Shown here piece by piece: positions 1-64,000 of a DNA stretch of 64,000 nt (positions are counted from its first letter, which is position 1; every line of letters begins with the position of its first letter). Below the pieces are notes generated by a model. The model was not told the origin of the DNA. It did not search any database and saw only the letters and a list, made by a program, of their open reading frames with translations. The stretch lies in NCBI GenBank assembly GCA_016934535.1, contig JAFGSQ010000007.1, forward strand, positions 1 to 64,000, in the 5' to 3' direction. A program made the position numbers and the translations under genes. Source of the stretch: a candidate division WOR-3 bacterium (GTDB lineage Bacteria > SDB-A).

Positions 1-2066
1 GCCGCCTTGTCCGGATGATCCCAGGGTACGGTCTGAAAAGCGAATGTGACAAGAGTCTGCTGAAATCCGTAAAAAAGGCTGTCGTCTAACGGCGTGAAGA
101 TATCAGGCTCTTCGCACAGAACCAGTGAAGATCCGGAACCGAGGCGGGGAAAGTGCTTTTTAATGAGAAAAAGAACTCTATCGGATTCGACGTCTCCTGT
201 CATTGATGCGACGACATTGTTTTCAACCGACAATTCTCTGTAAAGGTTTTCGAGGTCTTCTCTGGAAATATTGCTTATCGAAGATTCGTCAGGATACCTG
301 TTGTGCAAATTGGGAGGGTAAAAGCGTGTTCTGAAGAATTTTCCGTGAAGGTAATTGGGGTTTGTCGCGTTCTGGGCAAGTTCAAATATCAATTCATTCT
401 TAGCGTCTTTTACGGCTTCGTCAGAAAAGTCGGGTTTTGACAGAGCTTCGCCTATAAGTTTCATCGCTTCGTCAAAATTTTCGAGAGGAAAATCGAAATT
501 TATGTAAAAGTGATTGTCTGAACACTGAGCTCTTCTCGAAATCCCGAGTTCGTCCATTTTTTCATTGATCTTGTCGTAGTTCATCGCCGTAGTCCTGAGA
601 ACGAGAACTTCAGAAATAATCCTGGTCGCTCCTTCGAGTCCCGCCGGGTCTATGGATTTTCCTCCGCCAAAAGCTATTTGCATGCTGACGTAGAGTGAAC
701 CGGGGTTTTTCTGTGAAAGAACAGCAGGATAGCTCTGCGTCTGGAAAAGAATAAACGGAATCCGTCCGGCGAATCTTTCGTTCGGACTGATCTCATCCTC
801 GTACTCGGAAGGAAAAGAGAAAAATGTCTGCCTTCTCGACGACGAAAGCATTCTCGAAGCTGCCTCCGAAAGATCTTTCGCCGTTATTATAGAAAGTTGA
901 TCCATGCTGTTTTGAAAATAAAGGGGGTCGTTCGCAGTCAGCATCCCGTCTCCCATCAACTGGGATTTTGTGCCGGCAGACCATTCTTCCAAAAGGCCGT
1001 ACCTTATCAAATTTTTTGTGCGGAGAAATCTCGCTTCGTCGATTTCACCTTTCGCTATTTTGTCAATCTCGAACTGTATTACTCTCACGGATTCATCAAG
1101 TTTTATGGGATCCTGACACGCAGAAGATATCATGAAAGCTCCGGTCGCCCTTCTCAGACCCATGTTGTAGCTCCAAACTTCGAAAGCCAGCTCTCTGTCT
1201 TCAACAAGGATATTTTTTAGGTATGAAGCCTGTCCTCCGGTCAGATACTGGGACATAACGGAAAGGACAGTATAGTCGAGCGTGTTTTTCTGCGCTCCGT
1301 TCCATATCATGTATACAAGGGGGTGGGGGATTTCGTCGTAAAATGTGTCGTATCTCGGGTAAGTGTATTGAGTCGTCTGAGGAACAAAAGAAGGTTCGTA
1401 GGATTTTGACGGAAATTTTTCGGATTCCTTCAAAATAAATTCGTAAAGGTCGGCTGTGTTGAAATCTCCGACAGCCACGAGGACGGCGTTCGAAGGGCAA
1501 TAGTGCGCTTCGTAAAAATTTTTCAGGTCTTCTTCCGATATCGCGAGCATCGCGTCTTCAAGACCTAAAATCGGCACTGACAAGGGATGACTGCCGAAAA
1601 AGAACAAAAAAGCGGCGTCCCAGACCCTTTCGTCCGGAGTGTCTGAAGTCAGTATCTCGTGGTGAATGACTCCGTGTTCCCTGGTTGTTTCGAAAGAGTC
1701 GAATGCGCACGAAAAAACCTGTTCCAAAAGCACCATAGTTGTCGAATCGGAATATTTGGAGGGAATCGTTTGGTGATAACAGGTCACCTCCCAGGATGTA
1801 TAGGCGTTGGAGTGCGAACCCCAACGTTTTTCCATTTCGTCGTATTCCGATTCGGTCCTGAATAACGTCGTGCCTCCGCTGACGACGTGTTCGCAGAAGT
1901 GAGAGAGCCCTCTTCCGGTGTTAATCCCTTCGTAAACCGAACCGATGTCAACAAAAATATTTACTGTAGTTATGGGCGAGGAATGGTCTTCTTCGAGAAC
2001 TATTCTCAAGCCGTTGGGAAGAGTTGACTGGAATATCGAAATCAATGAAATTAAAAGCGGTAACAT
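1..2066 (-). CDS. M16 family zinc metallopeptidase, two-repeat form (3' end outside window)
   Basis: The reading frame opens at ATG 2066, with GGAGG four bases upstream, and stays open to base 1, so at least 688 residues are present and the C-terminus is missing. The inverted zinc motif HFCEH is at residues 56-60, and a Glu at about 137 lies 76 residues later, which is the M16 spacing HxxEH-x76-E. A second M16-type fold starts near residue 450 (around YVSMQIAFGGGKS) and lacks HxxEH, so the first half is predicted catalytic and the second structural, as in processing-peptidase/pitrilysin relatives. A hydrophobic N-terminus (MLPLLISLISIFQS) suggests export to the periplasm or envelope. It is transcribed away from the outer-membrane protein at 2238. 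The exact substrate is unknown. Confidence 0.9.
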   Translation of the reverse strand, partial: MLPLLISLISIFQSTLPNGLRIVLEEDHSSPITTVNIFVDIGSVYEGINTGRGLSHFCEHVVSGGTTLFRTESEYDEMEKRWGSHSNAYTSWEVTCYHQTIPSKYSDSTTMVLLEQVFSCAFDSFETTREHGVIHHEILTSDTPDERVWDAAFLFFFGSHPLSVPILGLEDAMLAISEEDLKNFYEAHYCPSNAVLVAVGDFNTADLYEFILKESEKFPSKSYEPSFVPQTTQYTYPRYDTFYDEIPHPLVYMIWNGAQKNTLDYTVLSVMSQYLTGGQASYLKNILVEDRELAFEVWSYNMGLRRATGAFMISSACQDPIKLDESVRVIQFEIDKIAKGEIDEARFLRTKNLIRYGLLEEWSAGTKSQLMGDGMLTANDPLYFQNSMDQLSIITAKDLSEAASRMLSSSRRQTFFSFPSEYEDEISPNERFAGRIPFILFQTQSYPAVLSQKNPGSLYVSMQIAFGGGKSIDPAGLEGATRIISEVLVLRTTAMNYDKINEKMDELGISRRAQCSDNHFYINFDFPLENFDEAMKLIGEALSKPDFSDEAVKDAKNELIFELAQNATNPNYLHGKFFRTRFYPPNLHNRYPDESSISNISREDLENLYRELSVENNVVASMTGDVESDRVLFLIKKHFPRLGSGSSLVLCEEPDIFTPLDDSLFYGFQQTLVTFAFQTVPWDHPDKA

Positions 2067-2237
2067 AAAACCTCCACGTTGGGTGTTTTTTACTTTTTAT
2101 TAAATATAACTAAAAAGATGTTTTATGCAAGGAAAAAGGATAAAGGACCGGTAAATTTTCCGTGTTTGCGTCAATGTGATTGTTCTGGTATTTTAATTAA
2201 TGCAAAAAGTCATACGGGCCGATAAAAAGGAGATGAA

Positions 2238-2984
2238 ATGATGAAATGGAGTATATTTATTCTTATAATCGCTATATTTCTTTTTCCGGGATCTGAAAAT
2301 TGCTATTGTCAATTCGAAATTGATTTTGAGACAGGTTTTGCCTTCACAGGATACAACGACGTCAGAATTCCGGGAACCACAGGCACGCTGTTTTCGCTGA
2401 AAGACGATCTTTCACCCGACGCTGTTTTTTTTGTAAGGGGGAGGTTTTCAAAATCCTTCGGAAACAGACACTTGGTTTCAGTTCTGGCCGCTCCTTTAAG
2501 GATCAAATCAAGAGGCATACTCAGTCGCGACATATTTTTCGAAGGGATTTTGTTTGAATCGGACGACAATGTGACGGCAGATTACAGATTTGATTCATAC
2601 AGATTCACATACAGGTACATGTTTTATGACAGAGGCAGGTTTTCGGCGGGAGCTGGTATAACAGGTAAAATCAGAGACGCAGAGATAAGGCTGACAAACG
2701 GCCTTACAACAACAAGTAAAAAAAACACCGGCTTTGTTCCTCTTGTGAATTTCAATATTCAGTATTTGCTTACCAATGGATTTTCCCTGTTGCTTGACGG
2801 AGACGCTTTGGCGGCGCCTCAGGGCAGGGCGGAAGATATATTTGTCGGAGCAGTGTATTCTGTGAATCCCGACATAGGACTGAAAGCAGGTTACAGGATA
2901 CTCGAGGGAGGAGCTGACAATGACGAAGTGTACAGTTTCGCTCTCGTCAATTATATTTCAGCCGGCGTGATTATTCGGATTTGA
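2238..2984 (+). CDS. Putative outer-membrane beta-barrel protein
   Basis: A 248-residue protein with a clear signal peptide: Met-Met-Lys, then a run of Ile/Leu/Phe, ending near Cys-Tyr-Cys-Gln. The mature part alternates polar and aromatic/hydrophobic residues in short strands separated by Asp/Gly/Asn turns (for example YRFDSYRFTYRYMFYDRGRF), as in small outer-membrane barrels. Two tandem ATGs occur (2238 and 2241); AAGGAG at 2228-2233 suits the second better, so the start could shift by one codon. No specific family is recognised. It resembles the second barrel candidate at 17524 only in overall character. It converges with the esterase gene at 2996 with 11 bases between them. Confidence 0.65.
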   Translation: MMKWSIFILIIAIFLFPGSENCYCQFEIDFETGFAFTGYNDVRIPGTTGTLFSLKDDLSPDAVFFVRGRFSKSFGNRHLVSVLAAPLRIKSRGILSRDIFFEGILFESDDNVTADYRFDSYRFTYRYMFYDRGRFSAGAGITGKIRDAEIRLTNGLTTTSKKNTGFVPLVNFNIQYLLTNGFSLLLDGDALAAPQGRAEDIFVGAVYSVNPDIGLKAGYRILEGGADNDEVYSFALVNYISAGVIIRI

Positions 2985-2995
2985 TGTCTGCGAGT

Positions 2996-4108
2996 TTATT
3001 CTTTTAAAATCCAGGATTCAGCTTGAAATATTGCTTCTTGAGGCACGGAGTGCGACCCGTCGAATTCATAAAGAAATACATCTGAACCGGATGATCTGAG
3101 AATTTCAAAGGCTTCTCTTGAACTTTCAATGTCGACGACTCCGTCATTCAATCCGTGACCGATAAATACTTTCAGATTTCCTTTTGCTTTCGAAATATCT
3201 TCAAGCGTGACCCATGAAGTGTCCAGCCAGCCGCCAAAACAGATAATCCCGTCAAAAAGCACGGGATTTTTAAGACCGGTCATGTAAGCCAAAGCGCATC
3301 CCTGTGAAAATCCTAACAAAAAAGTTTTGTCTATGTTGTAGTACGAATTCATCTTTTCTGCGGCCGAGCACACATACGCCACGCTTGTTTTTGCTGTTTT
3401 TTCCCAATAACTGGGATCTGAATCGTTCCAGAGAAACCATCCGTAACCGGGTTCATTTCCCGGATATGCCAAGTATGGAGCTCTCAGGCACAAAAAAATA
3501 AAATCATTGTTTTGGAATCTGTCAATCAGCCTTAGAAATCTTTCAGGATTACTTCCGTAGCCATGAAGGCCGATGATAAGATTGGCTTTTTCATCCGGGT
3601 CAAAATCCGGGGGATAACTCACGCGCGCGTCCAAGTAAACATTCGTTTCGAACCAAAGCTGACCGCCTTCGGAATTGACCGTACTGTCGATAGAGTGAAT
3701 GAGAGAATCCCTGATTTCAAGGAAATATGCGTCGTATTTCACTTTCTCAAAATCACTGTCTTCGAGAATGAGATTTACATCCTTGAAACCGGCGCTGACA
3801 GACAGTTCAAGGTATTTTGCGGCTAATTCGGGCTCTCCGAGCAGTCCGTAACAGCAGGCTAAATTATACAAATTGACTGCATCGTCTACGTTGCGCGACA
3901 GAGCGGAAATGTAATGTCTGGCTGATGCCGCGAAATCGCCTTCTCTGTAATATTCAAGCGCCTTTGCTTTAAGCTGTTCAACGTCTGTTCTCATGATCTC
4001 CAGGTAAGATTCATCGAACGGATTTATCGATTCAGGATCCAAGGGTAAATCCGAATCCAATAATAAAAAGACGGTAATCGTCACGAGAAAAAAACCAATC
4101 TTTGTCAT
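2996..4108 (-). CDS. TPR-containing secreted/periplasmic alpha/beta-hydrolase (carboxylesterase/phospholipase type)
   Basis: About 370 residues. The start ATG at 4108 is preferred over a longer frame because GGAGG sits just upstream (4113-4117) and the protein then begins with a hydrophobic signal sequence (MTKIGFFLVTITVFLLLDS). Residues about 50-115 form a tetratricopeptide-like pair (ALEYYREGDFAASARHY, YNLACCYGLLGEPELAAKYL). The rest is an alpha/beta hydrolase: GLHGYGS loop, nucleophile elbow GFSQG, an Asp in the GHGLNDGVV segment and a late His in DGSHSVP, giving a complete Ser-Asp-His triad of the PF02230/esterase-D type. It lies 10 bases after the ABC transporter gene, so it is probably the third gene of that operon. 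Substrate unknown. Confidence 0.8.
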   Translation of the reverse strand: MTKIGFFLVTITVFLLLDSDLPLDPESINPFDESYLEIMRTDVEQLKAKALEYYREGDFAASARHYISALSRNVDDAVNLYNLACCYGLLGEPELAAKYLELSVSAGFKDVNLILEDSDFEKVKYDAYFLEIRDSLIHSIDSTVNSEGGQLWFETNVYLDARVSYPPDFDPDEKANLIIGLHGYGSNPERFLRLIDRFQNNDFIFLCLRAPYLAYPGNEPGYGWFLWNDSDPSYWEKTAKTSVAYVCSAAEKMNSYYNIDKTFLLGFSQGCALAYMTGLKNPVLFDGIICFGGWLDTSWVTLEDISKAKGNLKVFIGHGLNDGVVDIESSREAFEILRSSGSDVFLYEFDGSHSVPQEAIFQAESWILKE

Positions 4109-4118
4109 TACTCCTCCA

Positions 4119-5873
4119 TTAAAGTCCGGTAACGTACATTTCGTGGTAATAACCTTTCTTGTCCATAAGTTCGTCGTGTGTGCCTTTTTCAATTATTCTG
4201 TTTTTGTCAATGACGAGTATGTAATCGGCATTTTTTATTGTCGAAAGCCTGTGCGCGATGACAATGGAGGTTTTTTTGCGGCTGATGTGCGAAACGGCTT
4301 CCTGAATGGTCTTTTCAGTCCATGTGTCAACATTACTCGTCGCTTCGTCGAGAATCAGAATTCTCCTGTCGGAGAGCAGCGCTCTCGCTATCGAAATAAG
4401 CTGTCTCTGTCCCGCGCTTATGTTTGTCGAGTCCTCTGAAATGACGGTTTCGTATTTTTCGGGGAGATTTTCAATGAAATTTTTTATTCCGGCTGTATCG
4501 GCGGCTAGTTGGACTTCTTCAAAAGTCGCTTCGCGTCTTCCGTATCTGATGTTTTCGAGGATAGATCTCGAAAAAATGAACGGTTCCTGCAAGACTACGC
4601 TGAAATTGTCTCTGTAATGCTTGAGAGGTATTGATGAAATGTTTTTTCCGTCGAATTCAATCACACCCCTGACTGGGTCGTAGAATCTTGATATGAGTTT
4701 TACTATCGTCGTTTTTCCTGCGCCGGTAGGTCCCACGAGAGCCACTGTTTTGCCGCTCTCAACAGTGAAATTTATATCTTTAAGAACATCCGTCCCTTCC
4801 GTGTATGAGAAACCAACTTTTTTGAAATCTAAACGCGCGTCAATCGGTTTTGTCTCGGGCAAGTCCGGGGAATAATCTTCAGTCTCCCGGCTCAATACCT
4901 CGCCGATTCTTTCGGAACTCGCCATTGCCGACTGCATTTGATTGTACAATTCAGCGATAGCCCTGAAAGGCTGGAAAAAACGCCGTGTGTAAGCGATTAT
5001 TCCGGCCAAAGCGCCTATCGTCGCCTGCCCGTTGATTACGAGAACGCTTCCTCCGAGTATTATAATCCCGATACTCGCCGCTCCCAAAGCGTGAAGTGTC
5101 GGAGGCAGGATGAGAGATATAAGTTCGGATCTGTACTCAACTTTCCGAGCCTTTATGTTTATCTTTTCGAACTTGTCAATGTATTCCCTTTCTTTTCCGA
5201 AAGATATTATCGTTTTTATACCGCTCAAATTTTCTTCAAGAAAAGAGCTCATCTCGCCTGCTATGGCCTGGTTTTCCCTGAATATTTTTCTTGTCATTTT
5301 GGCTACGATAAAAGTGACGATTAGAATAAGAGGTATCATTGACAGGGCGAGAAAGGCGAGTTTCCAGCTTATGAAAAACATGGCGACTATCGTGCCGGCG
5401 ACAAAGATAACGTTGCTTAAAATCTCAGAAAATCCCTGTGAAAGGAAATGATTCACGTTTTCAACGTCGTTGCTTATTCTCGAAAGTACGTCGCCTTTTT
5501 TCATTTTGTCGAGAATATCGAAGACGAGTTTCTGAACGTGAGAGAATATTCTCACGCGGATGTCCTTGAGAACGCTCTGTGAGATTGTCACCATTTCGAC
5601 CGACCTTAAGTAGCTGAAAATCAACTGGAGAATTATAAAGGTCAAAAATACCGCCGAAAGGCTTTTCAGGCCTTCGAGATCTCCATTTTGAATGTACTGA
5701 TCTATTGCTATTTTTATAAAATAAGGGGTGATAAGAGATATGAGCCCGGTGGCAAGAACCAGGATTAAAGCGGCGGCGAGTCTGAATTTATAAGGAAGAA
5801 GATTTGAAAAAAGTATCATCAAGGCGCTTTTTACATTTCTTGGTTTTTCAATTTTAGCCCGTTGACCTCTCAT
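4119..5873 (-). CDS. ABC exporter half-transporter, ATPase-competent partner of a heterodimer
   Basis: A 584-residue type IV ABC exporter subunit with an N-terminal six-helix membrane domain (about residues 25-320) and a C-terminal nucleotide-binding domain. Visible motifs are Walker A GPTGAGKTT, the Q-loop segment VVLQEP, Walker B ILILDEAT with the catalytic Glu, and the switch His in IAHRLS. The signature loop is altered: NISAGQ replaces the usual LSGGQ. The start overlaps the preceding ABC gene by ATGA (5870-5873), indicating translational coupling. With its partner it has the TM287/288- or TmrAB-like asymmetric layout: this subunit supplies the intact Walker B and the degraded signature. 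Probable role is export of lipids, peptides or drugs; the substrate cannot be inferred. Confidence 0.92.
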   Translation of the reverse strand: MRGQRAKIEKPRNVKSALMILFSNLLPYKFRLAAALILVLATGLISLITPYFIKIAIDQYIQNGDLEGLKSLSAVFLTFIILQLIFSYLRSVEMVTISQSVLKDIRVRIFSHVQKLVFDILDKMKKGDVLSRISNDVENVNHFLSQGFSEILSNVIFVAGTIVAMFFISWKLAFLALSMIPLILIVTFIVAKMTRKIFRENQAIAGEMSSFLEENLSGIKTIISFGKEREYIDKFEKINIKARKVEYRSELISLILPPTLHALGAASIGIIILGGSVLVINGQATIGALAGIIAYTRRFFQPFRAIAELYNQMQSAMASSERIGEVLSRETEDYSPDLPETKPIDARLDFKKVGFSYTEGTDVLKDINFTVESGKTVALVGPTGAGKTTIVKLISRFYDPVRGVIEFDGKNISSIPLKHYRDNFSVVLQEPFIFSRSILENIRYGRREATFEEVQLAADTAGIKNFIENLPEKYETVISEDSTNISAGQRQLISIARALLSDRRILILDEATSNVDTWTEKTIQEAVSHISRKKTSIVIAHRLSTIKNADYILVIDKNRIIEKGTHDELMDKKGYYHEMYVTGL

Positions 5874-7594
5874 GTTTCGTATCCCTGAGATGTGTAAACT
5901 TCTTTGTAGAGTTCGCAGTTTTCGAGCATCTCCGAATGATTTCCGACTGATATAATCTTTCCGTCGCTGAGAAAAGCTATTCTGTCTGCCTTCTTGATTG
6001 AAGAGATTTTCTGGGACACAATCACCGTTGTCATGCCGGATCTGTATCTGAGAAGTTTGTCTAGAAGCCTTGATTCTGTTATCCTGTCGAGAGAGCTGAA
6101 AGAATCGTCTAAAAGGAGCAAAGGTTTGTTTGAAACGAGAGCCCTGGCAATGGCGATTCTCTGTCTCTGTCCCCCTGATATGTTGACTCCCCGAGGCATG
6201 ATTTCTTGATTGAATCCTTCGTCACTCGTTTTAATGAAGTCGTTTAGTTCAGAGATGTCTGATATCTCGTCGAGTTCATCGTTTGAGATACCGTCTGAAT
6301 CAAACAGAATGTTTTCCCTGACTGTCATTTTAAAGATTGCAGGATTTTGAAAGACGACGGAGATTTTATCACGGAACTCGTTTTTGGGTATTTCCGCAGT
6401 CGCGAAACCGTCAATTTCGACGGATCCTTCGTCCGGAAAGTAAAATCCTGCCACGAGATTCAAAAGCGTTGTCTTGCCGGAACCTGTCAGGCCTATGACG
6501 CCGAGAGTCTCTCCTTTCCGGATATCAAGATTGAGGTCTTTCAGAAGGGGAGAGTTTTTGTCGTGAGAAAAAGTCATTCCTCTGATTTTAACTGAACCCC
6601 CTGTTATCGAAGAAGAAGGATTGATCTGTCTGTCGTCCCGGGGTATGGTGAGTATCTCTTTTATCCTCTGTGATGAAGCGCTCGCTTGAGCAAAAATAGT
6701 CATGGACATGCCGAGCATCATGAGAGGAAACATTATCATGAACAGGTAATTGGTCAGAGCGACGAGGTTCCCCAGAGCGAGTTTTCCGCCTACGACCTGG
6801 GTTCCTCCTATCTGAAGAATCAGAAGAATGCCTAAATTTATTACAAGCATGAAAAGAGGAAAAGCCGTCGCCATAAGCCTGCCGACTTTTATCGAAAGGT
6901 TTTTTAGCTTTTCGGATTCTTCGTCGAAATTCTCCGTTTCTTTTTCTTCGGCAGAAAATATTTTAACGACGCTTATTCCCGCAAAATTCTGCTGTATTGT
7001 CGAGTTTAGCCTTCCGAGCTGGTTTTGGACACGGAGGAACATCTTCCTCGCGGAAAATGAGAAAAAAGTGAAAAAAGCCGCGTTGACGAGAGTCAAAAGC
7101 AGGACCAGGAAGCCGATTTTGACGTCTATTCTGAAGATCATAAAGTTACTGCCGACAACGAGCAGTATCCCCTGAAACATCATTCTGAAGCCGAAAGAAC
7201 TGAGCCTTCGTATCTGCGAAGTGTCGCTGTATATTCTCGTCATCAGTCTGCCTGTTTGAAGCTTGTCTATCCGTGAAAATTCCAGTGAAAACACATGCCT
7301 GAAAATCGCGGAGCGCAGATCTTTAGTCACTTTGGAGCTTGCGCCGGTGAAAAGGATGTTGGCGAAATTCTGAAAAAGCGCTCTTATAAAGGCGAGTAGT
7401 ATTATCCCCGCGCCGCAAATAGCAGTGAATCTTGTATCGGATCTCCCAATGCCTGAATCGATGGCTTTTTGAGTCATCATTGGAATGTATAGTTCGGCTG
7501 TTATGCCTATTGCGACCAGAAGAAAGGCGGGGATCATGACCGGTATGTAAGGTTTGAAAAAAGAGTGAACCGATGTATGAGTAGTTATTTTCAT
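5870..7594 (-). CDS. ABC exporter half-transporter with degenerate ATP site
   Basis: A type IV ABC exporter subunit of about 574 residues from ATG 7594; a TTG three codons upstream (7603) is possible. An N-terminal membrane domain is followed by a nucleotide-binding domain with Walker A GLTGSGKTT, Q-loop VVFQNP and an intact signature NISGGQRQR. Two catalytic positions are changed: Walker B reads LLLLDDSF, with Asp in place of the catalytic Glu, and the switch histidine is Gln (VSQKIS). This is the usual degenerate member of a heterodimeric exporter, paired with the overlapping gene at 4119. It is the first gene of the operon; no strong Shine-Dalgarno precedes it. Confidence 0.92.
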   Translation of the reverse strand: MKITTHTSVHSFFKPYIPVMIPAFLLVAIGITAELYIPMMTQKAIDSGIGRSDTRFTAICGAGIILLAFIRALFQNFANILFTGASSKVTKDLRSAIFRHVFSLEFSRIDKLQTGRLMTRIYSDTSQIRRLSSFGFRMMFQGILLVVGSNFMIFRIDVKIGFLVLLLTLVNAAFFTFFSFSARKMFLRVQNQLGRLNSTIQQNFAGISVVKIFSAEEKETENFDEESEKLKNLSIKVGRLMATAFPLFMLVINLGILLILQIGGTQVVGGKLALGNLVALTNYLFMIMFPLMMLGMSMTIFAQASASSQRIKEILTIPRDDRQINPSSSITGGSVKIRGMTFSHDKNSPLLKDLNLDIRKGETLGVIGLTGSGKTTLLNLVAGFYFPDEGSVEIDGFATAEIPKNEFRDKISVVFQNPAIFKMTVRENILFDSDGISNDELDEISDISELNDFIKTSDEGFNQEIMPRGVNISGGQRQRIAIARALVSNKPLLLLDDSFSSLDRITESRLLDKLLRYRSGMTTVIVSQKISSIKKADRIAFLSDGKIISVGNHSEMLENCELYKEVYTSQGYET

Positions 7595-7812
7595 AAAAAT
7601 CAAGTGATTCTATCAGGCAATCAGACAGAAGGTCAATTTTGAGAAGAAAGAATGTTTTGGATAGATCGGTTTATTTGATTTGAGTTCGTTATTAAAAAGT
7701 GTTTAAATGGCAATGTTCTATTTTGCGTTACAGGACAACCTCCGATTTTGAAAGAGATCGTAATTATGAAGGAACCTGAAGAAGATTGTAATTGCCAGGC
7801 TGGAGAACGTTT

Positions 7813-8745
7813 TTGAATGCGATCAACAATCCTTTAGACAATCCTCTTTTTTCTCCGGTTGTCATAAGATTATTTTTCGTTTTTGTATTTACTTTTCCTC
7901 TTGTAATCGTTTTCAATCTTCACAATATAAAAGGTATTTTTGCCAGCAATATCTGGAAAAGATATTACGCATTTTTTTTCATCGCGCCGTTATATCTTGC
8001 CGCGATTTTTATTTCCGGAGTGTTTTCACTGATTTTTCTATTTATTGTAATGTATTTGTCCCTGTGTGAATTCAGAAAAATGTCCGGAATACCTATATAT
8101 TATCACATCGTTTCGGTCATTCTCGCCGGTTTGACAACAATTATAGCCTTCCGGCTGGAGCCGTATTTCTATTCGCTTCCCGTAATATATTTCACTGTGC
8201 TGTCTTTCATACCAGTCTGTATGAACGAAGGAAAAGACGCGTTTAAAAATGTTTCATACGCTCTTTTCGCAAATATCTGGATCAATTTTTCTCTCTCCCA
8301 TTTTATTCTTACCGGCTATATGGAAAACGGTCTCAACATGCTTATTCTGTTGGGATTTTCTATAATATTCAGTGATGTGTTTGCCTTTGTCATAGGAGGA
8401 TTTTTTAAGCGAATACATTTTTTGGACAAATATACAATTGCCAAAAACATAAGCCCTAACAAAACATTTGCGGGGGTGACAGGAAATATTCTCGGCGCAG
8501 GCATAGGGATATGGATCAGCAGATTTGCAGTCATGGAGTTCAGTTTCAGGTCTCTGGCCGTACTGTCTTTCGTCATTGGTGTCGGAGGTATACTCGGAGA
8601 TCTGACCGAGTCGACAGTCAAAAGGGCTTTCGGGTCAAAAGACAGCGGGAATCTGGTTCCGGGACACGGAGGGGTGTTGGACAGGATCGACAGTGCGACA
8701 AGGATAATAGTTATTTTTTATTATTATGTCCTGATATTCGAGTGA
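7813..8745 (+). CDS. cdsA: Phosphatidate cytidylyltransferase
   Basis: An integral membrane enzyme making CDP-diacylglycerol from phosphatidate and CTP. Seven or eight hydrophobic segments are visible. The C-terminal CDP-diglyceride synthetase signature is complete: GDLTESTVKR, then KDSGNLVPGHGG and LDRID. No ATG is available at the N-terminus. TTG at 7813 is preferred because GGAG (7802-7805) sits seven bases upstream; TTG at 7792 follows an in-frame stop directly and has no good ribosome-binding site. The gene faces an operon encoding an acyl ligase/acyltransferase fusion and a CDP-alcohol phosphatidyltransferase, which would respectively make its substrate and use its product. Its 3' end overlaps the flavodoxin-like gene by 35 bases on the opposite strand. 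Confidence 0.93.
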   Translation: MNAINNPLDNPLFSPVVIRLFFVFVFTFPLVIVFNLHNIKGIFASNIWKRYYAFFFIAPLYLAAIFISGVFSLIFLFIVMYLSLCEFRKMSGIPIYYHIVSVILAGLTTIIAFRLEPYFYSLPVIYFTVLSFIPVCMNEGKDAFKNVSYALFANIWINFSLSHFILTGYMENGLNMLILLGFSIIFSDVFAFVIGGFFKRIHFLDKYTIAKNISPNKTFAGVTGNILGAGIGIWISRFAVMEFSFRSLAVLSFVIGVGGILGDLTESTVKRAFGSKDSGNLVPGHGGVLDRIDSATRIIVIFYYYVLIFE

Positions 8746-9184
8746 ATTTTATAATGACTGATTTTGCGAACGAGATCGCATTTCTGAAATCCCTTTCGTC
8801 GGGCCTTTTTAAGTAAGTTTTGTATTTTGAGTGAAAACCCGGGCATGAAAATGACTCAAGGTGAGTGCTTCTTTTTTTTGTCAGTGTTTTACGCATCTTC
8901 CTGAAACAGATTATTGAAGAAATCTGGCCCCAAAGAGGCATACCGTAAGTTAAAAATAAAGCGAAGTAAGGGGGGGCCTGGAAATCTTCAAGAAAATTCA
9001 GGATTTTTTTCGTTGGACTTGCTCTCATAACCGGAGAACCCACCAGAATCAAATCATACCCGCTAAGATCCTTCGGAGAGTCGTCAACTTTAAAAATGAC
9101 GCATTCGGCCGTCGCCGAAACAATTTTGGCGATTTTTTCGGTATTGCGGGTCCACGTGTCGTAAATGAGAATAATTTTATTCAT
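8711..9184 (-). CDS. Flavodoxin-like protein
   Basis: 157 residues. The N-terminus (KIILIYDTWTRNTEKIA) has the flavodoxin phosphate-binding loop pattern T-x-T-x-N-T after the first beta strand. DLILVGSPV with a following P-T-K matches the second flavin-contacting strand and loop seen in flavodoxin-like proteins. The 3' half is less typical but keeps the terminal RPDERDFRNAISFA helix common in such proteins. Its ATG overlaps the methyltransferase stop (ATGA, 9181-9184), making it the last gene of the lipid operon that starts at 13113. A redox role (FMN carrier or small flavin reductase) in lipid modification is inference from context. Confidence 0.7.
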   Translation of the reverse strand: MNKIILIYDTWTRNTEKIAKIVSATAECVIFKVDDSPKDLSGYDLILVGSPVMRASPTKKILNFLEDFQAPPYFALFLTYGMPLWGQISSIICFRKMRKTLTKKRSTHLESFSCPGFHSKYKTYLKRPDERDFRNAISFAKSVIIKFTRISGHNNKK

Positions 9185-9975
9185 TTAAAACCTCTGCTTA
9201 CAGAATACAGATTCAATGAGTCCGTCGTATATGTTATATTTTTAAATCCGGCTTTTTCCGCCCAGGAATTGATTTCTTTCGGGGAACGTATTTTCATTCG
9301 CAGAGGTTTTCTGTTGAAGTCGAGAAACACTTCTGAAACCATCTCCATCTGAAGATGGCCGCATTGGTTCGTAAAAATGATTTCGCCGTTTTCAGGAAGC
9401 AGATCATAGATCAGATTAAGTGAATTTTTCACCGACTCGTCGCTCAATATCCAATCATAAAATCCAGAAGAAACCACTACATTAGGCGTTGGTTTGATTC
9501 TTTTCAAATGTTCTCTGCGAAAAGCGTCGCCTTCGATGAAAGTGATGTTTTTCAAACCTTTGTCCAAAGCGGATTTTTTACCTTTTGCGAGCCATCTGAC
9601 GTCTATGTCGGAGCATATAACCTGTACTCCGTTTTCCCCTGATTCCGTCATCGTCTCAATCAGATATCCGGCTGGTCCTGAAGCCACATCGAGAATGATT
9701 ACCGGGTCCCCCTTTTGCCGCTTTCTTTCTATTATATCTTTGAGATAAGATTTCAAGTTATTTTTTCTTTGCCTTATCGCCTTCCATCCCTGGTTTTCCA
9801 GATAATACCTGTCAATCATTTTCCCTATAATGAAATTTCCGTGAGGTTTGTTTGCGTAAATGTATTGGAGCATTTCTCCGGAAGTCAGGCCGTATCTGAA
9901 GCTCATGTCGATTCCTTTGCTGATTCTGCCGAATGAGCGGGCGGCAAAGCGCATAATTTTATATCTTGTTTTCAT
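9181..9975 (-). CDS. Class I SAM-dependent methyltransferase (Methyltransf_20-like)
   Basis: 264 residues starting at ATG 9975, with AAGGAG seven bases upstream. The Rossmann motif I is IILDVASGPAGYLIE (about residues 93-107) and motif II is the acidic VICSDIDVRW. A segment before motif I (GWKAIRQRKNNL) and the motif near IEGDAFRRE resemble the PF12147 methyltransferase family as I remember it; in other bacteria this family sits beside CDP-alcohol phosphatidyltransferase and acyltransferase genes, as here. It overlaps the genes on both sides by four bases (ATGA), so it is tightly coupled to phospholipid synthesis. Substrate (lipid head group or acyl chain) unknown. Confidence 0.75.
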   Translation of the reverse strand: MKTRYKIMRFAARSFGRISKGIDMSFRYGLTSGEMLQYIYANKPHGNFIIGKMIDRYYLENQGWKAIRQRKNNLKSYLKDIIERKRQKGDPVIILDVASGPAGYLIETMTESGENGVQVICSDIDVRWLAKGKKSALDKGLKNITFIEGDAFRREHLKRIKPTPNVVVSSGFYDWILSDESVKNSLNLIYDLLPENGEIIFTNQCGHLQMEMVSEVFLDFNRKPLRMKIRSPKEINSWAEKAGFKNITYTTDSLNLYSVSRGFK

Positions 9976-10613
9976 TTTATCTCCTTTGCTGAGGAGATTT
10001 CTTTGAAAAGGTTTCTGAGTCTGTTAAAAACAGTTATTTGAGAACCGGCTATACACCAGATCCAGAATAAATCCATTGTCGTAATCCTGACTTTCATGAT
10101 TTCAGGCAAACCGAGGTCAAAGACATAGAATATGTACTGGGCGGTTGTAAAGATCATCAATGCAATCAGCCTGTCAACTTTGCCCAGGGGTCCGTTGTTC
10201 TGCCATGAAAACCCGACTGCCTTTCCGAGAATTCCCGAATAACTCACCAATAGAACAGTGATTGTTGCAAGAAGACCTAATTTGGTGTTGCAAAGAGGAG
10301 AAAATGAAATTCCCGCAAAAAGAAAAATGTCCGAATATCTGTCCGGAAAAGCATTTATTATATCTCCTTTTGCCGACAATAAATTTTTCTCTATGGCAAT
10401 TACACCGTCTAATGTGTTCAGCGTCATTCTTATGAAAACTGCGGCAACGGCAAAAAGGAGCAGATAATGAAACGAGCCTGAGAAAAAGTACAACAAAGGA
10501 GTCCCCGCAGAAATAACGAGAGCGGCGTAAGCCAGAGTGTCAGGATTTATGGGGTATTTGGCAAAAGGTTTTAACAGTTTTCTGTATCCGAATTTCAGCC
10601 TATACAGCCCCAT
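9972..10613 (-). CDS. CDP-alcohol phosphatidyltransferase family membrane protein, variant motif
   Basis: 213 residues with about five or six membrane helices; the start has GAGGAGG seven bases upstream. The CDP-alcohol phosphatidyltransferase motif (D-x2-D-G-x2-A-R ... G-x3-D-x3-D) is recognisable but changed: NTLDGVIAIE replaces the first Asp by Asn and the Arg by Ile, and GDIINAFPD replaces the third Asp by Asn, leaving two of the four metal-binding acids. I recall an N-x2-D-G ... G-x3-N-x3-D subfamily in proteobacterial lipid clusters, so this may be a distinct enzyme type and not a decayed one. It would join a CDP-activated lipid to an alcohol; the acceptor is unknown. It sits between the ligase/acyltransferase and methyltransferase genes. 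Confidence 0.75.
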   Translation of the reverse strand: MGLYRLKFGYRKLLKPFAKYPINPDTLAYAALVISAGTPLLYFFSGSFHYLLLFAVAAVFIRMTLNTLDGVIAIEKNLLSAKGDIINAFPDRYSDIFLFAGISFSPLCNTKLGLLATITVLLVSYSGILGKAVGFSWQNNGPLGKVDRLIALMIFTTAQYIFYVFDLGLPEIMKVRITTMDLFWIWCIAGSQITVFNRLRNLFKEISSAKEIK

Positions 10614-10623
10614 AGTGTCCTCC

Positions 10624-13113
10624 TCACATGTTTCTTATTGTTTTTTCGACATATTTTGTAATTTCAGAATAATGGATGTTTCGATCGAACAGCATTTTTT
10701 TCCCGAATTTGACTTTAATTTCTCCTCTGGCAGGAAAAAGTCTGCCTTTTGGGAGTACTTTGTCGGTTCCTTCGATTTTCACTGGCACTATTGGGGCTTC
10801 AAGGGCAACGGAAAAAAATCCTGTTCCTGCTTTGAATTTTTTGACCTTCGAGGTCCTTGTCCCTTCGGGGAATAAAATCACGCTGTAATTTTTGTCTAAC
10901 AGTTTGCCAATATATTCAAGATTATCTCTAACCGAGCCCTCTCTGGAAAACGGGAAAATGTTGTACGCCAGAACAGAATAAATGCGAAAAATTTTTCTTA
11001 AAAAGCCGCTTTTTTTGTCGAAGAAATAATCTTTTGCCCCGGCTGTCGCTGTTTTCATTTTTAGTTTATATCCAATCCCGTAAAATATGGCAGGTGTATC
11101 GAGGTGGCTGAGGTGGTTAGAGACAAAAATCACCGGTTCGTTCAAATTCCCGATGTGTTTTCGGCCTTCTATTTTAATTCTGAAATAGAATTTCAAAAAG
11201 AACTCACTCATGAGATTAAGTAATAAACCGATAAATCGCGCGGGTCTTGAGCGGTATCGTGATAATAAACCATTCCCGGTTTTTTCTTCGAAATTTCCTG
11301 CTTCGATTAAGTCTTTAAGCGTTTTAACCGTTGTTCCTTTTTTCAAAGAGCCTTCGTCAATGTTTAGATTGAATTCCTGCTCCAGAGCGCAAATAAATTC
11401 TAAAAAACGAAGCGAGTCCATACCTGTTTCAGACAAAACAGTTTCATCGGTTATTTTGCCTTCATTTCCCGACAATAAACGGGACAGGATCTCAGAAAAT
11501 CTGTCTTCAGCGGTGGGGGAAGGATCAGGCGGACCGCCTTCAGACACTTTTTCAATCAATTCCTTCCTTTTGATTTTCATGGAATATGTTCGAGGAATGT
11601 CAGCATAATTCATAGAAATCATTTTTTGAATTGTTTGATGAGGCATCAGCTTGGAATTCACGGATGTTTTTAAACCGATCAAGGAAGCGGAAAATCCTTC
11701 GGCGAATACTACTACGGCGGTAATTATCTGTTCGCCGCCGGATATCTGACCGAAAACACACGATTCCATGACTCCGTTTTCTTTATTGACAATGCTTTCT
11801 AAATCTTCTGGGAATACATTCATGCCGGACTGAGTCACTATCACATTGTTTTTACGGCCCGTTATATGAAGAAATCCTTCCTGATCGAAATATCCGAGAT
11901 CGTTTGTTTTGAACCAGGCTCCCTCAAAAGACAAACGGGTTTTTTCGGGATCGTTGAAATATCCGGAGAAAACATTGTCTCCTCTCACTAAAATCTCACC
12001 TGAAGTTATTATTTTTACTTTTATATCCGGCAAAGCCTTACCCACCGATCCGATTTTTTTTTCACCGGGTCTGTTGCACGATATTATTGGAGAGGCTTCT
12101 GTGATTCCGTATCCCTGTATGACTCTGACTCCGAGACGGTCCCAAAACATTTCAGTGCTCTCATCGAGAGGGGCTCCGCCGGATAAAAGCCATTCTAAAG
12201 ATCCGAATTTATCTGTAATGCTTCTGAAAATTATCTTTCTCATTGAACGGGGAAGTTTGTCGAATATTTTCATGATGGAAAAGAAAAGTTTTTTCTGCGA
12301 GTCGCTCTGTATTCTGTTTTCAATATTTTCTTTGAATATTTTCATGTAAGCTGGAACAGTCGCCATAGCTGTTACTTTTTCTTCGGTTAAAGCTTTTTGC
12401 AGAACAGAAGGTTTTATGGAATGTGTGAAAATTACCTTGCAACCAAGAAAAAAAGGTATCAGAGCACCGACATTTTGTTCGAAAAGGTGGCTCAAAGGCA
12501 ACATGGATAAAAATGTATTGCTTGCCGAAAACGGTACTGTTTCAATCATTGAGAGTACGTCGGAAGCCAGGTTTTTATTCGATATCATGACTCCTTTGGG
12601 CAGGGAAGTGGTTCCTGAAGTAAAAACGATTTCAAGTATGTCGGCAGGCAGAACAGGTAAGACGGGATTAAAATCGGAAAATCCCTTCAATGAAAAAATA
12701 TATTCGATAATCAGCGGTTTTAATCGGCTCAGTGAAAACAATTTTTTTCTTGAACAGAAAACAGTTTTTGCCTGGGTCAGTTTTGAAATTTTTAAAATAT
12801 AATTTTCATCCATTGAATGATCAAGAGGAACAATTATTATACCGGAAATCGAACAAGCGAAAAAAAGAGAAATCCACTGAGGGGAATTTTCCGCGCACAA
12901 AATGATTTTATCTCCCTTTTTATATCCAAGAGAATCAAGATAACCGGCAATTCTGAAAACCCGGCGGCGAATCTCGCCGTATGAAAACTCTTTTATTCTG
13001 TACTCTTTATAATGGACGTATGCGGTATTGCTCTCATGACGGCAGACCGAACAAAGGAACAGGTCGCGAATCGTATTGATATTTTTGTACGGATCGGTTA
13101 TCGATTGTCTCAA
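10624..13113 (-). CDS. Acyl-AMP ligase / acyl carrier protein / lysophospholipid acyltransferase fusion
   Basis: 829 residues with three modules. Residues about 1-500 are an acyl-adenylate synthetase: P-loop FTSGTTSLPKGV, A5 motif YGITEASP, and KTNDLGY / TGRKNNV near the hinge. Residues about 540-615 are an acyl carrier domain with the phosphopantetheine Ser in GMDSL. Residues about 640-829 are a PlsC acyltransferase with NHLSHLD and FPEGTR. The architecture recalls Aas-type proteins, with an ACP inserted so that an acyl group could be activated, loaded on its own carrier and moved to a glycerol-phosphate backbone. The start is TTG 13113; an in-frame TAA lies directly upstream, so nothing longer is possible. 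First gene of the lipid operon. Confidence 0.9.
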   Translation of the reverse strand: MRQSITDPYKNINTIRDLFLCSVCRHESNTAYVHYKEYRIKEFSYGEIRRRVFRIAGYLDSLGYKKGDKIILCAENSPQWISLFFACSISGIIIVPLDHSMDENYILKISKLTQAKTVFCSRKKLFSLSRLKPLIIEYIFSLKGFSDFNPVLPVLPADILEIVFTSGTTSLPKGVMISNKNLASDVLSMIETVPFSASNTFLSMLPLSHLFEQNVGALIPFFLGCKVIFTHSIKPSVLQKALTEEKVTAMATVPAYMKIFKENIENRIQSDSQKKLFFSIMKIFDKLPRSMRKIIFRSITDKFGSLEWLLSGGAPLDESTEMFWDRLGVRVIQGYGITEASPIISCNRPGEKKIGSVGKALPDIKVKIITSGEILVRGDNVFSGYFNDPEKTRLSFEGAWFKTNDLGYFDQEGFLHITGRKNNVIVTQSGMNVFPEDLESIVNKENGVMESCVFGQISGGEQIITAVVVFAEGFSASLIGLKTSVNSKLMPHQTIQKMISMNYADIPRTYSMKIKRKELIEKVSEGGPPDPSPTAEDRFSEILSRLLSGNEGKITDETVLSETGMDSLRFLEFICALEQEFNLNIDEGSLKKGTTVKTLKDLIEAGNFEEKTGNGLLSRYRSRPARFIGLLLNLMSEFFLKFYFRIKIEGRKHIGNLNEPVIFVSNHLSHLDTPAIFYGIGYKLKMKTATAGAKDYFFDKKSGFLRKIFRIYSVLAYNIFPFSREGSVRDNLEYIGKLLDKNYSVILFPEGTRTSKVKKFKAGTGFFSVALEAPIVPVKIEGTDKVLPKGRLFPARGEIKVKFGKKMLFDRNIHYSEITKYVEKTIRNM

Positions 13114-13242
13114 TTAATTTGTCTCTGGTTGCAGCATTATCTGATTTTACTGTCAAGAAAGGCATAAGAAAAACGAAAAAGAGCTGATTTTGACAAAAAT
13201 CGGCAAAAGAAGCTATCATTGCTCAAAGAGAAGGAGAATATC

Positions 13243-13698
13243 ATGAGGGAAGATTTTTATTGCGCACTGGTGAAAATTGAAAAAATATTGTCTGAGGAAG
13301 CGACCAGGGACGAAAAACTGGAAGAAATATGCTGTCTTCTGTCGGAAACATTTCCGAATTACAATTGGGTGGGTTTTTACGTAGCTCAGAACGACAATTC
13401 ACTGAAATTGGGTCCTTTCAAAGGAGCGCCGACCGAACATAAAATGATTCCTTGTGGAAAAGGAGTGTGCGGTCGCGCAATCCAGGAAAAAAGAACACTA
13501 ATCATTGACAACGTGGATTTGGAAGAAAATTACCTTAGCTGCAGCTCATATGTTAAATCAGAAATAGTGGTGCCTGTTTACAAAGAAGGAATCATCGCGG
13601 CCGAGCTTGACATAGATTCTCATTCTGAAAAAGCTTTCGGCGGTGAAGACAAGGAATTTCTTGAAGCGGCAGCGCGAAGAATCAGCTCCGTATTCTGA
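13243..13698 (+). CDS. msrC: GAF-domain free methionine-(R)-sulfoxide reductase
   Basis: 151 residues, matching the single-GAF fRMsr family length. Reduces free methionine-R-sulfoxide in the cytoplasm. The fRMsr core is visible: NWVGFYVA, GPFKGAP, GKGVCGRA, then YLSCSS before SEIVVPV and AELDIDS. The Cys in GVCG and the one in LSCSS correspond to the redox cysteines of the YebR-type enzymes; the additional resolving Cys seen in E. coli is not obvious. ATG 13243 is chosen over an upstream in-frame TTG (13219) because AAGGAG at 13231-13236 is six bases away. It converges with PFOR on a shared terminator. An oxidant-defence role beside an oxygen-sensitive oxidoreductase makes sense but is inference. 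Confidence 0.87.
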   Translation: MREDFYCALVKIEKILSEEATRDEKLEEICCLLSETFPNYNWVGFYVAQNDNSLKLGPFKGAPTEHKMIPCGKGVCGRAIQEKRTLIIDNVDLEENYLSCSSYVKSEIVVPVYKEGIIAAELDIDSHSEKAFGGEDKEFLEAAARRISSVF

Positions 13699-13730
13699 AA
13701 GGGGCCCGTTTAAGCAAAAAAAGAAAAAAA

Positions 13731-13760
13731 GCCGACGGCAAATATAACCGCCGGCTTTTT
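13731..13760. terminator. Bidirectional intrinsic terminator
   Basis: Stem GCCGACGG (13731-13738) pairs with CCGCCGGC (13748-13755) with one A-C mismatch and a nine-base loop. Seven A residues precede it and seven T residues follow, so it works in both directions between the convergent GAF-protein and PFOR genes. Confidence 0.85.
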
Positions 13761-13771
13761 TTATTATGAAA

Positions 13772-16700
13772 TCAGCAGACGTCGAGTCCTTCAAGTTTTT
13801 TATAGTAATTGTATCTGCGGGTCACGGCCTCCTGAGCTTTGTCGAGGAGCAATTTCGCCCGATCCGGCATTGTCGTTTTCAGTGAGCGGTATCTGTTTTC
13901 GTTGTATGCGTATTCTTCAAACGGAATTTTTATTTCTTTGGGGGCGTCAATTACAAGCGGGTTTTTCTTCTGATCGCAAAGGGAAGGATTGTATCTGTAT
14001 AAGATCCAGTAACCTGAATTGACTGCGTTCAATTGAGCTTGTCTCGCTTTCCTCATGTCAATTCCGTGGTTAATGCAGTGAGAATAAGCTATCACGAGCG
14101 AAGGACCGGGGTAGCTCTCGGCTTCAGTAACTGCTTTTATCGTCTGATTATAGTTGGCCAGCATCGCTACCTGAGCAACGTAAATGTAACCGTAGCTCAT
14201 CGCCAGAAGACCGAGATCCTTTTTGGGGAGAGGTTTCCCCGCCGCGGCGAATCTCGCCGTTGCGCCCAGAGGTGTTGCTTTTGACATCTGTCCGCCGGTG
14301 TTCGAATAAACTTCCGTGTCGAGAACCAAAACGTTGACGTTTCTTCCGCTGGCGAGAACGTGATCGAGACCGCCGTAACCTATATCGTATGCCCAGCCGT
14401 CACCACCGAAGATCCAGACGGATTTTTTTACGAAATAATCGAGAAGTCCGTAAAGCCTGTTGCTCCTGTCGTCGTCATATTCGGGGAGAAGCCTGCGGAG
14501 TTGCGAAATATAATCCCTTACCAATTCGATGCTAATCTGATTTTCCTGTTTTTCTTCAATAACGTTCTTGAGAATCTCCTTGAGTGAGTGGTTCTCTTTT
14601 ATCATGTCGCCGGCAAGTTCAAAAGCAGTCTCTCTGAGTTTGTCCGATGCGAGGAACATTCCGTATCCGAACTCTGCGTTGTCTTCGAAGAGCGAATTAC
14701 TCCAGGACGGGCCTCTTCCGTCGTTCCTGACTGTGTAAGGTGTGGTGGGCAAATTGCCTCCGTATATTGACGAACATCCGGTCGCGTTTGCTATAAGCGA
14801 TCTGTCTCCGTATAGCTGAGTGATAAGTTTTATGTAAGGAGTTTCTCCGCATCCGGCGCAAGCTCCGGAAAACTCGAACATCGTCGGAAGAAGCTGTGTG
14901 CCTTTTAGGGAACTTCTGTCAATGAATTTTTCGTCTGTTTCAGGTATGGAGAGGAAAAATTCGAAATTGGCTTTCTCCGCTTCTCTGTGTTTTATAAGTT
15001 TTTCAAATTCAATTGTCCTGTATTCCGTTCTGTTTCCTTTTTCGTCTTTACGTCTTCCGGGGCAACTTTCGATGCAAAGACCGCAACCGGTGCAGTCTTC
15101 GGGAGCAACCTGAACGGTCCAAAGCATGTCAGGAGACTGTTTGGACTGGACGCTTCTGAAAGACGAAGGGGCTTTGGCGGCTGAGCTCTTGTCGTACAGT
15201 TTGACCCTGATGGCGGCGTGAGGACAGACGAAAGAGCATGTAGCGCACTGCAGGCAGGAGGAAGGGTCCCAGATGGGGATGTCGACAGCGATATTTCTTT
15301 TTTCGTATTTGGTCGTTCCGCAGGGAAATGTTCCGTCGCAAGGCATTGCGCTGACCGGTACTTCATCACCTTTCATCTCGAATATTTTCATCGCTACTTT
15401 TTTAACATACTCCGGAGCTTCTTCAGGTATGTTGAAAGTCCTTTTTCTTGAAGAAGTGACTTTTCCGGGAATCTGGACTTCGAATATATTCTCTATAGCT
15501 GATTTGATCGCGCTGATATTCATTTCGACCACTTTTTCGCCTTTTGATCCGTAAGTTTTTTTTACGGTTTCTTCGATCGCGGCGATGAATTTTTCTCTCG
15601 GCAGAATCTTTGATATTTCGAAAAAAGCGGTCTGCATTATAGTGTTTATTCTTGTTCCGAGTCCGATTCTTTCTGCGAGGGAAATAGCGTCGATTGCATA
15701 AACCTTCAGATTTTTCTTTATTATGTCGGATTGCAGTTCTGAAGGGAGGGAATTCCAGACGTTGTCTTTATCGTAAGGAGTGTTGAGCAGCAAGACGCCA
15801 CCTTTTTTTATGCCCTGGGTGATGTCGTATTTGTCGAGAAATGAGGGATTGTGAACCGCAACGAAAGAAGGATTGTGAACCAGGTAATGGCTCAAAATCG
15901 GTTTTGGGCCGAATCTCAGATGACTCACGGTGACGGCCCCGGATTTTTTTGAGTCGTAAACGAAAAATCCCTGGGCGAAAAATGACGTGTTTTCTCCGAT
16001 TATTTTTATGCTGTTTTTGTTGGCTCCGACCGTACCGTCCGATCCTAGGCCGTAAAATTTGCCTTCGAAACCTTCATGTTCTATGGAAAAGTCGTGGTTG
16101 TAAAGCAAAGAGGTATTGGTCACGTCGTCTACTATTCCGACAGTGAAATGGTTTTTAGGTTTTGGTTCGGCAAGATTCTGAAAGATGCCCTTTACCATTG
16201 CTGGAGTGAATTCCTTGGAGCTTAAACCGTATCTTCCTCCGTATATTTTCGGTTTTGAAAATTTCATTTCACCGCTTTCAGAAAGCTCGCAAATCGCCGC
16301 CGAAACATCTGTGAAAAGCGGTTCGCCGACTGATCCGGGCTCTTTTGTCCTGTCGAGTACGGCTATGGATTTCACAGTGATGGGAAGAACGGATAAAAGA
16401 ATCTTTTTGTCAAAAGGTCTGTATAGTCTGACTTTTATCAGACCGACTCTTTCTTTTCTGTCTGAAAGATATTTGACGGTTTCTTCGGCGACATCCGCTC
16501 CGGATCCGGATATTACCAAAAGCCTTTCGGCTTCAGGATGGCCTATGTATTCAAACAGTTTGTACTGTCTCCCTGTGAGTTTGAAAAACTTGTCCATCGT
16601 ATCCTGAACTATTGAAGGGATTTTCGTGTAAAAGTGATTGACTGTTTCTCTTCCCTGAAAATAAACGTCCGGATTTTGCGAAGTGCCTTTTATGAAAGGT

Positions 16701-17338
16701 TTTTCGGGATTGAGAGCGTTTTTTCTGAAAGCGTCGACGTCTTTTTCGTCTATCATTTCTCTTATTACGGAAAAAGGGACTTCATCGACATTCTGGATCT
16801 CGTGAGAAGTTCTGAATCCGTCAAATATGTGAAGAAAAGGGACTCTGGATTTCAGCGAAGCTGATTGAGCAATTAGTGCCATGTCCATTGATTCCTGAGG
16901 GTTTGCAGAGAAAAGAAAAGCGTATCCCGAAGAACGGACCGCCATTACGTCGCTGTGATCGCCGAAAATCGAAAGCGCCTGACAGGAAACCGATCTCGCG
17001 GCTATGTGAAACACTGTCGGTAAAAGTTCTCCGGCAATTTTGAGCATGTTCGGGAACATGAGCAAAAGACCCTGCGAAGCCGTAAAAGTTGTCGTCAAGG
17101 CTCCGGCTGAAAGAGAACCGTGAATTGTGCCCGCTGCGCCTCCTTCGGACTGAAGTTCCGACACAACGGGAATATTTCCCCAAATATTTGTTTTCTTCTG
17201 AGCCGACCATTCGTCTGCAAGTTCACCCATGGTGGAAGAAGGAGTTATGGGATATATTGCTATAACTTCATTGGTAGCGTGAGCGATATACGCCGCGGCA
17301 GTGTTGCCGTCCATCATTACACTTTTTTTGTCCGACAT
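13772..17338 (-). CDS. nifJ: Pyruvate:ferredoxin (flavodoxin) oxidoreductase
   Basis: A full-length 1188-residue single-chain PFOR, the usual size for homodimeric enzymes. It converts pyruvate and CoA to acetyl-CoA and CO2 with electrons to ferredoxin or flavodoxin. The N-terminal domain begins with the substrate-binding YPITPSSTMGE. Two ferredoxin-type 4Fe-4S cluster motifs occur near residues 690-760 (CLQCATCSFVCP and CTGCGLCIESCP). The thiamine-diphosphate domain has CAGCGETP, ATGCSSIYG and DTEVYSNTGGQMS, and a further cluster cysteine lies late (HCINHG). Start ATG 17338 has GGAGG four bases upstream. It is transcribed alone. Its presence is the main argument for anaerobic metabolism. Confidence 0.97.
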   Translation of the reverse strand: MSDKKSVMMDGNTAAAYIAHATNEVIAIYPITPSSTMGELADEWSAQKKTNIWGNIPVVSELQSEGGAAGTIHGSLSAGALTTTFTASQGLLLMFPNMLKIAGELLPTVFHIAARSVSCQALSIFGDHSDVMAVRSSGYAFLFSANPQESMDMALIAQSASLKSRVPFLHIFDGFRTSHEIQNVDEVPFSVIREMIDEKDVDAFRKNALNPEKPFIKGTSQNPDVYFQGRETVNHFYTKIPSIVQDTMDKFFKLTGRQYKLFEYIGHPEAERLLVISGSGADVAEETVKYLSDRKERVGLIKVRLYRPFDKKILLSVLPITVKSIAVLDRTKEPGSVGEPLFTDVSAAICELSESGEMKFSKPKIYGGRYGLSSKEFTPAMVKGIFQNLAEPKPKNHFTVGIVDDVTNTSLLYNHDFSIEHEGFEGKFYGLGSDGTVGANKNSIKIIGENTSFFAQGFFVYDSKKSGAVTVSHLRFGPKPILSHYLVHNPSFVAVHNPSFLDKYDITQGIKKGGVLLLNTPYDKDNVWNSLPSELQSDIIKKNLKVYAIDAISLAERIGLGTRINTIMQTAFFEISKILPREKFIAAIEETVKKTYGSKGEKVVEMNISAIKSAIENIFEVQIPGKVTSSRKRTFNIPEEAPEYVKKVAMKIFEMKGDEVPVSAMPCDGTFPCGTTKYEKRNIAVDIPIWDPSSCLQCATCSFVCPHAAIRVKLYDKSSAAKAPSSFRSVQSKQSPDMLWTVQVAPEDCTGCGLCIESCPGRRKDEKGNRTEYRTIEFEKLIKHREAEKANFEFFLSIPETDEKFIDRSSLKGTQLLPTMFEFSGACAGCGETPYIKLITQLYGDRSLIANATGCSSIYGGNLPTTPYTVRNDGRGPSWSNSLFEDNAEFGYGMFLASDKLRETAFELAGDMIKENHSLKEILKNVIEEKQENQISIELVRDYISQLRRLLPEYDDDRSNRLYGLLDYFVKKSVWIFGGDGWAYDIGYGGLDHVLASGRNVNVLVLDTEVYSNTGGQMSKATPLGATARFAAAGKPLPKKDLGLLAMSYGYIYVAQVAMLANYNQTIKAVTEAESYPGPSLVIAYSHCINHGIDMRKARQAQLNAVNSGYWILYRYNPSLCDQKKNPLVIDAPKEIKIPFEEYAYNENRYRSLKTTMPDRAKLLLDKAQEAVTRRYNYYKKLEGLDVC

Positions 17339-17523
17339 TGTTCCTCCGGAATGTAAATGTATTGAAAAGCAAATTATTACAATTTTATTTATTTTAACAC
17401 GAAAGAGAAATTATTCAATCGCATTAATTTTCATTTCACAGGCTTCAAGGCCAAAAATATCAAACTTGCCAATGAAAAGCATATCTGCTATAAAACCAAA
17501 GTCTGATAAATATTTTTCAAGAG

Positions 17524-18150
17524 ATGGAGAAAATGAGGTATATAGCAATTTTTTTATTTTCCGCGTTTACAGTTAACGCGGGTTCAAGTCCTTTTTCGGA
17601 TGTAGATCTCAGTGTGAAGAGTTATTACGGCATAATCGGGATCGGATATTCGAGATCGTATTATCAAGATGATTTTAAAACCGGCATTGACAATGAAAAA
17701 TCTTTGCTAGGCTTGAACAATTACGGCCTTTCCGGTAAGGCAGGTATTTACATTCCATGGCTGAACAGGAACACTACAATCGGTTTAATGGCGAATATTT
17801 CATACGACAGGTATTATGAAAGCAGAGCATTCGGAAACGGAGCCAAGTCTGAGGTGCTGTCAGGGACTTTCGGAATTGATTTGGCTGTTTATCCTCTTTC
17901 CGCTGCCGGCAAAGGTCCTTATTTGCATGTATTGAACGGATTTTCGAAAATAAAATACAACACGGATTTCGGATACGATGGTTTTTCACCTTACGGATAC
18001 GGATTGACTGTTGGAACTGGAATCGGAATTCCCTGGAGCGTATCTTATCCCGAACACTTGAATTTATCCATAGATTTTGATTACAGAAAAGCCGGAGACA
18101 AGAGTCTGAAAACATTGAATTTCTATGTCAGCGTAGGCGGTTTTTTTTAA
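17524..18150 (+). CDS. Putative outer-membrane beta-barrel protein
   Basis: 208 residues: signal peptide (RYIAIFLFSAFTVNA) followed by glycine- and aromatic-rich amphipathic strands (GIIGIGYSRSYYQ, GYGLTVGTGIGIPW) and a terminal Phe in FYVSVGGFF, as in proteins inserted by the BAM complex. ATG 17533, three codons inside, is an alternative start; GGAG is close before it. No family recognised. It stands alone between PFOR and the promoter of the large P-loop protein. Confidence 0.65.
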   Translation: MEKMRYIAIFLFSAFTVNAGSSPFSDVDLSVKSYYGIIGIGYSRSYYQDDFKTGIDNEKSLLGLNNYGLSGKAGIYIPWLNRNTTIGLMANISYDRYYESRAFGNGAKSEVLSGTFGIDLAVYPLSAAGKGPYLHVLNGFSKIKYNTDFGYDGFSPYGYGLTVGTGIGIPWSVSYPEHLNLSIDFDYRKAGDKSLKTLNFYVSVGGFF

Positions 18151-18248
18151 CAGAGGACAAGATTAATATTTTTCCGTTTTGTACCGAAGCTTTCTTTTTT
18201 CTGCGCCGTGCGCGGTTTGACTGAAAACGTTTCCCAGGGTTCCTTGTT

Positions 18249-18277
18249 TTGACTTTCCGTATGCGAAGTAATAATAT
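18249..18277 (+). promoter_or_regulatory. Candidate sigma-70-type promoter for the 1394-residue P-loop protein gene
   Basis: TTGACT (18249-18254), a 17-base spacer and TAATAT (18272-18277). The predicted start of transcription is about 20 bases before the ATG at 18304, and a GGGAG lies between. Confidence 0.5.
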
Positions 18278-18303
18278 GGGTTTATTTAAAATCGGGAGTT
18301 TTA

Positions 18304-21300
18304 ATGCCGAGAAAGAAACAAACAGAAAAGAAAATAATAGCAGAGCAAAAACCCGCGGAAGCAGAGATAAAAGTCTCGGATTTTATAAAAAGCGGTAAAA
18401 AAATCCTTCTCATCACGGGAGAAGAGGGGTCTGGAAAGTCTTTTCTGTTGGACCGATTTTTCAAAGAAAGCAACTGCGCCGGCACAAGTGAAAAAGTTTT
18501 CAGATACGATATCGACAACCTGCGTAAATTATCCAATCCTTTGGATTTTTTGGAATTTTTTGCCGACAGCCTTGATTCAGCTTTTGAACTGAAAGGTTTT
18601 GACCGAGGAAACACAATATACGAAAAAACGCAGAAGATACAGGACCGCTTCAACGCGATTAACAGCTTTCATAATCCTGAAAGAATTCTGCTCGTTATAG
18701 ACGGTGCGGAAAAGTATTCTGAAATAACAAAATTCATTCCCTGTCCCTGCGACTGGTTCAGATTCATCATATCTTCGAGGAAAAACGAACTGCTGAAATT
18801 CTGGGCCTGCAAATGGAGTGAAAATGATTTCCTGGAAATAGACTTGGGAAAAGGCGATTGTTCGCAGATTCTTGAAAAAATGGATCCTGAAACGAAAAAT
18901 TTTATAAAAAACAGCATCTCGAAAGCAGAAGAGATTTCGCCGTCGGATATGATCATCGCTTGTGCCGCTTTTGAGATGTCGGGAGACAGCCAAAAATCAT
19001 TTGACGCAGAATCATACTGCATGAAGATATGCGAACATCTGCGCTTGAAAGAGGCGGAGACTGTAGAGGCGAAGGTAATTTTGTCTCTTTCCGCCTGTGG
19101 ATTCCCCGTGAGGGGAAAAGATCTTTCTGCTTTGACCGGGATAGCGGTAAATACGGCATTAAAAAAGCCGAAAGGTTTGGGCAGGCTCATAAAAACAGGT
19201 CTTGACAAAAAAGGGGAATTGCTCGTTGAAATCGCAAACCGAAAGTTCTCCGAGTTCGTCAGAGTGGAATTCTCCTGTCAAATTGGAAAAATTGAATCGA
19301 AAATCGTCGGTTTTTTGTCTGAAAAAGCCAAGCCGATAGATTTGGATTTTCGCGAGTTCTGCTTAAAATTCAGAGCGTGCACTATATCAAATGATTTTGT
19401 AACGGGGAAAGGATTCGAACTTGAAACGCTGAAAGCGTTTGCATGGGACATGTATTATGAAACTTCAGACTTATCGATACCTCTTGGATTGATATCAAAA
19501 GCCGTTGAATACAATCTCGGCAAGAACCCCAGAAATGAACTCTGTGAAAGCAATTTGGTGTCTCTGTTCCTGTATTCCGAGGAGCTTTTCAATTCCAAAA
19601 ACACGGAAAAAGAAAACGAGTCATCTGTTTTTACTCAATTTCTGAAAGAAGGAGTGAGTGAAGTACAAACAGCTCTTTCAAAAATGTCTAAATTGGACGA
19701 TTTGGCCTATTACAGCTATACGGTCCTGCTGACCCTGTCGCTGGTTCTTGCGCGAGGAAAGAGAAAAGAAAATACCGATGTGACATTGGGATCATTGTTC
19801 GAGGATGTTTTCATCAGACTGTCGGAAGGCACCGGAGACTGGAGATTCTATTTTTCAGATAAATTCATGGCTTACTGGGCTTCATTCATACTTCTGGTCC
19901 ATTCTTCAGATGACGTGTGGAAATTTTTGACAATAGGAGCGATTGATAAAAATGAAAAAGACAGGATCGCCCTTCGAGTAATTGACGAGATGATTTCCTC
20001 AAAAGACGCAGAAGGAGCTCTCGTCTTGACGAAGAAAATAAACGACTCTGAAGAGAAAGCACAGAAATATTCCGAGATAGCTCTGATTCTGGCGAATTCG
20101 GAAGACCCTTCCAAAGCGCTCAGGATTTTGATGTCGACAGGTGATATAAAAAGCAGAGCTTCAATTCTTTCTCTGGTTTCCAAAAAAATAGCTTCTGTAG
20201 GTCAAATTGACGAAGCCATATCCATAGCAGAAAGTATTGACGATAAGGACGAAAAATATTCGGCGATGTCATTCGCCGCGGTTTCTTACGCGGAAAAAAT
20301 GAAAGATTCCCGGGAAGACAACTCGGTTTTGAACAAGGCTCTGCGGATAAGCGAAAAAATTGAAGACGTCTATCTTAAAAACAAGACAATTGCGGATATT
20401 GCGATAAAGGTTTCGTCGGCCAGGCTTGAAGAAGGACTTTCCATTCTAGATAGAATTGCATCGGATGATCACGAAATGAGATCGTTCGCACTTTCCGAAA
20501 TTTCAAAAGAACTGTCGGAAAAAAACATGAATGATAAAGCAGAGGATGTCGCCAACATCATGCCTGACAACATATACAAATCCAGCGCTTTGGCTTTTCT
20601 TGCAAAAAGGCTTTATCAAAAAGGTTCGAAGGAAAAAGCGTACGAAATCGCCGACAAAATTCCTTTTTTCAGTTACAAATTTCAGACGCTTTTTCAAATG
20701 TCCAAGGATTCAAGCAAGACGGAAGACAAATATGACGCAATCCCTCCTCCGCCCGAAGATGAGGAGGCGGAAAAAAGGGAAGCAGGTGAAAAATTTAAAG
20801 AAGCTCTGATTAAAGGAGACGTAAAAACCGCATTGGAAATACTTGATTGCCTGATCGAGCAAATTGAAAAAATCGGTCTTCTGCTTAAAACTGTCCGTTC
20901 CGGAGAAGAACTCAGTGATTCGCGAAAAAGAGCCGTTTTTTATGATTCTGTGATTGAAGCTCTCAAGAAGATGAATCTCGATCCGAGTGCGCACATGAGG
21001 GTGATGTCACTGATCGCCTGCGGCATGGCTAAAACAGGTGATGTAGAAAAAGCTTTGGTCCGGATGGCGGGCGACCTCGTCAAGAAAAGTTTTTCAGAGG
21101 AAACTTTTGCGACAGCGGAATTGCTGAATGATATATCAGGCCATCTTGTCAAGTCGATGAATCAGACGATGACGTATCAATACATAGAAAAACCCGACGA
21201 ATTCAACGACAAAGCGAGACTTCTCGGATCTATAGTAAAAATGTTCATAGAAAATTCTGACATCGGCTCCGCGATCGCCATATCGGAAAGTATATCCGAG

Positions 21301-22488
21301 CCTTACGAAAAAAGCCGGATGAGAACCGAAATAGCTCTGCATTTTATCCTCACCGGAGAAAAAGACAAAGCCCTCGATATAGTAAGAAAAATTGAAAATG
21401 ACATAGAAAGGGATGAATCTCTTTCAAAGCTGTCTGAAAAAACAGCGCTTTTGGCAGGACCCGAAGAGGCGCAGGGAATTCTCAATGAAATTTCCCAGGA
21501 CTGGCTGAGAAAAGAGACGATATCTCAAATCGTCATGAAATTCGCCGAGAGGAAAGATTATCAGACTGCTCTGTTTTATGCCGGAAAAACCGGAGACACA
21601 GCATGCGTATCTGTTCTTTACGCAAAAATAGCATGTTCTGCATACAAGGAAAAAAGCAGAGCTGAGTTTGAAAATATTTTTTTGTCCGCCGTAAACATGA
21701 CTCGACAGATATCCTGCGAAAAACATAAATCGAGAGCGCTTTCGGAGATAGCGGCGTGTCTTCTCAAAGTTGACCTTGTGGACAAAGCAATCGAAGTCTC
21801 TGAACTGATAACTGATCCGTTCGAAAAGTTCCAGGCGGTTTTGTTTCTCGAAGACTGGATGTTTGAAAACGGATACCGAAAGAAAGCGCTGGAATTGTCG
21901 GATCACGTTTACGGGATTCTGAAACTCATTGAAAATCACGACGAAAGATCCGAAGCATACGCCGAGTTTGTCAGAAACCTGATTAATAACAGAGACGCCG
22001 GTAAAGCCGAGGCAATTGCGGAAGAGATATCCGACAGCGACAGAAAGGCGAGGCTGCTGGCTCTGATTGTATTGGAAAAGTTCAAAGAAAGGGGATCGGA
22101 TGATTGTTCCCGTCTTTTGAGCAAGATATTTGATGCTGCCGACAAGATTCAAAACAGAAAAGACAGATCGAAATCACTGGAGGATATTTTTGTGATGTGC
22201 CTGACGGAAAATTACCTGGAAAAGATTGGAAAATTTTTAAGAACTTCATTTTTGCATCCTGAACTGTCGAGGGATTCGGCAAGCGCCCTTTACAATGCAC
22301 TTATACAGACGAGTTATCAGGACAGAATGAGAATTATAGAATCAATGCGTATATTTTTTCCTGTTTTCTCAGGAACAGCAACCCGTCTGGCTTTGATTTC
22401 GCTTGTCAAAGCGGGTGAGATGTCTTCTGTCTCGGAAATACTAAAAACAGTTCCCGAACTCTCCCGCTGCCGGACCGGAAATTACTGA
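18304..22488 (+). CDS. Large P-loop NTPase with about 1000 residues of helical repeats, unknown function
   Basis: 1394 residues, no signal peptide. A basic/charged N-terminus leads to Walker A GEEGSGKS (39-46), then RILLVIDGAE (127-136) as Walker B-like, in an AAA/STAND-style layout, with a possible winged-helix segment around 240-330. From about residue 530 to the end there are many degenerate helical repeats of about 30-40 residues with the pattern A-x-x-I-A-x-x-I-x-D-x-x-x-R and A-L-x-I (for example ISIAESIDDKDEKYS, ALRISEKIEDVY, AIAISESISEPYEKSRM), most like TPR/HEAT-type solenoids. An acidic stretch with PPPPEDEEAEKRE near residue 815 may be a linker. GGGAG precedes the ATG. It has its own promoter and no operon partners. 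I do not recognise an orthologous family. Confidence 0.85.
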   Translation: MPRKKQTEKKIIAEQKPAEAEIKVSDFIKSGKKILLITGEEGSGKSFLLDRFFKESNCAGTSEKVFRYDIDNLRKLSNPLDFLEFFADSLDSAFELKGFDRGNTIYEKTQKIQDRFNAINSFHNPERILLVIDGAEKYSEITKFIPCPCDWFRFIISSRKNELLKFWACKWSENDFLEIDLGKGDCSQILEKMDPETKNFIKNSISKAEEISPSDMIIACAAFEMSGDSQKSFDAESYCMKICEHLRLKEAETVEAKVILSLSACGFPVRGKDLSALTGIAVNTALKKPKGLGRLIKTGLDKKGELLVEIANRKFSEFVRVEFSCQIGKIESKIVGFLSEKAKPIDLDFREFCLKFRACTISNDFVTGKGFELETLKAFAWDMYYETSDLSIPLGLISKAVEYNLGKNPRNELCESNLVSLFLYSEELFNSKNTEKENESSVFTQFLKEGVSEVQTALSKMSKLDDLAYYSYTVLLTLSLVLARGKRKENTDVTLGSLFEDVFIRLSEGTGDWRFYFSDKFMAYWASFILLVHSSDDVWKFLTIGAIDKNEKDRIALRVIDEMISSKDAEGALVLTKKINDSEEKAQKYSEIALILANSEDPSKALRILMSTGDIKSRASILSLVSKKIASVGQIDEAISIAESIDDKDEKYSAMSFAAVSYAEKMKDSREDNSVLNKALRISEKIEDVYLKNKTIADIAIKVSSARLEEGLSILDRIASDDHEMRSFALSEISKELSEKNMNDKAEDVANIMPDNIYKSSALAFLAKRLYQKGSKEKAYEIADKIPFFSYKFQTLFQMSKDSSKTEDKYDAIPPPPEDEEAEKREAGEKFKEALIKGDVKTALEILDCLIEQIEKIGLLLKTVRSGEELSDSRKRAVFYDSVIEALKKMNLDPSAHMRVMSLIACGMAKTGDVEKALVRMAGDLVKKSFSEETFATAELLNDISGHLVKSMNQTMTYQYIEKPDEFNDKARLLGSIVKMFIENSDIGSAIAISESISEPYEKSRMRTEIALHFILTGEKDKALDIVRKIENDIERDESLSKLSEKTALLAGPEEAQGILNEISQDWLRKETISQIVMKFAERKDYQTALFYAGKTGDTACVSVLYAKIACSAYKEKSRAEFENIFLSAVNMTRQISCEKHKSRALSEIAACLLKVDLVDKAIEVSELITDPFEKFQAVLFLEDWMFENGYRKKALELSDHVYGILKLIENHDERSEAYAEFVRNLINNRDAGKAEAIAEEISDSDRKARLLALIVLEKFKERGSDDCSRLLSKIFDAADKIQNRKDRSKSLEDIFVMCLTENYLEKIGKFLRTSFLHPELSRDSASALYNALIQTSYQDRMRIIESMRIFFPVFSGTATRLALISLVKAGEMSSVSEILKTVPELSRCRTGNY

Positions 22489-22510
22489 TTCTGAAGTCTT
22501 TGAATAATTA

Positions 22511-23494
22511 TCAAATATGATGCCGGTCCAGGATGCCGTTCCATGTGTTGGAAACCACGAGGGAAGCCAGTTCGAGATCCACTTTGGTAAAGGGCGGAGT
22601 CTGCTTGTTGTGCAAAGATATGATGCCTATCAAATCGTCGTTTTCGTCGAAAAGAGGGTAGACCATGATGGATTTGTTTTTGTAGTGTTTCCATCCGCTG
22701 ACGTTTATTTCTTTTTCCTCTGAAATGTCGCTTATGAGAACCGGTTCTTTTTTTGTCATGACCCTTTCGAGTATGGAGCCCTCTTTTAAAGGGAAAGGGA
22801 TTTTGTCCGGAGTGTGACCTTTGTCCAGCGCGTCGAGAAGAACGAGCCCATTTTCCTTCACGAGAAAGAGACTGCCTCCGTCGGATGCCATTTTCTTCGC
22901 GATCTCGGAAAGAAGATCTTTTCCTATTTCGTTGAGTTTTGAGCGCAAAATCACTTTTTTGGAAGATCTGACAATTTCCTTGAGCTTCAGGTTGATGTTT
23001 TCCAGTTCTTCGTTTTTCGCTTTCAGCTGTTCAATGAAATTCCTTCTTTCAGTTACGTCTCTTATTATCGCCTGAAGGATGTCCTCCCCGCCTATGAATA
23101 TCCTGTTTAGGCTGACCTCGCAATAGATCTTGGAGCCGTCTTTTTTTAAAAACTGCCAGTCGAAATTCTGGGAGCGGTCTTTGAAGGTCTGTTCTATGAA
23201 TGACTCTATCGCCTCTTTTGAATTGCGGCCGCCGGGCTGAATATCAGGAGAGAAATCGGAAAGGAGGCATCCGATTATGTCCTCCTTCCCGCGTCCGAAT
23301 ATTCTGCAGGCCTGTGAGTTGCAGTCAATAATGACGTCTATCATGTGAAAAAGCCCGTCAGGCAGGGATTCGAAAAGCACTCTGTATTTTTTTTCGTTTT
23401 CCCAGAGCGCGTTTTCCGACAGTTCCGACTCGCTCCTCAGTTTTTCAAGTTCGGCGATTCTTGCCTCAAGTTCAGAAATCTTTTTGTCTTCCAT
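22511..23494 (-). CDS. PAS-GAF sensor protein without output domain
   Basis: 327 residues. An N-terminal coiled coil (about 1-30) precedes a PAS domain (about 30-155: YRVLFESLPDGLFHM, then the PAC-like RDVTERRNF), a second coiled coil (about 155-185) and a GAF domain (about 190-325: GGSLFLVKENG, IMVYPLFDENDDLIGIISLHNK). There is no histidine kinase, GGDEF, cyclase or DNA-binding segment after the GAF, so it may act as a partner subunit or a regulator in trans. It follows the subtilase gene on the same strand after a 39-base gap that contains a strong hairpin. Ligands unknown. Confidence 0.82.
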   Translation of the reverse strand: MEDKKISELEARIAELEKLRSESELSENALWENEKKYRVLFESLPDGLFHMIDVIIDCNSQACRIFGRGKEDIIGCLLSDFSPDIQPGGRNSKEAIESFIEQTFKDRSQNFDWQFLKKDGSKIYCEVSLNRIFIGGEDILQAIIRDVTERRNFIEQLKAKNEELENINLKLKEIVRSSKKVILRSKLNEIGKDLLSEIAKKMASDGGSLFLVKENGLVLLDALDKGHTPDKIPFPLKEGSILERVMTKKEPVLISDISEEKEINVSGWKHYKNKSIMVYPLFDENDDLIGIISLHNKQTPPFTKVDLELASLVVSNTWNGILDRHHI

Positions 23495-23505
23495 ATTTTT
23501 TACTC

Positions 23506-23531
23506 AGGGAGGGGAAATCCCCTCCCTTTTT
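23506..23531 (+). terminator. Perfect hairpin followed by a T-run, oriented on the + strand
   Basis: AGGGAGGGG (23506-23514) pairs perfectly with CCCCTCCCT (23519-23527) around a four-base AAAT loop and is followed by T on the + strand. Both neighbouring genes run on the - strand, so as a terminator it would stop antisense transcription. On the - strand it would be an RNA hairpin between the subtilase and PAS-GAF genes. Confidence 0.5.
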
Positions 23532-23533
23532 GT

Positions 23534-25579
23534 TCAGTTGATCTTGACCAGTCTAATACTTCTTGAATCTTTCGAAGTCGTCAGATTGACGATGTAAGAC
23601 CCGCCAGGCAAAATGCTTCCTGTTTCGTCCCTGCCGTCAAAGCTGATCCTCTTAACTCCAGGCATCTGGTGGGAGTCGACAAGCGTTCTTACAAGCCTGC
23701 CGCTCATGTCGAAAACACTTATATTTGTGTGACTTTCGTAGGGTAGTTCGAAATTTATCAGCGAATTGTCACTGAAAACAGGGGATGAAGAATAAAATCC
23801 GAGAGAAGAAACTGATACATCATTTCCGATCTCTTCCTCAATTCCAGTCGAGAGATTGACAACTATCGCCCTCATGAAATAAGTCTCGTCCCATGAAGAC
23901 CATCCGGCGTCGTAGTCCCACGCTCTGCCGTTGTCTGCGTAATCGTAACCGTAAACCGGCATATTGGTGCCGTCGTATATCATTCCGACGACGAAGTTAG
24001 TGTTTGACGAGTACTGGATGTTGGCAGATGAGATATTCCAGAGGTTCCACTGGTTGTCCACGCCGCCTGTAGCAGTCCAGGATCCGGCTTCTGAGCCGGG
24101 CTGGCTTCCTGTCCAGTTCCAGACTTTGAGGTTGAAGTTGTTGTTGCCGCTATTATTTGTTTGTAAATATATCTTTGCGTAAAGGAGTCTGTACGTTCCT
24201 CTTGTCGCGGGCATCGTCATCCTGTTGGCAGAACCGGCTCCCGCGCCGGACCAGTAATAACCGCTGGTCGGTGTCCCGTCGTCGTATATCAGTTCTGTCG
24301 TGTCTCCGCCCGGACCTCCTCCTCCCTGAAGGGCGGCTTGGGCGTTTATTCTTCCGGCGCCCATGTAGCCGCTGTTGTAGTAAGAACAACCAGTCATAGG
24401 GTCGCAGGAGTTGTAGAGCCTGTCTCTTATCTGGGTGTTGGTCTCGGATGGAAACTGGCATCTGACAAGAGTGGCGAGGCCTGCCGTAATCGGACACGCC
24501 ATAGAAGTTCCGTCCATATATGTATACTGACTAAAAGGTACAGTAGAGTATATGTTTGTGCCTGGGGCGGAGATATCTACCCACGTTCCGTAGTTGGAAA
24601 AGCTCGCTTTTTGGTCATTCGAATTTGTTGCGGCGACAGCTATGACATTGGAGTAATATGCCGGATAAACGGGAGTGCTGACGTTGTCGTTCGCCGCCGC
24701 GGCGAATGCGATGACGTCGTAGTTATTGAAGGCGTCGTTGATGGCAGATTCTATTGAGGAGCTTGGAGAATACCCGCCCCAGCTCATAGACAGAGCGTCG
24801 GCGCCGTTCTGAGATGCGAAATAGATACCCTGCGTGAGAGCGGTCGTATAAAGCTGGGTTCTGACGCCTATCAAGCCTATGTTGAATCCTATCGAAGCGA
24901 CTCCGGTTCCGTTGTTTCCTTTGGCGGCGGCGCAGCCCGAGCAGTGAGTCCCGTGGCTTTCGCTCGTGTTCGGCGGAGTGGGATCGCTGTCCATGTCTGC
25001 GTAATCGTATCCGGTCATATAGTTCGGAGACAGGTCTTCGTGACCCATTTCAACCGCGTCGTCTACTATGGCGACTATCTTGCCGTGACTGCCGGTCTGA
25101 ATGTCCCACGCCGCGGAGGCGCTTATCTTAGGAAGAAACCACTGATATGTGTAGTAAGGATCGTTAGGAGTGAGGAAAGGCTCCCATCCGGTGCTGTGTT
25201 TGTTAGTAAAAGCTTCCATTCTATAGTTTGGTTCAGCGAATTCGACTTCGGCACAAGATCTGAATGCGTTTACTGACGACATCGCCATCTGGTCAGATGA
25301 ACAGACGAAAACATAGATCATGTCGAGGCCGTAATCGATGTTTTTCGTGTTGTCATAATCCGGAATGAGCTGTCGGAATGATTGTACCTGATGCTCGGTG
25401 AAAACGGCGTCAAGAGAAGCGTAACCGCTTCTGAGGAACGTATTGTCCGATTCGAAAGAGACTGAATTTCTCAGATCAGTCCTGAATTTGACTATTACTT
25501 CGCCGTCCTTGTGGAGCATTTCAGCCGAAAGAACGGACGCAAAAAGAGCAATCGCAAGAAACACGCGCATCATTTTCAC
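23534..25579 (-). CDS. Secreted subtilisin-family (S8) serine protease with C-terminal sorting-type domain
   Basis: 681 residues. Start GTG 25579 is preferred (GGGAGG five bases upstream); ATGs follow at 25573 and 25570. Signal peptide MRVFLAIALFASVLSA. A propeptide-like region covers about 25-125. The catalytic triad is complete: Asp173 in AIVDDAV, His209 in SHGTHCSG, Ser359 in GTSMACP, with the oxyanion Asn near 297. A carbohydrate-binding or jelly-roll-like segment follows (about 430-580). The last 80 residues form an Ig-like module ending FDMSGRLVRTL ... PGGSYIVNLTT, typical of type IX-secretion-like or FlgD-type C-terminal domains. It is divergent from pfkA and heads a possible two-gene unit with the PAS-GAF gene. 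Confidence 0.93.
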   Translation of the reverse strand: MKMMRVFLAIALFASVLSAEMLHKDGEVIVKFRTDLRNSVSFESDNTFLRSGYASLDAVFTEHQVQSFRQLIPDYDNTKNIDYGLDMIYVFVCSSDQMAMSSVNAFRSCAEVEFAEPNYRMEAFTNKHSTGWEPFLTPNDPYYTYQWFLPKISASAAWDIQTGSHGKIVAIVDDAVEMGHEDLSPNYMTGYDYADMDSDPTPPNTSESHGTHCSGCAAAKGNNGTGVASIGFNIGLIGVRTQLYTTALTQGIYFASQNGADALSMSWGGYSPSSSIESAINDAFNNYDVIAFAAAANDNVSTPVYPAYYSNVIAVAATNSNDQKASFSNYGTWVDISAPGTNIYSTVPFSQYTYMDGTSMACPITAGLATLVRCQFPSETNTQIRDRLYNSCDPMTGCSYYNSGYMGAGRINAQAALQGGGGPGGDTTELIYDDGTPTSGYYWSGAGAGSANRMTMPATRGTYRLLYAKIYLQTNNSGNNNFNLKVWNWTGSQPGSEAGSWTATGGVDNQWNLWNISSANIQYSSNTNFVVGMIYDGTNMPVYGYDYADNGRAWDYDAGWSSWDETYFMRAIVVNLSTGIEEEIGNDVSVSSLGFYSSSPVFSDNSLINFELPYESHTNISVFDMSGRLVRTLVDSHQMPGVKRISFDGRDETGSILPGGSYIVNLTTSKDSRSIRLVKIN

Positions 25580-25638
25580 AAAAGCCTCCCTTTGTTCAGT
25601 CGCAGAAGTTAAACTGTTTTTTTTCAGCGACTTAATGT

Positions 25639-25644
25639 TATAAT
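25639..25644 (+). promoter_or_regulatory. Candidate -10 box for pfkA operon
   Basis: A perfect TATAAT lies 40 bases before the pfkA ATG in the region divergent from the subtilase gene. No good -35 is visible at 17 bases (the segment is T-rich), so only the -10 is proposed. Confidence 0.35.
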
Positions 25645-25683
25645 TTTACCTCAAAAATATCAAGGTGAAATAACGGAGGAATC

Positions 25684-26787
25684 ATGTCTGAAAATACCAA
25701 GAAAATCGGGATTCTTACAGGAGGGGGAGATTGTCCGGGGCTGAACGCTGTCATAAGAGGGGTCGCCAAATCGGCAATGAACCTCCGAGGGATGAAAGTA
25801 ATCGGTATAGAAGACGGATTTGAGGGCTTCGTAGAATCAAAAAAAATCGATCTGGACGAACAATCGGTTTCAGGGATTATAAACATCGGCGGCACGATTC
25901 TCGGTTCTTCAAACAAGGCCGACCCTTTCCGCTATCCTGTGACAATGCCTGACGGCAAGGTAAACGTGACCGACTCCTCCAAACAGGTACTGTTTAATTA
26001 CCAAAAGTGGGAGCTCGACGCTGTTGTCGCCATAGGAGGCGACGGCACGATGAACATTGCAAAAAAACTCCAGGACGCGGGGATGAACATTGTCGGAGTG
26101 CCTAAAACAATAGACAACGACTTGCAGGGCACGGACGTAACTTTCGGATTTATGACGGCCGTAGACATAGCGACGGAAGCAATAGACAGGCTTCACACAA
26201 CTGCTTCTTCGCACCACAGAGTCATGGTAATAGAGGTCATGGGCAGATACGCCGGCTGGATAGCTCTCGAGGCTGGACTCGCCGGCGGAGGAGACATCAT
26301 TCTCATTCCCGAGATACCGTTTCAATGGGAAGCTGTTTTCGACAAGGTCAAAACGAGGAGCAGAAAAGGGAAAAGATTCAGTATTGTAGTAGTCGCTGAA
26401 GGCGCTCACGCCGAAAACGAAGAACTCGTCGTCAAGGGGCAGGACCCGACGAGAACGGACCCAAAAAGACTCGGAGGCGTGGGAAATTACGTAGCCGCAA
26501 AGATTACTGAAAACACAGGGCTTGAGACGAGAGTCACGGTTCTGGGACATCTTCAGAGGGGAGGATCTCCAAACGCTTTTGACAGAATCCTTTCTACCAG
26601 GTTCGGAACGGAGGCCTCCGATCTGATAGACAGAAACGAATACGGAAAAATGGTGGCGCTCAGGGGCCAGGATATAGTCGCTATCCCTTTGAAAGAAGCC
26701 ATAAACGGACTGAAACTGGTTCCTCCCGGCGGCAAACTCGTCCATTGTGCCAAGTCCGTCGGAACTTGCCTCGGTATCACCGATTGA
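25684..26787 (+). CDS. pfkA: 6-phosphofructokinase, probably ATP-dependent, long-form (group III type)
   Basis: 367 residues; phosphorylates fructose 6-phosphate in glycolysis. Visible are GILTGGGDCPGLNAVIRG at the N-terminus, GGDGT, the catalytic PKTIDNDL, the substrate segment EVMGRYAGWIAL, and GHLQRGGSP. Gly after GGD in GGDGT is the residue that marks ATP use; Asp there would mark pyrophosphate use. The Lys in PKTIDND is the PPi/group III form, so the combination Gly/Lys fits the mixed group III enzymes. The ATG has GGAGG six bases upstream. It is the first gene of a pfkA-trxA-HAD unit. Confidence 0.94.
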   Translation: MSENTKKIGILTGGGDCPGLNAVIRGVAKSAMNLRGMKVIGIEDGFEGFVESKKIDLDEQSVSGIINIGGTILGSSNKADPFRYPVTMPDGKVNVTDSSKQVLFNYQKWELDAVVAIGGDGTMNIAKKLQDAGMNIVGVPKTIDNDLQGTDVTFGFMTAVDIATEAIDRLHTTASSHHRVMVIEVMGRYAGWIALEAGLAGGGDIILIPEIPFQWEAVFDKVKTRSRKGKRFSIVVVAEGAHAENEELVVKGQDPTRTDPKRLGGVGNYVAAKITENTGLETRVTVLGHLQRGGSPNAFDRILSTRFGTEASDLIDRNEYGKMVALRGQDIVAIPLKEAINGLKLVPPGGKLVHCAKSVGTCLGITD

Positions 26788-26838
26788 CCCTTGACATAAG
26801 GAACCGATCGATTACTTTTCAGATAAAACGGAGGAAAA

Positions 26839-27198
26839 ATGGAAAGGCTGACAAAAGAAACTTTTAAGGTTAAAGTTTTCGACTACGAAAAAGAAGGCGA
26901 TGTCCTGTCAATTAATCCTTTGCCCTGCATAGTTGATTTCTACGCCGATTGGTGCGGACCGTGCAAAATTTTAAAACCTGTTCTTGAAGAAATAGCCCGT
27001 GAGTACGAAGGAAAAATAAGCATCTATTCAGTCGACACGGAAGAACAGCAGGAACTGGCCGCGGCTTTTGGAATACAGAGTATTCCTTCCCTTTTGTTCG
27101 TGCCCAGGGGCGAAAAACCTCAAATGGCGATGGGCGCCTTGCCCAAACCCGCTCTCGAGAAAGCGATAAAAGACGTTCTTAAAGTAAATGCCGTCTAA
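26839..27198 (+). CDS. trxA: Thioredoxin
   Basis: 119 residues with the standard thioredoxin fold order and active site W-C-G-P-C at 38-42, followed by LKPVLEEIA. The cis-Pro loop is SIPSLLF, and the C-terminal helix is ALEKAIKDVL. A 20-residue N-terminal extension precedes the usual start of the fold. There is no signal peptide, so it is cytoplasmic, reducing protein disulfides. GGAGG lies five bases before the ATG, 51 bases after pfkA. The next gene overlaps its end by 11 bases. Confidence 0.93.
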   Translation: MERLTKETFKVKVFDYEKEGDVLSINPLPCIVDFYADWCGPCKILKPVLEEIAREYEGKISIYSVDTEEQQELAAAFGIQSIPSLLFVPRGEKPQMAMGALPKPALEKAIKDVLKVNAV

Positions 27199-27973
27199 GC
27201 GCATTCTCGGAGTCGACCTTCACGGGACACTACTCGACGAAAACTGGGGGATAGACGCCTCTCTTACGGAAGAAATAACCGGCTTATTTCTTGAACTCGG
27301 CTCAAATTTCAGGATTTTCATTTGTTCGGGCAACGATCTCGGATTTGTAAAAGATCGCGTCCCTGGAAAAATTATTAACTGCCTGGAAGGACTCGTTCTT
27401 GAAACCGGTTGCGTTTTCAGCGACAAAACAACGGAAAAAGTATTGACCGAAGAAAATTACGCCAACAAGGTGAAAGGTCTCGAAAAAAAACTTAAAGAAA
27501 TGAATCTCGGAAAAGTCAAATATTTTGCCAGGCGCCTTTCTTCAGTCAGTATATTCACGAAAAACGGGATTTCTGGAGAACCGCCCGAAAAAGTATTCGA
27601 AAGGGTTTTAGACTTTTTAACTTCAGATAAAAAAAATGATTTTTACGTCACACATTCGGACGTCGCCGTCGATATAGTTCCTTGCGGCCATAACAAATTA
27701 ACCGGATTGAAAAAAATAGACTCTGGATCGGACGTTTTCGCTGTGGCTGATTCCTTCAACGATCTTTCACTGCTCGGTGGTGCCGATTATTCCTTCGCGC
27801 CATATAACGTCTCCAAAAAGGCGATTTCAGCCCTCAGAGGGAAAAAAGAAGTTGCCGAATTAGACAAAAGAAAGCCTCTTGAAAAAAATAAGCTATACGT
27901 CAGCAGGGAATCTTACGGGCGAGGGACGGCTGAAATTTTAGGATATATTCAGAATCATTTCAGGAATTCGTGA
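27188..27973 (+). CDS. HAD-superfamily hydrolase (Cof-like) with changed motif I
   Basis: 261 residues. Motif I near the N-terminus is GVDLHGTLLDE: the nucleophile Asp is present, but the second Asp of D-x-D-G-T, the usual general acid/base, is His. Motif II is ICSGND. A C2-type cap lies in the middle (about 90-180). Motif III Lys is in CGHNKLTGLKK and motif IV is ADSFNDLSLL. The layout is that of Cof/mannosylglycerate-phosphate phosphatase-like proteins. It overlaps trxA by 11 bases and its 3' end overlaps the convergent phosphatase gene by 19 bases. Whether it is an active sugar phosphatase is uncertain because of the His. Confidence 0.8.
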   Translation: MPSKRILGVDLHGTLLDENWGIDASLTEEITGLFLELGSNFRIFICSGNDLGFVKDRVPGKIINCLEGLVLETGCVFSDKTTEKVLTEENYANKVKGLEKKLKEMNLGKVKYFARRLSSVSIFTKNGISGEPPEKVFERVLDFLTSDKKNDFYVTHSDVAVDIVPCGHNKLTGLKKIDSGSDVFAVADSFNDLSLLGGADYSFAPYNVSKKAISALRGKKEVAELDKRKPLEKNKLYVSRESYGRGTAEILGYIQNHFRNS

Positions 27974-28935
27974 AGATCCGAACCGGTTATCCTTTTGAAG
28001 TAACAGTCGAGCGAATCGAAATACTTGCGTCCGGGAAGCATGAAAAAATGTTTTCCAACCGTGAATGCCCGGCGCGATTCGTCTTTAACAAGAAAATCGA
28101 AAGGATTCATTTCCTCGCCTGAAGAATCACAGACCAATCCTCCGGCTTCCGAATACGCCAGGGTTGCACAGGAAAGATCGAGCGCGTCTATGTTTTTCCC
28201 GGCGTAGAAAGAATAAGCTGGAAGAACGCCTGTTGCCGAACAGAAAATCTTGCTGTTCGCGGTTGTGTTGACAAGAAGAGCGAGAAAAGTTCCGGTGAAA
28301 CTGCCCGGGTTTGCTATGTCCTGAGGAAGAAATTTCGCAAGTTTTCTTCCTGTTTCACCCATGACAGTGCTTATCCGTCCTCTGTCTGATTGTTTAAAAA
28401 TGATGTCTGATAAAACCTCTATGCAGGCAGAACCGAAAAAAACTCCTTTGTCCGCTTCGGTAAAAATGGTGCAATCTTCTCCTAAAGCCGGATAGTGCAT
28501 TACTCCCAGGAAAGGTTTTGTGCCTTTCAGAATGCAAAGTGAAAGAGCCCAGAATTTTGACATTCCCGACTGGTCTTTCGACCATTGAACGAAATTTTTT
28601 GTCCCGTCAATGGGATCTAAAAGAAGAGTGTAACCGGATTCGATTTTTCCGACACTCAAAAAACCGTAGAAAGGATTTTTTTCGTCAAAAGGCAGCTCTT
28701 CAGCCACGACGCCCATTTTAAACGGGTATTCGATTGAAATCTCCCTGAGAATGAAATCCTGCACCTTTGTGTCGACGTCGGTTAGGACTGCTTTCTCTTC
28801 GAAAAAAGATTTTTCGGCGTCTGTAGAGGGGTCAACGTTTTTAAGGCTGACAGAAAAGTTCTTACCCGTACTGAGGGCAAATTTTCCCGCCTTGCGAACT
28901 ATTGAGATTATTTTTTCTGTTTCGAAAGCTTGCAT
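27955..28935 (-). CDS. Inositol monophosphatase/3'(2'),5'-bisphosphate nucleotidase family phosphatase
   Basis: 326 residues, a Mg2+-dependent Li+-sensitive-type fold. Metal-binding motifs are LTDVDTKVQ, VAEE, DPIDGTKNF and, near the C-terminus, DALDLSCATLAYSEAGG, which correspond to the A and B signatures. The length and the inserted segment after the VAEE Glu favour the nucleotidase (CysQ/HAL2-like) branch over classic inositol phosphatases, but this is not certain. The start is ATG 28935 with AAGGA just upstream. It is divergent from kdsA, with 76 bases between the starts. Confidence 0.87.
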   Translation of the reverse strand: MQAFETEKIISIVRKAGKFALSTGKNFSVSLKNVDPSTDAEKSFFEEKAVLTDVDTKVQDFILREISIEYPFKMGVVAEELPFDEKNPFYGFLSVGKIESGYTLLLDPIDGTKNFVQWSKDQSGMSKFWALSLCILKGTKPFLGVMHYPALGEDCTIFTEADKGVFFGSACIEVLSDIIFKQSDRGRISTVMGETGRKLAKFLPQDIANPGSFTGTFLALLVNTTANSKIFCSATGVLPAYSFYAGKNIDALDLSCATLAYSEAGGLVCDSSGEEMNPFDFLVKDESRRAFTVGKHFFMLPGRKYFDSLDCYFKRITGSDLHEFLK

Positions 28936-29011
28936 TTTCCTTGTTATTTCCTATAATTGTAATTTAAACTGTATGTTCGGCAAGGGAAATTTTGTTTCTT
29001 TTAATCAGCCT

Positions 29012-29857
29012 ATGAGCAAAAAAATAGTAAAAATAAAAGATGTCATTTGCGGAGGGAAGGATATCTTCCTAATTGCAGGTCCGTGCGTCATCGAAAACGA
29101 ACTTACCGTCATGAAGACTGCACGTATACTCGTTCGAGCCTGTGAAAATTTAGGCGTGAAATTTATATACAAGTCCTCTTTTCTGAAAGACAACAGAAGC
29201 TCTCCGGAAAATTTTAGGGGACCGGGAATGGATAAAGGACTGAAGATTCTGGAAAAAGTTAAAAACGAATTTGATTTGCCGGTCACTTCTGACGTTCACT
29301 CGGAAGCCCAGGCTTATACTTCCTCGGAAACTCTTGACCTGTTGCAGATACCGGCGTATCTGTGCATGCAGACTTCATTGCTTGAAGCGGCCGCCAAAAC
29401 CGGAAAACCCATCAACATAAAACACGGCCAGTTCGTGTCTCCGGAGAATATGAAATATCCTGTAGAAAAAGCCGAAAAAGCCGGTAACGGCTCTTTAATG
29501 TTGACTGAAAGAGGATATGTTTTCGGATACAACGACCTGATAGTAGATCCAAGAAGCTTCTACGAATTGAATAAAATCGGATACCCCGTGATTTTCGACG
29601 CAACTCACAGTGTCAGGCGCTACGGAATACCCAGCGCCCTACCCGAGGGCGGTAGAAAAGAATATCTGGCTACTCTGGCGAGAGCCGCCGTCGCTTCGGG
29701 AATTGACGGGTTGTTTCTCGAAGTTCACCCGTGCCCGGAAGACGCTCTTTGCGATTCTTCCAGCCAGCTCAGAGCTGATGAATTCGAAGAATTTATGAAA
29801 CCACTTATAGAGATTCACAATTTGATAAAAGGCGGATTACATGAGAATATTCCTTGA
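29012..29857 (+). CDS. kdsA: 2-dehydro-3-deoxyphosphooctonate aldolase (Kdo-8-phosphate synthase)
   Basis: 282 residues, the usual family size. It condenses phosphoenolpyruvate and arabinose 5-phosphate to Kdo-8-phosphate for lipopolysaccharide. Visible motifs: FLIAGPCVIE, YKSSFLKDNRSS, NIKHGQF, FDATHSVRR, FLEVHPCPEDALCD. Cys25 in AGPC and the later His, Glu and Asp are the residues of the metal-dependent class, where E. coli has Asn. ATG 29012 is chosen because homology begins there; a longer open frame reaches 28751 but reads across the divergent phosphatase gene. Its 3' end overlaps the transaldolase-CBS gene by 17 bases, so the two are translationally coupled. Confidence 0.94.
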   Translation: MSKKIVKIKDVICGGKDIFLIAGPCVIENELTVMKTARILVRACENLGVKFIYKSSFLKDNRSSPENFRGPGMDKGLKILEKVKNEFDLPVTSDVHSEAQAYTSSETLDLLQIPAYLCMQTSLLEAAAKTGKPINIKHGQFVSPENMKYPVEKAEKAGNGSLMLTERGYVFGYNDLIVDPRSFYELNKIGYPVIFDATHSVRRYGIPSALPEGGRKEYLATLARAAVASGIDGLFLEVHPCPEDALCDSSSQLRADEFEEFMKPLIEIHNLIKGGLHENIP

Positions 29858-30863
29858 TTCCGTTGACTTCGGCGAAATTGAAGAGGCTTTTGAACTCGGT
29901 ATCCTTAAAGGGCTTACGACAACACCGACTTTCATGCACAGGAAAGGCATTACCGACATCAACGGAGCGATAGTGAAGCTGTCCGGAATGGTTCCTGAAC
30001 TGCACGTTGAAGCTTTGGGAGAAAATTGCGATCAGATTGTTTCCAAAGCTCACGAATTGTTGTCCCTTCCGCTCAAAAACAAACCGGTATTCAAGGTCCC
30101 GATTTCAAATCATTCTATCAAAGCCTGCACCAGACTTGTTTCTGAAGGGAATCTTGTAAACATCCACCTGGTCTACACCCTCAACCAGGGTTATCTGGCG
30201 ATGGAAGCAGGAGCGTCATACGTGTGTCCTCTCGTAGGAAGGCTTCACGACCAGGGACACGACGCCATGCAGTTAGTGAGTGACTTGGTTGAGACGACCG
30301 ATAAGTACGGATACGACACTCAGATTATGGTGTCTTCGGTCAGGCATTCCGAACATGTAAGACAGGCTCTTTTAGCCGGCGCGCACGCATGCACAATACC
30401 TTTTTCGGTTTTGATGAAACTGTGCGACAATTCTCTGACGTCGGAGGGCACTACAAAGTTTTTTGAACACACGAAACTGATGACGTTGAAGGTAAGGGAT
30501 GTCGTCAGAAAATACAATCCCGTCTGCGCAAAAGACGAAACGTTGCTTGACGCCTTGATGAAAATGACTGAATCGAGACTGGGAGCCGTGTCCATAGTCA
30601 ATGAAAAAGGAGCTCTAACGGGCGTGTTCACCGACGGCGATCTGAGAAGGCATTTCGGGGAAAAAGGGAAGACAATCGTAAATTGCAAAATGTCGGATTT
30701 TAAGTATTCTCAGCCGGCAACCATTTCAGCGGATGCGCTCTTGTGTGAGGCCGTCAATTTTTTTTCACGCCACGAATACGACAATCTGATAGTCGTCGAG
30801 AACGATTCCCCGGTGGGTATTCTCGACATTCAGGATCTGGTCAAACTCGGTCTCGTGGGCTGA
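29841..30863 (+). CDS. Transaldolase/fructose-6-phosphate-aldolase-like domain fused to a KdsD-type CBS pair
   Basis: 340 residues. Residues 1-220 are a TalC/FSA-type barrel: Asp6 in FLDS, the Schiff-base Lys85 in FKVPIS, and YVCPLVGR align position-for-position with E. coli FSA as I remember it. Three conserved sites differ: TTNPS is TTTPT (Asn28 to Thr), position 109 is His instead of Thr, and position 131 is Leu instead of Tyr/Phe. Residues about 225-340 are two CBS motifs with GVFTDGDLRR and GILDIQDLVKLGLV, the pattern found at the C-terminus of KdsD arabinose-5-phosphate isomerases. It overlaps kdsA by 17 bases. Supplying or sensing arabinose 5-phosphate is a plausible but unproven role; simple transaldolase activity is the alternative. 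Confidence 0.85.
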   Translation: MRIFLDSVDFGEIEEAFELGILKGLTTTPTFMHRKGITDINGAIVKLSGMVPELHVEALGENCDQIVSKAHELLSLPLKNKPVFKVPISNHSIKACTRLVSEGNLVNIHLVYTLNQGYLAMEAGASYVCPLVGRLHDQGHDAMQLVSDLVETTDKYGYDTQIMVSSVRHSEHVRQALLAGAHACTIPFSVLMKLCDNSLTSEGTTKFFEHTKLMTLKVRDVVRKYNPVCAKDETLLDALMKMTESRLGAVSIVNEKGALTGVFTDGDLRRHFGEKGKTIVNCKMSDFKYSQPATISADALLCEAVNFFSRHEYDNLIVVENDSPVGILDIQDLVKLGLVG

Positions 30864-30879
30864 AAAACAGTCATTACTG

Positions 30880-31653
30880 TCACTGATCGAAGTTATGCAA
30901 GTCCTGATAGAAATCTTCGTTCATAAAACTGTCTGTGACGGATAAAAAGAAGTCATTTTTGTATATGAGAGGAGATATGAACTCCGCCCACTTGGCAAAA
31001 CCGCTTTGTGACAGGTGAAGGCCGTCGAACGAGAATTCAGCTTTAAGTCTTCCTGCCGAATCTTTGAATTCGGAGTTAAGGTCTATGTATCTGATGAAAT
31101 ATGAAAACGATTTTTCGTCTACAATGATCTGTAAAAGCGAATTCAGGGAATCCACGGAAAGATTGAGTCTTGTGTAATCGCCTGTTACCGGTAAAACACT
31201 CTGTACGTATAGCTCTACCATTGGAAGTGAGTCAAAGATCGCGTCAAGGAGAGCTGAATATCCTGCAGCAATGCCTGCGGCCGGACGGCTTCCTATATCG
31301 TTTATTCCTATCATGATGAAAATCGCCAGAGGATCGAGATCGAAACATGATTCCTTAAGCCTTTTAGTAACTCCTGCGCAGTCATGAATGCCTATTTGAT
31401 CCCCGACTATGCCGCGGTTATATACCAAAACTCCCGGAAAAAATTTATCGACTGCGAAGCCCTGAGTGATTGAATTGCCTATAAAAACAATCCCGCCCGG
31501 AAAGGCGTTTTCGTTTTCAGTTCTGAAAAAAGTCAATCTTGACTGATAATTCTCGTAGAAAGCTTCGTTGAAATATTTTATGTTGTTTTCGTCTATGTAT
31601 ACTCCGGGTAGTTCAAAAACGGTCAGCAGAAAAAAAGTCAGAAAGAGAGCCAT
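30880..31653 (-). CDS. SGNH/GDSL-family esterase, secreted
   Basis: 257 residues with a hydrophobic N-terminus (MALFLTFFLLTVF) that should act as a signal peptide. The SGNH blocks are complete: FIGNSITQG holds the nucleophile Ser (block I), RGIVGDQ has the Gly (block II), GINDIG the Asn (block III) and FDGLHLS the Asp and His (block V). Such enzymes act on acyl esters of lipids or sugars, for example acetylated polysaccharide or platelet-activating-factor-like substrates. The start overlaps the PrsW-like gene by 16 bases, so both belong to one minus-strand operon. Substrate unknown. Confidence 0.88.
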   Translation of the reverse strand: MALFLTFFLLTVFELPGVYIDENNIKYFNEAFYENYQSRLTFFRTENENAFPGGIVFIGNSITQGFAVDKFFPGVLVYNRGIVGDQIGIHDCAGVTKRLKESCFDLDPLAIFIMIGINDIGSRPAAGIAAGYSALLDAIFDSLPMVELYVQSVLPVTGDYTRLNLSVDSLNSLLQIIVDEKSFSYFIRYIDLNSEFKDSAGRLKAEFSFDGLHLSQSGFAKWAEFISPLIYKNDFFLSVTDSFMNEDFYQDLHNFDQ

Positions 31654-32540
31654 TTTTTGACTTCGGGGGCGAGAGAAGTGAATTTTTCCGTCAAATCTGT
31701 TATCTGCTTTTCGAATTTCACTGACGGATTGTTGTCGTTTCTGTATCTTTTAAAAGAAAGTTCGGAAGCCGCTTGAAAAAACCTGTCGAGTTTTTTGTTT
31801 TCTTTTCTCCCACCTTTTTTCAGGGCTCTCAATCTCGATGAAGACCTTTTTTGTGCGGATGCTATCACGGCGAGGTTCTCTTCGCTTATTAGTCCTGATA
31901 AAACTTCCGGTTTCAGATATTTCTCTATCCATTTGCTTTCCTTTCTCAGAACAAGTGTCAGTACTATAAGAAGCAGGATCACTCCCCCGAAATTGAAAAA
32001 GACGTCAAGAAGAAATGATAGGCAGTAAGTATGAGGGGCGAATATCATGCAGGTATTGTGAAGCCCATGCAGGAAAACCGCAAGAAACCAGGAGAGAGTG
32101 ACAAGGGCGATCCCCTTGAGAACTTTTCTGGATAAAAGTGCTTTTCCGAAAGCAAAACCGATTATGGATGACCAGAAGGCGTGATTTGAACCGAAAATAA
32201 AGCTTCTGAAAAAAACGTTGGCGTAACCCGAGACGATCCCTTCGCTGAATGTGCCCATGAAATAAAAAACGTCTTCCGTGAAAGCGAAACCAAAACCTAC
32301 CATGGCGCCGTATATGGCTCCATCGAGTTCGTTGTCAATGTGTTTTCGAAAAAAAAGAAAAAGAAAAACCATGAAAAAACCTTTCACGGTCTCTTCAACA
32401 AACGGGGCGCTTAATCCAACGGAAAAAAAGGACTGAGCAATCTCACCTTGGGCGGCATATGAAGCAGTATCTGATAAAGCCGATTCGAGTACAAGGGATA
32501 TTACTACAGCGGGTATCAGTCCCCAGAAGAAAGCAAACAC
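31638..32540 (-). CDS. PrsW-family intramembrane metalloprotease (N-terminus probably upstream of 32540)
   Basis: PrsW-type glutamic/metalloprotease with several membrane helices. Motifs are FVEETVKG (the EExxK-type signature) and FTEDVFY, plus a His-rich helix near NHAFWS and FLHGLHNT. The first ordinary start codon is GTG 32540, but the same frame is open further up to a TGA at 32697-32699 and encodes a first membrane helix and the family hallmark LDRYEKEP immediately before it. No ATG, GTG or TTG occurs in that stretch, so translation may begin at a rare codon (for example ATT 32660, after AGGGG) or the sequence carries a frame error. The cytoplasmic C-terminus (about 200-300) is basic. 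It may cut anti-sigma factors, as PrsW does. Confidence 0.85.
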   Translation of the reverse strand: MFAFFWGLIPAVVISLVLESALSDTASYAAQGEIAQSFFSVGLSAPFVEETVKGFFMVFLFLFFRKHIDNELDGAIYGAMVGFGFAFTEDVFYFMGTFSEGIVSGYANVFFRSFIFGSNHAFWSSIIGFAFGKALLSRKVLKGIALVTLSWFLAVFLHGLHNTCMIFAPHTYCLSFLLDVFFNFGGVILLLIVLTLVLRKESKWIEKYLKPEVLSGLISEENLAVIASAQKRSSSRLRALKKGGRKENKKLDRFFQAASELSFKRYRNDNNPSVKFEKQITDLTEKFTSLAPEVKKWLSF

Positions 32541-32713
32541 GAGAAGAGATGCCGGTTCCTTTTCGTATCTGTCGAGCCATAGAAGAAAAGATATGAAAAC
32601 AACGGTTGAAAATATAATGCCGCCGATGCCGGCTGAAAAATTGAGAACTATTTGCGTAATTCTGCCCCTGAGTCCGGTAAAACCGACGGATACTTTTCAG
32701 ATTTCATAAATTC

Positions 32714-32741
32714 ATTATACAATATTTTACGCTGGATTCAA
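32714..32741 (-). promoter_or_regulatory. Candidate promoter for prsW-like/SGNH operon
   Basis: Read on the - strand: TTGAAT (32741-32736), 16-base spacer, TATAAT (32719-32714). Transcription would start near 32707, about 45 bases before the possible ATT start at 32660, so the region upstream of GTG 32540 would be transcribed. Confidence 0.5.
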
Positions 32742-32839
32742 TATGTTGTATTTCTTTCTCTTGTCATGTCATCGGAAAGTGTTAAAATCTAAAAAAGTGA
32801 CGTCTGAAAATTCAAGTACCATGATTTGAGAGGAAAAGA

Positions 32840-35005
32840 TTGACTGTTGGTAAAATGAAAAATGACTTTGGCTTCAGGACAAAGGCCATGTTTTTTGCCT
32901 TGCTGTTCCTTGCCGTCTCAGCCTCTTACATACCGTCCCTTTTCAATTCTTTATGCTACGACGACGTAGATTTAATTGAAAAAAATGCGCTGGTTCAAAA
33001 CGGCGATTTCACAGGAATTTTCTTGAAAGACCTTTTTAACGTTACAAGAGGTGAGTCGCCATATTACAGACCGATAATACCGGCGATTTTTGCCGCCGAG
33101 ACATTTTTGTGGAAGAAGAATTGGGCGTTTTTTCATTTAGACAATATCGTTTTCCATTTTATTGCGTCACTGCTTCTTTATAAACTTGTTCGAAAAATAT
33201 TGTCGCAAAATCCGACGGGTAAGAGCAAGGGCGTTTTTTTTCAAATGAAAAAACCGAAAGACGCCAAAAGACTTTTTTTGTGGAGTCTGGCAGCCGGTTT
33301 TTTTTTCGCGCTTCACCCTGCCAACTCTCAAACCGTCTATTGGCTTTCGGCCAGAGGTGATCTTTTTGTCGCAATAGCTGTTTTGTCAGGATGTCTCGCT
33401 TTGAGCTGTGACAGAAAGCTGTCCTACGGCGTAATGCCACTTTCATTTTTTCTGGCTGTTTTCAGCAAGGAAACAGGTTTTTTGCTGCTGCCGATTGCCG
33501 CTGTTTTTTATCTGCTGTTCTTGCGCAAAGAAATTCCGCTGAAAAGAGCGCTTTTGCACATTGTTTTTATATTGCCTGTTTTAGCACTATACTTGACTCT
33601 GCGCCTGAAAGCCGTTTCTGTTTCACCTTTTGCGCAGGTGGACGAAAGTTTCTGGATGCCGAAAGACGGTTTATTTAAGCTTTATCTGACGTTGCCTTCG
33701 ATTTGGGGATATTACGCGCTGAGAGCCGTGTTCCCCTATTTTCTGAATTTCGAAACCGGCATTCACCTGTTTCGTTCGTTTTTAAACCTGCAATTTCTTC
33801 TTGGGATTCTTTCAGTCGCAGTTTCAGCCCTATCGCTGTTCATTTTCAGAAAAAGCAGGATTTTTTTGTGGGCTTTTCTGGTCTGGTCCATAAGCCTTTT
33901 TCCCGTGCTCAATCTTATACCGGTGTTCGAATCCGGAATGGAGCATTACTTGTACATGCCTCTTGCGGGGGTGTCTGTTTTGTCACCTTTCGTTTTCATG
34001 AAAAACAGAATTTCGAAATTGGTTTTTATTGCAGTGCTGATGTCTTTCTGCACAGCTGTGTTTTTGAGGGGAAAAGTGTGGAAAGACAATTATTCGCTTT
34101 TCACGGATGCCGCCAGGAAAACAGGCGAAAACTGCAGACAGGGATGGATACGATCCAGAAGCAACCTGGGGACAGCCTGTCTCAACAGAGCGGTTGAGGG
34201 CGTGGAAACCGAAGAGAATCTGAGAAAAGCGGATTCGCTCTACAGTGAGGTGATAAAAAAACATCCCTATTACGGTGGTGCTTACATCGGAAGAGGAGAC
34301 GTGTTTTTCGTATCGGAGGATTATGAAAAGGCCGGTGATCTTTATAAGGAAGCACTCGAAAAGTATCCTTCCAATTATTTCCTCATAAACAAACTCGGAA
34401 TAACATACTCGTGCCTGAAGGATTATTCTCAGGCAAAATTGCTATTCATCAAAGCCGTTGGGATGAATCGGGATTTTACGGACGCCGCAGTCAATCTGGC
34501 AAAAATATATTTTATCGAAGGTGACATTGATAAGACCTCGGACCTAATAGGAGGCTTGAAAGAAACACCCGGAACCGTTCTCCTCATCAGAGCTTTGAGA
34601 ATATCCATCGAAGCATGCCGGGGAAGAATTCAAACGACCGGATCTGCAGAAGAAATTATTACTGCGATAGAAATACTCGGAGAAGCCGGTCATTTCGTGG
34701 AAAAGAAACGGCTCGCTGAATCTCATTGCGCCTCATCTCCATCCGACTCCGACGCTCTTTACAATCTTTCTCTTATATATCTTTCTGATTTCGGAGACAT
34801 GAAATCCGGATACACCGCCCTCACGGAAGGAGTTTCTAGATTTCCCGGAGATGTCAGATTTATGAGAGAGCTTGCCGTATATCACATTTTGACCGGAGAC
34901 AGCATACAGGCGGCTTATTATTTCCGGAAGGTATTGGACCTTAATCCCTCCCATCCCGAGGCACCGAAAATGAGAGAATTTATTGAGAAAACTTCGAACC
35001 GTTAG
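32840..35005 (+). CDS. Multi-pass membrane protein with TPR repeats (TMTC/GT39-like glycosyltransferase candidate)
   Basis: 721 residues. The start TTG 32840 has AGAGGA five bases upstream; ATG 32855 lacks a site. Residues about 10-420 contain around ten to eleven membrane helices. The first lumenal loop carries CYDDVDLIEKN and YYRPIIPAIF, the acidic-pair and Y-R-P pattern of TMTC-type O-mannosyltransferase relatives (DUF1736/GT-C fold). Residues about 440-715 are tetratricopeptide repeats (AYIGRGDVFFVSEDYEKAG, LYKEALEKYPSN, AAYYFRKVLDLNPSHPEA). Together this suggests a lipid-linked sugar transferase acting on exported proteins, which is inference. It stands alone, divergent from the PrsW operon. 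Confidence 0.82.
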   Translation: MTVGKMKNDFGFRTKAMFFALLFLAVSASYIPSLFNSLCYDDVDLIEKNALVQNGDFTGIFLKDLFNVTRGESPYYRPIIPAIFAAETFLWKKNWAFFHLDNIVFHFIASLLLYKLVRKILSQNPTGKSKGVFFQMKKPKDAKRLFLWSLAAGFFFALHPANSQTVYWLSARGDLFVAIAVLSGCLALSCDRKLSYGVMPLSFFLAVFSKETGFLLLPIAAVFYLLFLRKEIPLKRALLHIVFILPVLALYLTLRLKAVSVSPFAQVDESFWMPKDGLFKLYLTLPSIWGYYALRAVFPYFLNFETGIHLFRSFLNLQFLLGILSVAVSALSLFIFRKSRIFLWAFLVWSISLFPVLNLIPVFESGMEHYLYMPLAGVSVLSPFVFMKNRISKLVFIAVLMSFCTAVFLRGKVWKDNYSLFTDAARKTGENCRQGWIRSRSNLGTACLNRAVEGVETEENLRKADSLYSEVIKKHPYYGGAYIGRGDVFFVSEDYEKAGDLYKEALEKYPSNYFLINKLGITYSCLKDYSQAKLLFIKAVGMNRDFTDAAVNLAKIYFIEGDIDKTSDLIGGLKETPGTVLLIRALRISIEACRGRIQTTGSAEEIITAIEILGEAGHFVEKKRLAESHCASSPSDSDALYNLSLIYLSDFGDMKSGYTALTEGVSRFPGDVRFMRELAVYHILTGDSIQAAYYFRKVLDLNPSHPEAPKMREFIEKTSNR

Positions 35006-35017
35006 AATGTCACTGAT

Positions 35018-35728
35018 TTATTTTTTTAAAATCCTCAGGAAGCTGTCAGTAGACAAATTCTTTCTTTTGATCAAAACTTTGTCTGTTTCGCATCCTTTTG
35101 AACGGAAAATATTTTCAATGCGGAACACCTCTTCTTCACTGAAACTGTGACAAAATCTCATCGCGTCACTTTTTCCCCAATCCAGCAGAAAGTCCCTTGG
35201 CCGGCATTTGTCGGGAATCCGGTTTTTTTTCTGATCCGGGATTTTGTCGAAATTCCAGAGAGAGATCAGTGCTCCGGCTCCTTTTCCGAGCAAATCACAA
35301 ATTCCTTCAGCTATTCTTTCTCTCTCTGTTGCATCAGGTATGTGATGAAAAAGTCCGACGGCAGCGACAAAAAAGCAAGAGCGGCCTATTGTACTCAGAA
35401 TGTCCCCTGTTATTCGGGCGTTGACTAAATAAACTTCAGAATAGCTTTGGAAGCGAGCTCGCGCAATCTTGAGCATTTCGAGGCTTTGGTCAATCCCAAA
35501 GTACATAACGTCCTTGCGGCAAAATCTATTCATGAAAAATTTAATGAACCTGCCGTCACCGCAGCCGAGATCAAGAAGTCCGCTATAATCGTTGTCAAGA
35601 AAACCGTCCTTAAAAACAGAGTCCCAAGCAGAATCGTATCCGTTTCTGGATGAGGAAAATGAGAGAGCGTTCACGTCGTAAAATGTTCTGTTAATCAGAC
35701 AATATTTGTCTTTTTGTCTAGATTTCAT
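35018..35728 (-). CDS. Trm9/ALKBH8-like SAM-dependent methyltransferase
   Basis: 236 residues. The N-terminal NRTFYDVNALSFSSSR matches the Y-N-x-I-A-x-H-F-S-x-T-R element that precedes the SAM domain in eukaryotic Trm9. Motif I is LLDLGCGDGRF and motif II GIDQSLEML. The segment GLFHHIPDATERERIAEG, then a Trp after ALISL, and the C-terminal MRFCHSFSEEEVFRI follow the Trm9 order (VHH, ERR, LIYCWA, RYYHLYREGEL) as I remember it. Trm9 completes the methyl ester of mcm5U34 in tRNA after Elongator/Elp3 has made cm5U; here the gene is divergent from an elp3 homologue, 49 bases away. A general small-molecule methyltransferase is the alternative. No clear ribosome-binding site. Confidence 0.78.
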   Translation of the reverse strand: MKSRQKDKYCLINRTFYDVNALSFSSSRNGYDSAWDSVFKDGFLDNDYSGLLDLGCGDGRFIKFFMNRFCRKDVMYFGIDQSLEMLKIARARFQSYSEVYLVNARITGDILSTIGRSCFFVAAVGLFHHIPDATERERIAEGICDLLGKGAGALISLWNFDKIPDQKKNRIPDKCRPRDFLLDWGKSDAMRFCHSFSEEEVFRIENIFRSKGCETDKVLIKRKNLSTDSFLRILKK

Positions 35729-35741
35729 AAAAAACCCGATT

Positions 35742-35776
35742 CTGTGATAAGTTCACAGTCTGTGATAAACTCACAG
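35742..35776. promoter_or_regulatory. Two tandem 17-bp palindromes in the methyltransferase-elp3 divergent region
   Basis: CTGTGATAAGTTCACAG (35742-35758) and CTGTGATAAACTCACAG (35760-35776) are inverted repeats with perfect six-base arms (CTGTGA/TCACAG) and five-base centres, repeated with an 18-base period. The second copy ends one base before the elp3 ATG, where a Shine-Dalgarno should be. Likely a pair of operator sites controlling both genes, or RNA hairpins on the elp3 leader. Confidence 0.65.
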
Positions 35777-35777
35777 A

Positions 35778-37433
35778 ATGAAAACTGAAGAACAAATTAA
35801 AAAGCATCTTCTTTCGTCGATAGTCATTGCTCTGTGCTATAAAACTCCGGAATCCGACAAGGCATTAAGGAAAATACTACGCAAGTTTCCAAAAGACGGC
35901 AAGAAGTTATTCTCGAAAGCGGAAATATTGAACCATTACAGAAAAATGATCAGTGAAGGTTCTATGGAAAGAAACGGGACGGCGGAAGATTTTCTCGTCA
36001 CTAAACCGACCAGAAGTGCTTCCGGGATTACCGCAGTGACAATAATGACAAAACCTTTTCCCTGCCCCGGCAGATGCGTATTTTGCCCTGACGAGAAAAA
36101 TATGCCCAAAAGCTACCTTTCTAGCGAGCCCGGTTCGATGCGGGCGCTTGAGAACTCTTTCGATCCATACAGGCAAGTGACAAGCCGACTGACTGCGCTT
36201 AGCAACACCGGACACAGTACTGAAAAATCCGAGATAATTGTTCTGGGCGGATCTTTCAGCCACTACGATGAGGCTTACAGAATTGAATTTACAAAAGGCA
36301 TCTATGCGGCTTTGAACGATTTCGAAACCGACGGCGGCTCATGCAGAAAAACCGGTGAAGACGATCGCGGACAGAGGAATGAGCTCTCGTCTCTTTTTAA
36401 CGAACAAAAAAAGAATGAAAATGCAAAGGCAAGATGTGTCGGTCTGTCATTCGAGACAAGAGCCGACATGATAAACGAGAATGAGATCATATTTTTGAGA
36501 AGACTAGGCTGTACAAAAATTCAATTGGGCGTCCAGTCTCTCGACGAAGACGTCTTGAATATGAGCGATGTGGGCATGAAGACTGAAGACATCATGAGGG
36601 CTTTTATTCTTTTAAGGTCAGCCGGATTCAAGATTCAGGCTCACGTCATGGTTAATTTACCTGGTTCGGATCCTGCAAAAGACATGGAAACATATAGAAA
36701 GCTTTTCAGAGCCCCCCTGTGTCCCGACGAGGTAAAAATATATCCCGTGGCAGTCGTAAAAAAAAGCCCTCTGTACAAGAGATTTGAGTCCGGAGAATTT
36801 AGCTACTATCCCATCGATACGCTTATCGATCTTCTATCTTGCATGCTTAAAGAAACTCCCCGGTATTGCCGGGTGACTAGAATTGTAAGAGACATCCCTT
36901 TGAATTCTACCGCAGGTGACGCTCCTTCGAACAATCTCAGAGAAACAGTTGAAAAAGCCGTAAAAAAATCGGAAGGAAATGACATAAATATAAGGAACCG
37001 CGAAATAAAAGGAGATAGCCTGACAGGCGATTTAACTTATGTGCAGACGATCTATGATTGCGGACCATTTCAGGAAAGATTTATCGAGTGCATTGACGAA
37101 AGAGAAAAACTCGCGGGTTTTCTGAGGCTGTCAATCCCGTCGCAATATCTCCGGTCGAAATCTGAAGAATCTGTAAGGTTCCCAAAAGAGTTATCCGGTT
37201 CAGCCCTGGTAAGAGAACTGCATGTCTATGGAAAGCCTGCGGCTATAGGCGAGAAAAACCCTAAGAGAACTCAGCACCGCGGCATAGGGACAAAACTGCT
37301 TCAAATCGCGACTGAAGAGTCCTATTCAACCGGATGCAGGGTGCTTTCTGTAATTTCTTCGGTAGGAACTAGGAATTACTACAGAAAACTCGGTTTTATG
37401 GACGGAGAAATGTATCAGCATCGTTTTCTATGA
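35778..37433 (+). CDS. elp3: Elp3-family radical SAM/GNAT tRNA uridine(34) acetyltransferase
   Basis: 551 residues with both Elp3 halves. The radical SAM cluster cysteines are C96, C100 and C103 (PCPGRCVFCPDE), followed by SSEPGSMRALENSFDPYRQV and GGSFSHY, which are strongly Elp3-like. The C-terminal GNAT domain has RELHVYG, the acetyl-CoA loop QHRGIGTKLL and GTRNYYRKLG. The known reaction is carboxymethylation of wobble uridine in tRNA using acetyl-CoA and SAM. A charged insertion (about 190-215, with GGSCRKTGEDDRGQ) is unusual. The Cys spacing here is CX3CX2C, whereas eukaryotic Elp3 has a longer first gap. Bacterial Elp3 proteins exist but are uncommon. No Shine-Dalgarno: a palindrome abuts the ATG. 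Confidence 0.93.
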   Translation: MKTEEQIKKHLLSSIVIALCYKTPESDKALRKILRKFPKDGKKLFSKAEILNHYRKMISEGSMERNGTAEDFLVTKPTRSASGITAVTIMTKPFPCPGRCVFCPDEKNMPKSYLSSEPGSMRALENSFDPYRQVTSRLTALSNTGHSTEKSEIIVLGGSFSHYDEAYRIEFTKGIYAALNDFETDGGSCRKTGEDDRGQRNELSSLFNEQKKNENAKARCVGLSFETRADMINENEIIFLRRLGCTKIQLGVQSLDEDVLNMSDVGMKTEDIMRAFILLRSAGFKIQAHVMVNLPGSDPAKDMETYRKLFRAPLCPDEVKIYPVAVVKKSPLYKRFESGEFSYYPIDTLIDLLSCMLKETPRYCRVTRIVRDIPLNSTAGDAPSNNLRETVEKAVKKSEGNDINIRNREIKGDSLTGDLTYVQTIYDCGPFQERFIECIDEREKLAGFLRLSIPSQYLRSKSEESVRFPKELSGSALVRELHVYGKPAAIGEKNPKRTQHRGIGTKLLQIATEESYSTGCRVLSVISSVGTRNYYRKLGFMDGEMYQHRFL

Positions 37434-37557
37434 ACCGCCTTAATCGGCAATGACTTTTCTACGGAAGCGAAAGGTCTTTGCACAAAATCAATGACTCTGT
37501 ACTTTATAAAATCGCTGAATTATAATCCAGCCCTGGTCTGAATAACAGAAAGGACGT

Positions 37558-38460
37558 TTGAATATTTTTAGTATTTTGTCTAGAATGATCCCGTACGTCG
37601 CGGCTTTTGGTCTGGGTTTTACGGCGAGAAAGCTGAGGTTGATCGGTGAAAAAGACGGAAACACGCTTCTGAGGATATATTTTTACTTCATTTTTCCTTT
37701 TCTGGTGTTCAGGATTCTTCACTCGGTCGAAATCGGACCGGATCAAATAGCATTGCCCTTCATCGCTTTTTCTCTTCTTATTGCATTGTTTGCAGCTTCT
37801 TTGTTTGTCTCGAAAAAACTTTCCAGGGAAAAATCGAAGAGAGTTTCGTTTGTTCTCGCCGTGTCGATAATGAATACAGGTTTTATTATGCCTTTCGTCA
37901 ATGAGTTCGCGGGAGAAACCGGTCTGGCGTCCCTGATGATATTCGATATAGGCAACATGGTTGTGATTGCGACATTTCTGTTCGCATTTTCCAGTTATTC
38001 AGCCACGAGATCTGCTGGCAAGACCTTCAAAAACATTCTTCTTTCTCCTCCCGTATGGGCCATAGTCGTTTCAGCCCTGGTGAACGCTTTCAACATCAAA
38101 CCGCCTGAGTTAGTACTTAACACGGCCATTTTTCTTGAAAAACCTGCCTTCCCTTTGGTGCTGTTTGCACTTGGTTCTCTTTTAGAATTCGAGATTTCGG
38201 ATATCAGAAACGTTTTGACGGCAGTGGCCATGAGGATGATAGCCGGAGGGATTTTAGGTCTGCTCATATTGTCGCTGATAAAGCTTCCGTCCAATGAAAG
38301 ACTCGTCGTCGTTCTCGCCGCAACTTCTCCGTGCGGTTTCAATTCGGTAGTTTACGCTTCACTGCACGGTCACGACGCTAAAAGCGCCGCGAGCACCGTA
38401 TCCTTGTCTCTTATAGTAAGTATATTGGCAATGCCTGTACTGCTGTTTTTCTTCATGTAA
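37558..38460 (+). CDS. AEC-family (auxin efflux carrier) transporter
   Basis: 300 residues, about ten membrane helices in two halves, as in the membrane-transport PF03547 family. Characteristic segments are YFYFIFPFLVFRIL in helix 2, MNTGFIMPFVNEFAG, the N-terminal helix break and the later AATSPCGFNSVVYA with the conserved S/T-P pair. Start TTG 37558 has AGGA four bases upstream; ATG 37585 is a less supported alternative. It may export a carboxylate or amino-acid derivative; substrate unknown. It stands alone, 124 bases after elp3, and is followed by a double hairpin. Confidence 0.85.
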   Translation: MNIFSILSRMIPYVAAFGLGFTARKLRLIGEKDGNTLLRIYFYFIFPFLVFRILHSVEIGPDQIALPFIAFSLLIALFAASLFVSKKLSREKSKRVSFVLAVSIMNTGFIMPFVNEFAGETGLASLMIFDIGNMVVIATFLFAFSSYSATRSAGKTFKNILLSPPVWAIVVSALVNAFNIKPPELVLNTAIFLEKPAFPLVLFALGSLLEFEISDIRNVLTAVAMRMIAGGILGLLILSLIKLPSNERLVVVLAATSPCGFNSVVYASLHGHDAKSAASTVSLSLIVSILAMPVLLFFFM

Positions 38461-38470
38461 TAAGAAAAAA

Positions 38471-38533
38471 GCCATCCCTCTCAGAAGGGGGACTAAAGAG
38501 GGATGGCGTAATCTTCTCTTTCCGGAGAAGATT
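38471..38533. other. Double hairpin element in the AEC-ABC intergenic region
   Basis: First stem: GCCATCCCTCT (38471-38481) pairs perfectly with AGAGGGATGGC (38497-38507). Second stem: AATCTTCTC (38510-38518) pairs perfectly with GAGAAGATT (38525-38533) around a six-base loop. No T-run follows on the + strand; six A residues precede the first stem, so it would be a terminator only on the - strand, where no gene ends. Possible 3' structure, mRNA stabiliser or small RNA. The remaining 137 bases to the ABC gene show nothing else clear. Confidence 0.6.
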
Positions 38534-38670
38534 GAAGGTGGTACATTTTCAATGATAGCAGATTTTTTGGAAAATTCAACAACAGGTTAGCGTTTTCAAC
38601 CCGATATCGTATACTTATGAGATGTCAAATATTATAATCCCGAAACTCACAAACGCCAGGTGTTTAGAAA

Positions 38671-40461
38671 ATGCACTTCGGTAGAAACGACGACCTTTTA
38701 GAACGCGATTCGAGAAAATACGGGGTCGTAGAGCTTCTCAAAATCATTTATCCTTTCATCAAGCCTTTTCTGTGGCAGTTTTTCGCAGCGACCGCGCTTC
38801 TTCTCGTCTCGACCGCTTGTTCTTTGGCAGCTCCTCTCATCCTTAGAGAGGTAATCGACAAGGCCATACCGTCAAAAGATGTAGCCCAGGTTCTCAGACT
38901 TGCCGTCATTTTCGCGGCAGTTTTCATTTTTTCGGTTTTTATATCTTACGCTCAAATAATCATGACCACAAAGATCGGCCTTTCGATAATAAGAGATTTG
39001 AAAGCGAGATTGTTCAGCCACCTGCTTACTTTGTCCATGGCTTATTACGATGCAAATCCGCCGGGAAAACTCATGGCGAGAGTCGAAAGCGACACAGAGA
39101 GAGTGAGAATGCTGTTCAGCGATGTGTCTATGGCTCTTTTGTCGAATGTAATAATATTTTCAGGCACTCTCGCCATTATGATGTTATCAAATTCCAAAAT
39201 GACTTTGCTTGTCATGGCTCTTCTTCTTCCTGTCGCTTTTACGACGTATTTTTTTCTGAACCTCACCAGAAGACTCACGACAAAAGTAAGGGCAAGTTTT
39301 GCGAAGATGACGGCTTTCATAACAGAATATGTCAGGGCGGTTCAGGTGCTTCAGATATTCAAAGCGACGAAAATGGCGCAGGAAAAAATGCACGACGTCG
39401 GAAAAGATTATTTAAAAAAGGAAGTCAAGGCTTACGTTGTCGAATATGCCTATTGGAGCTTTATTGGCGCGTGCGAAATTATAGTAGTTATAATAATACT
39501 GCTCGGAGGAAGAAGCAGCCTCGCAACCGGTGCGGTAACAATCGGAACTGTCGTGCTATTTGTCGAATACACGAGGAGGCTGTTTATGCCGCTCGTTCAG
39601 TTTTCGGAAACCCTCAATCAAGTACAAAGGGCGTTCGCTTCGGCAGACAGGATATTTTCGATACTCGACACAAGGACAAAGACGCCGGACGGCGATCTTG
39701 GCGAAGATGATTTTCCTGAAAACTGGAAAGAAATCACTTTTGAAAGAGTTTGGTTCAAATACAAAGACAGCTGGGTTCTGAAAAATGTCAGTTTTTCAAT
39801 CCCGAAAGGTGCCATGTATGCAATTGTCGGAGCGAGCGGCAGCGGAAAAACGACGCTGATAAGCTTGATTCTCAGATTTTACGAACCCACACACGGTTCA
39901 ATAAAAATCGGCGGAACAGACATAAGAAACTTTAAGCTTGACGTCTGGCGTTCTAAAATAGGGCTTGTTCTTCAAAGCGTAAGCCTTTTCTCGGGTTCTT
40001 TGTCGGAGAACATATCGGTTTTCAACTCTGAAATATCGCAATACTCTCAGAAAAAGGCTCTCGAAACGATGCACGCGTGGGATATTGTCGAGAAGCTGCC
40101 AAGAGGACTGGACGAAGAGATCAGCGAAGGAGGATTAAATGTTTCGATGGGTGAAAGACAGCTTATTTGCCTGGCCAGAGCTGTTTTGTATGCTCCCCGG
40201 ATATTGATTCTTGACGAGGCGACTTCTTCCGTCGACCCAGGCACCGAAAAAAAAATACAGGCCGCGACGAACATGCTCACGACGGAAAGAACTTCAATAG
40301 TGGTCGCTCACAGGCTGAGCACTATTACGCACGCTGAAAAAATAATAGTGCTTCAGAACGGCGAGATGGTTGAAGAAGGCGATCATGAAACACTTCTGAA
40401 ATCCGAGGGCATATACGCGAGCCTTTACAGGCTTCAGGCGGGTGAAATCATTTATGATTAG
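38671..40461 (+). CDS. ABC exporter half-transporter, ATPase-competent partner (second pair)
   Basis: 596 residues: about 35 cytoplasmic residues, a six-helix membrane domain (to about 340) and a nucleotide-binding domain. Walker A is GASGSGKTT, Q-loop LVLQSV, Walker B ILILDEAT with the catalytic Glu, switch His VAHRLS. The signature loop is strongly altered: NVSMGERQ in place of LSGGQ. It therefore plays the same role as the gene at 4119 does in the first pair. Its 3' end overlaps the partner gene. A sequence distinct from the first pair suggests an old duplication or independent acquisition, not a recent copy. Confidence 0.92.
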   Translation: MHFGRNDDLLERDSRKYGVVELLKIIYPFIKPFLWQFFAATALLLVSTACSLAAPLILREVIDKAIPSKDVAQVLRLAVIFAAVFIFSVFISYAQIIMTTKIGLSIIRDLKARLFSHLLTLSMAYYDANPPGKLMARVESDTERVRMLFSDVSMALLSNVIIFSGTLAIMMLSNSKMTLLVMALLLPVAFTTYFFLNLTRRLTTKVRASFAKMTAFITEYVRAVQVLQIFKATKMAQEKMHDVGKDYLKKEVKAYVVEYAYWSFIGACEIIVVIIILLGGRSSLATGAVTIGTVVLFVEYTRRLFMPLVQFSETLNQVQRAFASADRIFSILDTRTKTPDGDLGEDDFPENWKEITFERVWFKYKDSWVLKNVSFSIPKGAMYAIVGASGSGKTTLISLILRFYEPTHGSIKIGGTDIRNFKLDVWRSKIGLVLQSVSLFSGSLSENISVFNSEISQYSQKKALETMHAWDIVEKLPRGLDEEISEGGLNVSMGERQLICLARAVLYAPRILILDEATSSVDPGTEKKIQAATNMLTTERTSIVVAHRLSTITHAEKIIVLQNGEMVEEGDHETLLKSEGIYASLYRLQAGEIIYD

Positions 40462-42175
40462 ATATTTCGTGTGGATATCGCGCTTCTGGAGAATGCACAA
40501 ACTCCACATAGTGTTTCTTGTTTTTTTCACCGTCATCTCCAGTGCCGTAGCCCTCTCTTTCCCCCTCGTGTTCAAATTTCTCCTCGACGAGATAGAAAAC
40601 GTCCTCGCGGGCACTTCGATGTCGGAACAGTTCAAAAAAACCCTGCTGTTTTTGGGTGCATTGGCTCTCGCGAAGTTCATCGCCGGTTTATATCCCGGAG
40701 CCAGGGCGTGGCTGAATTCCAAAATAGGCCTGAACGTCAGAGACCTCGTTTTCAAGAGCATGTTATCCAAAGACTACAGGTTTTTCAACGAATTCAAACC
40801 GGGAGACTTGGCGACACGTCTGACTGACGATATTGTGGAGCATCCGAGAATAGCCTGGTTCAGCTGTTCAGCTGTGTTCAGAGCGCTCGAATCCACGTCA
40901 AAGCTCGCCTTCTGCCTCGCCGTGATGTTTTACATGAACCGCCAGCTGACAATGATAGCTATATTTCCACTGCCGTTCATGCTTTACCTGTTTTATCTCA
41001 TCCAAAATAAACTCGGCCGGATAGTCATGGAAAACAGAAAAGCGACGAGCCGGACAAACGATCTTCTGGACAGCACTTTTGCCGGGATATCAATAATAAA
41101 AGCATACAGAGCGGAAAAAGGGCAAAAGAAGCGTCTGCGGGAGCTTCTCGACAGGAGACTGAAGATAGACCTGAAAATAGCAAAGTACTTGATGTTTGTT
41201 CATTCAGCATACAGTGTTCTCGGACAGATTGGAAAAGTCGTTGTTATGTTTGTCGGAGGGCTTTTCGTCGTCAGGGGAACTATAGGTGTAGGTGAGTTTT
41301 ACGCGTTTTACGTCTATCTGGACATGATTCTCGCACCGATGATGGACATCCCCAACCTGTTCGTCACTTCCAAACAGGCGTTCATATCTATTGACCGGGA
41401 AAACGAGATTCTTGATTTTCCTTTGTCTTTGCAAACAAGCGGATCGGTTGAAACAGGAAAAATTGAGAGCATCAAGTTTGAAGACGCAGGATTCATTTAC
41501 GAAGGTGAAAAAGGCGTCCGAGGAATTGATTTCAAGGGTTCAAAAGGAGATGTCATCGCTGTCGTCGGAGAAATCGGAAGCGGAAAGAGCACTCTCCTGA
41601 AAATGATGACAGGCTTACTGCCTGTGTCCGAAGGCAGATACTTTGTAAACGGCCTTGAAATGGAGAATTATTCAAGAGAATCATATTTATCTGAAATAGG
41701 ATATGTGCCGCAGGAATCACTTCTTTTCAGCGAGACAATAAGAGAAAACGTAAAAATCGGAAGGGCTCTCGGAGAAGATGCTGTAATAGAGGCTCTGTCA
41801 GCCGTAAACATTACTTCGAGGGAAATCAACGGCGGGGCTGCAGCAAAGCTTCAGCAGGCAGGGGTCGGAGTAAGCGGAGGTCAGAAACAGAGGGTAGCAA
41901 TAGCAAGGGCGATAGCCAATAAACCATCACTCATCCTGTTTGACGACTGCACTTCTGCTCTGGATTCAAAAAACGAAGAATCCCTTTGGAAGTATCTAAA
42001 GGAAAGATATTCAAAATCCCTGATGATTGTAGTCAGTCACAGACTCGCGACAATAAAGCAGTCCGATAAAGTTCTTTTTATACATCGCGGCAGACAACTC
42101 GCCTTCGAGAGACACGAAGATCTCATGAAAGCGAGCAGTCTGTATAGAATGATCCTAGCTTCGGAAGCTAAATAA
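40442..42175 (+). CDS. ABC exporter half-transporter with degenerate Walker B (second pair)
   Basis: 577 residues from GTG 40442, or 573 from ATG 40454, which would make the overlap with the previous gene only eight bases; the sequence does not decide. A membrane domain is followed by Walker A GEIGSGKST, Q-loop GYVPQES, intact signature GVSGGQKQR, Walker B LILFDDCTS with Asp for the catalytic Glu, and a retained switch His (VSHRLA). It forms a heterodimer with the overlapping gene at 38671. Substrate not evident; the next gene, on the other strand, is a secreted C10 peptidase. Confidence 0.92.
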   Translation: MKSFMIRYFVWISRFWRMHKLHIVFLVFFTVISSAVALSFPLVFKFLLDEIENVLAGTSMSEQFKKTLLFLGALALAKFIAGLYPGARAWLNSKIGLNVRDLVFKSMLSKDYRFFNEFKPGDLATRLTDDIVEHPRIAWFSCSAVFRALESTSKLAFCLAVMFYMNRQLTMIAIFPLPFMLYLFYLIQNKLGRIVMENRKATSRTNDLLDSTFAGISIIKAYRAEKGQKKRLRELLDRRLKIDLKIAKYLMFVHSAYSVLGQIGKVVVMFVGGLFVVRGTIGVGEFYAFYVYLDMILAPMMDIPNLFVTSKQAFISIDRENEILDFPLSLQTSGSVETGKIESIKFEDAGFIYEGEKGVRGIDFKGSKGDVIAVVGEIGSGKSTLLKMMTGLLPVSEGRYFVNGLEMENYSRESYLSEIGYVPQESLLFSETIRENVKIGRALGEDAVIEALSAVNITSREINGGAAAKLQQAGVGVSGGQKQRVAIARAIANKPSLILFDDCTSALDSKNEESLWKYLKERYSKSLMIVVSHRLATIKQSDKVLFIHRGRQLAFERHEDLMKASSLYRMILASEAK

Positions 42176-42184
42176 ACCGTTCAT

Positions 42185-43648
42185 TCAATCAATGACCGTG
42201 AACCTGAAGAAAGAATCGACCCCTCCCGCACTCAGCTTAAAAACATAAATTCCGGATCCTAAATATCCCGGAGAAACATCGTATGAGTTCACTCCTTTCT
42301 CGAAGTGAATTCTTTCCGCCGGACAGGCTGTCCTTCCTGTAAGGTCGAATATTCGGATTTCAGCGTCACAGGATTGGGGAAGAGAAAAAATGACAGAAGG
42401 GCTTGAGTGGAAAACAAAAGAGGATTTGCCGGAAAATTCGGCGAAAATCGGCCTGACAATCGGTTCTTCAATTGAATTCGGGCTTTCGCCTATGTCTATG
42501 AATATAGTGTCTATTACGGTCAGGTTGTAGGGTATGCTGTCCGGTATTATGTACCAGCCGTTGTAAGTCCCACCCCAACCCATGTTTAAGTGGTAATAGT
42601 CGTTGGTGTTGTATCCGTCTATGACGAAATTGTGTCCTTGAATCGGAGGGGGAGTCAGGGCTGTTATGTGAGCGGGCATTGCGTCTTTCATATTCTGAGA
42701 AAGCCTTTCGTAAAGGCTGTCAGAAAGAGTATCGAGAGGAGTCAAATCGCCGTAGCCGAACTTGACGTAAGCGTTGTAAGCCTGAGTCGCGCCGAAAGTG
42801 CCTGAACCGCTGCTCGTGTAAACCTGTTCCATCGCGGCGCCGCAAGCCCAGACGAGGGCTCCTTTATCCTGGTTCGTAAGCGGCGTCCCTGAGAGATAAT
42901 GGTTCCCCAGTGTGTCGAGATAGACGTTGAGCTGGGACCAGGACGGAAATCCTCTGTCCGCCCAGTCGTTGTCAATCCAGAAATTCCTTCCCGCGTAAGA
43001 ATGATAATAATCGTCGGCGTCGGAAAACTGCGTGGAATTTATGTTCTCTTGATAATTGACTATCATTCCCATGGCAACAGCGGGACAGCCGGCGATGCTT
43101 CTTTGACCGGTCTGCGGGTCTATCGGGCACATGCTGTTGTAAGGAGAGTTCTGAGTCCAGTTTGACATCAGCCATCCGCCCGTGGGAGTCGTTCCGGACG
43201 GAGGCCACTGTTCGAAATAGGGATAGCTTTTTCCGTCCAGAAGATCACGCCACTGTCCTTTAAATCCTGATATTACCGAAGCGGGTATTTGATCAAAATT
43301 CGAAAGCTTAAGTTCCAGATCAGCGACTATCAATTCGAAAAGCACGTTAGAAGTTTCTTCACAGGTTCTGCAGCGGTCTTCGTAAGAATATGCAATAACG
43401 GGGAAAAGGTCGTCATCAGCCGTCACGATTATGTATCCTGTGGGATTAAGTTCGAAAACGTAAGCCAACGTTTCTGACGCGGAGGAACCTGAAAGGGCGA
43501 AAGAAGACACTATTACTCTTGAATCCTGCTGTCCGTCCTGGGCCAGTTTTGAAAAAGCGGCGCTGGAAGCGACTGAATGGTCGACGAAATCGGCGTTCAG
43601 ACAGACGCAGAAAGAGACCAAAACGATTATTAAAGAGGCTGTTTTCAT
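42185..43648 (-). CDS. Secreted C10-family (streptopain-like) cysteine peptidase with C-terminal sorting-type domain
   Basis: 487 residues. Signal peptide MKTASLIIVLVSFCVCLNA, then a propeptide-like region (about 25-150) that includes GYIIVTADDDLFPVIAYS, typical of the SpeB inhibitor domain. The catalytic Cys188 is in IAGCPAVAMG and His339 in QGHNFVIDGY, followed by YYHLNMGWGGTYNGWY, the C10 hallmark. The last 80 residues form an Ig-like C-terminal domain (IRIFDLTGR, GSGIYVFKLSAGG). CGGAG is six bases before the ATG. It is the fourth gene of a minus-strand operon that starts with the CHASE2 cyclase at 47401. Extracellular proteolysis is expected. Confidence 0.92.
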   Translation of the reverse strand: MKTASLIIVLVSFCVCLNADFVDHSVASSAAFSKLAQDGQQDSRVIVSSFALSGSSASETLAYVFELNPTGYIIVTADDDLFPVIAYSYEDRCRTCEETSNVLFELIVADLELKLSNFDQIPASVISGFKGQWRDLLDGKSYPYFEQWPPSGTTPTGGWLMSNWTQNSPYNSMCPIDPQTGQRSIAGCPAVAMGMIVNYQENINSTQFSDADDYYHSYAGRNFWIDNDWADRGFPSWSQLNVYLDTLGNHYLSGTPLTNQDKGALVWACGAAMEQVYTSSGSGTFGATQAYNAYVKFGYGDLTPLDTLSDSLYERLSQNMKDAMPAHITALTPPPIQGHNFVIDGYNTNDYYHLNMGWGGTYNGWYIIPDSIPYNLTVIDTIFIDIGESPNSIEEPIVRPIFAEFSGKSSFVFHSSPSVIFSLPQSCDAEIRIFDLTGRTACPAERIHFEKGVNSYDVSPGYLGSGIYVFKLSAGGVDSFFRFTVID

Positions 43649-43679
43649 GGAAACTCCGTATGTTGTGATTTTGAGTGAT

Positions 43680-44597
43680 TCACTTTACTATCCTGTCTGT
43701 TCGGGCCTGCGAAGTCTCCGGGTGAGAAGGCAGTCCGGTAATTTCATCGTTTATGTACGAAATTCTTTCCGAAGGAGCAGGATGAGAACCGTAGTGCGAG
43801 TCTGTGCCTTCGCTGAGTTTTTCTATGGCTTTGGCGAGTTCTTCCGGATTGTACCCGGCGACAGTCATCAAGTGAACAGCGTAAAGATCCGCCTGTTTTT
43901 CTTGTTCTTTCCCGTAGGCGCTGTCAAAAACTTTTATAATTTCATCTGTTATCGTAGAGAATATGCTTTCCACTGATATGTTCATTATGTCGTTGACGAA
44001 CCAGCTGGGAAGTTTATCGAGAGCCTGCTGGGCTTTAGCCCTTCCAATTTCGCCGCCGTATTTTTCGGCGAGTTTTATCATCGACACAAGTTTGTTCTTG
44101 TCGCTGATGGAATTAACTGCGTCTTTATGAACGACGTGTCCTATTTCGTGAGCGAGAATGCCGGCTATCTGATCTTCGTTGTCGCATGCGTTCACCATGC
44201 CAGTAGTTATGAATATGAAGCCGCCAGGCGTCGCAAGAGCGTTTTTCTTGGGTGAATCGACGACTATGAAGACGTATCCGGAAAAGAGGTCGGTTCTGTC
44301 CGAAAATACCGCCAGAGACTGACCGATTTCGCTGATGTATTTCTGCTGTGCGGTGTTTGATGTGAAAGAATTCGAATATTTATTCAGGATGTTGGCTGCG
44401 CAGGATCTGCCGAGATAGTATTCCTGCTCAGGAGTGTATCCTTCGGAAAAAATATTGAGGGCTTCCACTATGTCGCCGGCTATTGAAATATAGTCGTTCA
44501 ACGGCGTATCAATGGGTATGTCAATCGGCAGGCTCGGGAAAGCGTTTAATACCTGAGCCAGCAATACGGCGAATGATATAAATGTCAACAATTTCAT
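43680..44597 (-). CDS. M48-family zinc metallopeptidase, periplasmic
   Basis: 305 residues: signal peptide KLLTFISFAVLLAQVLNA, then an M48C (BepA/YfgC or Oma1-like) catalytic domain. The zinc motif HEIGH is at 150-154 and the third ligand Glu233 is in EKQADLY. There are no TPR repeats after the catalytic domain, so it is shorter than BepA. Such enzymes trim misfolded or unassembled envelope proteins. GGAGG is seven bases before the ATG. It lies between a small secreted protein and the C10 peptidase in the same operon. Confidence 0.92.
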   Translation of the reverse strand: MKLLTFISFAVLLAQVLNAFPSLPIDIPIDTPLNDYISIAGDIVEALNIFSEGYTPEQEYYLGRSCAANILNKYSNSFTSNTAQQKYISEIGQSLAVFSDRTDLFSGYVFIVVDSPKKNALATPGGFIFITTGMVNACDNEDQIAGILAHEIGHVVHKDAVNSISDKNKLVSMIKLAEKYGGEIGRAKAQQALDKLPSWFVNDIMNISVESIFSTITDEIIKVFDSAYGKEQEKQADLYAVHLMTVAGYNPEELAKAIEKLSEGTDSHYGSHPAPSERISYINDEITGLPSHPETSQARTDRIVK

Positions 44598-44613
44598 TTT
44601 TTTCCTCCCGAAA

Positions 44614-44976
44614 TTATGGAGCGTAAGCTCCGACGTTGCCTTCCTGCATCCATGAATCCCATTCCGTTCCGTAATTTCTGTCGAAAGAGTGGAAATTCCA
44701 GTTCTTTTCTATTGAGTTCAGAAGTGAAAAGCTGCTTTTCAGTTCCGAATGCTCGTTTACATAGTCGGCCTCGACCTCGGGGTTGAAATTTTTTATGGCC
44801 GCTGCAACTTCTTCATCGGTGGCTCTTTGATCTCCGCTGTAAACAGCGTTGTTGTAATTTTCGGCTCTTTTTTGGGCTTCCTCTCTTCTCTGTTGAAACG
44901 TAGTGTTGTCGCCGCTGACGAGCGGAATGCAGAGAATCAGAAAAACTGTTGCGACTGCTGTGTATTTTTTTCTCAA
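44614..44976 (-). CDS. Small secreted protein, unknown
   Basis: 120 residues starting at TTG 44976; the start is fixed by AAAGGAGG at 44990-44983, six bases upstream. Signal peptide RKKYTAVATVFLILCIPLVSG. The mature part is acidic, rich in Asn, Glu and Ala, and predicted helical (QQRREEAQKRAENYNNAVY), ending in an aromatic, Gly-containing tail (WNFHSFDRNYGTEWDSWM). No family is recognised. It is the second gene of the cyclase-M48-C10 operon, 13 bases after the cyclase, so it may serve the same envelope-stress or proteolysis function. Confidence 0.75.
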   Translation of the reverse strand: MRKKYTAVATVFLILCIPLVSGDNTTFQQRREEAQKRAENYNNAVYSGDQRATDEEVAAAIKNFNPEVEADYVNEHSELKSSFSLLNSIEKNWNFHSFDRNYGTEWDSWMQEGNVGAYAP

Positions 44977-44989
44977 AACGCACCTCCTT

Positions 44990-47401
44990 TTATTTTTCAG
45001 TTAATTCGAATATTCCTGTCCATCCGTTCGCGGGTGGATTTTTTATGTATTCCTCGCTTCTGACTGCAAGGACTTTCGAGGGTCCGTCATCGGGGAAAGA
45101 GGATAAAACGTTCTCAAACAATCTCGCAGAATCGCCGAAATTTCCGCTGAAATACATATCCAGACCCTGTCGGTAAGTTTCAAGGGCGGATTGAAACTTC
45201 CGGTCCAGGGAGTTTTTTTTGCCGAGGAGTTCATAAATTCCTATGGGTTCCGTCTTTCCCTTCACTTTTATCAAATCTACTTTTCTCGTTTCGAAATCGT
45301 TTTCCACTATTTCGTTGGTTGTGTGGGATATCATGGTGTTCGTGCCGTAAAATTTATTTACACCTTCCAGTCTTGAAGCCAAATTGACGGCGTCGCCTAT
45401 TATTGTGTAATCCATTCGCTTGTCTGATCCGAAATTGCCAACAACCATGAAACCAGTGTTTAAACCTACTCGCATGTTCATTTTGGGTTTTCCTTCTTTT
45501 TCCCACTTGTTCCTGAGGCTGAGGAGTTTTGCTTGCATTTCGATAGCGCAGGAGCACGCTTTTTGGGCATGATCTTCAATATCCAGCGGGGCGCCCCAGA
45601 ACGCAATTATAGCGTCTCCTTCGAATTTGTCGACAATGCCGTCGTGATGCGATATCACGGCACACATTGACGAAAGGTATTCGTTGAGAAGTGAGGCGAC
45701 TTGTTCGGGAGGCATAGTTTCTGAAATACTTGTGAAACCTGCTATGTCTGAGAAGAAAGCTGTCATAAATTTCCTTTCTCCTCCGAGTTTAAGTTTTTCA
45801 GGGTGGCTGAGAAGCTCGTTTACGACCTTGTTTGACAGGTAGAATCCGAAAGCGTTGCGCACGAAATTCTTTTCTCTGGCTTCCCTGAAAAAACCTATGA
45901 GAGTACCCGTCACGTAGGAAAGTATCAATGCAGCGGGGACGGAAGAAAAATCTATAAAAGTTTTTCCGAAGACGTAAAAAGCCGAAACTGTCAGTGTGTA
46001 TAGAGAAATCAGAGACAGGAAAATTAATGCGCTTTTTTGAATTTTCAAATTTGATCCTGAATACGATCCTGCGAAAGACATGAAGACTATGAGCGCCAAT
46101 ATTAGATACTTGTCATATCTGGTGCGCAAAAAGCTGTCCGAAAGCAGATTGTCGAGTATGGAAGCATGAATGAAAACGCCTCCGTCTCCGGCGTTGAAAG
46201 GATTGGGTCTGATGTCGAACAAGCCGGGAGCGCTTCCGGCGATAAATATAATCTTGTCTTTGAAAGTGTTGGGCGATATGTAATTTTTTTCAAAATTCGA
46301 TATTGCCTGTTCGACAGACGAAAATTCGTTTTCTTTAATGGAAGCTATCACACCTTCGTCAATCTCTTCGAGCATTTGTTCAACCGAGTCGTACTCGAAA
46401 CCGTATATACTGTTCAAGTGTTCGTTGAAAAGTACGAATTCAATCCCCGGGTCAAGTCCCTCGTAGACTTTTTGCCTGATTTTAGAGTATTCATCGAACA
46501 GTCCCAAGTAATTATTATATTCACTGTACAGAGAATTTATTCCACCTGAATTGTAAAAAGAAGCCGATTTGAGAATTGCGGCGACTGTGTAGTTTTTGTA
46601 TGTTTCGTACATGCACCCACGGAAATTTACGATGGCTTCGCCTTCACGTGAGAGAGGGATACTTCTTTCAGTGTCTTTTTCGTACAAAGTGAGTGTGTTT
46701 CCGGAAATAACCTGCGAATCAGCACCCTCTATGAGATAATAAGCGGCTAATGATATCTGAGGGTAGTAGTTTCCATTGATGTGGTATAAAAGAGGAGAGT
46801 TCCTGTAAATCCCGTCATTGTCTGATTTTATGTTGACGCCACCCGGCATGAAAACACTTTCTGATATGATTTTGTGAGGAGGCTGAGAAAAAGTGTACGA
46901 AGGAAAATGCATGTCAGTATCTTTTAGCAAGATGTTTATGCTTTTCAGGTTAAGATTTGATGAATCCGAAAAGAAATTTTCATTTTTCGAAGCCATGAAG
47001 GCGACTATCACTTTACCGGATATTGCCGCAGAATGAGCGAGAGAAGAATCGTCTTCCGGTCCAAAAACCGAAGGTTCTGTGTATAGCACGTCCAGGATGA
47101 CCGCCTTGGCTCCTCCGGCGCTCAGGTAGTCAATCAGATCGGCGGTCATTTTTCTCGGCCAAGGCCAGTAAACACCTTCTGCGGCCATTATGTCGAGTGA
47201 ATTCTGGTCAATGAAAAAAAACACAATGTCTTCGTTCGGTTTTCCGGAAGAAAAAAGGAACAGTTTTCTCCTTGCGTCTGAAGTAAAAAACTCGAGTCTT
47301 GAGAAAAATCCTGCTTCGAAAGCGAGAAATACGGACAGAGCCCAGAATAATCCCGTGACCAGGGGAAAAAAGGTTTTTTGTATTATTTTTCTTTTAGTCA
47401 T
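44990..47401 (-). CDS. CHASE2-domain class III adenylate cyclase, membrane-bound
   Basis: 803 residues. One N-terminal membrane helix leads to a periplasmic CHASE2 sensor domain (about 40-410), then three membrane helices (about 415-495) and a cytoplasmic class III cyclase domain (about 530-720). Both metal Asp are present (FFSDIAGFT and KFEGDAIIAFWG). The Lys of VDKFEGD and the Thr of MDYTIIGDAVNLASRLE are the adenine-specifying pair of bacterial adenylate cyclases, and the Asn/Arg of NLASRLE are present. After it is a TPR-like tail (about 740-790). It heads the operon with a secreted protein and two peptidases. The signal sensed is unknown. Confidence 0.93.
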   Translation of the reverse strand: MTKRKIIQKTFFPLVTGLFWALSVFLAFEAGFFSRLEFFTSDARRKLFLFSSGKPNEDIVFFFIDQNSLDIMAAEGVYWPWPRKMTADLIDYLSAGGAKAVILDVLYTEPSVFGPEDDSSLAHSAAISGKVIVAFMASKNENFFSDSSNLNLKSINILLKDTDMHFPSYTFSQPPHKIISESVFMPGGVNIKSDNDGIYRNSPLLYHINGNYYPQISLAAYYLIEGADSQVISGNTLTLYEKDTERSIPLSREGEAIVNFRGCMYETYKNYTVAAILKSASFYNSGGINSLYSEYNNYLGLFDEYSKIRQKVYEGLDPGIEFVLFNEHLNSIYGFEYDSVEQMLEEIDEGVIASIKENEFSSVEQAISNFEKNYISPNTFKDKIIFIAGSAPGLFDIRPNPFNAGDGGVFIHASILDNLLSDSFLRTRYDKYLILALIVFMSFAGSYSGSNLKIQKSALIFLSLISLYTLTVSAFYVFGKTFIDFSSVPAALILSYVTGTLIGFFREAREKNFVRNAFGFYLSNKVVNELLSHPEKLKLGGERKFMTAFFSDIAGFTSISETMPPEQVASLLNEYLSSMCAVISHHDGIVDKFEGDAIIAFWGAPLDIEDHAQKACSCAIEMQAKLLSLRNKWEKEGKPKMNMRVGLNTGFMVVGNFGSDKRMDYTIIGDAVNLASRLEGVNKFYGTNTMISHTTNEIVENDFETRKVDLIKVKGKTEPIGIYELLGKKNSLDRKFQSALETYRQGLDMYFSGNFGDSARLFENVLSSFPDDGPSKVLAVRSEEYIKNPPANGWTGIFELTEK

Positions 47402-47468
47402 TTTGTGAATTGTGAAATTTTATAATTATAAGCTTCTTTGCGCCCGATGTCTATCGGCCAAGGATAAG

Positions 47469-47497
47469 TTGATTTGATACAACAGGGATATTAAAAT
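47469..47497 (+). promoter_or_regulatory. Candidate promoter for propeller/C39-like protein gene
   Basis: TTGATT (47469-47474), 17-base spacer, TAAAAT (47492-47497), then AAGGAAGG and the ATG at 47518. Confidence 0.4.
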
Positions 47498-47517
47498 TCA
47501 CTTAAAGGAAGGTAAAA

Positions 47518-49809
47518 ATGCTTTCTCATTTGTTAATGCTAGTCTGTTATTTCACGGTTTCTTTTCCTGTGAATCCTGTTGCGACATCAAGAGGAATGGT
47601 TTTTACAGACAGTGGAAGCAAAACCATTTATTTGGTATCCGAAAGAGGCGTTCTGGAGATATTCAAAGCTCCGGGGTGCGGTATGTATATGTCGACGTCT
47701 CCCTCCGGACGTTTGATAGGTTTCAAATACATTGACCGGCAAGGCATGCAGGTGCCTGCTGCAATAGATATAGAAAACCTTCATGTGACTGAGTTTTATC
47801 AACCCTGCAGTCTGGTGGGGCAGGTGTCTTTTTCGGCTTTGGACAAACCTGCCTTCACTATTGGAAATGAACTGGTATTTGAAAGCCAGGATGGCTTGAA
47901 GCGTTTCGATTTGGGATTTTATTCTAATTTGTGTCCCGTTTCTGCTGACGGCAATTTCGCCGTATTCAACGATTATAACGACGCGCTTTGGATATTGAAT
48001 CTCGAAAACGGTGAAAAGAAAAGAATAACGCCTCCCGGAACAGGTTACTGCTGTCCCGTGTGGTCTCGGGACGGGGAAAAAATCCTTTTCAGAGGTATTT
48101 CGGGAAACATTTACGTGTGGACACTTGAAAATTCGTCAACAGTGACGATAGAAGACGGTTTCAATCCTTGTTTTTCTCCGGACGGAAGGTATATTCTTTA
48201 TGAAAAAAGGTTTCACGCCGGACAAGTTTTGGTCAACTCTGACCTGTATATATGGGACACCCAGATTTCGTCTTCAGAGAGGATGACTTTCACTGAAAAT
48301 GAAAATGAAACGTATCCGGTTTATTTGAATGAAAGGCAAATCGCCTTCGTTTTACCGGACAGGAATGAAATTGTGACGGCTTTTTTGTCAGGAGCAGATT
48401 TGTTACCGGTATCGAGAATATCGCTGAACGAGGATGAAACACTACCCATTGAAAACTCAGTAAAATGCACGGGTAAAGGAGATTCATTGGATGTTACATA
48501 CATCCATCAGGTATACGACTCGCCTGATTGGTTCAACGGACACTGGGCGTGTGCACCGTCGGCGGCATTAATGGTTGTATCGTATTATGGATTGCTTCCC
48601 GCCTGGAAATGCCAGTGTTCATCTCCGTATTCGCACGAAAGCTTTTACGGGAGATACATTTGTGAAAGATATATGTTCAATGAGTTCGATTACAATCTTG
48701 CAGCAGACGATCCGGTTGGAACACCTTCCTACGGGGGATACGGATATATGTGGACGGGAAGTTATTCTCCTTATTCGAGGATGGTGCAGTATTATTTAAA
48801 TCACGGTCTGAGCGCATCGAGAGACGACACTCCGACTTTTGGTGAAACAGTGAACGAATTGAACGCCGGGTATCCCTACTCTATGTGTGTCGGATTGACC
48901 ACTTCAGGACACTTGGTGCTGGCGGTCGGCCAGGTTCTGAACTGGCACACTATTATTTTCAATGATCCTTACGGAAACAAGAACACAGCAGGATACCCAA
49001 GCTATGACGGAAAATACGCCAGGTACGACTGGCCGGGATACAACAACGGCAATCAGAATCTGAATCAGGTTTACTGGTGTGTGTCGGCAAGAGGTACGTT
49101 TCCGGATGTCAGCGACACGCTGATTGACGACAGGCATTTGACCAGTGGATTTTATCTTCATGCAGAAAATCCCTCATCTATGAAGTTTTGGAGAGACGCG
49201 TTTTCAGGCTATGAAAACCACAGCTGGTGGACTTATTCGACTCAAGGCACTCAAGACACTTGTTACGCCACCTGGACTCCCGCTCTTGCAGAAGAAGGCA
49301 TTTACGAAGTGTCGATTTATATTCCGGTTGTCAATTCGGGGGCCGTATCAGCTGTTTATCGGATTTATCATCCTTCCGGCCCAGACACTGTAGTAATTGA
49401 CCAGTCGCAAAATCCAGGGCAATGGGTTTCTTTGGGATCCTTCTTCTTCGACACTTCCGGCGGATATATATATCTGGGGGACAAGACCGGATATCAGGGG
49501 CAGAGACTTGCATTTGATGCGGTGAAATTCTCTTTGCAGGAGTCGGGAACAGAAGAAGAAATAATGAAACCTCAAACTGGTTTTTCGGCGTATTTTTCCG
49601 GTGAAGCCTTGATCATTTGTTTACAGGGACTCACATGGCATGAACTGAGTTTAAACCTCTATGACTCCGCAGGCAGGCTGGTTTTTTCGGGGATGTTGGA
49701 AGAGGGTATTAGCAGAACGGGAAATTTGAACCTCTCTCCCGGTCCTTACTTTCTCGTAGCCGATTTTGGTGCGGAAAAACACGTTGTCAAACTCTGCAAA
49801 CTGTTTTGA
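47518..49809 (+). CDS. Secreted beta-propeller/C39-like peptidase/golvesin-like mosaic protein with C-terminal sorting-type domain
   Basis: 763 residues. Signal peptide about 1-20. Residues about 25-300 are TolB/PD40-like propeller blades (CPVWSRDGEKILFRG, FSPDGRYILYEK). Residues about 325-530 look like a C39-family peptidase: a Cys in HWACAPSAALMVVSYYG, a His in TSGHLVLAVG and an Asp/Asn in IFNDPYGN, in the order Cys-His-Asp. Residues about 550-670 are a golvesin/xanthan-lyase-like C-terminal fold (YEVSIYIPVV, YRIYHPSG, DQSQNPGQWVSLGSFFF). The last 75 residues are an Ig-like sorting domain (LYDSAGRLVFSGM, SPGPYFLVADFG). Probably an exported or surface peptidase; the substrate is unknown. It has its own promoter and is divergent from the cyclase operon. 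Confidence 0.83.
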   Translation: MLSHLLMLVCYFTVSFPVNPVATSRGMVFTDSGSKTIYLVSERGVLEIFKAPGCGMYMSTSPSGRLIGFKYIDRQGMQVPAAIDIENLHVTEFYQPCSLVGQVSFSALDKPAFTIGNELVFESQDGLKRFDLGFYSNLCPVSADGNFAVFNDYNDALWILNLENGEKKRITPPGTGYCCPVWSRDGEKILFRGISGNIYVWTLENSSTVTIEDGFNPCFSPDGRYILYEKRFHAGQVLVNSDLYIWDTQISSSERMTFTENENETYPVYLNERQIAFVLPDRNEIVTAFLSGADLLPVSRISLNEDETLPIENSVKCTGKGDSLDVTYIHQVYDSPDWFNGHWACAPSAALMVVSYYGLLPAWKCQCSSPYSHESFYGRYICERYMFNEFDYNLAADDPVGTPSYGGYGYMWTGSYSPYSRMVQYYLNHGLSASRDDTPTFGETVNELNAGYPYSMCVGLTTSGHLVLAVGQVLNWHTIIFNDPYGNKNTAGYPSYDGKYARYDWPGYNNGNQNLNQVYWCVSARGTFPDVSDTLIDDRHLTSGFYLHAENPSSMKFWRDAFSGYENHSWWTYSTQGTQDTCYATWTPALAEEGIYEVSIYIPVVNSGAVSAVYRIYHPSGPDTVVIDQSQNPGQWVSLGSFFFDTSGGYIYLGDKTGYQGQRLAFDAVKFSLQESGTEEEIMKPQTGFSAYFSGEALIICLQGLTWHELSLNLYDSAGRLVFSGMLEEGISRTGNLNLSPGPYFLVADFGAEKHVVKLCKLF

Positions 49810-49829
49810 CAAATCTTTTATGGAGTGAT

Positions 49830-52800
49830 TTATTCAGGTAAATTTGACCCAAGTGTTTCTGTGATTTTTTCGGAAAGATCGGAGAGGGTGAAAGGCTTTA
49901 CCAAATAATTGTCGAATCCGAACTCGCTGAAATTAGAAAGTGCAAGATCATTTGAATAGCCGCTTGAAACCAGTGCTTTTACAGAAGGATTGATTTTTCT
50001 TATCTCTCTGACGGTTTCTTTTCCTCCCATGCCGCCCTGAACAGTAAGATCCAGAATTATAAGATCGAACGGGTTTTCACCGGGTTCCCTGAATTTACTA
50101 ATTGCCTCTTCACCGTTTCTCGCCGTTTCAACTCTGTAACCCAGTTCTTCGAGCATTTTTGATGTGACTTTTCTTATCATCTCTTCGTCGTCCATTAAAA
50201 GGATGTTCGCCTTGCCGTGTTTAATCTGCTTGCTTTTAATGCCGTTTTTAAAAAAAGCAACGCTATCCGATGCCGGTATAAAGATGTTGAAAGAAGCTCC
50301 TTTCTGCGGTTCGGAATCGACTTCTATCATACCGCTGTGATTTTTAATTATTGAATAAACTATCGAAAGACCAAGGCCTGAGCCGTTTTCTTTTGTCGTG
50401 AAATAAGGATCGAATATTTTAAGTATGTCATCAGGATGAATGCCGATGCCAGTGTCGGTTATGGAAATCTTTATGTATTTACCCGGTTTGAGATAGTATA
50501 AATATTTATATTTCTCCAACTGATCCTCGCTCAAATCGTGGTTGCGTGCGGTGATTTTTATCGTTCCGCCGCCGGGCATTGCCTGAACAGAATTCAGCAC
50601 CAAATTCTGTATTACCTGGGAAAATTGACTTTTGTCCACATCGACAACCCGCAGATTCTTTTCAAAATCATATTCAAGGTTAATGTCTGTTCCGCTCAGG
50701 ATAAATTTTGCTGAATCCGTTATTATCTCGCTGATCGAAGAAGCTTCTTTGACAGGAACACCTCCTTTGGCGAAAGTGAGAAGCTGTTGAGTGAGATCCG
50801 TAGCTTTTTTAACGCCTTTTTCAGCTTCGAGAAGACTTTCTTTCAGATCTTCGTCTTCTTGGGTATAAAGGTTGGCTATCGATATGTTTCCGCTTATCGT
50901 TGTAAGAATATTGTTGAAATCATGGGCAATGCCGCCCGCCAGAAGTCCGAGCGACTCCAGGTTCCTCATTTTTGAGAGCTGGTCTTCAATCTGTTTTCTC
51001 TCGGTTATATCTATCACATGGGTTATTATCCTTCCGAACGATCCTTCTTCTTCACGAAACGCAAACGAACTCAGAAGCACCCAGATAATTTTTCCGGATT
51101 TGTGATAGTAACGTTTTTCAAACTGTATGGAGTCTTTTTCGTTTAGAATGAGTGAATTTATATTCTTCATGGATTTGTACAAATCGTCGGGGTATGTCAG
51201 GTCGCTGAATTTTTTTTTCAACAATTCGCGTTCATTATAACCGAGCATTTCGCATAAAGATTTGTTGACGGCCAGGTAATGTCCCTCTGAATCCATTATG
51301 CTCATTCCGACGGGAGCGTTTTCAAAAGTGTTTCTGAATTTTGATTCGCTGACCCGGATCTTATGGTCACTCTGAATTTTCGCTATAATGTCTCCCAGAA
51401 ATGACACGACTTGAGACAGCAGTCTCTTTGAGATTCGGCTGAAGTCATCGTTTTCGTGTGAAGCAAGATTAAGGCAGGCGATAGGAGAACCCATGTGCAA
51501 GATAGGCAATATCGCGAGCGCCCTGATACCTTCTTCTATTACCGCAGGAAATTCAGAGGCCTGAATCTCTTTTTTTGAAAGAAAAGTAGGAATCTCTTTC
51601 CTTGCGACTAATCCTTTGGGGCTGTCTTTTTCGTAGAACTGGATTTTTTTAACGAAAGAATCCTTAAATCCCGAATGAGCGGCAAGAGCCAGACCTCCGG
51701 TGTCCTGTTCGACGATGTATATGCCGCCGCTGTCCACCTCTTCAATGGATTCAATGGAAATGAAGAGGATATAGTTCAGGGCTTCGTTCAAATCTGTCGT
51801 TTTTCCTATTCTCACCGCAAGCTCGTGCTGAAGTCTCAATATGTCTTCGTTCAGTTTTTTTTCCGTGATGTCGTCGGAGAGCCCAAGCAAGACGGTCGCT
51901 TCTCCGTTGTCGTCAGTAATAGGCATTTTTATTGTGTGGAGTATCCTTCTGCCGAATTTCGGAGAGTCTATCGGCTCTTCCGGTATGTCAAATACTTTAT
52001 TGCTTTGCAGGGTTTTATTGTCCATGAATCTGAAGAACTCAGCCTGGTTCTCAGGAAAGAAATCGAAATCAGTTCTGCCGATGACCTGCTCCTGTTTTAA
52101 TCCGTAAAGCTCTTCGCTCGTTTTGTTCCACATTATGAAGCGGCCTTCTTTGTCTTTGGCGAAAAGCGATATCGGAAGGTTTTCAATTATCTTTTCAAGG
52201 AATTGCTTGTATTCGCGTTCTTTTATGTGACTCTGTTTTTTTACCATTGCTGCCGAAATGTGATTTGCTACGAATTCAAGTATGTTCTGATGAAAATAAC
52301 TGTACGAAAATTCTTCATCGTACGATTGTACTACCAACGCTCCTATTATGAAGTTGTCACATTTAAGAGGTACACCGAGCCAGCTGAAGGGTGCGGTACC
52401 CTGGATATCAATATTTTCAACGTCGCAAAATTCATCCAGGCTGTCTCCTGATAACAGCAAGGGCGAGCCTTTAAGAACTACATAGTCAGTGAGGCTGTTC
52501 GTAACAGCTCTGGGAGCCGGCTGAGAATCAAAACGGTCTATGTAGCAAGGGAAACTGAGAGCTTTTCCCTCCTGGTCCAGGACGGCGACGAAAAAATTTT
52601 CGGAAGGGATTAAAGATCCAATGGTTGAATGTATTTTTTTGAATAAAACGTCGATATCATCGGTTTGATTTAATAAATCCGAAATCGAGAAAACCGCCTT
52701 TTGCAATTCGGTGGAAATTTTCTCTTTGGAAACGTCTGAATAAACGGCAATTATTCCGCATATACGCGGATCCTTGCTCATGTCTGTGGCGCGCCCGGAA

Positions 52801-53081
52801 ACGTATTTCTCAGCGTAAGAATCAAGAATTATTCTTAATTCAAATGGAACAGAACGCTCCGGTTCAGATAGAATCCCAGCGATTAATTTTTCGGTTTTGA
52901 TTTTTTCATCGGGATGGATAAAATCGAATATGTTCCTATTGATGACTTGTTCCGAAGAGACGTTGAATACATTTTTTATATTATCCGAGTGGTAGAGAAT
53001 GTTCCCGTTTTTATCTGCTATCAGAATCAGCTTTTGCAGACAATCGAGTATCTCATTTTGGAACAGATCCAGTTTTGGCAT
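49830..53081 (-). CDS. Hybrid sensor histidine kinase with PAS/GAF input domains and C-terminal receiver
   Basis: 1083 residues from ATG 53081, chosen because AGGA lies six bases upstream; a longer frame to 53126 has no site. Domain order: PAS (about 10-130), GAF (140-290), PAS (300-420), GAF (430-570), PAS (590-710), HisKA with the phospho-accepting His in GIAHDFNNILT, HATPase with DTGIGIHPDD and GSGLGLSIV, and receiver (about 965-1080) with DDEE, the phospho-accepting Asp in LIILDLTVQGG and a Lys in YLVKPF. No membrane helix, so it is cytoplasmic. A phosphorelay partner is not in the window. It follows the cyclase-AAA-TPR gene by 92 bases. Confidence 0.95.
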   Translation of the reverse strand: MPKLDLFQNEILDCLQKLILIADKNGNILYHSDNIKNVFNVSSEQVINRNIFDFIHPDEKIKTEKLIAGILSEPERSVPFELRIILDSYAEKYVSGRATDMSKDPRICGIIAVYSDVSKEKISTELQKAVFSISDLLNQTDDIDVLFKKIHSTIGSLIPSENFFVAVLDQEGKALSFPCYIDRFDSQPAPRAVTNSLTDYVVLKGSPLLLSGDSLDEFCDVENIDIQGTAPFSWLGVPLKCDNFIIGALVVQSYDEEFSYSYFHQNILEFVANHISAAMVKKQSHIKEREYKQFLEKIIENLPISLFAKDKEGRFIMWNKTSEELYGLKQEQVIGRTDFDFFPENQAEFFRFMDNKTLQSNKVFDIPEEPIDSPKFGRRILHTIKMPITDDNGEATVLLGLSDDITEKKLNEDILRLQHELAVRIGKTTDLNEALNYILFISIESIEEVDSGGIYIVEQDTGGLALAAHSGFKDSFVKKIQFYEKDSPKGLVARKEIPTFLSKKEIQASEFPAVIEEGIRALAILPILHMGSPIACLNLASHENDDFSRISKRLLSQVVSFLGDIIAKIQSDHKIRVSESKFRNTFENAPVGMSIMDSEGHYLAVNKSLCEMLGYNERELLKKKFSDLTYPDDLYKSMKNINSLILNEKDSIQFEKRYYHKSGKIIWVLLSSFAFREEEGSFGRIITHVIDITERKQIEDQLSKMRNLESLGLLAGGIAHDFNNILTTISGNISIANLYTQEDEDLKESLLEAEKGVKKATDLTQQLLTFAKGGVPVKEASSISEIITDSAKFILSGTDINLEYDFEKNLRVVDVDKSQFSQVIQNLVLNSVQAMPGGGTIKITARNHDLSEDQLEKYKYLYYLKPGKYIKISITDTGIGIHPDDILKIFDPYFTTKENGSGLGLSIVYSIIKNHSGMIEVDSEPQKGASFNIFIPASDSVAFFKNGIKSKQIKHGKANILLMDDEEMIRKVTSKMLEELGYRVETARNGEEAISKFREPGENPFDLIILDLTVQGGMGGKETVREIRKINPSVKALVSSGYSNDLALSNFSEFGFDNYLVKPFTLSDLSEKITETLGSNLPE

Positions 53082-53173
53082 TTTTTGTCCTTGAACAATT
53101 CTATTGAATGGCTCTTCAAAGAGCAACTAAAAGATTTGACCCGAGTGATTTTCTGGAAACCTGTTCATTCACA

Positions 53174-56098
53174 TTAATTTTCTTCGGCGAGTGCTTCAAT
53201 GTCTTCGCAATTAATATATATTCCGGTGATGTTGCCTTTGACGGGAGGAAAAAGCCTTGCCTGCTTGATAAGGGAGGCAGTTGTTATCAATTCTCCAGAT
53301 TTTCTCAGATATTTTGCCCACGCGTAGTCTGCGAAAAGTCTGATGTTAGGATTTTCAATGTAATGAATTGTCTTTTTTATATCGGAAAACAGTTTTTTGC
53401 CGTCAAAATCATCCGAGAATTTCAAAAGTATAAGGAATTTGTTTATTTTTGCAACAGTGTTTATCTGTGGATACACGACGTCGGACAATTTAATGCACCT
53501 GTCTATGTAAAACATCGCCTTTTTATAAAGCCCTTTTTCAGCGAGAAAAATCGAATAATTCAGTGTGGAGTATGAGATTGACCAGATGTAGCCGATTTTT
53601 TGAGAATATTTCAGTGATTTTTTTATATAATTGAGAGCTTTATCGATATTTCCGATAAAATAGTGGGTTTCAGCGATATCGTTGAGCAGGAATTCCCTGA
53701 AAAAATCTCCCGTATCAAGTTTTTGAGCTTCAGTAAAATATTCCAAAGCCTTGTATAAATCGTTTTTGGCGTAAGCGACCAATCCTCTTTTGTGAAGGTA
53801 ATCCGGATAGAGTTTTGAACGTTTTAATTTATCACCGGTCGCGTCGATACGGTCCAGGTATTTTTCCGTCATTTTGATTTTTCCCAGCCTCCAGTAAACG
53901 TTTGAAATATGCATACAAGCATCGTCGATACTTTCTTTCGATGAGTATGAAAGCGCTTTTTTAAAATAATATACAGATTTGTTAAAATTCGATTTCAGAT
54001 ATTCGGAAAATCCCAAAGACGTGTAAAGTACGGCAAGAAGAGGTTTGTCGCGATTTTCTTTTGCCCATAATATGCATTTTTCAATATAAAATGCTTGTTT
54101 TGTATAATCTCCCTGAATGGAATGGCTTTCGGCTTTTTGTCTGATCAATTCATAAATTTCGCTGTCTCTCTCGGCTATTGATTCAGCTTGACCGATCAAT
54201 CTAAGCGCTTCTTCGGATTTTTTTTTGTAAAGTGCGATTTTGATTGCTTTCATGTAGAACAAAAGAGCTTCATCCTTATTCCCGGCCATGTGCAAATGGT
54301 GAGCAATGTCTCCTGGTTCGGCCCAAACCGAGTTTTTTTTGCCGCAGAGGATTTCTGCTATTTTGAGATGGGTTTCCTTTTTTTGTTTGGAAATAACGGA
54401 ATCGTAAAGAACGTCTTTGAAAAATGACTGCTTGAAAGAAAACAGGTTTCCCCGGAATTCCAGAATCCCCTGAGCTGCAGCCTGTGACAGATAAAGAAAT
54501 GTTTCCTGGTTTCCGGTCAGATCTTTCATCAGGTCCGGTCTGAAGGAATTACCTGCGATAGATGACATCTTTAAAACATTTTTCATTTCGGCTTTCATCG
54601 AGTTGAATCTTGCCATAGATACGAAAGCGAGATTTTCAGGAATTCTTTTGGGTTCCCTCGAAAGTTCTGTTTTTGAATCGCGCTTATTCAGGTAACCGAA
54701 ATGATCGAGGTATTTTGAGAGCATGATTGAAAAAAGGGGATTTCCCCGTGAGGCTCGGTTAACGTATTGAAGAAGTGATTTGCCGATTTGGTCGCTTCCC
54801 AGTTCATTTTCCAGAAGATTTTCGGTGCTTTTAACGTTTAATGGCGAAAGATTTATTTCTGAATAATTTTTGAAGGGTAATGTAGATCGCGACGAAAGTA
54901 TCGTAAGGCTTTTAGTTCCCTGAAGAATATTTTCCAATCCTCTTAGAATGATGAAATCGAAGCTTTTCAATTCGGCGTCGTCAATTAACAGAGCGAAAGG
55001 TGATTTGTTTTTAAGGGCGTTAATCACTCTGTCTTTCAGGATATCTGTTCTGACAGACTGTGGAAGGGAAAAGAATTCGACGGATTCAAGACTGTATCCG
55101 AGTGCCTGGAAGGCTTCTTCAGAAATAAACAGGGGAGTATCATCGCGTCTTTTGGCTATGTAAAAAACATTGAAATTTTGGGCAAGTTCTTTTCTCAGAT
55201 GATTCAAGAAAGTAGATTTTCCAATTCCCTGTTCTCCATTAACTTGAATGGTTCTCACGCCATTAGCGAGAAGTTCTTTAATCGTTTTGAGCTCTTTTTT
55301 TCTGCCGGTGAAAAAGTAGTCAGGCGATTCGATTTTATTAAAACGGTAGTACCCTACTTTTCCCGGGTATTTGGGCAAGTTGGTGTGCTTCGATTTTGAG
55401 CATTTTACTTTTGACGGTAAAAGATTTTTAAATTTTTCAGAGAACAAAACTTCGCCTTGAGAAGCCCTTCTCGTGAGTCTTTCTGATAAATTTATGTCAT
55501 CGCTGATCGCCATGAATTTTGATTTATCTCCGGCGTCAAGCGTGCCCGCGTAAGCATAACCGGCGGATATTCCGATTTTGGCTTTTTCAAGTTCTGGATG
55601 TCCGGAAATAATTATGCTTTCTGCGCAGGCAAGTATGTCTTCAAAGACTGCCGGGCTGTCTGTCCTGTGTCCGAACAGGATCAGCATTTTAAAACCTTCC
55701 CTGGAAATGCAGTCGATGTCACTTATCTCACCGTCGTACTGACTAACGATAGAATCCGTTTTTTTTGTGAAATCGAAAAAATCAAATTCGGAATTCAGAG
55801 GCACTTGCATCATCATTGAAGCTATGACTCTGTGCTCCGGATCTTTTATTGCCGTATAATCATTTGTTTGGTCAGGCGTAGTTATAATATGACGTCGTCC
55901 GATAAAAGGTTTACAGGGATAGAAAACACTCTCGTCGTCTTTAAGATCGAAATTTGCCAGAATCTCTTTTGATTCGCCTGAAACTACGGCGAAATAATTG
56001 TCTTTCCAGAAATAAGGCGAGTAATTGAATTCTCCGCTGACAAAAGCAGTTTTGATGCTTACTTTTCCGTCGGGGAATACGGTTTCGTACTTTTTCAT
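53174..56098 (-). CDS. Cyclase-homology/AAA/TPR protein, downstream part of a stop-interrupted gene
   Basis: 974 residues from ATG 56098. Residues 1-50 read as the second half of a first cyclase-homology domain (KVSIKTAFVSG, VVSGES). Residues about 90-225 are a second such domain that has lost the N-terminal metal Asp region but keeps the Asn and Arg of INLSERLTR. FTGRKKEL begins an AAA_16-type ATPase with Walker A GEQGIGKS (288-295), and residues about 600-960 are tetratricopeptide repeats. The order (two cyclase domains, ATPase, TPR) is like animal soluble adenylyl cyclase. The frame upstream is open except for one TAA (56123-56125), and no ribosome-binding site precedes ATG 56098, so this was probably one protein with the next feature. 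Confidence 0.85.
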   Translation of the reverse strand: MKKYETVFPDGKVSIKTAFVSGEFNYSPYFWKDNYFAVVSGESKEILANFDLKDDESVFYPCKPFIGRRHIITTPDQTNDYTAIKDPEHRVIASMMMQVPLNSEFDFFDFTKKTDSIVSQYDGEISDIDCISREGFKMLILFGHRTDSPAVFEDILACAESIIISGHPELEKAKIGISAGYAYAGTLDAGDKSKFMAISDDINLSERLTRRASQGEVLFSEKFKNLLPSKVKCSKSKHTNLPKYPGKVGYYRFNKIESPDYFFTGRKKELKTIKELLANGVRTIQVNGEQGIGKSTFLNHLRKELAQNFNVFYIAKRRDDTPLFISEEAFQALGYSLESVEFFSLPQSVRTDILKDRVINALKNKSPFALLIDDAELKSFDFIILRGLENILQGTKSLTILSSRSTLPFKNYSEINLSPLNVKSTENLLENELGSDQIGKSLLQYVNRASRGNPLFSIMLSKYLDHFGYLNKRDSKTELSREPKRIPENLAFVSMARFNSMKAEMKNVLKMSSIAGNSFRPDLMKDLTGNQETFLYLSQAAAQGILEFRGNLFSFKQSFFKDVLYDSVISKQKKETHLKIAEILCGKKNSVWAEPGDIAHHLHMAGNKDEALLFYMKAIKIALYKKKSEEALRLIGQAESIAERDSEIYELIRQKAESHSIQGDYTKQAFYIEKCILWAKENRDKPLLAVLYTSLGFSEYLKSNFNKSVYYFKKALSYSSKESIDDACMHISNVYWRLGKIKMTEKYLDRIDATGDKLKRSKLYPDYLHKRGLVAYAKNDLYKALEYFTEAQKLDTGDFFREFLLNDIAETHYFIGNIDKALNYIKKSLKYSQKIGYIWSISYSTLNYSIFLAEKGLYKKAMFYIDRCIKLSDVVYPQINTVAKINKFLILLKFSDDFDGKKLFSDIKKTIHYIENPNIRLFADYAWAKYLRKSGELITTASLIKQARLFPPVKGNITGIYINCEDIEALAEEN

Positions 56099-56122
56099 TT
56101 TTTTTTTTAAAGTTGTTCGGAC

Positions 56123-56431
56123 TTATTTGACCGCCTGAGCGGAAGATGCGTCAGAAGGGAGGGATATCAGGACGGAATCGCCTGCCGCGTTTATAAAAAT
56201 CCCGCTGTGGCGATGAGAAGCCTGTATAAATGTTCCGTAAAGAATATTCACGATGTTCGCGATTTCTTCTAGTCCTTCCTTTCCCTTTTTTGAGAAAACA
56301 CTTACAAGTCTTGTAAAACCCGATATGTCAGCGTAAAAAAGAGCGTTGCTTCTTTTACTGAATTTATCCGGAGCCTGCCCCGGCTTTATAGACGATTCCG
56401 GGGCTGTGCCGCTCCAAGTTTTAGAATTCAT
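56123..56431 (-). CDS. Cyclase-homology domain, upstream part of a stop-interrupted gene
   Basis: 103 residues from ATG 56431, which overlaps the epimerase-like stop by ATGA. It holds the first half of a class III cyclase-homology domain: ALFYADISGFTRLVS with the first metal Asp, an alpha helix (EEIANIVNILYGTF) and FINAAGDSVLISLP with the second metal Asp, though the Lys of the K-F-x-G-D motif is missing. It ends at AQAVK-TAA. Read past the TAA, the same frame continues through eight codons to the ATG of the following gene and completes the domain. Either a nonsense mutation, a sequence error or a read-through site. Confidence 0.75.
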   Translation of the reverse strand: MNSKTWSGTAPESSIKPGQAPDKFSKRSNALFYADISGFTRLVSVFSKKGKEGLEEIANIVNILYGTFIQASHRHSGIFINAAGDSVLISLPSDASSAQAVK

Positions 56432-57303
56432 AGGATTTTCAGATTTACTGCTGTTTTCTGGATAAGTCTCAGTGCGTGACGGGCGGAAATTTTCACGGGT
56501 GAATTGAGATAATTGTCCCACTTCAGGCTTTTTTCGAGGAAGATTTTTCTGCCGGTAATTTCGTACAGTTTCCACGATAGGAGAACGTGATATTTGTGGT
56601 AATCAATATTTGCCAAAGGTTTGTATTTGAAGAGTGAGTAATAAGTCCAGAAGCCTAAATCGTAGAGTTCAATATTTTTTTCAAGAGAAGATACAAGATC
56701 GTCTTTGAGTGTCAAAAAATCACAATCTACATTGAACCTGCACAGGTCGATGAGTCCGAATAAAGCGACAATCATGCCGTTTAATACGAGGCTTTTGGGT
56801 TTTGAAGAGTATTCTTCCAGTGCTGGGGACCCGTCGGGGAATTCCGATCTGACTCCTCCCGCGGGAACTTCGAGGAAGAAAGGTCTGATGGACTTCTGTG
56901 CGGCTTCTAAAAAACTGTTTTCATCGGTTATTTCATAGGCTCTCGTGAAAACCGAGGCTGCTCTGCCCTGAGCCATCGCGGATATCCAGGGCGGCTTGAG
57001 GTTCAAATTAGCGAGTGGAAAATCAAATTCAAAGATCATCCCGTTTTTTTTGTTTTTTCCTTTCTTTAAAAGCCATCTGGAAATCCGTACGAATTCATCG
57101 AGGCGCTTCTGATCTCTTTCGAAAGAGAATACCTGCAGATTATAAAGCGCGTAATGACAGATAAAGATCGTGTTGTATTCAAGTCCCCAGGGGTATCTGT
57201 ACAGAGGAATGTCTTCGGAATCGAACGTAAAAAGGTCGTACATGCCTTCCCGAACGTCTTTGAATCCCAAGTCTATGTAATAAGAAGTCGGTAAAAATTT
57301 CAT
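56428..57303 (-). CDS. D-glucuronyl C5-epimerase-like protein
   Basis: 291 residues. The C5-epimerase C-terminal domain pattern is visible: PWISAMAQGRAASVF, RAYEITDENSFLEAA, GGV followed by EEYSS, VLNGMIVALFGL, then YDLGFWTYYSL and YHKYHVLLSWKLYEITG. These enzymes turn glucuronate to iduronate in heparan-type chains; bacterial relatives are poorly known, and some act on other uronic-acid polymers. There is no signal peptide, so a cytoplasmic location is likely. The last codons overlap the cyclase-domain gene by ATGA, linking the two. No clear ribosome-binding site. Confidence 0.83.
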   Translation of the reverse strand: MKFLPTSYYIDLGFKDVREGMYDLFTFDSEDIPLYRYPWGLEYNTIFICHYALYNLQVFSFERDQKRLDEFVRISRWLLKKGKNKKNGMIFEFDFPLANLNLKPPWISAMAQGRAASVFTRAYEITDENSFLEAAQKSIRPFFLEVPAGGVRSEFPDGSPALEEYSSKPKSLVLNGMIVALFGLIDLCRFNVDCDFLTLKDDLVSSLEKNIELYDLGFWTYYSLFKYKPLANIDYHKYHVLLSWKLYEITGRKIFLEKSLKWDNYLNSPVKISARHALRLIQKTAVNLKIL

Positions 57304-57350
57304 CTATTCATTTTAGATAAAAAACAGCCGTAATGCAAAAGAAAGTGTTT

Positions 57351-58064
57351 TTATCCGAAAAAGCCGTTTTCCCTGAAACTGTAAATGGTTTTTTTCGTGA
57401 CAATTATGTGATCGAGGAGGTTTATGTCTATGCTTGTAAGTATGTTTTCGATTCTGTTTGTCAAGACCATATCTGTTTCGGAAGGTTCGGGATTTTGAGA
57501 CGGATGATTGTGAACAAGTATCACCGAGGAGGCTTTCATCAAAAGAGCTCTCTCAAGAATTTTTCTGGGGTACACGTCAGCCTGACCTACAGTGCCTTCT
57601 GAGACAGTGTAAAGTTCCAGCACGTGCCCGGCGTTGTCGAGGAAAATTGAATAGACATGTTCATCTTTCAGAGCACCCAAAGAGCACGAAAACCTCTTTT
57701 CGATTTCTTTGACAGCTTTTTTGTAATTGTCTATCCTGATTTCGATTTTTTTTACGCTTTCTTCGTGCGCTTTTTTGAAACTGTCGGCGGCGAATAAAAT
57801 TCCGAATGCGGCAGATTTTCCGACTCCCTCGAATTTAGTAAGTTCTTCTTGAGCCGCATTGAAGACAGCGTAAAGAGATCCGAATTTTCTTAAAATTTCC
57901 ATGGCCTGAGCCCGCATGTCTTTTCGAGGAACTCCGAAGGTCAGCAAAAGCTCGACAATGTCAGTATCTGAAAGTGAATTAATACCCTGTTCCAAATATT
58001 TTTGCCTGAGTCTTTCTCTGTGACCCGGTCTATAACTGTCCCGGCTTTTTTTCTGCGATTTCAT
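57351..58064 (-). CDS. radC: RadC-family JAB-domain protein
   Basis: 237 residues, the usual RadC length. A helix-hairpin-helix N-terminus (LSDTDIVELLLTFGVPRKD, then FEGVGKSAAFGILFAA) is followed by the JAB/MPN metalloprotease-like domain with VHNHPSQNPEPSETD, where the two His, the Ser and the Asp form the JAMM zinc motif. The His of HNHP and the late Asp are in place; RadC's exact function is still debated. AGGAG precedes the ATG by nine bases. The start overlaps the Mur ligase end by 35 bases. Confidence 0.95.
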   Translation of the reverse strand: MKSQKKSRDSYRPGHRERLRQKYLEQGINSLSDTDIVELLLTFGVPRKDMRAQAMEILRKFGSLYAVFNAAQEELTKFEGVGKSAAFGILFAADSFKKAHEESVKKIEIRIDNYKKAVKEIEKRFSCSLGALKDEHVYSIFLDNAGHVLELYTVSEGTVGQADVYPRKILERALLMKASSVILVHNHPSQNPEPSETDMVLTNRIENILTSIDINLLDHIIVTKKTIYSFRENGFFG

Positions 58065-59352
58065 CTGTTAATTCTCCTAGCTCGGGATCTCTCGCGCCCA
58101 TGGTTACAAGGGCTCCGAAAGAAGAGAAATCCAGTCTCTTTAAATTGATATTTCCTTCAGTGACTGCTACTTCCTTATTGAGCGATTTTACTGTTTTTTC
58201 GAGAAATTTTGAATCCCATAGTCTTTCTGTCACAGTTCCTCCGGAATAGAATACTTCGAGAATGTGAAGTCGGTCGCATTTCCCGAGGGAATCTGAAAAA
58301 GACTTCGCGATTTCAAATCCGAAATTCTTCAGCGGGCCGAAACCGTGAGGTTTGAATACTACAAAAAGATTTTCATGAATTTCTTTCAGGGCTTTAAGAG
58401 AAGCCTTTATTTTTGCCGGATTGTGTGCAAAGTCGTCGTAAATACAGGTGCCGCCGTTTTTCCCTTTGTATTCGAGTCTTCTTTTAATGACTGGTATGCA
58501 TTCCAGCGCACTTTTTATTACAGAAAGGTCTATTCCGTTCTCGAGCGCCGCAGTTTTTGCCGACATGCAGTTTTCGATGTTGTGGTCGCCGAAAAGAGGG
58601 ATTCTGTATACTTCATCATTGCTTACGAATTCGGTCCAGATTGTCCCTTGTGATTCTTTTTGCCGCGAAAGAATCCTGTTTTCAGTACTGTATACAGTGC
58701 CGCAACAAATGCTTGAAGCGCAGGAAGTGTGAACCAGGCACTTTTTACTGTTGAGGCAGAAATCGGTGAAGTGCTTCCTGAGCTTATCCGTGTCAAAATG
58801 ATCACTCGAAATATTCAACAGCAATCCGGTATCCGGTCTGTATAGCGGAAGAGTGCCATCGCTTTCATCGGCTTCGACAATGAAAAAATTTTCGGTATCT
58901 TTAAAATCGGGCGGTGAACCTTCGTTCCCTGTTAAAACTGCAGGTTTACGCCCCGCATGCCTGAATATGTGCCCGATTATCACGGCCGTTGTCGTCTTGC
59001 CGCTGGTTCCCGCCACGCAAATCGAATTCCCCGTTTTTATCAACGAAACAAGAATTTCAGATCTCAAATATACGGGTAATTTCAATGCCGTTGCTTTTCT
59101 TATAACCGGAGTCGAATTCTCCACAGCCGGACTTCTCACAAGGATTGAACACTCACTTATAGCGTCACTGTCTTCTCTGACAATATCTATTCCAAGGCCG
59201 GCGAGACACTTTTTGCGAATCTGGGCTCTGCCGGAATCGAAAAGCCTGTCGGATCCTGTTAGAAGATATTTTTTTGATGAAAGGTAAGCGGCAAGAGTGA
59301 ACATCCCCGAGCCGGCGATACCTGAGAGGTATATCCTTTCATCGGGATGCAT
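58030..59352 (-). CDS. Mur ligase family protein (MurC/Mpl-like)
   Basis: About 440 residues. ATG 59352 is preferred (AGGTG five bases upstream) over a TTG at 59376. The N-terminal UDP-binding domain starts YLSGIAGSGM and includes GSDR; the ATPase core has GTSGKTTT, FFIVEADESDGT and NISSDHFD; the C-terminal domain has IYDDFAHNPAKI and a segment KPHGFGPLKNF. The GxxGxGM start fits MurC and Mpl equally; the H-G-F-G-P-L segment is unlike common MurC and recalls a separate Mur-ligase clade. The role is joining an amino acid or a recycled peptide to UDP-N-acetylmuramate. It overlaps radC. Confidence 0.83.
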   Translation of the reverse strand: MHPDERIYLSGIAGSGMFTLAAYLSSKKYLLTGSDRLFDSGRAQIRKKCLAGLGIDIVREDSDAISECSILVRSPAVENSTPVIRKATALKLPVYLRSEILVSLIKTGNSICVAGTSGKTTTAVIIGHIFRHAGRKPAVLTGNEGSPPDFKDTENFFIVEADESDGTLPLYRPDTGLLLNISSDHFDTDKLRKHFTDFCLNSKKCLVHTSCASSICCGTVYSTENRILSRQKESQGTIWTEFVSNDEVYRIPLFGDHNIENCMSAKTAALENGIDLSVIKSALECIPVIKRRLEYKGKNGGTCIYDDFAHNPAKIKASLKALKEIHENLFVVFKPHGFGPLKNFGFEIAKSFSDSLGKCDRLHILEVFYSGGTVTERLWDSKFLEKTVKSLNKEVAVTEGNINLKRLDFSSFGALVTMGARDPELGELTDEIAEKKPGQL

Positions 59353-59425
59353 AATTACACCTGATTGCGGCGTCAAGTTACACCGCGCAAAAAATAAAAA
59401 AGTTCTTTCATTTTATCTTTACCGT

Positions 59426-61258
59426 TTATTTTAAAATAAGAATACTCAAGTGAAAAGCTTCATCATCTGTCTTTACGAAATAAACTCCGTCAGGTAAAGT
59501 TGATCCGCTTGAAGTCGTTCCCTGCCAAAAAAACGCCTCTCCCGGAGAAATGCACTTTGAGAACACTTTTCTTCCCGAAACGTCGTATACGAAAATAGAG
59601 CCATCGTATAAAAAAGAAAACGCAGTAAAACCTGAAGTTCCGTGCCTCCGGAATATCATCGGAATTTCAAATTCAGCCGTTTCTTCGCGTAAAACAGGGA
59701 TTTTTCTGAAAAAAAGCTTGTCGTCAGGGTCGAGGGTGATTGAATCCGGATTTATTATGCCGAGATTGATCAGTTCACTGTCGCTTTCTATCCATGTTTC
59801 ATACGAACAGTATATCTCGTTATTTTTCCATACCGCTATTTCGAGAGGAAGTCTGTAAATTTTTCCGCTCCAGGAAAACTGGGAGATTAGAATTTTCAAG
59901 GAATCACATTCAACATTCCATCGGAAATACAGGCACGGGTAGTCAACACCTCTCAGCCATTGATCAAAGAACCAGGCGAGATTTTCTCCGCTCGTGTTTT
60001 CAAAAGCGGCGAGAAGATCTTCGGAAGAAGCATTTTTCCAGATATGACAATCGTAGAAATTTTTCATTGAAAGAAAAAAAACGCTGTCTCCGACAATTTC
60101 TCTAAGCATCCTGTAAAACCATGCGCCTTTCCAGTATACGTTCAGGCCGAAAGGATTCGGACTGCCGATTATCGGCCAGTGGTAATTATCGTCCCAGTTC
60201 AGAGCAGATTCTCTCATGTACAGAAGCCTTTCTCTGAAAGCAGCTTCACCTCTGATCTCATAAGCGGCGAGGAGTTCGTAATATGATGCGGTGCCTTCGT
60301 TTATGAACATCTCGGAATAATCGCTGCAAGTTACTGCGTTTCCCCACCAAGTGTGCGCAATTTCGTGGGCATGAACGAGAGTGGCCGACCAGCTTCCGGG
60401 AGAATACCTGATGCATGTTTGGTTTTCCATCGCTCCTCTGCCTCCCGACTGACACTGACCTATTTTCTCTTTCGAAAAAGGATGAGGGGCTATTATGGAT
60501 TCAAAAAAACCGATTATTATCTCTGAACTGTCCAGCATTAGTTGCGCGAGGTTTTCGTGACCTTTTATCGAATAGTAAATTAGGTTGCCGGCGTCAGTGT
60601 TTTTTTCAAGTAAAGTATAATCCGAACACATAACCGCCACGAGATAAGTCGCAATAGGGTAATTGTGTTCCCATCTGTATTTCAACTTCTGGCCGTAAAC
60701 TGTGTCGATGGATGCGAGATTCCCGTTTGAAACAGCGTACAGCGCCGAGGGGACGGTAATTGAAACATTTATCCCGCTGTCAGCTTTCTCACCGCAAAAA
60801 TCCACACAGGGCCACCACTGTTTTGAAGCCTGTAAAACTTCCACATCAGTGAAAAAACCACCAAAAGCCTGATAGAGACCGAACTCAGGTCTGCCACAAT
60901 AATAGGTCGTAATTTCAAACGCAACACCGGAATCGACGGGATTCGGAAAATGTAAATTCACTGTGTCTCCGGTCCTGGAAAAATTTGCCTGATTGAGCTC
61001 TTGAAAAATGACGCTGTCAATCCGCATCTTTGTTCCGAGATGGAATTCCGCAGACGACAGACGACGCATGGCTATGGATTTCATCCTGCATTTGCCCTCT
61101 AAAGAATCGAAAGGCTCGAAAAATTCCAGATCCAATTCATATTTAATTACATCAAAACCGGTTGAATTCGCTTCGCCGCCGTAAGAAAAGCCGGAAAACT
61201 TGTTTTCTTCGGGAAAAAATACGTGACAAACAATAATAAGCAAAAAAGAAGAAATCAG
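59426..61258 (-). CDS. Secreted M1-family aminopeptidase with C-terminal sorting-type domain, CTG start
   Basis: About 610 residues. M1 motifs are complete: GAMENQ, HEIAHTWWGN and the Glu 18 residues after the last zinc-site His (MFINEG). The propeller/saddle N-terminal domain covers about 30-200. The last 75 residues are an Ig-like domain (IFVYDVSGRKVF, LPDGVYFVKTDD). No ATG is near the N-terminus. A TTG at 61243 is too far from the only ribosome-binding site, AAAGGAGG (61274-61267); CTG 61258 lies eight bases after it, is in frame, and gives a hydrophobic N-terminus ISSFLLIIVCHVFF that would serve as a signal peptide. Probable release of amino acids from peptides outside the cell. Confidence 0.88.
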   Translation of the reverse strand: MISSFLLIIVCHVFFPEENKFSGFSYGGEANSTGFDVIKYELDLEFFEPFDSLEGKCRMKSIAMRRLSSAEFHLGTKMRIDSVIFQELNQANFSRTGDTVNLHFPNPVDSGVAFEITTYYCGRPEFGLYQAFGGFFTDVEVLQASKQWWPCVDFCGEKADSGINVSITVPSALYAVSNGNLASIDTVYGQKLKYRWEHNYPIATYLVAVMCSDYTLLEKNTDAGNLIYYSIKGHENLAQLMLDSSEIIIGFFESIIAPHPFSKEKIGQCQSGGRGAMENQTCIRYSPGSWSATLVHAHEIAHTWWGNAVTCSDYSEMFINEGTASYYELLAAYEIRGEAAFRERLLYMRESALNWDDNYHWPIIGSPNPFGLNVYWKGAWFYRMLREIVGDSVFFLSMKNFYDCHIWKNASSEDLLAAFENTSGENLAWFFDQWLRGVDYPCLYFRWNVECDSLKILISQFSWSGKIYRLPLEIAVWKNNEIYCSYETWIESDSELINLGIINPDSITLDPDDKLFFRKIPVLREETAEFEIPMIFRRHGTSGFTAFSFLYDGSIFVYDVSGRKVFSKCISPGEAFFWQGTTSSGSTLPDGVYFVKTDDEAFHLSILILK

Positions 61259-61266
61259 TTAAAAAA

Positions 61267-61274
61267 CCTCCTTT
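61267..61274 (-). promoter_or_regulatory. Shine-Dalgarno that sets a CTG start for the M1 peptidase
   Basis: AAAGGAGG on the - strand, eight bases before CTG 61258. No ATG, GTG or TTG lies within the normal distance. Confidence 0.7.
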
Positions 61275-61356
61275 AATATTTATTTATATATTCTTTGCCG
61301 TTTGTTTTCAAATAAATACTTAAACAAACACAAGATTTCATAACTTTGCATAAACT

Positions 61357-61415
61357 TGACATGTTCAGATTAAGATGTTATTCCTAAATTGGTGAAAAAC
61401 TGACATGTATTGATT
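61357..61415. repeat. Direct repeats upstream of hutI
   Basis: TGACATGTTCAGATT (61357-61371) and TGACATGTATTGATT (61401-61415) share 12 of 15 bases and are 44 bases apart, about four helical turns. The first overlaps a perfect TTGACA (61356-61361). Possible operator pair in the hutI/M1-peptidase divergent region. Confidence 0.4.
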
Positions 61416-61448
61416 TCAAGGGCGGTTTAAAAGGACCGGTTATATAGG

Positions 61449-62693
61449 ATGAGAAAGCTTTTTAAAGACATAGCTCGGGTCGTGTCTATGGATGAAGGTG
61501 ACGTCCCGAAAAGAGGCGGCGATTTGAGTAAAATCGGATTAAGGGACGGTGTAGATATACTTATTGAAAACGGAGTTATCAGGGAGATTTTTCCTTCGGG
61601 AAGATACGGCGCTTCTGATGTCGATGCGGTATTCAGCGCGGAGGGTTTGACCGCCCTTCCGGGGCTTGTAGATTCTCATACTCATTCTGTTTTTTTTGGA
61701 TCGAGAGTCGACGAGTTTTACGAACGAACCAGGGGAAAAACCTACCTGGAAATCCTTGAATCAGGCGGAGGCATCCTGAGCACAGTCAAAAGCGTAAGGA
61801 ATGCTTCTTACAATGATATTGAAGCTTTTTCCTCGGGCTTAATGGATTCTTTCATCGAAAACGGAACAACGACAGTTGAAATTAAATCGGGTTACGGTTT
61901 GACTGAAAAAGACGAGATTAAAATGCTGGAGGTAATATCAAATCTCTCAAAAAAAGGAACTGTAGATACTGTCCCGACATTTCTCGGCGCTCACGCTTTA
62001 CCTGATGAATACAAAAACAAAAAAGACGCGTATGTTGATCTGGTTGCAGAAAAGATGATACCGCAGATTTCTCAAAATAGGTTGGCAAAATACTGCGACG
62101 TATTCTGTGAAAAAGGCGCTTTTAGTGTTTCAGACGCTCGAAAGATAGCCGAATCGGCGGTCGGAAACGGTCTCAGAATGAAATTTCATTCTGAACAGTT
62201 TACGAGATCCGGAACTACGGATCTCGCCGTCGAATTTGGCGCTTCGTCTGTGGATCACTGCATTGAAATGAATGAGCAAGACATTGAAAAACTGTCGAAA
62301 ACGGATACTGTCATGATATTACTTCCCGGCAGCGAGCTGGTTTTGAATCAGAATAAATTCGCACCCGCGAGAAAGGCGATCGAAGGGAACTGTGTGGTAG
62401 CACTTGCAACGGATTTCAATCCCGGGAGCTGCCCCATTCAATCCCTCTGGTTGATAGGAAGTCTTGCGGTTTTAAAAATGGCAATGTCGTTCGAAGAGGT
62501 CCTCAACTCGATAACTGTCAACGCAGCATATTCTGCAGGAATACAAAACAGGGCAGGAATGTTGAAAGAAGGATTACAGGCAGACATAATATTCGTAGAA
62601 GCACCGTATTTGAATGAACTTTTTTATTTTGTCGGCAGTAATCCGGTTAAAATCGTTGTCAAAAACGGAAAGGTCATCAGATCGGTATTATGA
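61449..62693 (+). CDS. hutI: Imidazolonepropionase
   Basis: 414 residues, family-standard length. It hydrolyses imidazolonepropionate to formiminoglutamate in histidine breakdown. Metal-binding and active-site motifs are VDSHTHSVFFG, FYERTRGKTYLEI, GGGILSTVK, IKSGYGL, FHSEQFTRSG, DHC and ATDFNPGSCP. It is divergent from the M1 peptidase, and the stop overlaps the next gene's ATG (ATGA, 62690-62693). No hutH or hutU is in the window, so the rest of the pathway must be elsewhere. Confidence 0.95.
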   Translation: MRKLFKDIARVVSMDEGDVPKRGGDLSKIGLRDGVDILIENGVIREIFPSGRYGASDVDAVFSAEGLTALPGLVDSHTHSVFFGSRVDEFYERTRGKTYLEILESGGGILSTVKSVRNASYNDIEAFSSGLMDSFIENGTTTVEIKSGYGLTEKDEIKMLEVISNLSKKGTVDTVPTFLGAHALPDEYKNKKDAYVDLVAEKMIPQISQNRLAKYCDVFCEKGAFSVSDARKIAESAVGNGLRMKFHSEQFTRSGTTDLAVEFGASSVDHCIEMNEQDIEKLSKTDTVMILLPGSELVLNQNKFAPARKAIEGNCVVALATDFNPGSCPIQSLWLIGSLAVLKMAMSFEEVLNSITVNAAYSAGIQNRAGMLKEGLQADIIFVEAPYLNELFYFVGSNPVKIVVKNGKVIRSVL

Positions 62694-64000
62694 AAAAAGA
62701 AGAAGTCGAAATATTTAAAAAGCTTTTCGAAACCGGGAAATGGGAAGAAGCTCTCAGGTTCAGCGAAAAAATGCAGGAAGAAGACATCTCCTTGGAATTC
62801 AGATCTGTAATTTATTTCAACACCGGTCAGAAAAAAAGAGGCGAAGACATATCGTCAGAACTCATAAAGGAATACATAAAAAAACATGATTTTTTCGAGT
62901 GTCTAGCATTTATGGAGCTGATGAGGGTGTTTTCGAAAAAGAACTACAGAAATTATTTCAAGGTTCAAAACAGGATTTCGATACAAGCCAAGTTCTGGTC
63001 AGGATTGTTCGATGTCATTAGGGATGTTTTTATAACATACGGTTCCGACGCCGAAAGCGTCGTTCTGTACATAGAATCCCTGAAACAGTATGTCAAGCAG
63101 AATACAGAAGTACTTAAAATGCTTGAAGATATTATCACCATAGTTAAAACCAAGAAAGTGATAGAAACTGTTTCAGCCAAAGACGTAGCCCAGGGACTCG
63201 ATTTTTCTGTGCCGAAATATCTCGAAAAGATAGGTTCAAATGAGAACGCCGCTTATTCTTACATAAAATTAGCAAAAAAAGCAGTCGAACTCAGAAGATT
63301 CGACGAGTTAAAGAACTCCATAGAATCACTCGAAAGACTCGGCTACGGAGGACTTATCGAAGTCAAAGAATTGAAAAAAACTTTAGACAACGGTCATAAA
63401 ACTGATTTTTCGGGCAGTACAGGCAAAAGCATTTCTGAAACTGTTATAAATTTCATTGACGGCATATACGACAGTATTCCCGTTGAAGCTCCCGAAAACC
63501 ACGTAAAACTCGCGCAGTCCCTGTTTAAAAGAGCTCTTTACGAGCAAACTAAGAACGAATATCTTCTTTCAGTCCTGACATATTCCGTAGGACAGAGAAA
63601 GACCTATATCGAGAATCTTTTTTCAGAACTGTCAAATCTGGACATAGACTGGGCCAACGAGGTCATGGACTTTTTTCTCAGTTCCGGCAGGATAAATCAA
63701 AGTGAAATAAAATCAATAAAGGTGCGCAAACCTATTTCGACTGATCAGGATGTTCTCGATCTTACAAGGGAGATTATGACGACAATGGAGAAAACGGATC
63801 TTTTTTCAGAAACCAGAAATCCAGACGAATCGAAAACAACCATCGGATTATATACCAAAAACGAAAGCGCTCCTCACTCGATCACCCCGAGCACAGACAT
63901 GAATCAAGTGTCAGATGATTTCATACAAAAAACGAACGCATCCTTGGCTATAACTGAGGATACTCCGGAAATAAAAAATATTCCTGCACTTGAACCTCAT
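62690..64000 (+). CDS. Unknown helical protein (3' end outside window)
   Basis: ATG 62690 overlaps the hutI stop; the frame stays open for 437 codons to the window end. The N-terminus is a TPR-like helix pair (EIFKKLFETGKWEEALRFSE) followed by charged helices with no signal peptide or membrane segment. Part of it (ESLKQYVKQNTEVLKMLED, AAYSYIKLAKKAVELRRFDE) looks like helical repeats; the last 80 residues are Ser/Thr/Asn/Asp-rich and probably disordered. No family is recognised. Codon use is like that of its neighbours. It is coupled to hutI only by position. Confidence 0.8.
   Translation, partial: MKKEEVEIFKKLFETGKWEEALRFSEKMQEEDISLEFRSVIYFNTGQKKRGEDISSELIKEYIKKHDFFECLAFMELMRVFSKKNYRNYFKVQNRISIQAKFWSGLFDVIRDVFITYGSDAESVVLYIESLKQYVKQNTEVLKMLEDIITIVKTKKVIETVSAKDVAQGLDFSVPKYLEKIGSNENAAYSYIKLAKKAVELRRFDELKNSIESLERLGYGGLIEVKELKKTLDNGHKTDFSGSTGKSISETVINFIDGIYDSIPVEAPENHVKLAQSLFKRALYEQTKNEYLLSVLTYSVGQRKTYIENLFSELSNLDIDWANEVMDFFLSSGRINQSEIKSIKVRKPISTDQDVLDLTREIMTTMEKTDLFSETRNPDESKTTIGLYTKNESAPHSITPSTDMNQVSDDFIQKTNASLAITEDTPEIKNIPALEPH

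What the first reader, a model, noticed from the sequence alone, without database searches (positions are those of the whole stretch)
35018..37433. Bacterial Elp3 paired with a Trm9-like methyltransferase: possible mcm5U34 tRNA modification module
Seen: an Elp3 homologue with radical SAM and GNAT halves (35778..37433) is divergent, 49 bases apart, from a methyltransferase (35018..35728) that carries the Trm9 N-terminal FYDVNALSFSSSR element, a HH-x6-ERE segment and the late HSFSEEE motif. Established: in eukaryotes Elp3 makes cm5U34 and Trm9/ALKBH8 methylates it to mcm5U34. Inference: the two genes form a compact bacterial version of that pathway. I know of no described bacterial operon or divergon of this kind.
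Basis: partly seen in the sequence, partly recalled or inferred. Interest (0 to 1): 0.8.

Follow-up and report, generated by a model that had tools for sequence, protein, structure and literature searches.

The report
Bacterial Elp3–Trm9 tRNA wobble gene pair
Two back-to-back bacterial genes encode the same two-step chemistry that plants, animals and fungi use to tune the tRNA wobble position, and the pair recurs head-to-head across many bacterial phyla, most of which lack the usual bacterial enzyme for this job.

Summary
A full-length Elp3 (TIGR01211, 401.6 bits against a cut-off of 350) stands head-to-head, 49 bp away, with a 236-aa class I methyltransferase. Family profiles place that methyltransferase nearest eukaryotic Trm9 among solved structures (5cm2, E=3e-28); E. 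coli CmoM, UbiE, CmoA and five other controls score far lower. The bacterial family keeps Trm9's tested active-site residues R29 (63/63), H115 (57/63) and R241 (58/63); the window protein keeps these three but has C for Y243 and S for N271.

The pairing is not local synteny. A scan blind to Elp3 gave 80 named loci; 41 carry elp3, all head-to-head, usually under 350 bp apart, in Chloroflexota, Fermentibacterota, Myxococcota, Acidobacteriota and many Patescibacteria. In 386 diverse bacteria, all 8 genomes with Elp3 over the cut-off have the methyltransferase and none of the other 378 does. Outside the window's phylum, 33 of 34 sampled genomes with the pair lack MnmG, which 85% of bacteria have.

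Best reading: a bacterial cm5U→mcm5U34 module, apparently Trm112-independent in many hosts, replacing MnmEG elsewhere but coexisting with it here. The product mcm5U is inferred, not shown. A 2017 review reported no bacterial Trm9-like genes.

The parts
35018..35728 (-). Trm9-like class I SAM-dependent methyltransferase, 236 aa (bacterial subfamily I)
   Evidence: ORF; Pfam class I methyltransferase; profile best PDB hit Trm9 5cm2; AF2 pLDDT 88 with 5cm2 rank 2 in Foldseek; R28, H128, R191 match yeast Trm9 R29, H115, R241; C193 at Y243; S at N271
35778..37433 (+). Elp3, radical SAM + GNAT (KAT) tRNA cm5U34 enzyme, 551 aa, with the ~75-aa N-terminal extension that D. mccartyi Elp3 lacks
   Evidence: TIGR01211 401.6 bits, cut-off 350; solved D. 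mccartyi Elp3 5l7j E=1e-80 and yeast/archaeal Elp3; CxxxCxxC (C96, C100, C103) and E226, K285, K320, Y322, E480, Y534 at tested catalytic or acetyl-CoA positions
35729..35777 (.). 49-bp divergent intergenic region (shared promoter region)
   Evidence: coordinates; one weak sigma-70-like match, not above chance
35742..35758 (.). putative operator copy 1, CTGTGA-N5-TCACAG inverted repeat
   Evidence: exact match; with 2 mismatches 6 in window against 1.4 expected
35760..35776 (.). putative operator copy 2, 18 bp from copy 1
   Evidence: exact match; no other exact match in the fetched loci besides this region

Best explanation
The two genes form a stand-alone bacterial wobble-uridine pathway. 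Elp3 uses SAM and acetyl-CoA to put a carboxymethyl group on C5 of U34 (cm5U34), and the Trm9-like methyltransferase then esterifies the carboxylate with SAM to give mcm5U34. The head-to-head arrangement makes both from one short divergent promoter region. In most bacterial hosts the pair stands in for the MnmE/MnmG pathway; in the window's phylum it coexists with MnmG, so there it may serve a subset of tRNAs. Shown: family assignment, residue conservation, conserved pairing, co-occurrence, MnmG anti-correlation. Inferred: cm5U as substrate, mcm5U as product, U34 as site, coregulation.
For: Elp3 identity and residues. Family profile hits Trm9 5cm2 first in the PDB, aligned through the lid/C-terminal region (E=2.8e-28; 1.3e-30); Trm9 104-113 bits against at most 50 for E. 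coli Tam, UbiG, RlmA, CmoM, UbiE, BioC, CmoA, CmoB. Yeast Trm9 active-site residues (PMC5372719) R29 63/63, H115 57/63, R241 58/63, N271 54/63. AF2 models: Trm9 Foldseek rank 1 for subfamily II (TM 0.83 on target), rank 2 for the window protein. 41 of 80 blind loci carry elp3, all head-to-head; flanking genes differ between phyla. Co-occurrence 8/8 against 0/378. Elp3 and methyltransferase distances correlate, r=0.83, 0/2000 permutations. MnmG absent in 33/34 paired genomes outside the window phylum and in 6/6 Elp3+ non-window genomes of a sample where 329/386 have it.
Against: No chemistry was measured. Window subfamily I replaces Trm9 Y243 with C, V or A, and the window has S at N271. Trm112, needed by eukaryotic Trm9, is found in only 17 of 38 paired genomes. 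Deep tree placement is unresolved: p-AU 0.207 for the Trm9 clade, 0.152 for the rival tree. The window phylum also has MnmG. Some Trm9-like loci show no elp3 nearby; in G003 and G257 the two genes are on different contigs.
Confidence: 0.78

Rival explanations
1. The methyltransferase works with Elp3 on U34 but on another product: subfamily I, with C/V in place of Trm9 Y243, methylates a different Elp3-derived side chain (for example a thiolated or further modified cm5U).
For: Y243 to C, V or A in all 23 subfamily I members and N271 to S in the window; subfamilies I and II are distinct, subfamily I with 100% support.
Against: R29, H115, R241 and H244 are fully conserved in subfamily I; gene order and partner are identical in both subfamilies.
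Confidence: 0.13
2. It is a CmoM-, CmoA- or UbiE-like methyltransferase that sits by elp3 through shared ancestry or chance.
For: Generic class I methyltransferase Pfam and weak UbiE/CmoA NCBIfam hits for the single window sequence; deep tree unresolved; Foldseek of the window model ranks an unrelated methyltransferase first.
Against: All controls score far below Trm9; no family cut-off met; pair conserved across phyla with changing flanks; 8/8 against 0/378 co-occurrence.
Confidence: 0.05
3. The pair is linked functionally but does not modify tRNA; Elp3 acts as a protein or other acetyltransferase and the methyltransferase on a partner product.
For: No tRNA data for any bacterium with the pair; the tested bacterial Elp3 (D. 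mccartyi) was only weakly active (PMC7663514).
Against: All tested Elp3 tRNA-modification residues are present with the N-terminal extension that DmcElp3 lacks; MnmG is missing in nearly all paired genomes outside the window's phylum.
Confidence: 0.04

Closest known systems
Eukaryotic Elongator (Elp3) plus Trm9-Trm112 / ALKBH8-TRMT112
   Same: Same two catalytic folds, conserved Elp3 catalytic residues, Trm9 R29, H115 and R241 equivalents, lid strands (DxLxW and RxxH).
   Different: Other Elongator subunits were not sought here; Trm112 missing in many hosts; head-to-head gene pair; subfamily I has C/V at Y243.
Archaeal Elp3 with Trm9 (clustered in Sulfolobus solfataricus; mcm5U reported in Haloferax volcanii)
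   Same: Single-subunit Elp3 and Trm9 homologue, clustered genes in one archaeon (PMC2584109; PMC7663514).
   Different: Bacterial, two bacterial subfamilies, invariant divergent orientation wherever linked, anti-correlated with MnmG.
Dehalococcoides mccartyi Elp3 (DmcElp3)
   Same: Bacterial single-subunit Elp3; best PDB hit.
   Different: DmcElp3 has a short N-terminus and weak activity (PMC7663514); the two short, sub-cut-off Elp3 genomes in the sample (G070, G211) have no Trm9-like partner.
MnmE/MnmG plus MnmC or MnmM bacterial xm5U34 pathway
   Same: Modifies C5 of the same U34, ending in a methylation.
   Different: Unrelated chemistry and enzymes; MnmG is absent in 33/34 paired genomes outside the window phylum.

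Membership tests
Elp3 (TIGR01211) | Score over the curated family cut-off | tested here: met
   401.6 bits against 350; ten partner Elp3s from other phyla 440-579 bits
Elp3 (TIGR01211) | Radical SAM cysteine motif and KAT domain with tested catalytic residues | tested here: met
   C96, C100, C103; E226, K320, Y322 (M. infernus E207, K302, Y304), K285 (K266), Y534 (Y517), E480 (Q461; E386 in D. mccartyi) by alignment (residues)
Elp3 (TIGR01211) | Forms cm5U34 on tRNA | not testable with these tools
   needs tRNA mass spectrometry
Trm9/ALKBH8 methyltransferase | Closest characterised relative by profile is Trm9 | tested here: met
   5cm2 first in PDB; 104-113 bits against at most 50 for controls
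Trm9/ALKBH8 methyltransferase | Active-site residues R29, H115, R241, Y243, N271 of yeast Trm9 | tested here: inconclusive
   Window has the first three; Y243 is C and N271 is S. Subfamily II mostly keeps all five
Trm9/ALKBH8 methyltransferase | Single clade with eukaryotic Trm9 in a tree | tested here: inconclusive
   Grouped in the larger tree at weak support 80; AU test rejects neither arrangement
Trm9/ALKBH8 methyltransferase | Works with Trm112 | tested here: inconclusive
   Free 61-aa Trm112-like protein in all three genomes of the genus; none in G003 or nearly all Patescibacteria with the pair; binding not tested
Trm9/ALKBH8 methyltransferase | Methylates cm5U34 to mcm5U34 | not testable with these tools
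   needs enzyme assay or tRNA mass spectrometry
CmoM / CmoA / UbiE / BioC / Tam | Score near these families rather than Trm9 | tested here: not met
   NCBIfam scores far below cut-offs; family HMM gives these controls 32-50 bits against 104-113 for Trm9

The most novel reading that the evidence does not exclude
Many bacteria, across Chloroflexota, Fermentibacterota, Myxococcota, Acidobacteriota and Patescibacteria, have given up the canonical MnmE/MnmG route and use an Elp3 plus Trm9-type pathway to make mcm5U34, a nucleoside regarded as eukaryotic and archaeal, with a methyltransferase that in many hosts needs no Trm112.
Probability: 0.68. Interest if true: 0.85.

Novelty: new variant of a known kind. 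Interest (0 to 1): 0.78.

Why it matters
The modification of U34 is near-universal and in bacteria is credited to MnmE/MnmG; reviews place Elp3 in bacteria as a rarity of Dehalococcoides (PMC7663514) and found no bacterial Trm9-type genes (PMC5372719). A two-gene bacterial module that tracks the absence of MnmG would explain how those lineages decode split codon boxes, give a minimal single-polypeptide Elp3 plus Trm9 system for mechanism and structure work, and give a data point on the origin of the eukaryotic pathway.

Tried and rejected
The single-sequence PDB search was only suggestive (5cm2 E=1.7e-4) and the 4-row profile ranked a juvenile hormone methyltransferase slightly above Trm9; the 48-row profile settled it. 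Microsynteny within the genus was considered as a full explanation of the pairing, because the TPR and transporter neighbours are conserved there too, and rejected because distant loci share only the pair. Orthology from the tree alone was tried and is unresolved. An obligatory Trm112 partner was tested and is not general. The one paired genome with MnmG outside the window phylum (G407, Ignavibacteriales) is suspect: its locus L147 shares Elp3 at 68%, the methyltransferase at 60% and flanking genes with Patescibacteria locus L163, so mis-binning is likely. No tRNA genes lie in the window.

Full report
CHECK OF THE OBSERVATION. The 551-aa protein is Elp3: TIGR01211 at 401.6 bits, cut-off 350, with radical SAM, radical-SAM-C and GNAT domains, nearest solved structure D. 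mccartyi Elp3 at E=1e-80. Alignment to solved Elp3s puts C96/C100/C103, E226, K285, K320, Y322 and Y534 at the cluster cysteines and at residues whose mutation abolishes or strongly reduces M. infernus Elp3 activity (E207, K302, Y304, K266, Y517; papers PMC13315578 and PMC6367351). The other ORF is a class I methyltransferase by Pfam, over no specific NCBIfam cut-off.

WHAT THE METHYLTRANSFERASE IS. The single sequence only hints at Trm9 (5cm2, E=1.7e-4, top PDB hit). A profile of 48 family members makes Trm9 the top hit of the whole PDB at E=2.8e-28, aligned from the R29 region through the D-x-L-x-W and R-Y-x-H segments; the Patescibacteria-rich profile gives 1.3e-30. Against a family HMM yeast Trm9 scores 113 bits and Yarrowia Trm9 104, E. 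coli Tam 50, UbiG 45, RlmA 44, CmoM 39, UbiE 39, BioC 34, CmoA 32, CmoB 21. Published yeast mutants R29A, H115A, R241A, Y243A and N271A impair tRNA binding and catalysis (PMC5372719). Across 63 bacterial members R29 is invariant, H115 is kept in 57, R241 in 58, N271 in 54. Two subfamilies exist: II, mostly Patescibacteria, keeps Y243 in 30 of 40; I, which holds the window, has C, V or A there. The window itself has R28, H128, R191, C193 and, at the N271 column, S. AlphaFold2 models are good (pLDDT 88 and 97) and carry two strands at the D-x-x-L-x-W and R-x-C-H segments that match Trm9's lid (inference from PMC5372719's description); Foldseek puts 5cm2 first for a subfamily II model (TM 0.83 on target) and second for the window model. 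The deep tree is not decisive: family, archaeal and eukaryotic Trm9 group together at support 80 in one tree, and AU tests reject neither that (p 0.207) nor the rival (p 0.152).

THE PAIRING IS CONSERVED. The window's phylum has four held genomes. The three of its genus have the pair head-to-head at 49, 34 and 30 bp; neighbours are conserved too, so this alone shows little. G003 has both genes on different contigs. A scan of GTDB representatives with the methyltransferase alignment alone gave 80 named loci; 59 score at least 80 bits and 41 of these carry Elp3, none of the 21 weaker ones do. All 41 are head-to-head, and all but two have start codons within about 350 bp; over all 46 analysed pairs the median gap is 43 bp. 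In a dozen loci the two start codons touch or overlap, as in CATG or CATATG. Named hosts include Fermentibacteria, Caldilineaceae and Anaerolineae, Myxococcota, Thermoanaerobaculia, Dojkabacteria and many Patescibacteria. No third gene recurs across phyla. Pairwise distances of the two proteins correlate at r=0.83, 0 of 2000 permutations as high (45 pairs), which fits joint inheritance but also shared species history.

CO-OCCURRENCE. In 386 diverse bacterial genomes Elp3 passes the cut-off in 8. The methyltransferase profile scores 128-230 bits in exactly those 8 and at most 92, partial, in any other genome. Two further genomes (G070, G211) have short sub-cut-off Elp3 and no Trm9-like gene. 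MnmG passes its cut-off in 329 of 386, but in none of the six Elp3 genomes outside the window's phylum, a pattern with odds of about 1 in 100,000 under independence (hand calculation, ignoring relatedness and incompleteness). Among 34 paired genomes outside the phylum only G407 has MnmG, and its pair locus is probably mis-binned. The Patescibacteria share of these may lack MnmG for other reasons; no Patescibacteria baseline was run. The window's phylum has MnmG in all four, so here the pair is not a simple replacement.

TRM112. The three genomes of the genus have a free 61-aa Trm112-like protein; G003 and nearly all Patescibacteria with the pair have none; 17 of 38 have one in all. Eukaryotic Trm9 needs Trm112, so either bacterial Trm9-like enzymes are autonomous or use another partner. 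Binding was not tested.

MECHANISM. Shown: both enzymes' family, residues, pairing, co-occurrence. Established elsewhere: Elp3 makes cm5U34 and Trm9 turns it to mcm5U34. Inferred: the bacterial pair does the same. The 49-bp gap holds two exact CTGTGA-N5-TCACAG inverted repeats 18 bp apart, which suggests a shared regulator in this species only; congeners lack it.

COMPARISON AND NOVELTY. Archaeal Elp3-Trm9 clustering is known for Sulfolobus (PMC2584109) and mcm5U is reported for Haloferax (PMC7663514). For bacteria a 2017 review states that no genes similar to the Trm112-partner methyltransferases could be detected (PMC5372719), and a 2020 review names Elp3 only in Dehalococcoides; a 2026 paper says numerous bacteria have Elp3. 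Paper searches found no bacterial Elp3-Trm9 pair; subscription papers and preprints were not searchable. I therefore call it a new variant of a known kind.

Noticed in passing
window 35742-35776: Two tandem exact CTGTGA-N5-TCACAG inverted repeats, 18 bp apart, fill most of the 49-bp gap; putative operator, absent from the congeners' gaps and other fetched loci.
   Followed up: partly
L126, L128, L131, L136, L147, L163 (CATG); L150, L152 (CATATG): Start codons of elp3 and the trm9-like gene overlap or abut in several distant lineages, which hints at leaderless divergent transcripts.
   Followed up: partly
L147 (Ignavibacteriales MAG, G407): Likely Komeilibacteria contig mis-binned into an Ignavibacteriales genome: pair and flanking genes match L163.
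   Followed up: partly
L122, L124, L141, L143, L149, L159, L173: Trm9-like genes with no elp3 in the fetched stretch; whether elp3 lies elsewhere in those genomes was not checked.
   Followed up: no
window 29841-30863: ORF whose N-terminal part looks by eye like transaldolase and whose C-terminal part looks like paired CBS domains, an unusual fusion if confirmed.
   Followed up: no
window 32840-35005: Membrane protein with C-terminal TPR repeats, convergent with the methyltransferase (12 bp between stops) and conserved beside it in both congeners.
   Followed up: partly
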